A stretch of DNA of 43,451 nt, from NCBI GenBank assembly GCA_947165365.1, contig CAMVAF010000012.1, positions 1 to 43,451 of the forward strand, read 5' to 3'. The notes beneath the pieces were generated by a model. That model saw only the letters and a program-made list of their open reading frames with translations, searched no databases and was not told the origin of the DNA. This document shows, piece by piece, positions 1 through 43,451 of this stretch. Within the stretch, counting starts at the first letter, position 1. Each line of letters starts with the position of its first letter. The translations under genes and the position numbers were made by a program. Source of the stretch: an uncultured Clostridia bacterium (lineage in GTDB: Bacteria > Bacillota_I > Bacilli_A > RF39 > UBA660).

Positions 1-454
1 ATGATGAACCATCTAATTGCACTGAAACACATGAATTTCCGCTTACTTTGTAACATGTTATAGATGGTTGTGGTGTTGCCCATCTTATACAATTACCATT
101 TGTATATGTTGTAGTCCACCCACTACCCCAACAACATCGTGAAGAACCAACCATAGTACCGTTTGGTCCGCTCCGACATGCCTGTTCACTCATCGTTGCG
201 CAAGAACTATAACAGGCTGTTGAACTTACTGACACACCAGTACATTTTCTACCACTCGCTACTCTTTCATATTCCAAACACGTATCCCCTAATGCTGGTG
301 GATCCTCTTCTACTATCTCTGTGTTAATCTTAGGTATTGTTCTATCACTTAACATTGCATCTCTTCTATAAAATGTAAAGAATACCATAAATACTAATAC
401 AAAAATAAATACACTACTTATTATTATTAAACTTTTCTTTTCTTTTTCGTTCAT
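1..454 (-). CDS. Membrane-anchored Cys-rich exported protein, partial (3' end outside window)
   Basis: The reading frame starts at ATG 454 and stays open to the left edge, giving 151 visible residues with no stop. A short charged N-terminus (MNEKEKK) is followed by one transmembrane segment at about residues 8-28 and then an extracellular part with ten cysteines within about 85 residues, including a CC pair and many Ser, Gly, Thr and Trp. The cysteine spacing suggests a disulfide-rich small domain, but I do not recognise the family. The coding stretch is visibly richer in G+C than its neighbours. A promoter (TTGAAT-N17-TATAAT, 477-505) lies just upstream, and AAGGTAGG precedes the ATG. Function unknown; it is probably a surface protein tethered by its uncleaved N-terminal segment. 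Confidence 0.75.
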   Translation of the reverse strand, partial: MNEKEKKSLIIISSVFIFVLVFMVFFTFYRRDAMLSDRTIPKINTEIVEEDPPALGDTCLEYERVASGRKCTGVSVSSTACYSSCATMSEQACRSGPNGTMVGSSRCCWGSGWTTTYTNGNCIRWATPQPSITCYKVSGNSCVSVQLDGSS

Positions 455-476
455 ATCTTACCTACCTTATAAATAA

Positions 477-505
477 ATTATACAAGATTAAATGATAAAA
501 TTCAA
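477..505 (-). promoter_or_regulatory. Sigma-A-type promoter of the left-edge gene
   Basis: On the minus strand, TTGAAT (-35, 500-505) and TATAAT (-10, 477-482) are separated by exactly 17 bases. They sit about 23 bases upstream of the start codon at 454, downstream of the terminator of the preceding operon. Confidence 0.7.
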
Positions 506-511
506 TACTTT

Positions 512-557
512 TTAAAAAAAAGATACCAAAGTTTTACTAAAACTTAAGTATCTTTTA
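512..557 (-). terminator. Rho-independent terminator of the surface-protein operon
   Basis: A long imperfect hairpin (arms AAAGATAC and GTATCTTT, extended by TAAGTTTTA/AAAACTT-type pairing) is followed on the minus strand by a run of T. It lies just after the stop of the gene at 578. Confidence 0.85.
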
Positions 558-577
558 AAACATATAAATTTATTAAG

Positions 578-3500
578 TTATTCAACAACAGTTATTGCTA
601 AATTTTTAGATACACTTTTATATCTTGGATCACTAGGTGTAAATGTAACTATTGCATTTGTAGAACCACTTTTACCTTCTTTTCGATAAATAGTAATTGT
701 TTGAGTAGAACCTGTTGCTTCAAAAGATGTACTTGTTATATCAACTAAAGAAGCATCATCAAAAGTTATTGATATAACGCCACTTATTGAAGTAGTAGTT
801 ATACTAAAGCTTTTTAAAGTATCACCATTTTCAATAACAATACTATTTGAAGATAATTGTAAATCAGGTGATACAGCATTAATAACTAAATCAAAAGTTT
901 TGGTAACAGATTCAAAATTATCTTTATCATTTGGTTCATAACTAATTGTTAGTGTAACATTACCAGCACTTGTAGGAACACCAGTAACACTATAAGGTGT
1001 ATCAGCACTTAAATCAAAGGTATCAGAATTTAAATTAACAAAATTATTATCCTTTGTTATTGTAACTTTACCTGCAACATTAGAAGTAATATCAAATGAA
1101 GTATTTGATAATGAACTTATAGTATCACTAGTTTTAGATAATGTAACAGTTGGAGTTACTTTATTTACAGTAACAGTATATGTTTTTGTAACATAATTAT
1201 AAGCTGTAGTATTACTTGGTACAAATGTAACTTCGACATCAGTAGTACCAACCTTTGTACCAGTAAGTTCTATTGTTAAAGGAACATCTTTTTCAATATC
1301 ACTTTCTGAAATATTACTTGATACTATGCTTTCATCTTCTATACTAACTGATATTGATCCAGCAATTGTTGAAGATAAGGCAGTTAAATTAATTTTTTGT
1401 AAAACATCAACTTCTCCTGCTTCAGATGATAATGTAAATACCGGTTCATTTTTTATTGCCGTAACTACTAATTCATTAGATGTTGCAAGATATACTTTAT
1501 TACCATTATTGTTAGCATAAACTCTTGCTAATACAATTTTACCTTCACCATCATTTACATAGAAATCAATATCATTACCAACAGTAGCTGTAGCAATAAC
1601 TACTCCCATTCCATCATCAGTATCTTTTTCAAATAAATCATATCCATCTATTTTATATGAGTTATTAGTAGAATCATAAACATATGAAGGACTTACATTA
1701 ACTCTATATAAATATTGTCCATTTTCATGAGAAATATATTTATCTTCACTACCTTCATTTTGAACAAAAGCAATCGTTGGATTATCAATAGTCGTATCGA
1801 TTAGAACATCACTTGATAACTCACTAAATACTTTTTGATCATCTTTATTTTTATAAACTTTAATAGCATATGTTTTTACTTCATTTGCGACAACCGTAAG
1901 ATTATAAGCATCTAAATTTTCGATAACAGAAATTTCTCTATAACCACCATCGTCATCTTTTTCATAAATAGCATAACCATCTATCTTATAAGAAGTACAT
2001 TCATCATCACTACAATAATCACTTAAATTATTTATACTAAAACTATGTTTATAAAATTCACTAGTATTTTCTACTTTTAACACTGGTTTAACAAATTCAT
2101 TTTGCCATACTGCAGTTAAAGTAATAGACTCTGTAATAGGCGTATTAATATCAAATGTTTCACCATTAAGTTGCCATTCTATAAAATTATAACCCTCTTT
2201 TGAATTTACATAATAAAATTCATAATAATTATCTTTTAAAGTTTCTCCACTATTAATATATAAAGAATCAATATTATTTTCATCTATATTAAGTGTTACA
2301 CGGTATGAAACACCCTTATTTTCAAATAATTTTAATACCTCTTCAACAGTAAATGAACCTTCTTTATTATATGTACCATTAAGTGTTTCATCATCAGTTG
2401 AACTAACAACAATAGAATCATCTTTAATAGTAAAATTATAAACTGCATCATTTTCTAAAATATTTCCTAAAGTAACACTAAAATTATTATTTTCTTCAAA
2501 TGCATATACATTTTCATTAAATAGTACTTTATCAGTATTCTTATTCTTCATCATTATTTGAAATGTAGAATCATATAACATAACTGCATATATTTCATAA
2601 TCACCTAAAGTATATTTACCATTATAAGGAGTTTTTAAATATTGACTAATACCATAATTATAGTTATAGTAATCTCCTATATTATAATTAGCAAGTTTAT
2701 CTAAAGTTTTATTACCAATATGTGTATCACTTGTTTGAATGCTAATGCTTGTTTCATTACAAGTTATTGTATAAGTTGTATTATCAACATTTAAAGTTAC
2801 AACACCTTTATTAACACTTCCAATACCTCTAATATCTTTAGCATATGTATTTATATAAACAACAGCATCTTTATCACTAATTTGTACTAAGGTTACAACT
2901 GCACTATAATCGTCATCAGTATATATACCAGAAATATTATAATCAGCTACCATATCAACATATGATATTTTAAAATCACTTGGTAACTCACTTATTGCCT
3001 CATCTGTTATGGCATTAATCCAATTTCCTTTTGCATTTTTATAATATATTACCATATCTTCTTTATTATCACTTGCAATAGATTTGGAAGCAAGCATAAT
3101 ATATTCTGTTGTTAAAACTCCTTCATATTTAGAAGTATCAACTGGATTTCTTGTGAATAAATGATCACCAATTATATAAGTGCTATTTCCTATTTCACTT
3201 GGAGTATAACCAGAAACAACCTTTTGTTTGCCAACTTGGTATTTAAGCTCAGTACCATAAGAACCCAAAGCAATCTCTTCATCGGAATTAGTTGGAATAA
3301 AGTTCATGAAACCATCTTTATAATTACTATAAATACGGTATATTCCATCACTAACATTATTCAAAACTTTAAATTTAAAATCAAAAAGGCCAAAAGTAAC
3401 ATCATTTTCATTATAAGTACTACCGTCGGTATACTCTATAGTAAGACTATTTTCATTTTCAAAATAGTAACTTGTTACTTGAATACCATCTTTAACTACT

Positions 3501-3760
3501 TGATAAAATTTTCCATCTTCATTTAGTAAATCAAATGCTTTATCATCCCAGGAAATCTTATATAATCCCCCATTAACTACACCACTATCAACATTTGCAA
3601 ATACACGAACAGTTACAATATCTCCTTTTTTTACTTCAGTTGGCATATAACTATATCCATCAACTTTTTCTAAGGTATAAGGATCACCCACAGCTTTTAC
3701 ACCAACTACTGAAAAAACAACCATTAATATAATTATTAACATTAAATTATTTTTTCTCAT
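578..3760 (-). CDS. Large secreted multi-domain Ig/InlB-repeat surface protein
   Basis: This 1060-aa protein has a cleavable-looking signal peptide (residues 1-24, hydrophobic core then VKA-VG). Its visible modules are: a cohesin-like beta-sandwich at about 36-175; a long unassigned middle; one InlB B-repeat/Flg_new module at about 490-556 (ending ITLTAVW); two FnIII-like modules that share SYKIDGY and EKD motifs at about 560-775; and three tandem Ig-like repeats of about 95 residues at the C-terminus. There is no LPXTG, no C-terminal membrane segment and no catalytic motif. It overlaps the upstream stop as TAATG and is the last gene of a three-gene operon ending at the 512-557 terminator. 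A role as adhesin or matrix protein is inferred from architecture only. Confidence 0.8.
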   Translation of the reverse strand: MRKNNLMLIIILMVVFSVVGVKAVGDPYTLEKVDGYSYMPTEVKKGDIVTVRVFANVDSGVVNGGLYKISWDDKAFDLLNEDGKFYQVVKDGIQVTSYYFENENSLTIEYTDGSTYNENDVTFGLFDFKFKVLNNVSDGIYRIYSNYKDGFMNFIPTNSDEEIALGSYGTELKYQVGKQKVVSGYTPSEIGNSTYIIGDHLFTRNPVDTSKYEGVLTTEYIMLASKSIASDNKEDMVIYYKNAKGNWINAITDEAISELPSDFKISYVDMVADYNISGIYTDDDYSAVVTLVQISDKDAVVYINTYAKDIRGIGSVNKGVVTLNVDNTTYTITCNETSISIQTSDTHIGNKTLDKLANYNIGDYYNYNYGISQYLKTPYNGKYTLGDYEIYAVMLYDSTFQIMMKNKNTDKVLFNENVYAFEENNNFSVTLGNILENDAVYNFTIKDDSIVVSSTDDETLNGTYNKEGSFTVEEVLKLFENKGVSYRVTLNIDENNIDSLYINSGETLKDNYYEFYYVNSKEGYNFIEWQLNGETFDINTPITESITLTAVWQNEFVKPVLKVENTSEFYKHSFSINNLSDYCSDDECTSYKIDGYAIYEKDDDGGYREISVIENLDAYNLTVVANEVKTYAIKVYKNKDDQKVFSELSSDVLIDTTIDNPTIAFVQNEGSEDKYISHENGQYLYRVNVSPSYVYDSTNNSYKIDGYDLFEKDTDDGMGVVIATATVGNDIDFYVNDGEGKIVLARVYANNNGNKVYLATSNELVVTAIKNEPVFTLSSEAGEVDVLQKINLTALSSTIAGSISVSIEDESIVSSNISESDIEKDVPLTIELTGTKVGTTDVEVTFVPSNTTAYNYVTKTYTVTVNKVTPTVTLSKTSDTISSLSNTSFDITSNVAGKVTITKDNNFVNLNSDTFDLSADTPYSVTGVPTSAGNVTLTISYEPNDKDNFESVTKTFDLVINAVSPDLQLSSNSIVIENGDTLKSFSITTTSISGVISITFDDASLVDITSTSFEATGSTQTITIYRKEGKSGSTNAIVTFTPSDPRYKSVSKNLAITVVE

Positions 3761-4086
3761 TAATTTTTCACCTCTTCCTCGACAATTTTTGCCTTTTTTA
3801 CACTATTATCTTTCAAAACAATTTTTAATTCTTTTTCGTTTTCAATATCACCAAAATGAACCGTTGTATTATAACCATAACATAAAAATGTTCCATCTAG
3901 GTATTCTATTTTCATTACTTCAATTTTATTATTATTTTCATATACAGTTAATATTCTATCAGGAGAATAATCATCAATCGCACTTACTTTTATTATATAA
4001 TCACTTTTATTGCTTAATAATATAAAACCAACAATAATAACGATAATTATAAATAAAAGCATAAATATTATTTTTTTATTTTTCAT
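3760..4086 (-). CDS. Small membrane-anchored protein; stand-alone copy of its neighbour's C-terminal domain
   Basis: The protein has 108 residues: an N-terminal TM segment (about 5-25) and an exported beta-rich domain (about 30-104). That domain aligns without gaps to the last 75 residues of the protein encoded at 4088-5449. Shared positions include the LTV, Y-x-DG-x-x-LC and EK-x-L-x-x-VL-x-D elements, with roughly 40% identity by eye. The gene starts one base after the upstream stop and its own stop overlaps the next start, so the three genes are translationally coupled. Function is unknown. The pairing suggests a duplicated domain kept with and without the InlB repeats. Confidence 0.75.
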   Translation of the reverse strand: MKNKKIIFMLLFIIIVIIVGFILLSNKSDYIIKVSAIDDYSPDRILTVYENNNKIEVMKIEYLDGTFLCYGYNTTVHFGDIENEKELKIVLKDNSVKKAKIVEEEVKN

Positions 4087-4087
4087 A

Positions 4088-5449
4088 TCATTTTACAGTA
4101 GCTCTTACCGTACTTCCATCATTTAATACCACAAGTAATGTTTTCTCACCTTCAAAGTCACTTTTTTCTACTGTCATATTAGAACCATTACATAAAAGAT
4201 TTCCATCAGTATATTTAATTTCACGAACAGATATTTGACTACCATTTTTAAGTACAGTTAATTTAAAATCATTTGAAAAATTATCTACCTTTTTAGCCAC
4301 TATTTCATATGTATCTTGTTTTACTTCATTTTGTGTATACACAGCAACTAAAGTAATATCTTTTGTAACCTTATTACTAAAGTTATATGCTTTTCCATCT
4401 AATTGCCATTCTTTAAATGTATATCCACTTTTTGTTGGATTACTTGGTTTACTAACAGTATTTCCTTCTTGAACAGTAACATTTCTAATAACACTACCAT
4501 CATCATTTCTAAATGTAACAACAAAATTTTCTAGTTCTGTCCATACAGCCTTTAAAGTAATATCTTTTGTAACTTTAGTACTAAAGTTATATGTCTTACC
4601 ATCTAATTGCCACTCTTTAAACTTAAATCCACTTTTTGTTGGATTACTTGGTTTACCAACAGTATTATTTTCAATTACTTTAGCAGCATTTACTTTACTT
4701 CCACCATCACTATCAAATGTTACAGTATATCTTGGAATACTTTCATCTTCATTCCATTTAGCTACTAATGTAATATTTTTTGTAACAGGTGTACTAAAAT
4801 CATACTTTTTATTATTTAAATACCATCCATCAAAGATATAACCATATTTAGTAATTGCACTTGGTTCTTTAACTGTTTCACCACTTTTAACAGTTTGATT
4901 AGCAACCTTAGTATTACTATTAGAACTAAACTTAACTGTGTAAGAAACAACTTTTTCATATTTACCTTCAAGAGTTAAAGCATTAGTTAATGGAGTAGAA
5001 AAATCATACTTTTCACCATTTAAATACCAAACAACATCATATCCATCTTTTTTATCAAAAGATAAACTATCCAAATCAATTTCATTTAATTCACTTACTT
5101 CAAGTGTTTCTATCTTATCTCCCAATTTTAATGTAACCGCAAATTTTTCCTTTTCTTTCTCTGCCCATACTGCAGTTAAAGTCATATCACTTTTTACTGG
5201 AGCATTAAAATCATAATCATTGTTTTGATAAATCCACTTAACGAAATCAAAATTTTCCTTACTAGGATCAACTGGTTTAGAAACTTTCTCACCACTTTTT
5301 ACCTCTTGGGATGCAATTATATTACCTCCTAATGTATCAAAACTAACTATATATTTTTTAGGAGACATCAATAATATAATAGCTATAATAATTAATATAA
5401 CTCCTAAAGAGCACATTCCCCCTAAAATTATCTTTTTTTTACTATCCAT
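4088..5449 (-). CDS. N-terminally anchored InlB B-repeat (Listeria-Bacteroides repeat) surface protein
   Basis: The 453-aa protein has one TM anchor (about 7-29) and then five consecutive Flg_new/InlB B-repeats of 60-70 residues. Typical elements are V-x-F-x-x-x-G, P-x-x-P-x-K-x-G-x-x-F-x-x-W and x-x-I-T-L-x-A-x-W; repeats 4 and 5 are the most alike. A C-terminal domain (about 378-453) is shared with the 108-aa protein of the next gene. There is no sorting signal, so the protein probably projects from the membrane through its N-terminus. ATG 5449 is preceded by GGAAGG and a promoter at 5509-5537. Such repeats are known in adhesins and invasins of Firmicutes and Bacteroides; the ligand here is unknown. 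Confidence 0.85.
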   Translation of the reverse strand: MDSKKKIILGGMCSLGVILIIIAIILLMSPKKYIVSFDTLGGNIIASQEVKSGEKVSKPVDPSKENFDFVKWIYQNNDYDFNAPVKSDMTLTAVWAEKEKEKFAVTLKLGDKIETLEVSELNEIDLDSLSFDKKDGYDVVWYLNGEKYDFSTPLTNALTLEGKYEKVVSYTVKFSSNSNTKVANQTVKSGETVKEPSAITKYGYIFDGWYLNNKKYDFSTPVTKNITLVAKWNEDESIPRYTVTFDSDGGSKVNAAKVIENNTVGKPSNPTKSGFKFKEWQLDGKTYNFSTKVTKDITLKAVWTELENFVVTFRNDDGSVIRNVTVQEGNTVSKPSNPTKSGYTFKEWQLDGKAYNFSNKVTKDITLVAVYTQNEVKQDTYEIVAKKVDNFSNDFKLTVLKNGSQISVREIKYTDGNLLCNGSNMTVEKSDFEGEKTLLVVLNDGSTVRATVK

Positions 5450-5508
5450 TTTTTCATTATCCTTCCTTTCACTTTACACTACATTTGTCCTATCTCTATG
5501 CTATCTCT

Positions 5509-5537
5509 ATTATAAGAATACCATATTCGACAATTAA
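5509..5537 (-). promoter_or_regulatory. Promoter of the surface-protein operon
   Basis: A perfect TATAAT (5509-5514) lies 17 bases from a weak -35 (TTAATT, 5532-5537) on the minus strand. The leader downstream carries a short tandem repeat (TAGAGATAG twice) before the Shine-Dalgarno site. Confidence 0.5.
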
Positions 5538-5599
5538 TGTAAATATTTTTTTTTGAAATATTTGTGAAAATTTTTTTATATTTTATGATTTCTACAAAC

Positions 5600-5664
5600 A
5601 AAAAAATCCCCCCAGATAAGGGAGGCGCACTTAAAAAGTGAAAAAAACACAATATAAAATTGTG
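5600..5664 (-). other. Cluster of three small hairpins with T-runs in the intergenic gap
   Basis: The 353-base gap 5450-5802 holds the operon promoter, a pheT terminator and this element. Read on the minus strand: hairpin CACAAT/ATTGTG followed by seven T (5648-5664), hairpin CACTT/AAGTG (5628-5640), then a G+C-rich hairpin CCTCCC-ttatct-GGGGGG followed by A and seven T (about 5600-5625). The last is terminator-like and stands out in an AT-rich background. A short open frame across it looks spurious. It could be a back-up terminator or a small structured RNA. Confidence 0.5.
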
Positions 5665-5756
5665 CATTAATTAAATGTAATCTTATTATACCACTTAATA
5701 TGATATCATCAATAATTTTCATTCACTTTACTTTTTTGAAATATTTATAAAAATTC

Positions 5757-5798
5757 ATTAAAAAAACTATGAAAAAATTTATTATTTTCTCATAGTTT
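5757..5798 (-). terminator. Terminator of the pheST operon
   Basis: The 9-bp stem AAACTATGA/TCATAGTTT (5790-5798 and 5764-5772) is followed on the minus strand by a T-run. It lies immediately after the pheT stop. Confidence 0.85.
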
Positions 5799-5802
5799 AA
5801 TT

Positions 5803-8157
5803 TTATTTATCTCTTAACTCGCATTTTAATTTACTAGTTACATCACTAATTATTTTATTAAATAAAGGCATGACAATTTCATCAGTTAATGTTTGATTTT
5901 GATCAGAAAAAACTAAATTATATGCAAGAGATTTCTTATTATTATCTAATTTATATAAATCAAATAAATCAATTTTTACAAGATGTTTTCCCCCACTTTT
6001 CTTTATCTCCTTAATTATTTCTTCATTATTAATATTATTATCAACAATAAAAGCAACATCTTTAGAAATACTTGGATATTTACTAATTTCTTTATATTCC
6101 ATTTTACCAACACCTAATTTTTCAATTAAATCTAAATATAATTCCATTAAATAAATATCATTTTTTGAAACATTTGGATGAACCTTACCTATAATACCAA
6201 CTTTCATACCATTTAAAATAATACTAGCTGATGCTCCAGGATGAAATTCTTGGGGTATATCTGTAACACTTAAACTATAACGATTATTAAAACCTAAATA
6301 ATCTAATAATTCTTCCATTACTCCTTTTAAGTGATAGAAATCTACTTTTTCTTTATATAGACCATCTTGATAATTACCACTCATAAGTACAGCAAGAGTA
6401 CTTGATTCTAAGTATTCACCATTAACTTTTTTAAAATTCTTCCCTATCTCAAAAATACTTAAATCTTTATTATTTCTTTTACTATTATAATCATATATCA
6501 TCATCATACTAGGTAAAAGACTATATCTTAATGTTCTATGATCATCACTCATTGGGTCAAGTAAATTAATTTCATCAAAAGAATCATTAGTATATTGATG
6601 AGATAAATCATTTGGTATTAAAGTATAACTCATTGTTTCATTAAGCCCAAGTTCTACCATTTTCTCTCTAATACCTCTTATGAATTTATTATAACAACCT
6701 TTTTTCGTATCTAATACAGGAAGTACTCCCTCTATTTTATCAATACCATAAATTCTTGCAACTTCTTCAATTAAATCTTCTTTAATACTTATATCTATTC
6801 TTCTTGAAGGAACAGTAACTTCCAAATCATTTTTACTATCTTTAACAGTAAATCCTAATCTATTAAAAATATTTATTATTTCTTCTTTAGAAATATTTAA
6901 ACCTAATAATCCATTAATTTCACAAACACTAATATTAATTATTTTATCGTCCTTATTGCTTTCATCAAAAATAGTGATTTCACTAGAAATATCCGCATTA
7001 GCATATTTATTTAATAGAAAACAAGCTCTTTCCATTGCCATATATGTTCTATTAGGATCTAATCCTTTCTCAAATCTATTAGAAGCTTCACTTCTTAATA
7101 TTTTTTTAGAAGTTAGTCTTATTGACACATTATCAAAAATAGCAGATTCTATCAAAATATTTTTAGTATCCTTTTCTACTTCTGTATCAAGTCCCCCCAT
7201 AACTCCAGCAAGACCAACAGCATGTTCCTTATCAGCAATCACAATATCATCATTAGATAAGTTTCTTTTAATATTATCAAGAGTTACAAGTTCTTCATTT
7301 TCTTTAGCATCTCTTACAATTATTTCATTACCAAGTCTATCTAAATCATAAAAATGAAGAGGTTGTCCTGTTTCTAACATAACATAATTAGAAATATCAA
7401 CAACATTATTTATTGGTCTAATACCAGAAGACATTAATCTCTTTTGAATAAAATCAGGACTATCCATTATTTTTACATTAAATGCTTTTTTAGCAAGAAA
7501 TAAATTGCATTTATTAGTTTTTACAGATACTTTAAATTTATCTGTTTCATCTTTAATTGTAGGATATTTTAATTCAATATCATTCACTTTTCTATTATAT
7601 ATAGCTCCTATTTCATAAGCCATACCAATAATACTTAATAAATCCCCTCTATTACTTGTAAGTTCGAAATCAATTACCTCATCATCTAAACCTAAATATT
7701 TAAGAGGATCTTCACCAACTTTAGCATCTTCTCCTAGTTCACAAATACCTTTAATATCTTCTTCTTTTAAAAACTTATGCTCAAGACCTAATTCTTCAAT
7801 CGAACAAATCATACCACAAGATTCATACCCACGAATCTTTCCCTTTTTAATAGTTCCACCTGGAAGCACTGCCCCATCTTCTGCTACAATTACTTTAATT
7901 CCTTCTCTTACATTAGGAGCACCACATACAATATCCAAAGTTTCCTTACCAATATCTACTTTACATAAATGTAAATGATCTGAATCAGGATGCATAACAC
8001 ACGAAACTACTTTTCCAATAATTAAGCCAGTTGCTTTAATAAAACTACCACAAGAAGCATATTCATTACCAATACTCGTCATATCATCAGCAAGTTTTTT
8101 AATATCAATGTCACTAGTATCAAGATAATCATTTAAAAATTTACGACTAAGTTTCAT
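5803..8157 (-). CDS. pheT: Phenylalanine--tRNA ligase beta subunit
   Basis: This is the beta chain of the cytoplasmic alpha2-beta2 phenylalanyl-tRNA synthetase, which charges tRNA-Phe. At 784 residues it is close to the usual bacterial length of about 800. Domains in order: an N-terminal segment; a tRNA-binding OB fold at about 42-150 (HPDSDHLHLCKVD, then CGAPNVREG); the B3/B4 editing domain at about 210-375; B5 at about 400-470; the catalytic-like core; and a C-terminal FDX-ACB anticodon-binding domain at about 695-784 (KYPSISKDVAF). Its ATG overlaps the last base of the pheS stop, so the subunits are translationally coupled. The operon ends at the hairpin at 5757-5798. Confidence 0.97.
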   Translation of the reverse strand: MKLSRKFLNDYLDTSDIDIKKLADDMTSIGNEYASCGSFIKATGLIIGKVVSCVMHPDSDHLHLCKVDIGKETLDIVCGAPNVREGIKVIVAEDGAVLPGGTIKKGKIRGYESCGMICSIEELGLEHKFLKEEDIKGICELGEDAKVGEDPLKYLGLDDEVIDFELTSNRGDLLSIIGMAYEIGAIYNRKVNDIELKYPTIKDETDKFKVSVKTNKCNLFLAKKAFNVKIMDSPDFIQKRLMSSGIRPINNVVDISNYVMLETGQPLHFYDLDRLGNEIIVRDAKENEELVTLDNIKRNLSNDDIVIADKEHAVGLAGVMGGLDTEVEKDTKNILIESAIFDNVSIRLTSKKILRSEASNRFEKGLDPNRTYMAMERACFLLNKYANADISSEITIFDESNKDDKIINISVCEINGLLGLNISKEEIINIFNRLGFTVKDSKNDLEVTVPSRRIDISIKEDLIEEVARIYGIDKIEGVLPVLDTKKGCYNKFIRGIREKMVELGLNETMSYTLIPNDLSHQYTNDSFDEINLLDPMSDDHRTLRYSLLPSMMMIYDYNSKRNNKDLSIFEIGKNFKKVNGEYLESSTLAVLMSGNYQDGLYKEKVDFYHLKGVMEELLDYLGFNNRYSLSVTDIPQEFHPGASASIILNGMKVGIIGKVHPNVSKNDIYLMELYLDLIEKLGVGKMEYKEISKYPSISKDVAFIVDNNINNEEIIKEIKKSGGKHLVKIDLFDLYKLDNNKKSLAYNLVFSDQNQTLTDEIVMPLFNKIISDVTSKLKCELRDK

Positions 8158-9209
8158 TATTTAAGCTCCTTTCTATCAAATTGTTTTAAAAATCTAATAT
8201 CATTTGTATACATTAATCTAATATCAGGAATATTATATTTCATCATAGCCAATCGATCAATTCCTGTGCCAAAAGCAAAACCAGTATATTTATCTGGATC
8301 ATATCCATTGCTTCTTAAAACATTTGGATGTACCATTCCTGCTCCTAAAAGTTCTATCCATCCCGTATTTTTACATAAGGAACATCCTTTTCCACCACAT
8401 CTAAAACATGAAACATCAACTTCAACAGATGGTTCCGTAAATGGAAAATAGCTAGGTCTAAATCTAACATTAGTTTTTTCTCCCAATAATGTTTTAGCCA
8501 TAACTTCTAAAGTTCCTTTAAGATTAGCTAATGTTACATTCTTATCAATAACTAACCCTTCAAATTGACCAAATTGATGTGAATGAGTAGCATCATCATC
8601 TCTTCTATACGTTTTTCCAGGACAAATCATTCTAATAGGTCCCTTCTCCTTGTTACTTTCCATACATCTTGCCTGAACACTTGATGTTTGCGTACGCAAA
8701 AGATGAAGAGGATCCACATAAAAACTATCTTGAGTATCCCTAACAGGATGTCCCAAAGGTATATTTAATCTTTGAAAACAATATTCATCTGTTTCAAGTT
8801 CAGGACCAGATAATATATCATACCCCATTGATACAAATAAATCTTCTATCTCTTCAACAATTCTATTAAATGGATGCATACTACCACGCCTATTCTTTTT
8901 ACCAGGAAGTGTAATATCAATTTTCTCATCATTTAATTTTTTTTCTAATAATTCCTGTTTTATCAAATTATCTTTTTCTTCTATTAATGTTGTAACATTT
9001 GTTCTAATGTCATTAATAATTTTACCAATAACACCCCTTTTTTCAGGTTCAATATCTTTCATTCCCTTAGAAAGCAATGTTACTATTCCATCTTTTCCTA
9101 AATATTTAGCTTTAACAACAACTAAATCATTACTTGTTTTAACACTATTTAAATCTTTTTTTAACTCATCAATAATTTCTATATTTCTTTTTTCATATTC
9201 CTTTTCCAT
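8157..9209 (-). CDS. pheS: Phenylalanine--tRNA ligase alpha subunit, with Cys4 motif
   Basis: This is the catalytic alpha chain of PheRS, a class II synthetase forming Phe-AMP and charging tRNA-Phe. At 350 residues it has an N-terminal coiled coil (about 1-100), class II motif 2 (YRRDDDATHSHQFGQFEG, about 211-228) and motif 3 (GTGIDRLAM, about 324-332). Four cysteines (C268-X2-C271-X4-C276-X2-C279) form a probable zinc knuckle just before the GAGMVHPNVL segment. Some PheS subfamilies have such an insert and others, such as E. coli's, do not. GGGAGG lies six bases upstream of ATG 9209. The start lies inside the 3' end of the hydrolase gene (31-base overlap). Confidence 0.97.
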   Translation of the reverse strand: MEKEYEKRNIEIIDELKKDLNSVKTSNDLVVVKAKYLGKDGIVTLLSKGMKDIEPEKRGVIGKIINDIRTNVTTLIEEKDNLIKQELLEKKLNDEKIDITLPGKKNRRGSMHPFNRIVEEIEDLFVSMGYDILSGPELETDEYCFQRLNIPLGHPVRDTQDSFYVDPLHLLRTQTSSVQARCMESNKEKGPIRMICPGKTYRRDDDATHSHQFGQFEGLVIDKNVTLANLKGTLEVMAKTLLGEKTNVRFRPSYFPFTEPSVEVDVSCFRCGGKGCSLCKNTGWIELLGAGMVHPNVLRSNGYDPDKYTGFAFGTGIDRLAMMKYNIPDIRLMYTNDIRFLKQFDRKELK

Positions 9210-9871
9210 GTTTTTCCTCCCTTAAGAAAACTTTCAATATAAAGACTTGTAACTTCTTTTTTATTTGATGATAATAATGTATGTCTTGCATCTTTAACAT
9301 CAGTTAAATATTTTTTAGTTGCAGGAATTGTATTATAAATTAAATCAGCAGCCTCCATAGGTACTACTTCATCTTTTAAACTACGAAGTATTAAAGTCTC
9401 ACATCTTACATCTTTTAAATACTTTTGACTTTCCTTTACTAATTTAGTAAATTCCATAAAAATACCTGGCGATGTTCTCATTACTTTATCAAACAATACT
9501 TTCCACTTAGAATCACTACCATCACTTTGTTTCGTATTAGCATAAAGAAAAGCAGCATTAATTAAAACAATCTTTTTTATTTCTTTATACTTGCCAGCTA
9601 GATATGTCGTAAGTATTCCTCCCATTGAATGCCCAACAACATATATTTTTTTATAACCAGCCTTAATCAATATCTGAATTTCTTCATCAACTGACTTAAT
9701 AAAATCTTCCTTAGTAGCATTAGAAAACCGATCCTTATTATGTCCCGGTAAAGTTTTAGCATAAACATCATATCTAGGATTTAATTCTAAATAATTAGCT
9801 AAATACTCATTATCATACAAATTACCAGTAAACCCATGAATTATTACAATAGCCGTTCTAAATCTTTTCAT
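9179..9871 (-). CDS. Alpha/beta-hydrolase (carboxylesterase/monoacylglycerol lipase-like)
   Basis: The protein has the serine-hydrolase fold: an oxyanion-hole motif HGFTG (about 12-16), nucleophile elbow GHSMGG (Ser82), and likely acid Asp167 (SLKDEVV) and base His197 (DARHTLL). It resembles small carboxylesterases and monoacylglycerol lipases; the substrate is unknown. I start it at ATG 9871, directly behind AGGAGG, which gives 230 residues. An in-frame ATG 24 bases upstream has no ribosome site and lies in the loop of the T-box sequestering hairpin. It is the first gene of the pheS-pheT transcript, and its 31-base overlap with pheS implies coupled translation. Why a hydrolase leads a Phe T-box operon is unexplained. 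Confidence 0.88.
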   Translation of the reverse strand: MKRFRTAIVIIHGFTGNLYDNEYLANYLELNPRYDVYAKTLPGHNKDRFSNATKEDFIKSVDEEIQILIKAGYKKIYVVGHSMGGILTTYLAGKYKEIKKIVLINAAFLYANTKQSDGSDSKWKVLFDKVMRTSPGIFMEFTKLVKESQKYLKDVRCETLILRSLKDEVVPMEAADLIYNTIPATKKYLTDVKDARHTLLSSNKKEVTSLYIESFLKGGKTWKRNMKKEI

Positions 9872-10087
9872 ACTCCTCCTAATAAAAAAATCCATTAAAT
9901 TAGGGGCAAATATCTCGCTGTACCACCCTACTTTAATAGATTACCTATCCTTATTATCTTAACGCGATTAACGTTTCATTTAGAAGATTGAATATCAACG
10001 CAAAAATATTATTGATTTACACCAGCCATCAACTCTCTTAAAATTAACTTTTTGCATCTTTTAGTTCTTCATCACTAATGAATTTCA
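9872..10087 (-). promoter_or_regulatory. T-box riboswitch, Phe (TTC) specifier, probably translational
   Basis: The leader has the T-box landmarks on the minus strand: AAGAGAG and GATGGCTGGTGTAAATC stem I elements, a candidate specifier TTC (Phe, 9983-9985) in the context CAATC-TTC-TAA, and the T-box sequence AGGGTGGTACAGCGAG (9914-9929). UAGGG of the T-box can pair with CCCUA downstream (the antiterminator/antisequestrator helix). The same CCUAAU can instead pair with AUUAGG of the Shine-Dalgarno region (9875-9883). No stable stem precedes a T-run, because the seven T lie in the loop. Uncharged tRNA-Phe would thus be expected to expose the ribosome site. T-box identity is strong; the translational mode is inference. 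Confidence 0.88.
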
Positions 10088-10093
10088 TAAAAT

Positions 10094-10122
10094 ATATTAA
10101 CATATTGTAAAAAAAAAGTAAA
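10094..10122 (-). promoter_or_regulatory. Promoter of the T-box/pheST operon
   Basis: TTTACT (-35, 10117-10122) and TAATAT (-10, 10094-10099) with 17-base spacing and an extended -10 TG. It is divergent from the tRNA promoter that begins at 10140. Confidence 0.65.
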
Positions 10123-10139
10123 TATTTTTTTGAATTTAA

Positions 10140-10168
10140 TTGACTAAATAAAAAAATTATGCTAATAT
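10140..10168 (+). promoter_or_regulatory. Promoter of the tRNA-Arg/tRNA-Pro operon
   Basis: TTGACT (10140-10145) and TAATAT (10163-10168) with a 17-base spacer and an extended -10 TG at 10160-10161. The first tRNA starts about 32 bases downstream of the -10. Confidence 0.75.
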
Positions 10169-10199
10169 AATCATTGTTCGAGAAACGAACGGCGCAAAT

Positions 10200-10276
10200 G
10201 CGCTCGTAGCTCAATTGGATAGAGCGTTTGGCTACGGACCAGAAGGTTGCGGGTTCAATTCCTACCGGGCGCACCA
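10200..10276 (+). tRNA. tRNA-Arg (anticodon ACG)
   Basis: A full cloverleaf is visible: acceptor GCGCTCG/CGGGCGC, D arm GCTC/GAGC, anticodon loop CTACGGA (ACG, read as ICG after editing), TTCAATT T loop and encoded ACCA. It is followed after five bases by tRNA-Pro. Confidence 0.97.
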
Positions 10277-10281
10277 TAAAT

Positions 10282-10358
10282 CGGAATGTGGCTCAATTTG
10301 GTAGAGCATTAGGTTTGGGACCTAAGGGTTGCAGGTTCAAATCCTGTCATTCCGACCA
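10282..10358 (+). tRNA. tRNA-Pro (anticodon TGG)
   Basis: Acceptor CGGAATG/CATTCCG, D arm GCTC/GAGC, anticodon stem TTAGG/CCTAA with loop TTTGGGA (anticodon TGG), T arm CAGG/CCTG with TTCAAAT, and encoded ACCA. It is co-transcribed with tRNA-Arg(ACG) and followed by a terminator. Confidence 0.97.
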
Positions 10359-10371
10359 TTAGAAAGATAAT

Positions 10372-10399
10372 GATAGTCTACATAGGCTATCTTTTTTTT
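10372..10399 (+). terminator. Terminator of the tRNA operon
   Basis: The stem GATAG-t-CTA / TAG-g-CTATC is followed by eight T on the plus strand, 14 bases after tRNA-Pro. Confidence 0.88.
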
Positions 10400-10405
10400 A
10401 TATAT

Positions 10406-10460
10406 AACCCTTAGGTCCAAACATTCTCTAAAAAATAAACTTTCGCAACACTTCGGTCCC
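10406..10460 (-). repeat. Two degenerate inverted copies of the tRNA-Pro anticodon arm
   Basis: On the minus strand, GTTTGGACCTAAGGGTT (10406-10422) matches tRNA-Pro GTTTGGGACCTAAGGGTT with one base missing. GGGACCGAAGTGTTGC (10445-10460) matches GGGACCTAAGGGTTGC with two mismatches. Both are inverted relative to the intact tRNA and neither can fold as a tRNA. They may be remnants of rearranged integration at this tRNA, or antisense segments. Confidence 0.6.
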
Positions 10461-10486
10461 TATGTTCTATAACAAAAACTAAATTA

Positions 10487-11230
10487 CTATAACTTAATTT
10501 CATCATATAATAGATTAATATTATTCACATCAATTGAAAAATATGTTCCACCATCATGAATCTCTCCCATTCTTCGACCACTCTTATAGTAACCTACATT
10601 AAATGTTACACTAATAATCCCTTGTTCAATAAGTGATATAAAAGTTTCAAACCCCTTATATTGATAAAAATTAATTTTATAATAATAGAAATAACCCTTA
10701 CCATCAATAATTCTCGATGAAGCTCGAACTAAAGCTAAATAACGAAGTTTAAGATTAATTCTTTCTTCTAACCAATCAAATGACCATGAAACACCAATAT
10801 CCATTATTTCTCCCAAATGATCAATAACTAATAAATCAATTTTTTCAGCTTCCCTATTAACAACCAATTTAGCCTTTCTTCCAAAAAGAATATTACTAAA
10901 TTCTTTTCCATTAATACATTTATAAAATGTTTTTTTAGATTTGTCATCCTTACTTGGACAACCCAATTGTTCCAAGATTCTTTTTATCGGGAACAAATAA
11001 TCTCCATCTGGTGTTAATGTAAACAAATGAAGCCCCCACTTAGTATGTGAATTCATTGTTTTAATTTCAATATCATGATAATCCGCTATTGGAAAATAAT
11101 CTTCATCTTTTCCAATTAAGCTTTCAAAAGTATAACCAATTCCAGTAAAGCCTTTCCTCTTTTCTAAAACCCATCCCATTTCTTTAACTTTTTTGAACTT
11201 TTCATAAAGTTCCATAAATTCTGTTTTCAC
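10487..11230 (-). CDS. MvaI/BcnI-family-like restriction endonuclease (MutH/PD-(D/E)XK type)
   Basis: This 247-aa protein carries the MvaI/BcnI/MutH-type core near its N-terminus. The segment GFTGIGYTFESLIG (27-40) supplies Glu36; Asp50 or Asp53 with Glu55-Ile-Lys57 form the D...ExK site; and TLFT-like LHLFTLTP follows. Members cut DNA at specific sites or act as mismatch-repair nicking enzymes. No methyltransferase is seen beside it, so it is either an orphan nuclease or protected by a distant methylase. The start is GTG 11230, chosen because AGGAGG lies six bases upstream. It is separated from the operon upstream by a strong terminator and lies next to the tRNA-Pro remnants, which suggests an accessory origin. 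Confidence 0.75.
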   Translation of the reverse strand: MKTEFMELYEKFKKVKEMGWVLEKRKGFTGIGYTFESLIGKDEDYFPIADYHDIEIKTMNSHTKWGLHLFTLTPDGDYLFPIKRILEQLGCPSKDDKSKKTFYKCINGKEFSNILFGRKAKLVVNREAEKIDLLVIDHLGEIMDIGVSWSFDWLEERINLKLRYLALVRASSRIIDGKGYFYYYKINFYQYKGFETFISLIEQGIISVTFNVGYYKSGRRMGEIHDGGTYFSIDVNNINLLYDEIKL

Positions 11231-11271
11231 AAAACACCTCCTATATTAATATACAACTTTTATTTTCATGC

Positions 11272-11314
11272 TAAAAAAAAGAAAATATTCTATCTTTTAT
11301 TTTAATATTTTCTT
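11272..11314 (-). terminator. Strong terminator overlapping the end of the 151-aa gene
   Basis: The 11-bp stem AAGAAAATATT/AATATTTTCTT is followed by at least seven T on the minus strand. The 5' arm overlaps the stop region of the gene ending at 11297. Confidence 0.88.
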
Positions 11315-11752
11315 TTTCTCAAATATATCTATATACTTTTCTTCATCATCATTATTAAAATCAACATCCATTGTTCTTTCTAGTTTATAAGAAAACTTTG
11401 CCATTAAATTGTGAATATACCATTCCATCTGCATTGATTCCAAACTTCTTTTCCATAAAGATGGATTATTTTTTTCATATTCTAAAAGTATTTCTAATAC
11501 TTCTTTTTGAATATCATAATCATTAATTAAATATGATGCTAATACCTTCATATCAGGATCACTATCCCCTCTTGAATCAAGAACTAATATATCATTACTA
11601 GAGATGTTTTTTAGACCATCTAAGTATTCCTCATTTCCAATATAAACTGTTCCATTTGAATATTCCTTATGATAACCTTCACTACTTAAACATTCTTTAT
11701 TATTCATTAAAAACATAGCAACAGCCATAGATAATAATTTCTTCTTATTCAT
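11297..11752 (-). CDS. Unrecognised 151-aa protein with EW-x-x-HN / DVD motif
   Basis: I do not recognise the family. The N-terminus has lysines and a short hydrophobic stretch (5-16), then Asn, Lys and Cys; it might be a weak signal sequence, but no clear cleavage site follows. Two motifs stand out: DSRGDSDPDMKV (59-70), and a C-terminal ESMQMEWYIHN (105-115) followed by Arg126 and the acidic DVDFNNDDEE (129-138). The second pattern looks like a conserved small domain. It starts four bases after the stop of the 300-aa gene and is last in a three-gene operon ending at the 11272-11314 hairpin. Function unknown. Confidence 0.7.
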   Translation of the reverse strand: MNKKKLLSMAVAMFLMNNKECLSSEGYHKEYSNGTVYIGNEEYLDGLKNISSNDILVLDSRGDSDPDMKVLASYLINDYDIQKEVLEILLEYEKNNPSLWKRSLESMQMEWYIHNLMAKFSYKLERTMDVDFNNDDEEKYIDIFEKKKILK

Positions 11753-11756
11753 TACA

Positions 11757-12659
11757 TCACCATTTATTTATCACTTTTTCAATAAAATTATTGAAATCAA
11801 GAGCACCATTACTTGCAAAAAATTTATCATAAGAATTGCAATTATTTAAAACACAAAAAACATAACTATATATATTATCTTCATTATATTTTTTAAGAAT
11901 TTCAATTCCATTTTTATTTTGATATCCCGATATATAAATTAATGGTTTATTAAAATATTTTTCTCTGGTTAATATATTAATATCTTTATTAATTAATGTT
12001 CCCGCCTTTAATTCCACAACCCCCAATACCTCATCTTCTGAATATATTCCTTTATTTATATTTTTATTATTGATAATTAAAAAATCATATTCTATTGGAT
12101 AATCCTTAATAAAAACATTAGATTCAGTTATATAATATTTATCTTTAAACAAATGATTTTGCAAAATCATATCTCTTACCATTTTGTAAAATTCCATAGC
12201 ATAATATTTTTTATAACTTACAATAGTCCTATTATCAACACTAAGAAATATATTATTCATCTTCTTCATTAGATTATAATAATTAATAAAATCTCCAATA
12301 TTGTCATTTTCGTTGTATCCAATTAACTTATAAGGATTATCAACACCATTTAACTCAATCTTTATATCAATCATTTTTTTCATATTACCATCTAATATTA
12401 TTTTTCCACTTGCTAATAAAATTTTAGAAGACCAATAAATTAATCCTTTATGATTTTCTTCAGTATACCTAGTTTTATAAAGTGAGATATCTATTTTATC
12501 GTTTTTCTTAATTTCATCATAATTCATAATTTTTAAATCAATTTGTTTTTTATACTTTATTTTACCATTATCTATATAACAAAAAAAATAAAGCAAAAAA
12601 TCTCTTCGATCATTATAAATCTTTCTATATTTAGCTAAAACTTCATCTAAATAATACAT
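11757..12659 (-). CDS. Unknown protein with possible PD-(D/E)XK nuclease motif
   Basis: From ATG 12659 the protein has 300 residues; a GTG nine bases upstream is in frame but overlaps the AAAGGTGG ribosome site. No family is recognised overall. In the C-terminal third, IEYDFLII (Asp about 192) is followed by GVVELKAG (Glu about 216 and Lys about 218). Two hydrophobic strands carrying D and E-x-K resemble a PD-(D/E)XK active site, which also occurs in DNA-binding, non-cleaving proteins. The N-terminal part is charged and helical with no membrane segments. It is the middle gene of a three-gene operon beside an MvaI-like endonuclease, so a defence role is plausible but unproven. Confidence 0.7.
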   Translation of the reverse strand: MYYLDEVLAKYRKIYNDRRDFLLYFFCYIDNGKIKYKKQIDLKIMNYDEIKKNDKIDISLYKTRYTEENHKGLIYWSSKILLASGKIILDGNMKKMIDIKIELNGVDNPYKLIGYNENDNIGDFINYYNLMKKMNNIFLSVDNRTIVSYKKYYAMEFYKMVRDMILQNHLFKDKYYITESNVFIKDYPIEYDFLIINNKNINKGIYSEDEVLGVVELKAGTLINKDINILTREKYFNKPLIYISGYQNKNGIEILKKYNEDNIYSYVFCVLNNCNSYDKFFASNGALDFNNFIEKVINKW

Positions 12660-12673
12660 AAACACCACCTTTA

Positions 12674-13804
12674 CTACAAATAATAAGTATCATCATTATT
12701 ATAATCAGGGTAACCATCATTCAAAAAATATTTACTTCGATTAATTAAAACAATTGGCAAATGATATTTTAAAGATACTATTAGATCCTTATCACATATT
12801 TTATCAAAACATACTATAGCACACGGAATAATGCCATTATCACTTTTCTTTATGACAATTTCATTATAATGCTTTGTATTAGAAATTAATGATCTCGCTG
12901 AACATATTTCATTAATTTTATCCGATACAAAGATATCCTTTGAAGAAAAATAACCAGATGAACTATCACAATGATGAACATGTACAATATTATTTGGATT
13001 AATTTCATTATACATAACAGTTATGCTATTATCATTAACTCTATCTATTGTGCCAATGTTTTTATCACCAATATATGAAAAACTATAATATTTTTTATCA
13101 AGATTACAATATAACTTGTCTTTACTAAATCCATCTTTACCAGGAATAATACATCTAATAAAAGCATAAAAATTCTCTCCATCAAGATGATATACTTTAA
13201 CTCCTACGACATCAGAAATCTTTTTACTATATAAACTATCATCTAATTTTAAAGAACTAGATACCAAATCGCAATATGAATGATTTTTAACAAGTCTCAT
13301 ATCATCATAAAACATTTCCCAAATACTTAATTTATCTTGATACTTATTAAAAAATGATATCATATCATCTCGTTTTAATTTATTAATATTAAGACACTCT
13401 TTATAAAAATCAACATGCTCTTTAGAAATTATCATTTTTTTTATATGATACATATATAATAATAACTGATTAAAATTAACTAAAAAATTATAATAACTAT
13501 CCCCAATAAAATAATATATAATCCATTCGATTAATTCCTTAGTTGATACATTATGTTTATCTATACTATTAATCATATTTTTTAGATATTTTCTTCTTTT
13601 AGTTTCTATCTCAGATACATCAACATCATACTCTATCATATGAATTATTTTTAAATACATATATTGATTTTTTAGATGTACTATCTTATTAACAATATCA
13701 TTATTATTTATATTTTTTTTAAAAAAAACAATAATTTTTTTTCTTTCTTCTGTCGTAAAATTATTTTTACTAAGTATATTTAAAATAGCATCATAATTTT
13801 CCAT
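12674..13804 (-). CDS. Unrecognised 376-aa protein, first gene of a three-gene operon
   Basis: The N-terminal half (1-190) is Lys/Ile/Asn-rich and helical with several Tyr. The C-terminal half looks like a separate alpha/beta domain: SDVVGVKVYHLDGENFYAF at about 201-220, then HVHHCDSSS with two adjacent His, and near the end HYNEIVIKK...PCAIVCFDKI followed by HLPIVLIN. That last alternation of strands resembles a nucleotide- or ligand-binding fold, but I cannot name it. There is no signal peptide or membrane segment. The start at ATG 13804 follows a GGTGG ribosome site, and a promoter is seen at 13820-13848. It lies 14 bases upstream of the next gene. Function unknown. Confidence 0.7.
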   Translation of the reverse strand: MENYDAILNILSKNNFTTEERKKIIVFFKKNINNNDIVNKIVHLKNQYMYLKIIHMIEYDVDVSEIETKRRKYLKNMINSIDKHNVSTKELIEWIIYYFIGDSYYNFLVNFNQLLLYMYHIKKMIISKEHVDFYKECLNINKLKRDDMISFFNKYQDKLSIWEMFYDDMRLVKNHSYCDLVSSSLKLDDSLYSKKISDVVGVKVYHLDGENFYAFIRCIIPGKDGFSKDKLYCNLDKKYYSFSYIGDKNIGTIDRVNDNSITVMYNEINPNNIVHVHHCDSSSGYFSSKDIFVSDKINEICSARSLISNTKHYNEIVIKKSDNGIIPCAIVCFDKICDKDLIVSLKYHLPIVLINRSKYFLNDGYPDYNNDDTYYL

Positions 13805-13819
13805 AATACCACCAACATT

Positions 13820-13848
13820 ATTTTATCAAAAAAAAGACTATTAAACAA
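13820..13848 (-). promoter_or_regulatory. Candidate promoter of the unknown three-gene operon
   Basis: TTGTTT (13843-13848) and TAAAAT (13820-13825) are spaced 17 bases apart on the minus strand. The -35 lies inside the terminator hairpin of the preceding lipoprotein gene. Confidence 0.45.
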
Positions 13849-13855
13849 TATAGCC
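13827..13855 (-). terminator. Terminator of the lipoprotein gene
   Basis: Stem GGCTAT/ATAGTC (one G-T pair) followed by eight T on the minus strand, five bases after the gene ending at 13860. Confidence 0.8.
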
Positions 13856-13859
13856 TTTA

Positions 13860-14891
13860 TTATTTTTCAATATATCCACTGATGCTTTTCGTATACATAT
13901 CATCAGTAATACTTTTATAACGATTTCCCTGATAATCATCAGTAAAACCATTATAAGCTTTATAAACATCACCAGTTTCTGTATCATATACTCTTTCATA
14001 TCCAAGAGTTGCATCACTTTGTTTACCACTTATAATATCATAAGAATTATTACGCTTTTGCCATGAATCCATAATCATATCAGAAATACTATCATATATC
14101 TTTTGATTAGCCTTTATCGTATTAATTAATGTTGTTTCTTGATTATTAAAACCTTTAATAAAATTATCACTAAATTCTATTGTACTAATACAATAATCCA
14201 ATATTTTCTGCCAATTGTTAAAATCACTATCCGGTGTCGTCATCAAAATAATATTGTAAACATTAAGTGGTGAAACATCAACTTTTGAACTAAAAATATT
14301 TTTTATATCCGTATTGATATAATAGCTACCAACAGATTTTACAGTTGCCGTAAATAACCCCTGCATACTTTCGTTACTATCATTTTTAAAAGTAGCTCGT
14401 AAAATATCACCACCAATATTAGTTTTACCAAGATTTTCAATTACATTAAAATCACTAAAATATGGGAAATATTCCGTTTTTAACTCTGTGCTATTGCTTA
14501 ATTTAGCATTTTTATTCCATACTTTATAAAAACTTTCTGTTGTTTGTGGATCTATTGCCGCAAGTTTTGAAAAAATAGCCTTAGGATAATATTTTGCATA
14601 TGTACTTCTTGCTTTTTCACTTTTCAAGAATCCTTCTTGTTTTAATCCAAATAAGAACATATAATCTTTATTACTTGGATTATAAACTTTAAATGAATAA
14701 TGTATATAATCAGTTGGTGCTACATCAACCTTCCACCCTTTTGGTATTTTAAGACTAACTAATCCATTGCTATAATCTTCGTAAGTAACTAAACTAGTTT
14801 CACTCTTAACAATTTTAACTTTCTTTTCACAACCAGTTACTATAAATATTATTGCAATAAATAATATTGTTAGTAATCTTCTCTTTTTCAT
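13860..14891 (-). CDS. Lipoprotein with PsbP/DcrB-like domain
   Basis: A type II signal peptide ends in IVTG-C (Cys21), so the protein is probably lipid-anchored on the outer face of the membrane. I start at ATG 14891, with GGAAGG seven bases upstream, giving 343 residues; an in-frame start eight codons earlier adds residues that would disrupt the signal. The segment YSNGLVSLKIPKGWKVDV and what follows resembles the PsbP/DcrB-type fold found in many small bacterial lipoproteins. The C-terminal part contains SDATLGYERVYDTETGDVYKA-type sequence. No enzymatic motif is seen. It follows the DUF3592-like gene across a hairpin that may reduce read-through. Confidence 0.75.
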   Translation of the reverse strand: MKKRRLLTILFIAIIFIVTGCEKKVKIVKSETSLVTYEDYSNGLVSLKIPKGWKVDVAPTDYIHYSFKVYNPSNKDYMFLFGLKQEGFLKSEKARSTYAKYYPKAIFSKLAAIDPQTTESFYKVWNKNAKLSNSTELKTEYFPYFSDFNVIENLGKTNIGGDILRATFKNDSNESMQGLFTATVKSVGSYYINTDIKNIFSSKVDVSPLNVYNIILMTTPDSDFNNWQKILDYCISTIEFSDNFIKGFNNQETTLINTIKANQKIYDSISDMIMDSWQKRNNSYDIISGKQSDATLGYERVYDTETGDVYKAYNGFTDDYQGNRYKSITDDMYTKSISGYIEK

Positions 14892-14912
14892 AATCAACCT
14901 TCCTAAAATAAT

Positions 14913-14938
14913 CAAAAAATCTACAATATAGTAGATTT
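14913..14938 (-). terminator. Hairpin terminator/attenuator between DUF3592 and lipoprotein genes
   Basis: Stem AAATCTAC/GTAGATTT with a short loop, then TTT, on the minus strand. It overlaps the stop of the upstream gene and precedes the lipoprotein's ribosome site, so it may attenuate rather than fully terminate. Confidence 0.65.
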
Positions 14939-15341
14939 ATTTTTTTAATACTATTACAACGCCATAAGCAAAAAGACCTAATCCTAGTACACCAAAAACA
15001 ATACTTATAATATTAGAAGTACTATCACCTTTAATGATAAATTCATCAGTCTTATTGGGATTATATAAAATATTTATTTTTTCATTAATACGATAAGCTG
15101 GCGTACTAGATCCTGTTGACATTTCTACTTCCACTTTATTTTCTCCAGCTTGATACTCAATAATAGGATAATACATATAACCACTACCATCACTATCAGC
15201 AGTAAAATCTTCACGCATATCAACAACAGTAGCAATAGCATCAACAGTACAGTTTTTTACTAAATTACTATTTTTAAAGTACATAAAAACAGCAACACCA
15301 ATAAAAATAATTCCAACAATTAAACATCCAAATTTTTGCAT
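14937..15341 (-). CDS. DUF3592-like membrane protein
   Basis: The protein has 134 residues with two TM segments (about 5-22 and 111-131) around an exported beta-rich domain. VDAIATVVDMRED, YPIIEYQAGENKVEVEMS and INEKINILYNPNKTDEFII match the DUF3592 pattern. These are widespread two-TM proteins without an established biochemical role. AGGAGG precedes ATG 15341, and an extended -10 promoter lies at 15376-15384. The lipoprotein gene follows 45 bases downstream. Confidence 0.82.
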   Translation of the reverse strand: MQKFGCLIVGIIFIGVAVFMYFKNSNLVKNCTVDAIATVVDMREDFTADSDGSGYMYYPIIEYQAGENKVEVEMSTGSSTPAYRINEKINILYNPNKTDEFIIKGDSTSNIISIVFGVLGLGLFAYGVVIVLKK

Positions 15342-15375
15342 AAACTCCTCCTTTCTATCATTAACTTACAATATA

Positions 15376-15384
15376 ATTATAACA
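15376..15384 (-). promoter_or_regulatory. Extended -10 promoter of the DUF3592/lipoprotein genes
   Basis: TG-T-TATAAT on the minus strand (TATAAT at 15376-15381) with no convincing -35. The same TATGTTATAAT core precedes the TrbL-like gene at 27339. Confidence 0.5.
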
Positions 15385-15414
15385 TAATATAAATACATAT
15401 AATATATTTTTTTT

Positions 15415-15459
15415 ATGATGTCCCCTATAGGAATCAAAACTACATTTAATTCTTAGGAG
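15415..15459 (-). repeat. Direct repeat of the tRNA-Arg(CCT) 3' half (attachment-site-like)
   Basis: This 45-bp segment matches 17336-17380 in the same orientation with only four mismatches. It covers the anticodon-loop side through the T arm and acceptor to the CCA end. It lacks the 5' half, so it is not a tRNA gene. The 229 bases between it and the AbiEii stop (15460-15688) are AT-rich with no gene seen; a weak hairpin at 15664-15684 (ATAATT/AATTAT followed by T) may end the abiE transcript. Confidence 0.85.
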
Positions 15460-15688
15460 ATAGAAAGTACCAAATTTAAAAATCATTTTGTTTTTTAAAA
15501 TACTTGGTTTTATTTATAAAAATCAGATTTTTTTTAATTGTATTTTTTAAAAACTACCCATTTTTTAATAAATTTAATCGCTTTTAGATATTTTCTCGAA
15601 CTTTTCGCGAATAATTTTTCAATAATTCTATCCTAAAATCATGACACCATAATATTAACAAGCAAAAATATAATTATCAATTATTTAA

Positions 15689-16540
15689 CTATACTGCTAC
15701 AATTTCTTTTTCTAAGATATCTATTATTATCTTAATAGCACTTATTGTATCATCAAAGCTCACAATTTTTGTATATTCTAATTTATTTTGATAGTGGGTA
15801 AATACTCTTCTCAATGTATTATTTTCTTCTAATAATCCAATTACTTCCTTAAAATTGTCTATATTAAACTCAGTATTCCTCTTGTTAAAAGTATTTTCTA
15901 TAGCCTTAATTAAATTTTTATTATTGATGTCATTCTTATGATTATTTATTAACATATATAAATCATAAAAATCTTTTGCTCTAGTAGTTGTAATATTTTT
16001 ACTAATAATACTTTCAAATTTTTCGGCAATAATAGTTTCTATAGAATAAGCCATAATATTTATCTTTCTATTTTCAAATATAGAATTGTATTTATATTTT
16101 ATTTCCCTTGGTGTAATAATATCTCCAGTAGTTATTTCAATAAAGAAATTAGTTCTAATTTTATAAAATGTACCTTTAACATTTATTCTAAATCCTCCAT
16201 ATTCATCTTCTAATCTAATATCTTTAATACTAACTATTTCAAATTTAACATTATCAGCTATTTGAATGGATAATATTTCTTCAAAGATATTTCTAATAGA
16301 ATCAATATTTAGTGGTAAACTCTTTAAAGTAGCATCTATATCTTTAGTAGTTCTTAAATCTTCACCAATAATAGAAGATAATAAAACTCCGCCTTTTAAA
16401 ATAATATTATCTCTGTATTTACTTTTTTCTAGCCTCATTAATACATGTTCAAAGAAAAACATTTGATGAAGATGATGAGCTAAATTATTGTTTCCTTTAG
16501 ATTTCTTCTTAATAATATCGTTTAATTTATCCGAATTCAT
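15689..16540 (-). CDS. abiEii: AbiEii-type nucleotidyltransferase toxin
   Basis: The protein (283 aa, usual family size) is the toxin of the AbiE type IV toxin-antitoxin/abortive-infection system, with a DNA-polymerase-beta-like nucleotidyltransferase fold. Visible motifs: LKGGVLL (KGG 49-51), TTKDIDATL (Asp67 and Asp69, metal ligands), AEKFES (172-177) and RAKDFYDLYML (187-197). Related toxins modify tRNA acceptor ends in some systems; the target here is unknown. ATG 16540 follows the abiEi stop directly (TAGATG), with GGAGG lying inside the end of abiEi, so the two are translationally coupled. The pair lies between tRNA-Arg(CCT) and its partial copy. Confidence 0.9.
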   Translation of the reverse strand: MNSDKLNDIIKKKSKGNNNLAHHLHQMFFFEHVLMRLEKSKYRDNIILKGGVLLSSIIGEDLRTTKDIDATLKSLPLNIDSIRNIFEEILSIQIADNVKFEIVSIKDIRLEDEYGGFRINVKGTFYKIRTNFFIEITTGDIITPREIKYKYNSIFENRKINIMAYSIETIIAEKFESIISKNITTTRAKDFYDLYMLINNHKNDINNKNLIKAIENTFNKRNTEFNIDNFKEVIGLLEENNTLRRVFTHYQNKLEYTKIVSFDDTISAIKIIIDILEKEIVAV

Positions 16541-17134
16541 CTATAATAATACCTCCATTAATTCAACAACTTCATCAAGGATATCTAACTTTTTAGCATA
16601 TTTAACAAGTTTTAAAATATCTTTACTTTTACTTCTTGCATATTCTTTTAATGCTTTAGAATAAATTTCCTTATCCATATGATTTTTATCTTTAATAATA
16701 TCACATAATGTTCTTTCTAAGTCATAGCACTTAACAGTTAGTTCATTAATAGTTTTAATATCAATCATTCCAAGTTCAAAAATATTATCTTTAACATATC
16801 TAAGTGATACATTTTCATTATTTAATAAGTTACCACTATAATTATATGGTACAGTGATATCATAAACTAATGGAATCCTATCGGACATATTATGCAAATA
16901 TAAACTAGTAGCATGAGAATAACACATATTCTTACTACTTTTAGATAAAATGTAAAAATTATCAATTGGATATTCAGGTAACTTATAAATACCAATTCCA
17001 ACTCTTTCTATTTTTTTATTACTTACTAAATTACTTAAAAATGTACTATTAATTTCTAAATTTTCAACTTCTCTTGCAGTAATATATCCATTATTTTCTT
17101 TAGCATAATTTAAAATTTTATCATAATTATTCAT
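16541..17134 (-). CDS. abiEi: AbiEi-type antitoxin and transcriptional autorepressor
   Basis: From ATG 17134 the protein has 197 residues: an N-terminal winged helix (1-52; GYITAREV...NLVSNKKIERVGIGIYKL) and the AbiEi C-terminal antitoxin domain. The longer frame starting at TTG 17191 would begin on the -35 box itself, so it is rejected. AbiEi proteins neutralise AbiEii and repress their own promoter through inverted repeats. Here an inverted repeat TTTCCTT/AAGGAAA (17145-17162) sits between the -10 and the start codon, as expected. It is first in the two-gene operon. Confidence 0.9.
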   Translation of the reverse strand: MNNYDKILNYAKENNGYITAREVENLEINSTFLSNLVSNKKIERVGIGIYKLPEYPIDNFYILSKSSKNMCYSHATSLYLHNMSDRIPLVYDITVPYNYSGNLLNNENVSLRYVKDNIFELGMIDIKTINELTVKCYDLERTLCDIIKDKNHMDKEIYSKALKEYARSKSKDILKLVKYAKKLDILDEVVELMEVLL

Positions 17135-17144
17135 ATATATCTTA

Positions 17145-17191
17145 TTTCCTTTTCTAAGGAAAATTATATCATTTATCCTTAAAAATGTCAA
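17145..17191 (-). promoter_or_regulatory. Consensus promoter and operator of abiEi-abiEii
   Basis: A perfect TTGACA (17186-17191), a 17-base spacer and TATAAT (17163-17168) on the minus strand. The inverted repeat TTTCCTT-ttct-AAGGAAA (17145-17162 on the plus strand) covers the expected transcription start and is a probable AbiEi operator. Confidence 0.85.
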
Positions 17192-17287
17192 TTAATCATA
17201 TTGCTACTTTTTTATTATCACTTTAATATAGCATTAATAAACCATTTCATATTGTTTTGTTGCTGTACTTTAAATATACAAATTTAT

Positions 17288-17315
17288 TAAAAAACTGATT
17301 ATTTCTAACCAGTTA
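17288..17315 (-). terminator. Terminator downstream of tRNA-Arg(CCT)
   Basis: Imperfect stem AACTG-g-TT / AA-t-CAGTT followed by a short T-run on the minus strand, 22 bases after the tRNA. Confidence 0.65.
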
Positions 17316-17335
17316 AAAACTCAAAACAAAATTAA

Positions 17336-17380
17336 ATGGTGTCCCCTGTAGGAATCGAACCTACATTTAATTCTTAGGAG
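17336..17380 (-). repeat. Direct repeat within tRNA-Arg(CCT), partner of 15415-15459
   Basis: The 3' half of the intact tRNA is repeated about 1.9 kb downstream (minus direction) with four mismatches in 45 bases. This is the arrangement left when an element integrates into a tRNA 3' end. Confidence 0.85.
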
Positions 17381-17411
17381 GAATCCGTACTATCCATTAT
17401 ACTAAGAGGAC
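17337..17411 (-). tRNA. tRNA-Arg (anticodon CCT)
   Basis: Minus-strand cloverleaf: acceptor GTCCTCT/AGGGGAC, anticodon stem GATTC/GAATT with loop CTCCTAA (anticodon CCT), T arm GTAGG/CCTAC with TTCGATT, and encoded ACCA. Its 3' half is duplicated at 15415-15459. It lies 30 bases after the virD4-like gene, so its promoter is unclear. Confidence 0.96.
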
Positions 17412-17439
17412 AAAAGTATCTTAACAAAAAGTTAAGATA
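17412..17439 (-). terminator. Hairpin between virD4-like gene and tRNA-Arg(CCT)
   Basis: Perfect 9-bp stem TATCTTAAC/GTTAAGATA with a five-T loop, then CTTTT, directly before the tRNA 5' end. It is probably the terminator of the secretion operon, although the T-tail is short. The same sequence contains a candidate extended -10 (TGTTAAGAT) for the tRNA. Confidence 0.55.
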
Positions 17440-17441
17440 AA

Positions 17442-19631
17442 TTAATCAAAGAAATCATCAAAAAACTCATCATCATCTATTTCTAATCTTTTCTTTTCTA
17501 CATTAACATTATCCTTAAAGTCATCTTTTGATATTTCTTTTTTAATATTAATATTATTTTCTGGAAGATTTGTTTCTTCGTTTATAGTATCAGCATTATT
17601 AATAATATTTTCTAAATTATCATTATTTTCTTTTCTGATATCTTTATTATTTATAATTGCATCAAGATTAATATCTTTATTTTTTTCAACAAGACTCTCT
17701 ATTTTATTATTTTTTTCTTGTTCTTCTTTTTCTAGTTCAGCAATTTTTAAATCAATTTGTTTAACAACTTCATCAATATCAAATGAATCATCTTCCTTCT
17801 TTTTCTGAGGAGTTGGTCTTTCAAAAGGTAAACCACCTCCAAAAGGATTACCTCCCATAAAAGGATTAAAAGGTAAAGATCGATTATCAGAAAAATCTAA
17901 TAAATTATCTTTATTTTTATTAACTTTTTCATCAACAAATTCTTTAACATTAAAAGTTTTTATTTCATGAAGTTCACGAGAAGGAACATCATTAATATTA
18001 ACAGAAGGATAACTTTTACCCCAATCTATTTTATAATTTGGTGTTAATTTTGTTTTAAATGGTGCCAATCTTATTCTTCTTATAATTACCTCAAACTTCT
18101 TTAATTTTTGTAAATCACTTATTGTAATTAATGGAGTTGACACAGTTTTATCATCTTTTTTGGATTTTTTCTCACCACACATTTTACTTATTTCTTCTAA
18201 TGCCTTATATTCCGTACTAATTAAGTATACCATATTTCCACAATTACCTTTAATTGTTTCAGCATTTTGTTCACCATATACTTCATTTAACTGAGCAAAG
18301 TTTTGAATAATTAAAGTAAATCTCATTGCTCTACTTCTTGCTGCAGTAATCATCGTAGTTACATCCTTAAGTGGTGGCATATTTGCAAATTCATCCAAAA
18401 GAAAATTTGTTCTAACTGGAAGTCTACCATTATTTTGATGAGCAACATCAATTAAAGTTTCATATATTTGTTTAACTAAAATTGTAGCCAAAGAATGATA
18501 AGTTTTCTTTTCATCTTGAATAACAATAAAAACTGCTGTTTTACGAAGTCCAATATCTTTAATATCAAAATCACTATGCGATAACATTTCCGATAAATTT
18601 ACTCTTGTAGCAAATAATTTTATTTTCTCTTTAAATACAGCTAAAATACTACCTTTAGTCTCATTTGGTGAAAGAATTGTACTAGAGGCATTGATATAAG
18701 CAGCACCAGCAGGATCTTTGGAATTAAAATATTCCTTAATATAGGTACTACTTCCACGAAATCTCTCCTCACCAACTGTTGTCATTAAACTAATACTATT
18801 AATATTTATTTCTTCTTCTTTAGCATCTTCAAATAAACCTAAAGCTAAACCTGAAAAATATCCAGCAGAAGTTTTCTCCCAAAAAGGATCAGCATTTTTA
18901 TTACTTTCATCATACAAAATATTTAAAGCTAAATCATCTAATAACTCAATCGCTTTATCTTGATTACCACTCGTCCATAATCTATAAGGAAGTGTTAAAG
19001 GATTCCATGCATTTCCCTTACTTGGATCACGAAAGTTTAACAAAACAATATTATATCCCCTTCTTTTTAACATTTCACTTGTTTGTTCATAAATTTCCCC
19101 TTTAGGATCGGTGATAACCATTGATTCATCATGTTTTGAAAGGGACTGTACCATTGGAAAAATAACACATTGTGTTTTACCACTACCTGTTGAACCAATA
19201 ATTAAATTATGATACTCTCCATCATCAACCCACATTGTTTTACCATCATTAATTAAAGGAATTCCTCCAGCAGCAGCCTTAAATTCAGATGTATTAATCG
19301 GTTTAAGTTCTTTTTTCATTGTCTTAACATCACACCAATTACTATAACCATCAAGTTTTTTTTCAGTAGTAAAACCAAACCCTTTTTCCATTTCAAAAAA
19401 ATAACTTTTAGTAGTGGCAAATAAACCAAATAATGCCATTAAATAAATAACAATAGTTGTAGGAAGATTCTCTAACTTTAAAGCAATAAAGAAATTAATT
19501 CCTGCAAATTCTCCCTCATTCGCAAATAAAATCAAATTAGAAACTAATACACAAATTAATACAAATAAAATAAAAGCATAAATACCAAATCTTACCATAT
19601 CATCTTTTTGAAAACGCATCTTTAGTTTCAT
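17442..19631 (-). CDS. VirD4/TraG-type type IV secretion coupling ATPase
   Basis: The 729-aa protein has two N-terminal TM segments (about 12-36 and 56-75), a P-loop ATPase with Walker A GSTGSGKT (146-153) and Walker B-like ITDPKGE (173-179), and TraG/VirD4 motifs further on such as LLDEFANMPPL. The last 170 residues are low-complexity, Asn/Lys/Glu-rich and coiled, ending in an acidic DDDEFFDDFFD. Coupling proteins hand substrates (relaxase-DNA or effector proteins) to the secretion channel at the inner face of the membrane. AGGAGG precedes ATG 19631. It is last in the T4SS-like unit. No relaxase gene is seen, so its substrate is open. Confidence 0.92.
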   Translation of the reverse strand: MKLKMRFQKDDMVRFGIYAFILFVLICVLVSNLILFANEGEFAGINFFIALKLENLPTTIVIYLMALFGLFATTKSYFFEMEKGFGFTTEKKLDGYSNWCDVKTMKKELKPINTSEFKAAAGGIPLINDGKTMWVDDGEYHNLIIGSTGSGKTQCVIFPMVQSLSKHDESMVITDPKGEIYEQTSEMLKRRGYNIVLLNFRDPSKGNAWNPLTLPYRLWTSGNQDKAIELLDDLALNILYDESNKNADPFWEKTSAGYFSGLALGLFEDAKEEEININSISLMTTVGEERFRGSSTYIKEYFNSKDPAGAAYINASSTILSPNETKGSILAVFKEKIKLFATRVNLSEMLSHSDFDIKDIGLRKTAVFIVIQDEKKTYHSLATILVKQIYETLIDVAHQNNGRLPVRTNFLLDEFANMPPLKDVTTMITAARSRAMRFTLIIQNFAQLNEVYGEQNAETIKGNCGNMVYLISTEYKALEEISKMCGEKKSKKDDKTVSTPLITISDLQKLKKFEVIIRRIRLAPFKTKLTPNYKIDWGKSYPSVNINDVPSRELHEIKTFNVKEFVDEKVNKNKDNLLDFSDNRSLPFNPFMGGNPFGGGLPFERPTPQKKKEDDSFDIDEVVKQIDLKIAELEKEEQEKNNKIESLVEKNKDINLDAIINNKDIRKENNDNLENIINNADTINEETNLPENNINIKKEISKDDFKDNVNVEKKRLEIDDDEFFDDFFD

Positions 19632-19639
19632 AAAGCCTC

Positions 19640-20311
19640 CTATATTTTCTTTTTTCTATTTACAAAAAACAAAGTTACCCAAGTTACAATTATTACCAAA
19701 ACAGCGATTATAATATAAAGCATATTCTTTTTATGTGGATTAAATTTTTTCGATAAATCATAATTAATTAGTATCTTGAAATCCTCATCATTCTCCTGAA
19801 AATGATAACTATAAATATTTTTTTGTTCATCTATTAATTCCATATTGGTATCAACAACTTCATAACCTAATTTAACATTTATTAAAGCATTCTCAACATA
19901 AAACCTATCAGGATTATCTTCTTCATTAGGATTAAACCCCACTGTCTCTAATTTTACAATATTACCATCTTTATTATAACTTATTTCATCAAAATAATCA
20001 TTAAAAAACTTTGAATTATTTAAATATTCTTCCATATTTTGATATTTCTTCTTTATTACAATATAAGGATTATCTTCTTCATATAAAGAATATTCATAAT
20101 TATTTTCTTTTAATTCTTCTACATAATGATCAAGATTTTCTTTTAATACATCAACTTTATTAGTTTTATAATAGGCACTATATAATTTACTAGTACCATA
20201 AATAGTAATCTCTTCATCAATAGTTAAATCTTTATTAACTGAAACATTATAATTACAAGTACAACCTGTTAGTAAAAAAAGTATTAATAAAAGGAAAATA
20301 TTTTTTTTCAT
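19640..20311 (-). CDS. Lipoprotein with C-terminal membrane segment, T4SS-associated
   Basis: Starting at ATG 20311 (GGAAAGG six bases upstream) gives 223 residues. The lipobox LLTG-C places the lipidated cysteine at residue 17. An extracellular domain begins CNYNVSVNKDLTIDEEITIYG, resembling the LppM-type beta-domain seen in Firmicutes lipoproteins. It ends with a TM segment (about 197-217) and RKKK. A protein with both lipid and C-terminal TM anchors would have its domain held close to the membrane. It lies eight bases upstream of virD4 and two bases after the peptidase gene. Its exact role is unknown; a channel accessory is inferred from position. Confidence 0.75.
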   Translation of the reverse strand: MKKNIFLLLILFLLTGCTCNYNVSVNKDLTIDEEITIYGTSKLYSAYYKTNKVDVLKENLDHYVEELKENNYEYSLYEEDNPYIVIKKKYQNMEEYLNNSKFFNDYFDEISYNKDGNIVKLETVGFNPNEEDNPDRFYVENALINVKLGYEVVDTNMELIDEQKNIYSYHFQENDEDFKILINYDLSKKFNPHKKNMLYIIIAVLVIIVTWVTLFFVNRKKKI

Positions 20312-20313
20312 AA

Positions 20314-22386
20314 TTAACCTTTCCAAATAATATAGAAAGCAAAAGCTTCTTTCGCAATCATATCATTTAAACTATACCAACCATTACCCGTCTTTCTTTT
20401 TTTATTAGCTTTATTTGATTTATTATAAGGATCATATACATAAACCTTTTTATCACTTGGATCTACTCCCCCTAAAACCATATAGTGTCCACCACTTGTA
20501 AAATGTCCTGGTCCCATATGAGCAATAATAAGGTCACCTTTTGCTAAATGAGATAATACAAGATTCAAGTCACTTGCTTTACTTTTACCAACTTTTAAGT
20601 ATTTATATCCCATTGATTTAGCTTCTTTTTTAAAGAATCCCACACTAGTTCCTGAAATACCTTTTCCACAGTACCCCCAGTTATAAGCCCTATTCATTTC
20701 ATATACTGGATCATATTTATTACTATTTTGATAAGTAGATACAATGATTGCCATAGCAGTAGTACCACATCCACTTGATTTGATTGTAGCATTACTTCTT
20801 CCACAAAATTTAACATTACCATAATCATTTTGATCATAGAAAATAGCTTTGGTTAATACTTTATTATTTCCATAACTTGCTCCATCATCATAAGTATTTT
20901 CTAATAAATTCTTCACTTGATAATTAGGATATGCTGTAGTTAATATAGTTTTATAATCACCATTTGTTGATAAATTATTATTTAAATATGCAATATTTCC
21001 ACTTTCATTTAATAATACATTTCCATAAACTTCATTAATACTATTTTTGATAGTACTTTTTTCCGATTCCGTAATCTTACCTTTACCATTACAATTAGAA
21101 TTAATATCACAATAATCATTACCATTAATAGATAATTTCAAATTATTTTTAGATAAATCACCATTATAAATAGTATTATTTGTATAAACAACAGTATATG
21201 CTTTTACAACTTCTGCATTATTTAATTCTTTTTTATCTAATTTATTATATATAACTCCAGTTAAATAATCTTTGGCATTAATATCTAATCCATTATAATT
21301 AACTTTTAATTTAGAAGAAATTACTATATCTGGTGAATAGTCATTTTCAATATTAATGTTTTCTGCAAGCTCAAAAATAACATTTAATATATTTTCCATA
21401 CTATCTTCTTTTAATAATTCACTATAATAATTTTTAAAATCTTCACTATTTAACAAATTGTTATAAAAATCTCCTCCTACAGAATAATCAACATCACATG
21501 ATTCTCCAGCCATTAATTCATAAACAGGATCCATCATCTGAGACATTTTAGCATAATTAACATGAACTTCCTCTGGAGAAAAATCTTTAGTAAAATCTAC
21601 CTGATAATATAAATATATTAAAGCAGCATGAACATAATTATTATTTAAATTAATAATACAATTGCTAATTTTCTTTTTTTTGCATTCTTCTTCACATTTT
21701 TTGATATAGGAACCTTTAACTGATTCCAATTTACTATAATATGCCAATTCATTAGTTTTATTGGATGAATCATCTACATTAACTAAATAATAATCTTTAT
21801 TACCAGTATTTTCATATTCAAAAACAGAAAGTAGTGGTTTAAAAAAATTACTTGGAATAATAATAACAACAATTAGTATTAAAATTATAGGAATAAATAA
21901 TAATAAAGGAATAAACATTGATGAAATTGATACTAATAATCTTATAAGTCTTTTTCTTGCAATTACTTCATCAGCAGTAGTATCTTCATCATCAATATTT
22001 TCTTCATCAACTGTATCAGATGATGTTTCATTACTACTACCTCCTCTTCTAAGAAGTCTATTAAGTCTTCCACTTTTACTATTCTTTACATTAAGAAGTT
22101 TTTGTTTTGCAATATCAGGATTTTTGGAAATCTTACTCCCCAATGTACTTCCATTAACAGCATTTTTAGTTACCCCACCAGTTGGTTTATTTAAAGGTGT
22201 TTTTGATGTGATATTATTAAGTTTATTACTAGCGACATCGTCTATTCTTTTAGTAGTATTACTGCCAGTAGAAGCATTTCTAATCTTTTCATAATTTCCA
22301 CCAGTTGCTAAATTATGACCACCTCTTACCGCAGTCTCTTGAAGTTTTTTGGCTGCTATATCTTGTTGCCCTTTCCTATCATCCAT
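20314..22386 (-). CDS. Membrane-anchored C39-like cysteine peptidase of the T4SS-like locus
   Basis: From ATG 22386 (GGAGGTG seven bases upstream) the protein has 690 residues. The N-terminal 150 residues are Lys/Asn/Ser/Thr-rich and cytoplasmic; a TM segment (about 150-185) follows, then an extracellular region of unknown fold. The C-terminal C39-family-like papain-type domain has SSGCGTTAM (Cys about 540), GGHYMVL (His about 634) and YDPYN (Asp about 652). In Gram-positive T4SSs the VirB1-like wall-opening role is played by membrane-anchored peptidoglycan hydrolases; this domain may instead cleave peptides. It lies between virB4-like and lipoprotein genes. Confidence 0.82.
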   Translation of the reverse strand: MDDRKGQQDIAAKKLQETAVRGGHNLATGGNYEKIRNASTGSNTTKRIDDVASNKLNNITSKTPLNKPTGGVTKNAVNGSTLGSKISKNPDIAKQKLLNVKNSKSGRLNRLLRRGGSSNETSSDTVDEENIDDEDTTADEVIARKRLIRLLVSISSMFIPLLLFIPIILILIVVIIIPSNFFKPLLSVFEYENTGNKDYYLVNVDDSSNKTNELAYYSKLESVKGSYIKKCEEECKKKKISNCIINLNNNYVHAALIYLYYQVDFTKDFSPEEVHVNYAKMSQMMDPVYELMAGESCDVDYSVGGDFYNNLLNSEDFKNYYSELLKEDSMENILNVIFELAENINIENDYSPDIVISSKLKVNYNGLDINAKDYLTGVIYNKLDKKELNNAEVVKAYTVVYTNNTIYNGDLSKNNLKLSINGNDYCDINSNCNGKGKITESEKSTIKNSINEVYGNVLLNESGNIAYLNNNLSTNGDYKTILTTAYPNYQVKNLLENTYDDGASYGNNKVLTKAIFYDQNDYGNVKFCGRSNATIKSSGCGTTAMAIIVSTYQNSNKYDPVYEMNRAYNWGYCGKGISGTSVGFFKKEAKSMGYKYLKVGKSKASDLNLVLSHLAKGDLIIAHMGPGHFTSGGHYMVLGGVDPSDKKVYVYDPYNKSNKANKKRKTGNGWYSLNDMIAKEAFAFYIIWKG

Positions 22387-22408
22387 CAAATTCACCTCCA
22401 TTCTAAAG

Positions 22409-22429
22409 AAAGACCTTATAAAGGTCTTT
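22409..22429 (-). terminator. Intercistronic hairpin after virB4
   Basis: Perfect 9-bp stem AAAGACCTT/AAGGTCTTT with a three-base loop and a short CTTT tail, between the virB4 stop and the peptidase ribosome site. It is probably an attenuator or RNA-processing site, since the downstream genes have no obvious promoter of their own. Confidence 0.5.
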
Positions 22430-22435
22430 TATTTT

Positions 22436-24223
22436 TTATAATCCTCCAGCAGAACCAAAACTATCTAATTCATCTTGGGTTACTATAACATCAATTTGCA
22501 TTCTTTTATTTCCACAAACAAATAATGCTTGACCTTGTGTATATCTTTTTATACTATCAATTTCATTATCATTTAAATCAACTAACTTAGCTAAATCCTC
22601 AACAGATTGTTTATTAAGTTGCATAATCAAATAATAAGCAGCATTTCCAAATATTGCTTTTCCTTGTGTTATTACCGAAGGATTAGAAAAGTCACTAGGT
22701 TGTTGTGTAATGATAATAGTACCCGTATTATATTTTCTAGCACGTCTTTGTACTTGAGCTAAGAAATCAGCTCCTAAAACATTATTACCAGATAAAAGTA
22801 CATGAGCTTCATCTACCATTAAAATAGTATCACGTCTTCTATCTAAACATAATCCCCATGCATATTTTAAAACATTAAAGAATAAAGCATTCTTAATATT
22901 TTCATCAGAATTCATCAATTCCTTAATATTAAATACTATAAAATCACTGGTACTTGGAATTGAAGTATGTCCATCAAAATAATATTTAAGTTCACGAACA
23001 AATGGTCTAACCTTAAGTTCAAGACGTTCTAATACATCACGTTCATGTGTTTTTTCTGTAGTTGCGGTAAGTCTTCCCCTAACAGTTGCATAAACATCAC
23101 TAAATGTTGGAAAATCAGCACTTGTTTTACTACTAAAATCACTTTCAAAATTAATTCCAAATCGATGATAAGTATCTTGAACTATCTCACTAAATAATGT
23201 TAAAACATCTTCTTCAATATCAGGATAATAATATCTCATAAAAGCTTTTAAAAATTGTAGTGTCCTTGTAAGAACTGTATATCCGATACCATTTTTAATA
23301 TCTTCTTCATCAGCGTCCATAACAATTTCTAGTGGGTTAATAAGTCCATAACTACCACCTTTACCAAGGTCAATAGAATCTCCACCATATAACTCACACA
23401 TATTTAAAAGTTCATTTTCAGGGTCTATCGCCACAATTTGACAATTATTTCTAATATGACCACGTAGCATTAATTTAGCAGCCGTACTTTTACCACTACC
23501 AGTACTACCAAGAATAACAAGATTAGCATTGTTACGATTATTTTCTTTTCTTATTTTATATAAAAATTGATTAAACAATACAACTCCACCAGAAAAATCA
23601 ACACCAATTAAATTAGCCATTCCCGGATCTTTAACTGAATCAAAGACAAATGGATACATTCCAGCAATAGTTGGACTAGGTATTGGTGTACCAATTCTAT
23701 CTTCTAGTTTTGGTTTAGGAAATATCGGAAGCATTGATTTTAAAAGATTTTCCTGTTCAAACCTAAGTGAAACGGCTCTTAAATCCATTGAATCCAGATA
23801 ATTTTTAACATTAGCTTTTCTATTTTCCAATTCTTCCTTCGTATTACCAGTAACCATAACATGTAACTGAAAATCAAAAATCAAATCTTGATTAGCAGCA
23901 ATTGATTGAATAAATCCTTCAAGTGATTCATAATCTTGTCTAAATCTTTCTTGCATCGTTTTATCTTTTTCTTTTTCATAACGATTACGATAATCTGATA
24001 ATTGTTTATTAATCATTTTTTGAAGAACAGAAAAAGGTACTGGAATATGTTTAATGACAACCTTTATTCCAGACATATTAGTAAGTCCAGAAAGATAACC
24101 AGGTGTTATAAATTTTGGATAAGAAACAACTGTTAAAATGGTAGCATATTTATCACTAATAACAAAATCACTAGGATTAAATTGTAGCCCTTTAGGAGCT
24201 ATCTCTGATGCAAATAAACTCAT
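22436..24223 (-). CDS. VirB4-type T4SS ATPase
   Basis: The 595-aa protein powers assembly and transport in type IV secretion channels. The first 200 residues match the CagE/TrbE/VirB4 lead-in region. Walker A is GSTGSGKST (239-247), followed by the IDPENELL segment, and the second ATPase motif is MVDEAHVLL with a downstream QxxxDF-like region (TIIITQQPSDF). Its first four bases overlap the stop of the preceding gene (ATGA), implying translational coupling. It is shorter than single-chain Gram-positive VirB4s of about 800 residues; the missing N-terminal part appears to be the separate 210-aa protein. Confidence 0.93.
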   Translation of the reverse strand: MSLFASEIAPKGLQFNPSDFVISDKYATILTVVSYPKFITPGYLSGLTNMSGIKVVIKHIPVPFSVLQKMINKQLSDYRNRYEKEKDKTMQERFRQDYESLEGFIQSIAANQDLIFDFQLHVMVTGNTKEELENRKANVKNYLDSMDLRAVSLRFEQENLLKSMLPIFPKPKLEDRIGTPIPSPTIAGMYPFVFDSVKDPGMANLIGVDFSGGVVLFNQFLYKIRKENNRNNANLVILGSTGSGKSTAAKLMLRGHIRNNCQIVAIDPENELLNMCELYGGDSIDLGKGGSYGLINPLEIVMDADEEDIKNGIGYTVLTRTLQFLKAFMRYYYPDIEEDVLTLFSEIVQDTYHRFGINFESDFSSKTSADFPTFSDVYATVRGRLTATTEKTHERDVLERLELKVRPFVRELKYYFDGHTSIPSTSDFIVFNIKELMNSDENIKNALFFNVLKYAWGLCLDRRRDTILMVDEAHVLLSGNNVLGADFLAQVQRRARKYNTGTIIITQQPSDFSNPSVITQGKAIFGNAAYYLIMQLNKQSVEDLAKLVDLNDNEIDSIKRYTQGQALFVCGNKRMQIDVIVTQDELDSFGSAGGL

Positions 24224-24852
24224 CTCATCACCACCGTTCCAAAGTTTGTTCTAACTCCACCATTTAAGAAATTATCTAGAATTATTCGAAGTTCATCATC
24301 GGTTGTTTGACTAGCAAGCAAAGAACAAGATGCAAAACCATTAATCATTAATCTTAATTTATCATCAAGTCGCTCACGATTACTTTCTTTAAACAATACA
24401 TAATATTCGGTATCAACAACTTGATTATTAATAAACATATTAGCTTTATCAATATCCTGTAATACCATCTTTCTTCTTGCAGGAGTAAGATTAGAATTAA
24501 GCATTAATTGTAATCCTGAAAGATACACCGAAATATCAACTGGTCGATCAGCAGCAATTAACCAAAATTCAAAATTAAAAGTATTATAACAATTTCTAAG
24601 AGCATTTAAAATATTATCTTGTTGTATATCTTCCATTATAAAGATATTTCTAGGTTGTACTTTAACACCTGTTACCATTTCTCTATTTGGTAAAGTAATA
24701 ATTCCATCTCTAATTGATCTAATTCTAACCCAATTTTCCGTATAGTTACCCTTTCTAGGTTGTTGCTTTACCTGAGCAACAGGTTTGGTATTAGGTCTTA
24801 CATTACCATTAATAGGTCTATTATTGTTCACGGGTTGATTCATATACAGCAC
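24220..24852 (-). CDS. TraC-like / detached VirB4 N-terminal domain protein
   Basis: The protein has 210 residues: a disordered Asn/Pro-rich N-terminus (1-35) and a folded domain (38-210) beginning WVRIRSIRDGIITL, with VDISVYLSGL and RRKMVLQDI further on. It lies between PrgI and VirB4 genes, as TraC-like proteins do in some Gram-positive-type T4SS loci. It resembles the extreme N-terminal portion of longer VirB4 proteins. I use GTG 24852 because GGAGAGG lies five bases upstream; ATG 24843 is the alternative. The gene overlaps prgI by 32 bases and virB4 by four. Confidence 0.75.
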   Translation of the reverse strand: MLYMNQPVNNNRPINGNVRPNTKPVAQVKQQPRKGNYTENWVRIRSIRDGIITLPNREMVTGVKVQPRNIFIMEDIQQDNILNALRNCYNTFNFEFWLIAADRPVDISVYLSGLQLMLNSNLTPARRKMVLQDIDKANMFINNQVVDTEYYVLFKESNRERLDDKLRLMINGFASCSLLASQTTDDELRIILDNFLNGGVRTNFGTVVMR

Positions 24853-25147
24853 ACCATCCTCTCCATCTATAATTCTTATTATTACTGTAAAAATGTATCA
24901 TCTCTTGTATTGCAACCAAAACATTATGATAATTGGGAACTGGATAAACAAGAGCGAAACACAAAAGTCCAGGAACCACCGCCAATAAGTTTACCCAATT
25001 CGGTAAATCCATATTACTAAAAACTATCAATAAGATAAATGTTATACTTGCCCCTGTTATTGCGATACCCAAATCCACTGGACGAAAGATACTAAGTATC
25101 AATTGTCCTTTCTTGGTATTCGCTGGTATCATAAATCGATTATCCAC
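24821..25147 (-). CDS. PrgI-family membrane protein (VirB3-like)
   Basis: The protein has 108 residues. A short N-terminus with MIPANTKKGQ is followed by FRPVDLGI, two TM segments (about 26-45 and 50-70) and the tail YRWRGW. This pattern matches the PrgI family, small inner-membrane subunits equivalent to VirB3 that sit next to the VirB4 ATPase. It starts with GTG 25147 behind AGGAG. It lies 20 bases after the TrbL-like gene and overlaps the TraC-like gene. Confidence 0.88.
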   Translation of the reverse strand: MDNRFMIPANTKKGQLILSIFRPVDLGIAITGASITFILLIVFSNMDLPNWVNLLAVVPGLLCFALVYPVPNYHNVLVAIQEMIHFYSNNKNYRWRGWCAVYESTREQ

Positions 25148-25167
25148 ACTATCACACTCCTATTATT

Positions 25168-27291
25168 TTATTTCTTATCATTATTACTAATCGCACCCTG
25201 AGCCTTTTTCGCACGAGAATCAGCAATTTGTGCACCCTTGTATTGTTGTTTAGCAATTTCTTCAAAACTATCTTTAACAAAATTAAGAACATCAGCTCTT
25301 TTACTAACTTCTCTGAAGTAATCATCATCACTTGCAAAATCAGTACGATTAAGTGGTTTTTGAAGTCCCGAAACAACATCTAGCAATTTACTAACATCAG
25401 TAACAGGATCCCCCGTTGAAGTTTTAACACCATATTTTCTCATTTTTTCAATAATAGGTGCCATTATCTCCGGAGCATTAAACATTGAACCATTACTCTT
25501 TATAGCCATAACAAGTTTATCAACGTTAGGTGATGCAGCAGGATCGCCTGTACCCATAAGTTCTGCCTCTTTTAAGTAAGAAGTTCTCTTTTCGATAGTT
25601 TGAACTAAAGAACCCAATGCAGAAATTTGTGTATCAGACAATTGAACCTTCGTTACACCATCAGCATGAGTAATTTGTTGTCCATTTCGAGCCATAGTAT
25701 ACATATTTCGAACTTGCTCCATAGAAAGGGAATCAAATCCAAGAGCACTTCTAATCATTTCTGAAGCAGTATCTTTACCTCTTCCTGAAGAATCAACAAT
25801 AGAAATTTTATATCTATCTGGTGTTTCATTCATCTTACCAACACCATGACTTTTAGAATCAGCAGCAAGCTTAGCTATATTTTGCATTGCATCATATCTT
25901 GTCTTAATAAATCCCTCGCTTGATGGTATTCCAAGTCTTTCTCTTCTAACATCTCTTCGATAATCACTATATCCATATTCATCATCATATAAATTATCTA
26001 CTCTATCATTTCTTCTATTACGAGCTTCAATTGCTTTTTTAAATGCAGTATCACGCACATCCTTAAAGCCTTTACCCTGTGCTGTCATTAACATACCACG
26101 TCCTGTTTCACTTGCAAGCCCTGCAGCAGCGCTACGAAGTCCTTCAGCTATTTGTCTTCCACGCCCATAACCTTTTCCTGCAAAACGCTCTTTTTGAGTT
26201 GTAAAATTACTTCTTGCAGTTCTAAAGCCACCAACAGTTGCTCCAAATAATCCCCCTGCACGTTTAAACATATCATTAAAGCCTTCTCCAGCCCCTTTAA
26301 GACCTAATAATTCTGTAATAAATTTAGGGGCATTCTTAGCAAATAATAAAAGTGCACCAATAATAACTATTTTAATAAGTCCAAGTTCTAAAGCATCAGG
26401 ATTTCTACCTGTTGCACCTGATACACCTTGTCTTAATGCTTCATAACCACTTGATCCAAACGAATCCTTCATTACAACTTGAATAATATATATAATTAAA
26501 TAAATAACAGCTAGTCTAATAAATAAATCGACATATATTTGAACACTTGTTTTTGCCCAATTAGTCATTTTCTTCTCATCAGTAATATATTCTGTTATCG
26601 GAATAGGCGCAAGTATCTGAACAATACCAAGTTTTATAGTTCGTGTTGCAACATCTATGGTAAGACTTATTAAAATATAAGCGAAGAAAACAGCCGCAAT
26701 AGGTGATAATAATACCATCAAATCATAATTACACCATTCACCAGTAATTGCATTTACCCAAGATGAAGGAAGTAAGGAAATACTGCCACAGCCATCAGTA
26801 GCTACAGCACTAAAATCAGCAACACTATCTAACACTTTAGACGTCGTACGACCTTCTTTGGCATTTAAAAAACTACTCATTATTGTCATTGAAATATTTT
26901 CACTAGCTTCCGAAACACTATAATTACGATTACCAAATATAACCTTTGGTATTTGTTCAACAACATCTCCCTGTATTTCCATAGCAAAAGTAAATATTGA
27001 AGGAACAATTGCAAGTAAAATAACGACAATTATCGATTTTTTTAAAACCGCCCCTAATCCTTTACTTTTATCATCAAACATATCTGGATTAACTATATAT
27101 TGAACAGCAGATATAACTAGTTTAAATAACATCAAAACACCAATTATAACATACACTTTACTTGTAAAATCATTAATAGTACCTTGACTAAAAAAGTTAT
27201 ACTTTGATAAATCATCTATTAAAACTAATATTTTACTTGAAATAGTAAAAACAACTTGTGCAATCATTGAAAACAGCCAGTAAAATATCAT
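25168..27291 (-). CDS. TrbL/VirB6-like polytopic T4SS channel protein
   Basis: The 707-aa protein has several TM segments within the first 335 residues (around 1-25, 45-65, 85-108, 195-215, 260-285 and 308-328), with an extracellular loop at about 110-190. The membrane part fits TrbL/VirB6 channel components. The remaining 370 residues form a hydrophilic, presumably cytoplasmic tail rich in Arg, Gly, Ala and Asp, with a Gly/Ala-rich stretch (GLRSAAAGLASETGRG) and a low-complexity end. Long cytoplasmic tails occur in some VirB6-like proteins. A promoter lies at 27339, making this the first gene of the secretion unit that ends at virD4. Confidence 0.82.
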   Translation of the reverse strand: MIFYWLFSMIAQVVFTISSKILVLIDDLSKYNFFSQGTINDFTSKVYVIIGVLMLFKLVISAVQYIVNPDMFDDKSKGLGAVLKKSIIVVILLAIVPSIFTFAMEIQGDVVEQIPKVIFGNRNYSVSEASENISMTIMSSFLNAKEGRTTSKVLDSVADFSAVATDGCGSISLLPSSWVNAITGEWCNYDLMVLLSPIAAVFFAYILISLTIDVATRTIKLGIVQILAPIPITEYITDEKKMTNWAKTSVQIYVDLFIRLAVIYLIIYIIQVVMKDSFGSSGYEALRQGVSGATGRNPDALELGLIKIVIIGALLLFAKNAPKFITELLGLKGAGEGFNDMFKRAGGLFGATVGGFRTARSNFTTQKERFAGKGYGRGRQIAEGLRSAAAGLASETGRGMLMTAQGKGFKDVRDTAFKKAIEARNRRNDRVDNLYDDEYGYSDYRRDVRRERLGIPSSEGFIKTRYDAMQNIAKLAADSKSHGVGKMNETPDRYKISIVDSSGRGKDTASEMIRSALGFDSLSMEQVRNMYTMARNGQQITHADGVTKVQLSDTQISALGSLVQTIEKRTSYLKEAELMGTGDPAASPNVDKLVMAIKSNGSMFNAPEIMAPIIEKMRKYGVKTSTGDPVTDVSKLLDVVSGLQKPLNRTDFASDDDYFREVSKRADVLNFVKDSFEEIAKQQYKGAQIADSRAKKAQGAISNNDKK

Positions 27292-27338
27292 TTATATCAC
27301 CTCACAACCAAAAGTATTTGTAGATACTCTATACTAAC

Positions 27339-27347
27339 ATTATAACA
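27339..27347 (-). promoter_or_regulatory. Extended -10 promoter of the T4SS-like operon
   Basis: TG-T-TATAAT on the minus strand (TATAAT at 27339-27344), without a good -35. It lies about 50 bases upstream of the TrbL-like start and downstream of the strong terminator at 27408-27435, so transcription must restart here. Confidence 0.55.
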
Positions 27348-27407
27348 TATTATAGAATAATTTCATCTCATTAATTTAAAAAACTTTATTATTTTAATAC
27401 AAAAAAT

Positions 27408-27435
27408 AAAAAAAAGCAAATTATTTTGCTTTTTT
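27408..27435 (-). terminator. Strong terminator of the repeat-protein unit
   Basis: Stem AAAGCAAA/TTTGCTTT (extended by A-T pairs) and a run of at least eight T on the minus strand, overlapping the stop of the 670-aa gene. Confidence 0.9.
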
Positions 27436-29433
27436 TCCTTCATATTTTGCCGTATCACTTTGATATTTGTCATATTCATCCATTAAATAATCTTCATAAT
27501 CTTCTACAAATGATTTTTGATCTACTAATTCGTAAATTAACATAATATACTTATCCATATCATGTGAAGATGCATTACCATTTCTGATTTTTCTTGCAAG
27601 TTCAACCAAATTCTTTTCCGTTGATGACATATCTTTTGTAATTTTAGGTGGATGTTTAATAAACTCTTCCGCAATAAATTTAATATTTCCAGATATACCT
27701 ATTTTTTTATTACCATAATCTTCCATTTTAGGTTTATTTTTAATTTTAACATTATATACTTTATTTAATTTATCTAAAATATCAGGTAAATCTTTTTCTA
27801 ATTTATTATCTTCCACATATTTAATCAATGAAGATAATTCATTTAAATCTAACTTAGATAAATCAATCATCTTTAACATATTACTAAAGGCTATTAATTT
27901 TTCTTTATAATTGTTGTCTTCTTTCTTATTAGTATTATCTTTATCACCAGTTAAAGCATTTATATTACTTACAATCTTTTGAAATTTATTATAAGATTCT
28001 CTATTTAATTTCTTAGTTATTTTATTATCTTTAACATTTTTAACTATTTCTTTAGCACTATTAATATCAAAATTATTTAAATCAAAATTTCTAATATCAA
28101 TAATTACCTTATAAATTACCTTTAATTGTTGATATTTCTTTTTATTATTATCTGTTAATCCTTTTTCTAAATCATTATCAGAAATATACTTAAACATATC
28201 TTCATAATCTTTAATTGTAAATTCATTATATTTAAAATTATTAATATAATCATTAATATATTCAACTTTTTTATCAAAATCATTTACCTTCTCTTCATTG
28301 GTATCTTTTTTATTATTTGATAATAACTGAAGATATATATCATGTGCTTTATCACTTAACTTATTTTCTAAATTATTATCATTTACTAACTTAATAACTT
28401 TTTCTTTTTCTTCTTGAGAAAGACTTGAAATATCAATACTTTCTAATTTATTATTAATTGTATTTAGTAAAACATTTTCATCATCATGTTTATTTAATTT
28501 AGACTTAATTAATAAATATTTTCTTTTAATATCATCATTTAATTTATCAAAATAATTATTTTTTTCCACTAAATCTACAATTAAATTTATATCATGTTCC
28601 GTTATTTTATTAATATCAACAGAATTAATTATTGACGCAGCCAAAGATAAAGTATCACTTTCATCTTTTTTAGGTTTTAAATCATTTTCAGTAGGCATTC
28701 TAAGATTTTCTACTTTAGAAGATTCAGCTATTTTTTTAATTGATCTTACTTCTGCCATAGATAAAGTATTACCAAGCACTTTATTCCAACTATTTTCAAT
28801 ATTAGCGTAGTATCCATTAACTATTGGATATTCTCTCATAAGTCTAGGACCACCATAACGTGCTTTATTATAAATAGCCGCTATTGTTTTGATAACACTT
28901 TGTCCAAAATATAATGATGCAGCTCCTATAACATATGGTGCAATAGCAGGAACAAAAATTGAGATTACACCAGGAACTAAAACTATCCCCGAAGTAATTA
29001 AACAATTCCTAAAGAAATATTTTCCGATATTATCGTATCTATCAATTACTCTTTTTCTTTTATTTCTCCATAAACTATTATTTTTGTATATTTTATTATG
29101 AATTCTTTTGTCAATTTGTCCAAAAAAAGAACTTATTAAATCACGATAACCACCTTGATATTCTTTATTAAACTCTTTTCTTCGCGTATTAAGATTTTCC
29201 TTCAATGAGTTTAATTCTTGGTGCTCTTCTTTAGACAACATACCTTTACTTTTTAAATTATTTATTTTCACATTAATATCACTAAAATAATTAATCAAAT
29301 CAATTATTTTATTTTTTTCTTGATTTAAATTGTTTATTTTTTCTTCTTTTTCTTCACTAGATAATGGTGAATCATTTCTTAAATAATTTAGTTCATTTTC
29401 AATTTGTCTTAGTTTTCTTTCTAATTCATTCAT
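27421..29433 (-). CDS. Unrecognised coiled-coil protein with five helical repeats and a membrane hairpin
   Basis: No family is recognised. Residues 1-125 are charged coiled coil; 141-190 hold two hydrophobic segments, likely a membrane hairpin; the rest is soluble. Five diverged repeats of about 45 residues occur at 268-312, 329-373, 396-440, 446-490 and 518-560. Their shared pattern is I-D/N-[IL]-x2-L/F, then a helix ending [KD]-x-[VI]-x-[DK]-[ND], then L-x-x-x-L and a helix with Y-x2-[LI]. Linkers contain LSQEE-like and D-N-x-L-E-K-x-L motifs. It is co-transcribed with the 134-aa gene from a consensus promoter (29918) and terminated at 27408, just upstream of the secretion operon, so a scaffold role for the T4SS is possible but only inferred. 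Confidence 0.72.
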   Translation of the reverse strand: MNELERKLRQIENELNYLRNDSPLSSEEKEEKINNLNQEKNKIIDLINYFSDINVKINNLKSKGMLSKEEHQELNSLKENLNTRRKEFNKEYQGGYRDLISSFFGQIDKRIHNKIYKNNSLWRNKRKRVIDRYDNIGKYFFRNCLITSGIVLVPGVISIFVPAIAPYVIGAASLYFGQSVIKTIAAIYNKARYGGPRLMREYPIVNGYYANIENSWNKVLGNTLSMAEVRSIKKIAESSKVENLRMPTENDLKPKKDESDTLSLAASIINSVDINKITEHDINLIVDLVEKNNYFDKLNDDIKRKYLLIKSKLNKHDDENVLLNTINNKLESIDISSLSQEEKEKVIKLVNDNNLENKLSDKAHDIYLQLLSNNKKDTNEEKVNDFDKKVEYINDYINNFKYNEFTIKDYEDMFKYISDNDLEKGLTDNNKKKYQQLKVIYKVIIDIRNFDLNNFDINSAKEIVKNVKDNKITKKLNRESYNKFQKIVSNINALTGDKDNTNKKEDNNYKEKLIAFSNMLKMIDLSKLDLNELSSLIKYVEDNKLEKDLPDILDKLNKVYNVKIKNKPKMEDYGNKKIGISGNIKFIAEEFIKHPPKITKDMSSTEKNLVELARKIRNGNASSHDMDKYIMLIYELVDQKSFVEDYEDYLMDEYDKYQSDTAKYEGKKAK

Positions 29434-29487
29434 AATATATATCTCCTATAATAATTTTAACATTAAAATAACATTAAAGCAAATACT

Positions 29488-29892
29488 TTATCTTGATTTT
29501 TTCACATTTTCATGAAACATCTCTAAATCATCACCAAATATTCCATAAAATCCTGATAATGAAACAACTTTACTATTTAAAGAATCAAAAAAGTATTTAG
29601 TCATTTCCATTTCATTATTAGAATAATTTAAAATCATTGGTTTAATATAACATGAATATAGATTATTAATTAAATTTCTTTTCTGTTCATTATTAAAAGA
29701 ATTAAGTTTTTTTTCAAATAATGATGAGACTATCAACATTTCATATATTTTGTTACTATCCATATCATTTACAATCTCATTAAATATTTCCCTCATTACA
29801 TATGATTCTAAATTATTATCTAGATTTTTCATAATTACTTTTACATAAGAAAAAATATTATTATAATAATCAAATAATTCATTATTATTCAT
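29488..29892 (-). CDS. Unrecognised 134-aa soluble protein upstream of the repeat-protein gene
   Basis: An all-helical, Asn/Lys/Glu-rich protein starting MNNNELFDYYNNIF, with no signal peptide, TM segment or Cys. It looks like a small cytoplasmic helical bundle. The start ATG 29892 lies a few bases after a G-rich ribosome site (GGGGGG). It is the first gene after a perfect consensus promoter and is followed 54 bases later by the 670-aa repeat-protein gene. Function unknown; it could be a partner or chaperone of that protein, judged only from position. Confidence 0.7.
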   Translation of the reverse strand: MNNNELFDYYNNIFSYVKVIMKNLDNNLESYVMREIFNEIVNDMDSNKIYEMLIVSSLFEKKLNSFNNEQKRNLINNLYSCYIKPMILNYSNNEMEMTKYFFDSLNSKVVSLSGFYGIFGDDLEMFHENVKKSR

Positions 29893-29917
29893 CTAAAATC
29901 CCCCCTTGAACATTCAC

Positions 29918-29946
29918 ATTATATCACTTTTTCTAAAAAATGTCAA
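29918..29946 (-). promoter_or_regulatory. Perfect consensus promoter of the 134-aa/670-aa unit
   Basis: TTGACA (29941-29946), 17 bases, TATAAT (29918-29923) on the minus strand. The -35 and start of the spacer match those of the abiEi promoter (TTGACATTTTT). Confidence 0.88.
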
Positions 29947-29974
29947 ATTTTGTAAAGAAAAGATGCAAAGTTTT

Positions 29975-31840
29975 TTATTTTGTAACATTAACATAAAAAA
30001 CATCTGCATCTCTTAATGACTTATCATTATTATCCAATTCTATAACCTTAACTTTCCATAAATTAGGATTATTAAGATACAATTTATTATTAATTTTAGT
30101 TATTGGTTTAACAGTATTGATTTCAGTTAAAGGATTGCAATCTTTTGTAGCATCCGTCCAGCATACTTTTAACTTGCTTACCTTATCATTTGTAATATTA
30201 AATGATATAACAGCTTGATTCTTAACTGAATTTTTATTAGCTTCATCTTTGGTTAAATAAAGATTATTTACGGTATATCCCGACTCTTGTAAATAAATAT
30301 AATAAGGTATTAATACTTTCCCCTCTTCATAAACAGCAATAACATGCATTCCGTAACCATTTATCTCATAAGTATTAACTTTATCCTTTAAATTTACTCC
30401 TTTACTTACATCACATTTATCCTCATTAAATAAATAATCACAAACCCAAATATTTAGATTATCTTCTTTTGAAGTAAAAGTAATAACTGATGAGTTATAA
30501 AAAACACCATCCTGTATCGAAACATCATATGTTCTATTTAAATTACCAGTGGTTGTTGAAATACTGTAACCTCTATTTTCGTAATCCTTATTCGTAATTT
30601 CTCTCTCTTCAATATAAGGTGTAGTAGTTGCTGTCGGTGTTACTGTTGGTTTTGGCGTTTCTTCTTTTTTGTTATTAACACTTACTTTGATAGTCTTCTT
30701 TATTCCATTAGAACTTTCTAAAATAATAGTTGTACTACCAACATTTATCGATTTAATAATTAAAGAATTATTATTAATATCAGCCGAAACTATTTTGGTA
30801 TCACTCACTATAATATGTAAATCTTTGTTTTTAGCAGTACTAGGAATTACACTAACAGGAACTTCTTTTGTTGTATTTAAATTCATACTAATATCATCTT
30901 GAGATACTTTAATTTCTTCAACATCAATAATATTATCAACAACTTCTACACTTAACTTATATTCTTTATTATCAATGGTTTTATAAACAATATTTGCTTT
31001 TCCCGTTTTTAATCCACGAACATTTCCATCTTCTTCTAAAGAAACAGTTTTAGGATCACTACAAGATATCGTGACATATTCCATACTAGAATCAGCTGGA
31101 TAAACATCATATTCAATTGTTTTAACATCATCAACATTTATCTTTATAGTATCTTCTTTAAAAATTATTTTATCAGCATTTGTAATAATTTCCCCAGGTA
31201 CATCTTTATCCACAACAAAAACTGTTATTGTACTAGTAAAACGATTATTAACTCTCGTTGTTATATTAGTCATTCCAGTTCGATTGGTTTTTAATATTCC
31301 TAATTCATTAATACTCGCAATACCAGTATTAGAACTCACAAAAGTTATACTATTAATTTTACCATTTGATGGATTGATTATTAAATCATCCTTTAAATTA
31401 TACTCTTTATTAACACCAATAACCAATTCTCCTTTAGGAAAATTAGATTCATTAATTATTCCCCCACCATCAACAACATTTACATCAAAAATTAACGGTT
31501 CAATACCTTCGATATTACATGAGATAGTTATTTTACTTTTTCCAACACTTAATCCTTCCATAATATTATTATCAAATTTTATGACATTTTCATCGCTACT
31601 TTTATAATTTAAGATAGCATCATTATAATTTCTAACTACAGCATCAATTTCTCTTTTTTCAGAAATATAAATTGAATTAATATTTTCTGATAATATTATT
31701 TCCCCAACTTGACTTTTTTTAGGTAACATAATAATTACAACTATTGCTATTAGTAAAACAACTGCTATAATAATACCAATTAATATTTTTTTATCCATTT
31801 TCTTTTCATTACTTTTTTGTAAATCATTTTCACCTATCAT
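29975..31840 (-). CDS. N-terminally anchored Big_2 (bacterial Ig-like group 2) surface protein
   Basis: The 621-aa protein has a charged cytoplasmic start, one TM segment (about 20-42), and four tandem Ig-like modules at about 45-390. Typical Big_2 features recur: Y-x-S-x-D-x-x-V/I, then G-x-x-x-G-K/T-x-x-I. A Pro/Thr linker (about 393-408) leads to a unique C-terminal domain (about 412-621) with several Cys. There is no sorting signal or catalytic motif. Big_2 domains are common in adhesins and phage or secretion structures. It has its own promoter at 31858-31886 and GAGGT before the ATG. Its ligand is unknown. Confidence 0.85.
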   Translation of the reverse strand: MIGENDLQKSNEKKMDKKILIGIIIAVVLLIAIVVIIMLPKKSQVGEIILSENINSIYISEKREIDAVVRNYNDAILNYKSSDENVIKFDNNIMEGLSVGKSKITISCNIEGIEPLIFDVNVVDGGGIINESNFPKGELVIGVNKEYNLKDDLIINPSNGKINSITFVSSNTGIASINELGILKTNRTGMTNITTRVNNRFTSTITVFVVDKDVPGEIITNADKIIFKEDTIKINVDDVKTIEYDVYPADSSMEYVTISCSDPKTVSLEEDGNVRGLKTGKANIVYKTIDNKEYKLSVEVVDNIIDVEEIKVSQDDISMNLNTTKEVPVSVIPSTAKNKDLHIIVSDTKIVSADINNNSLIIKSINVGSTTIILESSNGIKKTIKVSVNNKKEETPKPTVTPTATTTPYIEEREITNKDYENRGYSISTTTGNLNRTYDVSIQDGVFYNSSVITFTSKEDNLNIWVCDYLFNEDKCDVSKGVNLKDKVNTYEINGYGMHVIAVYEEGKVLIPYYIYLQESGYTVNNLYLTKDEANKNSVKNQAVISFNITNDKVSKLKVCWTDATKDCNPLTEINTVKPITKINNKLYLNNPNLWKVKVIELDNNDKSLRDADVFYVNVTK

Positions 31841-31857
31841 AACTATACCTCATAATA

Positions 31858-31886
31858 ATGATATTATTATTTTTCATTAATTGCAA
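31858..31886 (-). promoter_or_regulatory. Candidate promoter of the Big_2 protein gene
   Basis: TTGCAA (31881-31886), 17 bases, TATCAT (31858-31863) on the minus strand, about 18 bases before the start codon. Confidence 0.45.
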
Positions 31887-31924
31887 TATTAAATAATTAA
31901 TACATGACAGTTTTTTACATAAAA

Positions 31925-33844
31925 TTAATCTCTTTCATTATCTCCTAACATTAATCTTACAGTACTTCCCATTTCTATCCTTGTACCTGAAAGAGGAGAT
32001 TGACTAACAACATAATCACCAATTCCTGAATACTCAACATTAAAATAAAATAATTTCTTTTCGGCTTCCTTTTTACTTAAACCAACAACATCACTAACCT
32101 CATAATACACTGGATCATTCCATAAATGAACAGGTTCTATACCACCTTCTTGTCTTTCTATCTTTAATGCATCTATAATATCTAACAATATTCTTCTGGC
32201 AATTGGGGCTGTTGTATAACTTGATAACAATGCTGTATGTTTTGGATTATCAATAGCAAGATAAAAAACTGCTTGAGGATTATTCGCTGGAACAATTGAC
32301 ATAAAACTCATAATATAATTATTAACTAAATATCTTCCATTCTCTACCTTTTGAGCAGTTCCTGTTTTTCCACCAATACGATATCCGTCAATATAAGCAT
32401 AATGTCCACCTCCACGTGCCACTACACTTTCCAAGGAATACTTCATAATATCACTTGTTTCTTTACTTATTGTTTTTCTTTTTAAAGAAGGATTATTTTT
32501 TACAATTATACTATTAGTAGAAGATTCATTAACACTACGAACAATAAATGGTTTATATAAATTTCCCCCATTAACAACACTGCTTACGGCAACTACTTGT
32601 TGAATAGGAGTAACACTTATTCCTTGACCGAATGCACTTGTTGCAAGTTCCAAATCCCCTACTTTATTTAAAGGAAAGATAATTCCCTTACTTTCGCCAT
32701 TCATATCAATACCGGTTTTTTCACCAAACCCAAATAAATCAAAGTAAGAAAATAACTTTTCTTTACCCAAAAGTTCTCCCAATTTTACGAATCCTGGATT
32801 ACAAGAATTTTCTAATACTTGTAAAAAAGTTTGATGTCCATGACCTCCACTTTTCCAGCAACCAATTCTTGTACCATTAACATGAACACTTCCTGAATCA
32901 AAAAAAGTATCATTAAAAATGTCAATAACTTTTTCTTCAACAGCACTACTCATTGTAATAATTTTAAAAGTACTACCAGGTTCATATGTCATCCACACAG
33001 GAAGATTTCTGTTTAATGTTGTCACTCCATATTTTTGATATTGATTTGGATCAAATGATGGACGTGATGCCATAGCAAGAATTTCTCCAGTATTAGGATC
33101 AATCACAATTCCTAAACTATTATCTGGTTCCAAAGTACTTTGGGCATTACTAAGTTCCCGCTCTAGTGCTAATTGAATATTTATATCTATCGTCAAATAA
33201 ACATCCATTCCTGGAGAACTATCTAAATAAATATCAGATAATTCTAATCTTTTACCTTTAGCATCCGAAAAATATTTTATTGCCCCACTTTCCCCTTTTA
33301 AATATTTATCATACATAAGTTCTATTCCAGATAACCCCTGATTATCTATTCCAACATAACCTAAAACATGGGAAAGCAAATCACCATAAGGATAATATCT
33401 TTTAGATTCCCTTACTAAATAAACTCCATCATAATGCAATGATTCTATTTTATCTGCGATATCATAACTTAATCTTCTTCCTTCAGGATGAACTCTTTCA
33501 ATTGAGGTATTCTTTTTGACATGCTTTTCCATCTCCTCATAACTTACGCCTAATATTTTTGCTAAATCATTACTTACTTTATCTGCATTTTTTATTTGAT
33601 TAGGAATTAAAACTAAACTAACTGTAGTAATATTATCAGCTAATACCACACCATTTCGATCTAATATTAACCCTCTATCACCTTCAATAGGTAAATCTCT
33701 ACTCCATAAATCATTAGCTAAACTAGAAAGTTTCTTATATTCAAATAATTCAATATACATAACTCTAGCCATTATAACAATAAATATAAACAAAAAAATT
33801 ACTAAAACAATTTTAATTTTCATATTAACTTTACCTTGAAACAT
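31925..33844 (-). CDS. Class B penicillin-binding protein, SpoVD/PBP2x-like transpeptidase with PASTA domain
   Basis: This is a membrane-bound D,D-transpeptidase that cross-links peptidoglycan. A short cytoplasmic start and TM segment (about 10-30) lead to a dimerisation domain (52-210, beginning GDRGLILDRNG) and the transpeptidase domain, with active-site STFK (Ser291-Lys294), SCN (347-349) and KTGT (493-496). A PASTA domain closes the protein (about 580-636, VVGLSKKEAEKKL). The architecture is that of SpoVD/PBP2x/FtsI. No spore genes are nearby, so a division or elongation role is more likely here. ATG 33823 with AAGGT upstream is an alternative start. It shows that the organism has a wall. 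Confidence 0.95.
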   Translation of the reverse strand: MFQGKVNMKIKIVLVIFLFIFIVIMARVMYIELFEYKKLSSLANDLWSRDLPIEGDRGLILDRNGVVLADNITTVSLVLIPNQIKNADKVSNDLAKILGVSYEEMEKHVKKNTSIERVHPEGRRLSYDIADKIESLHYDGVYLVRESKRYYPYGDLLSHVLGYVGIDNQGLSGIELMYDKYLKGESGAIKYFSDAKGKRLELSDIYLDSSPGMDVYLTIDINIQLALERELSNAQSTLEPDNSLGIVIDPNTGEILAMASRPSFDPNQYQKYGVTTLNRNLPVWMTYEPGSTFKIITMSSAVEEKVIDIFNDTFFDSGSVHVNGTRIGCWKSGGHGHQTFLQVLENSCNPGFVKLGELLGKEKLFSYFDLFGFGEKTGIDMNGESKGIIFPLNKVGDLELATSAFGQGISVTPIQQVVAVSSVVNGGNLYKPFIVRSVNESSTNSIIVKNNPSLKRKTISKETSDIMKYSLESVVARGGGHYAYIDGYRIGGKTGTAQKVENGRYLVNNYIMSFMSIVPANNPQAVFYLAIDNPKHTALLSSYTTAPIARRILLDIIDALKIERQEGGIEPVHLWNDPVYYEVSDVVGLSKKEAEKKLFYFNVEYSGIGDYVVSQSPLSGTRIEMGSTVRLMLGDNERD

Positions 33845-33908
33845 ATCATCACCGATAAATTATATGAAAAACAAATTATTTTAGTAATAATAATTATCTT
33901 CTTTATTC

Positions 33909-35852
33909 TTATCTAATTTTATATGGATTGCTTCCAGTTCCATCACCAGATGAAATAAACAAACCAGGTTTAATAGATATTGCTGGTCGTAAGCCATAGG
34001 TATTCATTGAATAATCATGGCCTAAACTTCCACTAATATTCGTACTAAATTCGTAAGATATACCATAATCAAAACGATTAGGTGAAAAAGTCCAGTAATT
34101 AGAACCACTATTTAAATAAAACGATGAAAAACTACCTTCGCCACCACCTGCTAAAACAATTTCATCACTTGTTAACAAAGCAACAGGATAAATTAATTTC
34201 TTATTTCCGGCATCACTATTAACTGTAAATGAATCATTTTTATTTGAACAAGTTAAACTAGGTATATGTGTATTATGTATTCTATCATATGTTGAATGAT
34301 ACAAAATATCCTCACTAACATTTCCATTAGGATCCCATCCAGCTTTCGAAGATATACTTCTATCATTACACCACACTGTATCCTCTAATTTATTTGTAAC
34401 AGAATTCATATTTGAAGCATACCAATTATCTATTTGTGTTTTAGCATTTGAATTATTTATATTCTCTTGCATTTTTAAAATAGCATCTTCTATTTTGTTT
34501 CCATTTGTTAATGTTATATAATAATCTGTATAATAGTAATATCTTATACTAGAACATGTTCCAGAACCACTTGTTAAATCACATGAATAATGATGTGTTC
34601 CATCATATCCAACTTTCGCATCAACAAGATGATATACACCATTACTATATTCCACATCATTTCCAAAATATGAACCACTAGAAGGAGCCGCATTAGTCCA
34701 TTCATACACATCTCCCCACATATAACCATTATAAGCAAGAGATCTATATAAACCTCCACCAGAATATGCAAAAGTATTAGTATCAGATACAGTAATTTGC
34801 GTATCAACTCCACTATTATTACATTCGCTATTTATATTTGGAATTCCATTATAAACTAGTTTTATACCTCCCGTAGCAGTTGTTCTAACAATTTTCCAAC
34901 ATTTATTATCAAATATTACATTATTATTATCAACTGCACCACGATAGTAAATTATGGGATGTTGATCATTTTCTGTTCCAGATCTTACATAGATACCTTT
35001 TCCATTAGTATCACTTGATACAGCGCCAAAATTAATTCCTGTAGATGCCGAAACAAACTCGCTTGAAATATTATCCATAATAGCATCATTTTTCATTATT
35101 TCTTCCAAAGATTCATTAACCCATATTCCTTTATTAGCTTCTACTTTAATTTTAAATGATATACCAGAATTAGATAAAGAACTCCATTCACTAGTTGTTA
35201 AGATAGTTTTTCCTTGAGCTAAATTATTTAATGTTCCATTTATATCTGATTCTGTTCCATCATAAGTATCTGTTATCAATATCTTAGTATCATCCAAATA
35301 TGCTTTTATAGTTATCTTTCCATTAATACCTTCGACAGTTCCCTTTGTTGTGTTAGGTTTAATATATCCAACTAAAAGCATCCCATCCCCATATAAAGTA
35401 TCACCAATTATTTTTTTATATATTGTAGCATTTTTGCTTTCTCTTGCAGTAAAATAATTAGCATTTTCTGTACCTAAATTAGTGGGAATTATATCTAAAC
35501 TTAAAGGTACTAATTTACCATTTGATGTATAAATATTAGTATTCGTCGAAGAAACTAAATACTCTACCCCCTCATTATAATCAGTATCACCAACAACCGT
35601 TATTTCCATTGTTCCAAAACCAGTTTCATTTGTTATATGACCATTAGAATCTTTAGTAACAGTAATTGGAAATGCATTATTAAGAGTAATACTACTAGTT
35701 TGATTAGTATTAAAGGATATTCTTCCAACATTAATGGTATTAACACCACCTGTTCTTGTATAATTAAAGAAAGCATATGATACTTCAGCAATCAACATAA
35801 ATAATCCAAATATCCCAATTACCAAAAACATCTGCATTTTTGTTTTTATCAT
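33909..35852 (-). CDS. TasA/camelysin-like exported protein with large C-terminal domain
   Basis: The 647-aa protein has an N-terminal hydrophobic segment (about 8-28) and AEVSYAFFNYTRTG, as in CalY/TasA-type matrix proteins. A beta-sandwich follows (about 35-240), then a segment with SASTGINFGAVSSD and GKGIYVRSGTEND, and a Cys-containing region. The end, IVLAGGG...YWTFSPNRFDY...GLRPAISIKPGL, is a fold recurrent in exported proteins of gut Firmicutes. No catalytic site is evident. A perfect AAGGAGG precedes ATG 35852, and a TTGAAA...GATAAT promoter-like sequence lies about 25-50 bases upstream. A biofilm- or surface-matrix role is inferred from the N-terminal similarity. Confidence 0.72.
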   Translation of the reverse strand: MIKTKMQMFLVIGIFGLFMLIAEVSYAFFNYTRTGGVNTINVGRISFNTNQTSSITLNNAFPITVTKDSNGHITNETGFGTMEITVVGDTDYNEGVEYLVSSTNTNIYTSNGKLVPLSLDIIPTNLGTENANYFTARESKNATIYKKIIGDTLYGDGMLLVGYIKPNTTKGTVEGINGKITIKAYLDDTKILITDTYDGTESDINGTLNNLAQGKTILTTSEWSSLSNSGISFKIKVEANKGIWVNESLEEIMKNDAIMDNISSEFVSASTGINFGAVSSDTNGKGIYVRSGTENDQHPIIYYRGAVDNNNVIFDNKCWKIVRTTATGGIKLVYNGIPNINSECNNSGVDTQITVSDTNTFAYSGGGLYRSLAYNGYMWGDVYEWTNAAPSSGSYFGNDVEYSNGVYHLVDAKVGYDGTHHYSCDLTSGSGTCSSIRYYYYTDYYITLTNGNKIEDAILKMQENINNSNAKTQIDNWYASNMNSVTNKLEDTVWCNDRSISSKAGWDPNGNVSEDILYHSTYDRIHNTHIPSLTCSNKNDSFTVNSDAGNKKLIYPVALLTSDEIVLAGGGEGSFSSFYLNSGSNYWTFSPNRFDYGISYEFSTNISGSLGHDYSMNTYGLRPAISIKPGLFISSGDGTGSNPYKIR

Positions 35853-35951
35853 AATCTACCTCCTTATATCATAAAATATATTATCACAAATACTTATCAT
35901 TTTTCAATAGATAAATAAATGATTTTACAATACCATCTAACTATTTAAAAA

Positions 35952-37766
35952 TTAATATTTTTTACGTGATTTAATTATTATAAATATATTAAAAATTATA
36001 ATTAGAGAAACAATAATAATCATAATAATTAATAAAGTATCTATAAAAGAACTATCACTATCTTCACTATAATCATTATTATCTTTCACAGGTTCATTAT
36101 TACCGATAAACTCATTACTATTAATATTTAATATACTTACGTTATAAGCACAATCTCGAATAAGAAAAATATAATCATTTTTTTCTAAATTAGTAAATAT
36201 ATTGCTTTTTTGATACCCTCCATTAACAATAGAATACTCTAAACCACAAGCATCTGTTGCATTAATTGTAATCATATATCTATCATTAGACATACTATCA
36301 ATTTTATAATTTTGAATTATAGGAGGAATAGCATCAATATTATCAATTACTATTTTTTTATAATATAAAATATTATTATTATTAGATTTAAGCCATATAT
36401 AATATGTATCATTTTGATTAACATCAACTTTTAAATCTTTTGTATAAACAGTCCATCCTAAAGGAACTTCACTTGTTTTCTTTACAGTATAAAAAGCGAT
36501 ATTAGATTCATCTTTAGGTACAATGGATACTACTGCTTTTTTTTGCTGATTATCCCCAAAAGAAACATCAAATAATGGAACATTAGGAGCAGTTAAATCA
36601 ATTGTATAATTAACAATATTATCAGCAGCATCTCGAACCATTAAATTATGTTTTTCTAGTGATAAATTCTTAAACACATTATTTGAATTATACGAAACAT
36701 TATCTAATGTATAAGAAATATTTGTAACATCTTCACAAGTAATAGTAACATCATATGTTTCATCACCATTATAGAAATAATCAACTTTTTTTATTACTGG
36801 TGGATTATCATCAATATTACTTACCACAAAACTGGTATTAATAATTTGATTATTACTATCTTTTACACTAACATAATAAGTTCCATTACTTTTAACAACA
36901 TAATTAATTGCATAATTTTGTTTATTAACATTTTGCCAATTATAAATACCTTGTTTAGAAGAAACACTATACTGCGAAATCATTCTATCATCAGAAAAAG
37001 TTATTTGGGCCATACCTTCTTTTTTATAAGAATCATTTTTATACTCAACTTTAATAGTTGGAGAATCATCTCTTGGTCCTAAATCTTCCTTTTTACCAGT
37101 ATCAGGCCATGTTAAAATTGTATTCGGTTTAGCATTTGTCCCTTTAAGTCTAATTATTGTAATAGTATGTCCAGGATATCGAGCCTGTAAAGGAACAACT
37201 TCTGCTCCCAAAGAACCTCCTTTTGATATTGCTGATGTTGAGACATGACTAATCTTTCCATCACCAATATATACCATAATATGAACCCCTTCGATTATTA
37301 ATAAATCACCCTTTTTGGCAGATCCAATATTATTTACTGAAACATTACGAGCTATTACATAAAAATCAACACCATTTAAAGCATTGCTTAAAAATCTTGA
37401 AACCGTAAGAGGTCTTGTACCTCCACCAATTGTTGTTCTAACACCCAAAACATGTTTATATACATAACTTGCCCAACTAGAACAATCAAAAGGCCATTTA
37501 TTAGCATTAATTTTATTAATACGTTTAGCATCATACCCAAATCTAATTAATTGACCATTATATCCCTTAATTCGGTCACTACTCCCCATATCATAAGCAA
37601 TTAGTGGAAAACCTCTATCATCTACATGAGGAGCCATACTTTGTTTAATAACCAATTTTTCAGCAAACGAAGCAATAGCCTCTTCTTGCTCCATTGTTAA
37701 ATCAGCTTTAACAATAAAAGGAAAAAACAATATAAAATATATAACAACTATCATTATTTTTTTCAT
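35952..37766 (-). CDS. NlpC/P60-like cell-wall peptidase with Ig-like domains and C-terminal membrane anchor
   Basis: The 604-aa protein has a signal peptide (1-21) and an NlpC/P60-type domain (about 30-205). Cys95 lies in PFDCSSWASYVY, His162 in VHIMVYIGDG and His174 in ISHVS, the expected catalytic set for cleaving wall stem peptides. Several Ig-like repeats follow (about 230-545; PPVIKK...PLFDVSFGD...PPIIQNY), then a TM segment (about 575-598) and RKKY. The C-terminal TM would hold the enzyme at the membrane surface with its active domain outward. It starts 22 bases after the glucosaminidase-like gene, so both are probably co-transcribed. AGGGAG precedes the ATG. Confidence 0.85.
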   Translation of the reverse strand: MKKIMIVVIYFILFFPFIVKADLTMEQEEAIASFAEKLVIKQSMAPHVDDRGFPLIAYDMGSSDRIKGYNGQLIRFGYDAKRINKINANKWPFDCSSWASYVYKHVLGVRTTIGGGTRPLTVSRFLSNALNGVDFYVIARNVSVNNIGSAKKGDLLIIEGVHIMVYIGDGKISHVSTSAISKGGSLGAEVVPLQARYPGHTITIIRLKGTNAKPNTILTWPDTGKKEDLGPRDDSPTIKVEYKNDSYKKEGMAQITFSDDRMISQYSVSSKQGIYNWQNVNKQNYAINYVVKSNGTYYVSVKDSNNQIINTSFVVSNIDDNPPVIKKVDYFYNGDETYDVTITCEDVTNISYTLDNVSYNSNNVFKNLSLEKHNLMVRDAADNIVNYTIDLTAPNVPLFDVSFGDNQQKKAVVSIVPKDESNIAFYTVKKTSEVPLGWTVYTKDLKVDVNQNDTYYIWLKSNNNNILYYKKIVIDNIDAIPPIIQNYKIDSMSNDRYMITINATDACGLEYSIVNGGYQKSNIFTNLEKNDYIFLIRDCAYNVSILNINSNEFIGNNEPVKDNNDYSEDSDSSFIDTLLIIMIIIVSLIIIFNIFIIIKSRKKY

Positions 37767-37788
37767 AAAGTTTTCTCCCTTCTAAATA

Positions 37789-40700
37789 CTATTTTACCTC
37801 TATTTCAAATCTAAGTCTAGTATAATCATTTCTTGATAATTTATATTTATCGGTATTTATCTTGGTAAAATCCGTATAACCAACATCTATTACTTCACCA
37901 AAATAAGTTACATTATTAACGGTATTTTTGATATACAAAACATATTTTCCCTTAGGAACACTTGATAAATCTATAGATTTATTAAACCAAGCTCGCGTTT
38001 TATCCATATTATCACTTACCGCTAAAGTAATCGGATAATCACCATTATTTATACTACCTAAATCAAATTCAAATCTCTTAAAGGTATCAATTTCTTCTAA
38101 AATCAGTGTTCTATCAATTTTATCATTATTACTATAACTAACTCCATAATTATGACTTGTTCCCTTTAAATTTAAAGAGTTATTATTAATACTTATTTCA
38201 TTAAAGAAATTATACATTGGGTCAATTGATTTAGGAACATCTAAACTAATTAAATCATCTCTAATACTAAATAATATTGGACTATACATTGTTGTATAAT
38301 CAACTTCAACTAAATATTCCCTATCATTTCCTCGTGCTCTTCTTGTCATATCCATATAAGCAATATTAGTGAAAAAACTAGCAGCATAATAATTATTATT
38401 TTTAACAATAACCATTATTTTATAATCACCATTTGGTATATCAGTTAAATCAATATTAGTATTAAACCATCCATCATCATAGAAGTATTCCTTATCATCA
38501 TCCATACTTGACATTGAATATGGAAAATCATTCCATTTATCAAGTTCAAACATATATTGTTCTTCAGTTCTTTCATTATAGAAAATCATATAATTAGATA
38601 CATTTTTATTATCCATTCCTTTGATTCCCATAAATCCACTTACATTAAAGATATTACCCTCTACATGTTCTAAACTATTAAACATAAATAAACTACTACT
38701 AATATCTAAAAAAACAGCATTATTAAATTCTTCTTCAAGTTCTTTTTCCAATTGTTCTTGTAGTTCTTTATCTATAATTTCCTCATGATTATTATCAGTA
38801 TTATTCTGATTTACAATATCATCTTTATTATCTTCTTTTATCTCTTCTTTATCAAGATAATTTAAAGTATAAGAAATATTATCTATTGTACTATCAATAT
38901 ATCCATTTTGAATAATACCATTTATATTATAGATTACTTTTAAATACATTTTATCATTTATTAGTTCTTTATCAATTATTGGTAAGAAACTTCCATCATA
39001 TACATTCAATAAAACTTTATTATTTTTATCGACAACATTAATAAATTTTCCTGATTCATTTATTTTAACACTTACTAAATCATTATTAACAATTTCAATA
39101 TTTTCACTACTAATCCATGCTTTATCAACAGTTCCGTAATTAGTTATAATATGATATTCTTTTTCTTCACCTTCAGTTATTTCTTCTAAAATAACAACTA
39201 AACTATCTTTTTTTATAGTTCCTTTTTTCTCTAATAAGCTTGATGTATAAAAATAATTTATATCATTTGTAACTTTACCAACTATTGGTGTATATTGAGA
39301 ATTATTAGCATAAGTTTTAATAGTTCCATTAACTAATTTAACATCTATAGGTTTATTATACGTGCCATCACTTTTCTTAGCATCATTTATTTTAGTAAAG
39401 TAAGATGAATGAACATAAACATAACCATTCCAATTATATTTAGGCCAAGAATCACTTGACTTAATTACTTTACCCTTATTATCAATATTAGAATCTGCTT
39501 GTATTTTATACCATATTTTATTACCTTTATATTCTTCTCCTTCTACTTCTTCTAAAAGAATAAATGGTAATCCTTGGTATTTAATAGTATATGAAATATC
39601 ACTTTTAGTATTTGGTAGGGTTCTTGCATTAACATCACCAGTATTAGAAATTATTAATTGATAATAATTATAATCTAACATTCCATTATCTTTATCAAAT
39701 AAATAATAATAATTAGCTGCTTTTTCTCCCCAATAAACATCACTAGCATATTTTACATTAGCTCCACGATATTTATTTCCAAAGTGAGTTCCAAAGTATC
39801 TTGAATCAGCAACTTCAGCATAACCATAATTAATATATCCATACCCATGAGTATAAATACTACTTCGAACATCCAAATATCCTGTTGCACTAGAATATGC
39901 TGCCCCATCTACAGCATTATGTCCAAAAATATTATTTTTAGTATAAGCTATTTTACTAGTTCCATTAGCTGATTCATTACGTGATAGAGAAAATACCATT
40001 AAAGCATTAGCCCCATACATATCTTCATCATACACAAAGTATTCCGAAGCACCATATAATAAAGATTTCTTACTAACTAAACTTTTTCCATAAATACTAC
40101 CATTAAAATTCAAAATATTTCTAACGTAAGAGTCGATATCATCCATACTATAATTTGTTTTTGATCTATGAGGTAAATATAAATAATAGTTATAATATGG
40201 ATTATCCTTATTATCAGATAAATCATGAGAATTATTCTTATAATCATTAATCATTGCTTTATAATCACTATAAAGATATATACCATCATAGCTATAATAT
40301 TTTCCATTATTGATATTAATTGGTTTTGGTCCTAAAGAACGATAACTTTGGGTTTTATTATCTTCAATATCCTTTGTATAATAGTGATATATCCCCTTAT
40401 CATCTACGTTGTAATAAGAAGTTTCCTTCATCCAACTTAAAGGGATTATTTTATATTCACCATTTTTTATCCAACCAGTAATTCCACCAACTCTTACTTT
40501 AACAGATTTATAATCATTATTATATTCAATAAATGCCGCATCAACTGCACCATAGGCAGAATAATTATTCATATAAACGCTATATCCAGAAGCATTACTA
40601 TTAGCGTATAGATAGGTTAAAGCATCTTTTCCTTTATCTAGTTTTACTACCGCATACTTAGCATCAATTATTCTTGTAACATTATTACTTCTTTCAAGTA

Positions 40701-40938
40701 TTATTTCATTATCATAATTATTTTCTTCACTATTAATATCATTTTGCATTGCTTCTTTAGCAGACTTATAAGAATCATAACATTCTTTTTTTGTTATAGT
40801 TCCATCATTATTAGCATAAGCAAGTTCATATTTTGTACAAACACTACGATTTATTAAATCACTAGAATTACTTTTTAAAGCATAAGTATTAAAAGTACAT
40901 AATAAAATCAAACTAAATAATAAATATTTAAATTTCAT
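37789..40938 (-). CDS. Secreted glucosaminidase-like wall hydrolase with SH3-like and repeated C-terminal domains
   Basis: The 1049-aa protein has a signal peptide (1-21). An N-terminal beta-rich domain (about 85-170) precedes a GH73/LytD-type N-acetylglucosaminidase domain (about 205-430). The likely catalytic Glu322 is in SLSRNESANGTS, followed by YTKNNIFGHNAVDG and later YWGEKAANYYYLFD. SH3-like modules follow (about 430-700; VNARTLPNTKSDIS), an acidic Asn/Glu linker (about 700-755), and two tandem repeats of a beta-sandwich (about 760-905 and 905-1049), each with a FNxSIDLxxIPxGxYxxYI-like segment. It would cleave glycan strands outside the cell. It precedes the NlpC/P60-like gene in the same orientation. 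Confidence 0.85.
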   Translation of the reverse strand: MKFKYLLFSLILLCTFNTYALKSNSSDLINRSVCTKYELAYANNDGTITKKECYDSYKSAKEAMQNDINSEENNYDNEIILERSNNVTRIIDAKYAVVKLDKGKDALTYLYANSNASGYSVYMNNYSAYGAVDAAFIEYNNDYKSVKVRVGGITGWIKNGEYKIIPLSWMKETSYYNVDDKGIYHYYTKDIEDNKTQSYRSLGPKPININNGKYYSYDGIYLYSDYKAMINDYKNNSHDLSDNKDNPYYNYYLYLPHRSKTNYSMDDIDSYVRNILNFNGSIYGKSLVSKKSLLYGASEYFVYDEDMYGANALMVFSLSRNESANGTSKIAYTKNNIFGHNAVDGAAYSSATGYLDVRSSIYTHGYGYINYGYAEVADSRYFGTHFGNKYRGANVKYASDVYWGEKAANYYYLFDKDNGMLDYNYYQLIISNTGDVNARTLPNTKSDISYTIKYQGLPFILLEEVEGEEYKGNKIWYKIQADSNIDNKGKVIKSSDSWPKYNWNGYVYVHSSYFTKINDAKKSDGTYNKPIDVKLVNGTIKTYANNSQYTPIVGKVTNDINYFYTSSLLEKKGTIKKDSLVVILEEITEGEEKEYHIITNYGTVDKAWISSENIEIVNNDLVSVKINESGKFINVVDKNNKVLLNVYDGSFLPIIDKELINDKMYLKVIYNINGIIQNGYIDSTIDNISYTLNYLDKEEIKEDNKDDIVNQNNTDNNHEEIIDKELQEQLEKELEEEFNNAVFLDISSSLFMFNSLEHVEGNIFNVSGFMGIKGMDNKNVSNYMIFYNERTEEQYMFELDKWNDFPYSMSSMDDDKEYFYDDGWFNTNIDLTDIPNGDYKIMVIVKNNNYYAASFFTNIAYMDMTRRARGNDREYLVEVDYTTMYSPILFSIRDDLISLDVPKSIDPMYNFFNEISINNNSLNLKGTSHNYGVSYSNNDKIDRTLILEEIDTFKRFEFDLGSINNGDYPITLAVSDNMDKTRAWFNKSIDLSSVPKGKYVLYIKNTVNNVTYFGEVIDVGYTDFTKINTDKYKLSRNDYTRLRFEIEVK

Positions 40939-40984
40939 TTTACCACCTACCTTCTTTATTTTATTATATCAAAAATTTAATTGA

Positions 40985-41020
40985 TAAAAAAAAGAATAAT
41001 AAATTTTCTTTAATATTCTT
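40985..41020 (-). terminator. Terminator of the membrane-protein/small-peptide transcript
   Basis: Stem AAGAATA/TATTCTT followed by eight T on the minus strand, located between the 27-aa ORF and the glucosaminidase gene. A TATAAT close to 40975 could start the next transcript, but its -35 is poor. Confidence 0.8.
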
Positions 41021-41091
41021 TTTCTTTTTGACATTATTTGACAATTTCATTTACATCTCCAAATAGTTAAATAATAAATTATTTTTATTAT

Positions 41092-41175
41092 CTACCATTT
41101 AGCTATCAAAAAGGTAATAATTCCCATAATTAGAAAAAACAACCCTGCAAATAATAAATTCTTTTTTTTATTCAT
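41092..41175 (-). CDS. 27-aa single-pass membrane peptide
   Basis: The short frame encodes MNKKKNLLFAGLF... and ends in IAKW: positive N-terminus, about 18 hydrophobic residues, and a Lys-Trp end. This is the shape of a small membrane protein. Its ATG overlaps the end of the upstream gene (ATGAATAA), suggesting translational coupling, and a terminator follows about 70 bases later. No family is recognised; a regulator or subunit of the larger membrane protein encoded upstream is a possibility. Confidence 0.55.
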   Translation of the reverse strand: MNKKKNLLFAGLFFLIMGIITFLIAKW

Positions 41176-42682
41176 TACGATCACCTAACTTTATATAAAT
41201 AGATTTTCTTCTAGTTTGAAAACTAATTCCTGAATCAGTCCCCAATGTTACAATTTTAGGAACACTTAAATAAATATTATTATTAGTAACATCCAAAACA
41301 TCTATTTTTTCACTAGATACTACATATCTTTTACCATTAACATAATAATATACACCTAAATAATTTTCTAAAAACTCTTTAGTAAAATCACTAATATTTG
41401 ATACATTTAATACAAGTATTATATTATTAATATCAGGTTTAAATGTTTTAGTTACAGTATTACATGTATCATTTACACATTCTTGGACTTGGAAAGAATT
41501 ATTAGAAGAATATTCATGCGAAATAATATTAAAATAATTATTATTCATATCATATTCTTCCTGAGAAACTTTAATTTCACCAGTTTCTATTTTCATCTTA
41601 CTATAAGAAAACCCATTACTTTTACTCTTTAATATTTCAAAATAACCATCATAGGAAGATTTATCAATTTTAAATAATAAAATATATTCCCCTCGTCCTT
41701 TAGTAATACCAGTATCAGGAGTATAACATTTACCTATATCAGCAAAAGATGAACAATAATTTGTAGCAAGATATAAATAGTTATTATTATAATTTAATCG
41801 AAACATCTCTTTATCTAAATAATATGTAGAATTACCTTTATTAGTAATTTCTAAGTTCATTACAAGAAAATAACTATTATTTGAAATAACATTTTGATAA
41901 CTATCTTGATTAGTAACAAAGGTTTCTAAAACTTTATAATCCATATTTCCAACAGAAATTATTGAAGAATCACTATATACTTTATTATTTACAAAGAAAT
42001 GAATATAAACGAAAATCACAATAACAACGGCGATAATTATTCCAATAATATTAAAAATCTTTTTGTTATCCTTATAATAATAAGAAAATTCTCTTTTTTC
42101 TTTTCGTAATGCTTTTATAGCATCATATTTATCTATTGATAATCCAAGTTCAACTTCCTCATTATCAGAACTATCTAAATTTAACTCCTTTTTATCTTTT
42201 TCAAAACTAAATTTTTTAATATCAAATCCAAAAGCCCTAACAAACAAAATACCAACAAAGAAGTAACATAAATAATAAAGAAAAGCCATGATATCACGAT
42301 AAACAATAATTGTAAATGTCTCATGAGCAGTATCAGAAAGCGATGCAAAAAAATTATGATAAAAAATCATTAAAATTATAGCAATTGCTGAATATACTGT
42401 CATTAAAACATAAAAAAGAGATGGTTTATCTTTTCTTTTCATTAAAAGATAAATAAATATTGCCGAAATTAAAACAATAATCATTAATCCAAATAATAGC
42501 ATTGGAACATATTTTCCTGCCATATCTTCTATATAATTAAATGTACCTTTTTTTACATAATCAACCAAAAAAAAGTAAATTTTTCTAAAAGCAAATAACG
42601 AATAAATAAATATTCCAAATAATAAAACATGGATTAATCTAAAATATTTTATCAATATTGCATATGGTCTTCTTAAAATCAT
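41168..42682 (-). CDS. Polytopic membrane protein with C-terminal DUF4352-like exported domain
   Basis: Starting at ATG 42682 (AAAGGG nine bases upstream) gives 504 residues. Four TM segments (about 12-35, 50-68, 77-97, 118-145) are followed by a charged cytoplasmic loop, another TM segment (about 205-228) and an exported region. The region after 235 (VGNMDYKVLETFV...FLVMNLEITNKGNSTYYLD) resembles the DUF4352 immunoglobulin-like fold, and a second such domain seems to follow. Cys pairs occur near YCSSFADIGKCY and ECVNDTC. No catalytic motif is seen. The function is unknown. It is divergent from the GspE-type gene, with overlapping promoter regions in between. Confidence 0.72.
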   Translation of the reverse strand: MILRRPYAILIKYFRLIHVLLFGIFIYSLFAFRKIYFFLVDYVKKGTFNYIEDMAGKYVPMLLFGLMIIVLISAIFIYLLMKRKDKPSLFYVLMTVYSAIAIILMIFYHNFFASLSDTAHETFTIIVYRDIMAFLYYLCYFFVGILFVRAFGFDIKKFSFEKDKKELNLDSSDNEEVELGLSIDKYDAIKALRKEKREFSYYYKDNKKIFNIIGIIIAVVIVIFVYIHFFVNNKVYSDSSIISVGNMDYKVLETFVTNQDSYQNVISNNSYFLVMNLEITNKGNSTYYLDKEMFRLNYNNNYLYLATNYCSSFADIGKCYTPDTGITKGRGEYILLFKIDKSSYDGYFEILKSKSNGFSYSKMKIETGEIKVSQEEYDMNNNYFNIISHEYSSNNSFQVQECVNDTCNTVTKTFKPDINNIILVLNVSNISDFTKEFLENYLGVYYYVNGKRYVVSSEKIDVLDVTNNNIYLSVPKIVTLGTDSGISFQTRRKSIYIKLGDRNE

Positions 42683-42727
42683 AACTAACACCCTTTCTAT
42701 TAATTCACAAAAATATTTTTTTCATAC

Positions 42728-42756
42728 TTGATTATTATACAAAAACATTATATAAT
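42728..42756 (+). promoter_or_regulatory. Promoter of the GspE/ComGA-type gene
   Basis: TTGATT (42728-42733), 17 bases, TATAAT (42751-42756) on the plus strand, about 46 bases before the start codon. TATAAT-like sequences also occur on the opposite strand, so the divergent gene may use the same region. Confidence 0.72.
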
Positions 42757-42802
42757 ATTTTTAGTAAAAATACTAGAGGGAAAAAAAGAATAGAGGGATA
42801 AT

Positions 42803-43451
42803 ATGTTTGAATATGATTTTAAAAATTCAGAAATTGCCGATATTGTAAATGCAATTGTAATATATGGCGTATCCAAAGGTGCAAGTGATATTCACTTTGA
42901 TCCCTTTGAAAATGGACTTAAAGTGCGTTTAAGAATAGATGGATTATTGCAAGATCATACGATTGTACCTAAAGATTATCAAAGAAATTTAACAACAAGA
43001 ATTAAATTACTTTCAAACATGAATATTACAGAATCAAGATTACCTCAAGATGGAGCTATTAAAGGAAATATTAACGGCATTAATCTTGATATGCGTGTAT
43101 CGACACTTAATACAAATTTAGGAGAAAAAATAGTTATTCGTATTCTTGATTATACCCAAAGTGCTAATGGTCTTGAATCTCTTGGCTTTTCAGAGAAAAA
43201 TCTAGTAAAAATTAAGAAAATGATTAGTGTTCCTAATGGAATAATATTAATTACTGGTGCAACAGGTAGTGGTAAATCAACCACTGTTTATACGATGCTT
43301 CAAACATTAAATAATGACGAAACAAATATAATTACCGTTGAAGACCCAATAGAAATGAACATTGAAGGAATAAATCAAGTACAAGTAAATTCTGATATTG
43401 GTCTTACTTTTGGACGTGTTTTAAGAAGTATTTTAAGACAAGACCCAAATA
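42803..43451 (+). CDS. GspE/PilB/ComGA-type secretion ATPase, partial (3' end outside window)
   Basis: The reading frame opens at ATG 42803, behind AGAGGG, and stays open to the window edge (216 residues visible). It begins almost directly with the N2-domain signature ASDIHFDPFENG, then RLRIDG, QDGAIKGNI and MRVSTL. Walker A is GATGSGKST (152-160), and the Asp box ITVEDPIE is at 177-184. Such ATPases drive type IV pilus, type II secretion or competence pseudopilus assembly. The absence of an N1 domain is like ComGA and unlike full-length PilB/GspE. It is the only protein gene on the plus strand here, and the following genes outside the window should show whether it leads a com or pil operon. 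Confidence 0.93.
   Translation, partial: MFEYDFKNSEIADIVNAIVIYGVSKGASDIHFDPFENGLKVRLRIDGLLQDHTIVPKDYQRNLTTRIKLLSNMNITESRLPQDGAIKGNINGINLDMRVSTLNTNLGEKIVIRILDYTQSANGLESLGFSEKNLVKIKKMISVPNGIILITGATGSGKSTTVYTMLQTLNNDETNIITVEDPIEMNIEGINQVQVNSDIGLTFGRVLRSILRQDPN

Follow-up and report, generated by a model that had tools for sequence, protein, structure and literature searches.

An AbiE toxin-antitoxin pair between the attachment ends of a probable CIME at tRNA-Arg(CCT)

In the window analysed here, which is the whole 43,451-nucleotide stretch of DNA, an AbiE pair is bracketed by an intact tRNA-Arg(CCT) gene and a direct repeat of its 3' half, and this observation was confirmed. It is very probable that the island is a CIME (cis-mobilizable element), in which both att ends of an integrative element targeting tRNA-Arg(CCT) have been kept and the AbiE operon has replaced all of the mobility genes. 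The finding is genuine and has good support, and as to its kind it is ordinary: a small and well-resolved case of a stripped-down CIME. It illustrates how far an integrative element can be reduced while its addiction/defence module survives, and it offers two clean and testable ends whose probable cognate integrase is known from a congener (G003). The source genome (G000) is a MAG-like draft of 51 contigs that is 82% complete.

Layout of the island and its AbiE cargo

The features of the island are collected in Table 1. The two copies of the direct repeat are 45 nt long, have the same orientation and agree at 41 of 45 positions (91%). In the tRNA sense, the repeat extends from CTCCTAA, the first letter of which opens the anticodon loop, to CCA. 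Cores of tyrosine integrases in tRNA genes usually span this stretch, from the anticodon loop to CCA. All four mismatches (15439, 15436, 15427 and 15418) are changes to T in the tRNA sense and lie in the distal copy, and the first 20 bases, including the anticodon loop, are identical in both cores. The intact tRNA half of the window shows no difference from the tRNA sequence of G004, a genome of the same genus. The initial annotation had described a same-orientation repeat of this length with four mismatches, reaching from the anticodon side to CCA, which was borne out by the alignment and by the tRNA call of ARAGORN and Rfam. The genome search that it proposed was also carried out, and no third copy of the 45-bp repeat was found in the G000 genome.

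Table 1. Features of the island, listed from the tRNA gene to the chromosomal flank behind the distal core
Feature	Position in window	Strand	Basis
Intact tRNA-Arg(CCT), integration target	17337-17411	-	ARAGORN and Rfam (17337-17411 / 17340-17411)
tRNA-side attachment core, the tRNA 3' half	17336-17380	-	Repeat alignment; identical to G004 tRNA
tRNA-side attachment arm	17283-17335	-	Match to G001 and G003 element ends
Spacer of ~90 bp, arm to AbiE promoter	17192-17282		No match to element arms or AbiE loci
AbiE promoter and overlapping inverted repeat TTCCTTAGAAAAGGAA (candidate AbiEi operator)	17145-17191	-	Consensus match, 13 AbiE loci
abiEi, 198-aa antitoxin/repressor	16541-17137	-	PF13338, PADLOC AbiEi
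abiEii, 283-aa nucleotidyltransferase toxin	15689-16540	-	PF08843, PADLOC AbiEii
Spacer of ~53 bp without integrase remnant	15636-15688		G003 element homology starts only at TAGGATAG
Putative integrase-side attachment arm	15460-15635	-	G003:C36 arm alignment, arm-to-core spacing
Distal attachment core, decayed copy of tRNA 3' half (CTCCTAAG...CCAT)	15415-15459	-	Repeat alignment
Former tRNA 3' flank (chromosomal), now adjoining distal copy	15373-15414		G004 comparison

The coding content of the ~1.9 kb between the repeats is abiEi and abiEii, both on the minus strand. Besides this pair, no ORF of at least 80 aa was found between the repeats, and there was no integrase, xis, repA, conjugation or mobilization gene. 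The earlier remark that little more than abiEi-abiEii lies between the copies, with no integrase inside, was correct with regard to the genes, but it left out the noncoding arms of ~175 bp and 53 bp that separate the AbiE operon from the two repeats. The alignments exclude a chance origin of the repeat, because it is a tRNA half and its inner flanks match the ends of integrase elements elsewhere.

AbiEii matched PF08843 (E=4.4e-37) and the PADLOC AbiEii model (292 bits, 6e-88), and AbiEi matched PF13338 (E=6e-6) and PADLOC AbiEi (202 bits, 1.6e-60). The AbiEii translation has all four DUF1814 motifs (KGGx15DID; EKFESII, the lysine motif; KDFYD), and in the characterised system motifs I-IV are needed for toxicity (PMC3985639). 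Like the AbiE type IV toxin-antitoxin systems (PMC3985639), the pair is a bicistronic antitoxin-toxin operon with nucleotidyltransferase motifs I-IV in the toxin, an adjacent AbiEi, and a promoter overlapped by inverted repeats. Unlike in the characterised AbiE, the nearest solved chain of AbiEii, 9hlo_B (E=2e-47), was deposited as AbiGII, and the toxin activity is a predicted one. The dN/dS values against the homologue of G051 were ~0.08 for AbiEii and ~0.16 for AbiEi. Judged from its sequence, the AbiE pair is complete and under purifying selection.

The promoter at 17163-17191 (TTGACA-17-TATAAT) agrees with the consensus at 12 of 12 bases, and the inverted repeats overlapping it are kept in 13 AbiE loci. 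The homology among these loci ends just upstream of the -35 box, so a border of the cassette is placed there, and the cassette edges in the window agree with those of AbiE loci elsewhere. AbiEii relatives are present in 90 of the 291 family genomes. The closest AbiE pairs (76-88% identical) are located away from tRNA-Arg(CCT), which indicates that the cassette was joined to the arms at some point and was not co-inherited with them across the family. Delivery of AbiE together with the arms as a unit in the relatives was rejected on this ground, and two pairs nearer to the tRNA have no repeat. These more distant AbiE pairs (L150 1059-3347 in CANRCV010000030.1 and L213 8415-10232 in G081:C20) lie within ~0.4-0.8 kb of tRNA-Arg(CCT) and have no core repeat; one is arranged in the same order and the other faces the tRNA, and they are possibly older or different insertions. 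Further AbiEii homologues of G000 were observed at C2:39080-39898 (38%) and C39:7402-8016 (30%).

Attachment arms and parent elements

The 176-bp segment inside the distal core was aligned with a contig of the congener (G003:C36), giving 174 matches and 5 mismatches (97%, 174/179 aligned) together with gaps, mostly of a single base. The global score was 265, and the shuffle maximum was -7. In G003, this arm lies behind the genes for a tyrosine integrase of 588 aa (PF00589 3.5e-22; SAM-like domains at the N terminus) and a 109-aa HTH_17 excisionase-like protein, and the same core comes after it. The motif TAGGATAG is found in the window at 15628-15635. Its distance to the CTCCTAA core is 176 bp in the window and 179-181 bp in five integrase-linked elements (G003:C36, G150:C34, G297:C22, G085:C2 and G064:C53), all of which have two TCGCGA/TCGCAA repeats after TAGGATAG. 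The corresponding direct repeats of the window arm are TTCGCGAA (15604-15611) and TTCGAGAA (15593-15600), the second being mutated from TTCGCGA to TTCGAGA. Because of its position, conservation and spacing, we assign this segment as the putative integrase-side arm of a tRNA-Arg(CCT)-specific integration site. The five elements and the island have in common the target, the start of the core, the TAGGATAG/TCGCGA arm and a near-equal spacing. Unlike the island, the elements carry an integrase gene or fragment beside the arm, some with an excisionase-like gene, and the repA-like gene is found on separate contigs. Their integrases are 36-59% identical to that of G003, some of them being fragments. 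The arm pattern occurred nine times in 8 of the 291 family genomes, each time adjoining tRNA-Arg(CCT) or its 3' half, and a reversed control pattern occurred in none of the 291. In this family of uncultured gut Bacilli, tRNA-Arg(CCT) is used recurrently for integration, and the arms have a fixed architecture.

The tRNA-side arm is identical to a sequence of G001 at 45 of 47 bases and is similar to the G003 element ends; the alignment score was 84, compared with a maximum of 33 in 300 shuffles. It contains a terminator-like hairpin, AACTGGTTAGAAATAATCAGTT, at 17293-17314. In both G001 and G003, the matching sequence lies beyond tRNA-Arg(CCT) and a repA-like gene (HTH_36) directly follows it; this gene is missing in the window. 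Junctions of tRNA and repA of a similar kind were found in G150, G255, G297 and G064, and a decayed one in G005.

The arms trace to an integrase-bearing element. The parent was probably an ICE (integrative and conjugative element) rather than an IME or another integrative island; this label is given as probable because the parent contigs break at repeats, ahead of any conjugation gene, and conjugation genes were not seen. The integrase contig of G150 encodes a 2,100-aa SNF2-helicase protein, and SNF2-helicase proteins of such a sort occur in ICEs. A phage origin of the parent was rejected, as IMG/VR held no match to the integrase, the arm or AbiE.

At three other loci (L031 4237-4538 in G003:C57, L264/L224 in G255:C66 and L271/L219 in G150:C93), the host tRNA-Arg(CCT) is interrupted at the anticodon loop; behind its 5' half come, in this order, an element arm, a complete and different tRNA-Arg(CCT) and a repA-like gene. 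The element in these three genomes appears to replace the host tRNA gene with its own carried copy. A group I intron was considered for the split tRNA match in G003:C57 and was ruled out, since behind the split half there is another, complete tRNA, and the insert includes the element arm. In G003:C36 (L036 2278-3322), one uninterrupted stretch holds the integrase arm, the core and the left arm with its shortened repA-like gene; it represents either two elements in tandem (accretion) or an assembled junction of a circular form.

Empty site, age of the integration and rival explanations

The corresponding site of G004 (G004:C73 / L035) has a single intact tRNA-Arg(CCT) and no AbiE, and it represents an empty site. 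The order of the neighbours, named from their translations, is common to G004 and the window: pheT, pheS, tRNA-Arg(ACG), tRNA-Pro, an MvaI/BcnI-type nuclease gene, a lipoprotein gene, tRNA-Arg(CCT) and virD4. The lipoprotein gene of G004, a homologue of window 13860-14915, starts ~55 bp past the single tRNA. When the tRNA 5' side of the window was joined to the distal copy and its flank, the G004 site was reproduced. The distal core with its flank aligned to G004 9761-9844 at 79% over 87 bp (E 4e-15). The 42-bp outer flank alone, which is short and AT-rich, was not significant, as 13 of 500 shuffles scored as well, and it was dropped as stand-alone proof; the claim of an empty site therefore rests on gene synteny and the core. 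The initial annotation had assumed integration by a tyrosine recombinase into the tRNA 3' end and advised looking for empty tRNA-Arg(CCT) sites in relatives. The G004 site answers this, and both inner ends of the island match integrase elements of the same genus. Neither of the outcomes that it named as contrary, a lack of empty sites or a tRNA duplication older than AbiE, was encountered, as G004 is empty and the distal copy is half a tRNA with element arms.

A DUF3592 gene at 14937-15341, outside the repeat and next to the distal copy, is absent at the G004 site. It follows that two events separate the sites, with a second gain or loss beside the island. The nuclease gene near tRNA-Pro that is common to G004 lies at 10487-11230 and belongs to the MvaI/BcnI family of type II restriction nucleases (PF15515 1.4e-38); among the proteins scanned, none next to it was identified as a methyltransferase. 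A T4SS-like locus at 17442-25147, immediately upstream of the tRNA and outside the repeats, comprises genes for a VirD4 coupling protein and a VirB4/TraG-like ATPase and further genes. As virD4 is also present in G003 and G004, this locus does not belong to the island.

Between the distal core and the tRNA, 4 of 45 sites differ (95% interval 2-21%), and between the integrase-side arm and the G003 arm 5 of 179 (1-6%); the flanking genes of G000 and G004 are separated by ~0.75-1.0 synonymous changes per site. The low divergence of core and arm compared with the flanking genes suggests that the integration probably postdates the split from G004. The nucleotide identity of virD4 between the hosts of the two arms is 77%, and the window arm differs from that of G003 by ~3%. 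Since the arm is much closer to that of G003 than the hosts are to each other, it was probably acquired by transfer. This identity could also stem from constraint on the arm, but the homologous arm is down to 73% identity in G150, which runs counter to it.

We presume that an element of the parent family, or a derivative of it that was reduced beforehand, entered the tRNA-Arg(CCT) core at its anticodon-loop part. The 3' half that was brought in would have restored an intact tRNA, and the original half that it displaced would have become the distal copy, freed of selection and decaying. The element would have been cut down to its arms and AbiE, before or after arrival. The AbiE pair could have persisted because its loss frees the toxin (addiction), because phage is blocked, or both; elsewhere, AbiE stabilises mobile elements and resists phage (PMC3985639). 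As the island is without its own integrase, it could move at present only with a related integrase acting in trans or after accretion of a related element beside it. The integrase-side arm and the distal core are in early decay.

The initial annotation had proposed a cargo-only island, either mobilised in trans or left over from a larger element. The arms uphold the derivation from a larger element, and each of the two branches has part of the evidence on its side. A non-autonomous mini-element that moves as a unit through the trans integrase of a co-resident or visiting relative would be a sub-case of the CIME reading. The retention of both arms fits such an element, and so do the absence of int and repA coding traces, the breakpoints at the outer edges of the conserved arms, the high identity of the arm to that of G003 despite the divergence of the hosts, and the identical first 20 bp of both cores. 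It is opposed by the mutated arm repeat, the spacing that is 3-5 bp short and the decayed distal core, and no second copy of the AbiE-arm element was found among the 291 family genomes. In addition, no integrase related to that of G003 was found in the 82%-complete genome of G000, where six PF00589 matches were obtained, two of them 297-aa Xer-like proteins, and the G003 integrase matched nothing there except, weakly, a Xer-like protein of 297 aa. The PF00589 loci of G000 were also considered as a home of the cognate integrase and rejected; they carry no tRNA gene, and the few CTCCTAA matches there are not tRNA-Arg(CCT) 3' halves, because the genome is without a third repeat copy. The mutated repeat, the short arm and the lack of a cognate integrase in the assembly favour a fossil or remnant, and we regard movement as a unit as possible but doubtful. 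That AbiE and the two arms form a minimal non-autonomous element, whose sole selfish trait is the toxin-antitoxin pair and which spreads between hosts with an integrase supplied in trans by tRNA-Arg(CCT) elements, is considered unlikely.

AbiE might never have been the cargo of an integrase element and might have entered an emptied scar (micro-CIME) by homologous or illegitimate recombination. A cargo-less scar with tRNA, arm and decayed core does exist in G269, and AbiE cassettes with the same boundaries lie at many unrelated loci, but close relatives showed no scar of this lineage and the G004 site is clean, so that we judge such an entry rather improbable. An old tRNA gene duplication followed by the arrival of AbiE between the copies has a parallel in G238 and others, where a few kb separate two similar tRNA-Arg genes. 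It is highly improbable here, given that the distal copy is a 3' half only and starts exactly at the anticodon loop, that the flank of the G004 tRNA resembles the outer flank of the distal copy and not that of the intact tRNA, and that both copies are flanked on the inside by arms of integrase elements. Contigs of relatives often end at tRNA-Arg(CCT) (G001, G003 and G150), which could point to unrelated ends joined in the draft genome; with an imperfect repeat of 45 bp and both flanks syntenic with G004, an assembly artefact of this kind is hardly conceivable.

Comparison with known CIMEs

CIMEs have lost the recombination and transfer genes and kept the att sites, with sizes of 1.2-13 kb for classical CIMEs and 130-220 bp for micro-CIMEs, and accretion with an ICE or IME can make them mobile (PMC5704250, PMC7563491). 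Classical CIMEs of 1.2-13 kb are known in Streptococcus salivarius (PMC7563491), and a passage of PMC7563491 cites CIMEs at tRNA-Lys(CTT) in S. agalactiae. By the published definition, the island is a classical CIME of ~2 kb, likely of ICE/IME descent. It has attL and attR flanks in the form of the 45-bp core repeat and two arms matched to integrase elements, and genes for integration/excision and for conjugation/mobilization are absent between them. The empty site in a relative is in line with a tRNA-targeted element of a tyrosine integrase, and an integrase of its own, as in an autonomous genomic island or IME, is lacking.

Like the classical CIMEs, the island has kept attL and attR, has lost the mobility genes, carries few cargo genes and occupies a 3' end that is also used by related integrative elements. 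It differs from them in its host, a member of an uncultured gut Bacilli lineage, judged by the named hosts of the closest AbiE relatives, and in standing alone with no tandem ICE/IME; its cargo is the toxin-antitoxin pair only, and the transfer module of the parent was not seen. Lone CIMEs are usually missed because surveys search for integrases or tandems (PMC7563491). In micro-CIMEs, as in the island, the att sites are the sole mobility determinants, but micro-CIMEs hold no gene within their 130-220 bp, whereas the island has the AbiE pair. The cargo-less scar of G269 (L123 4553-4900 in G269:C58), which lies by tRNA-Arg(CCT) and has the arm motif, a decayed core and a terminator-like hairpin similar to that of the left arm, resembles a micro-CIME.
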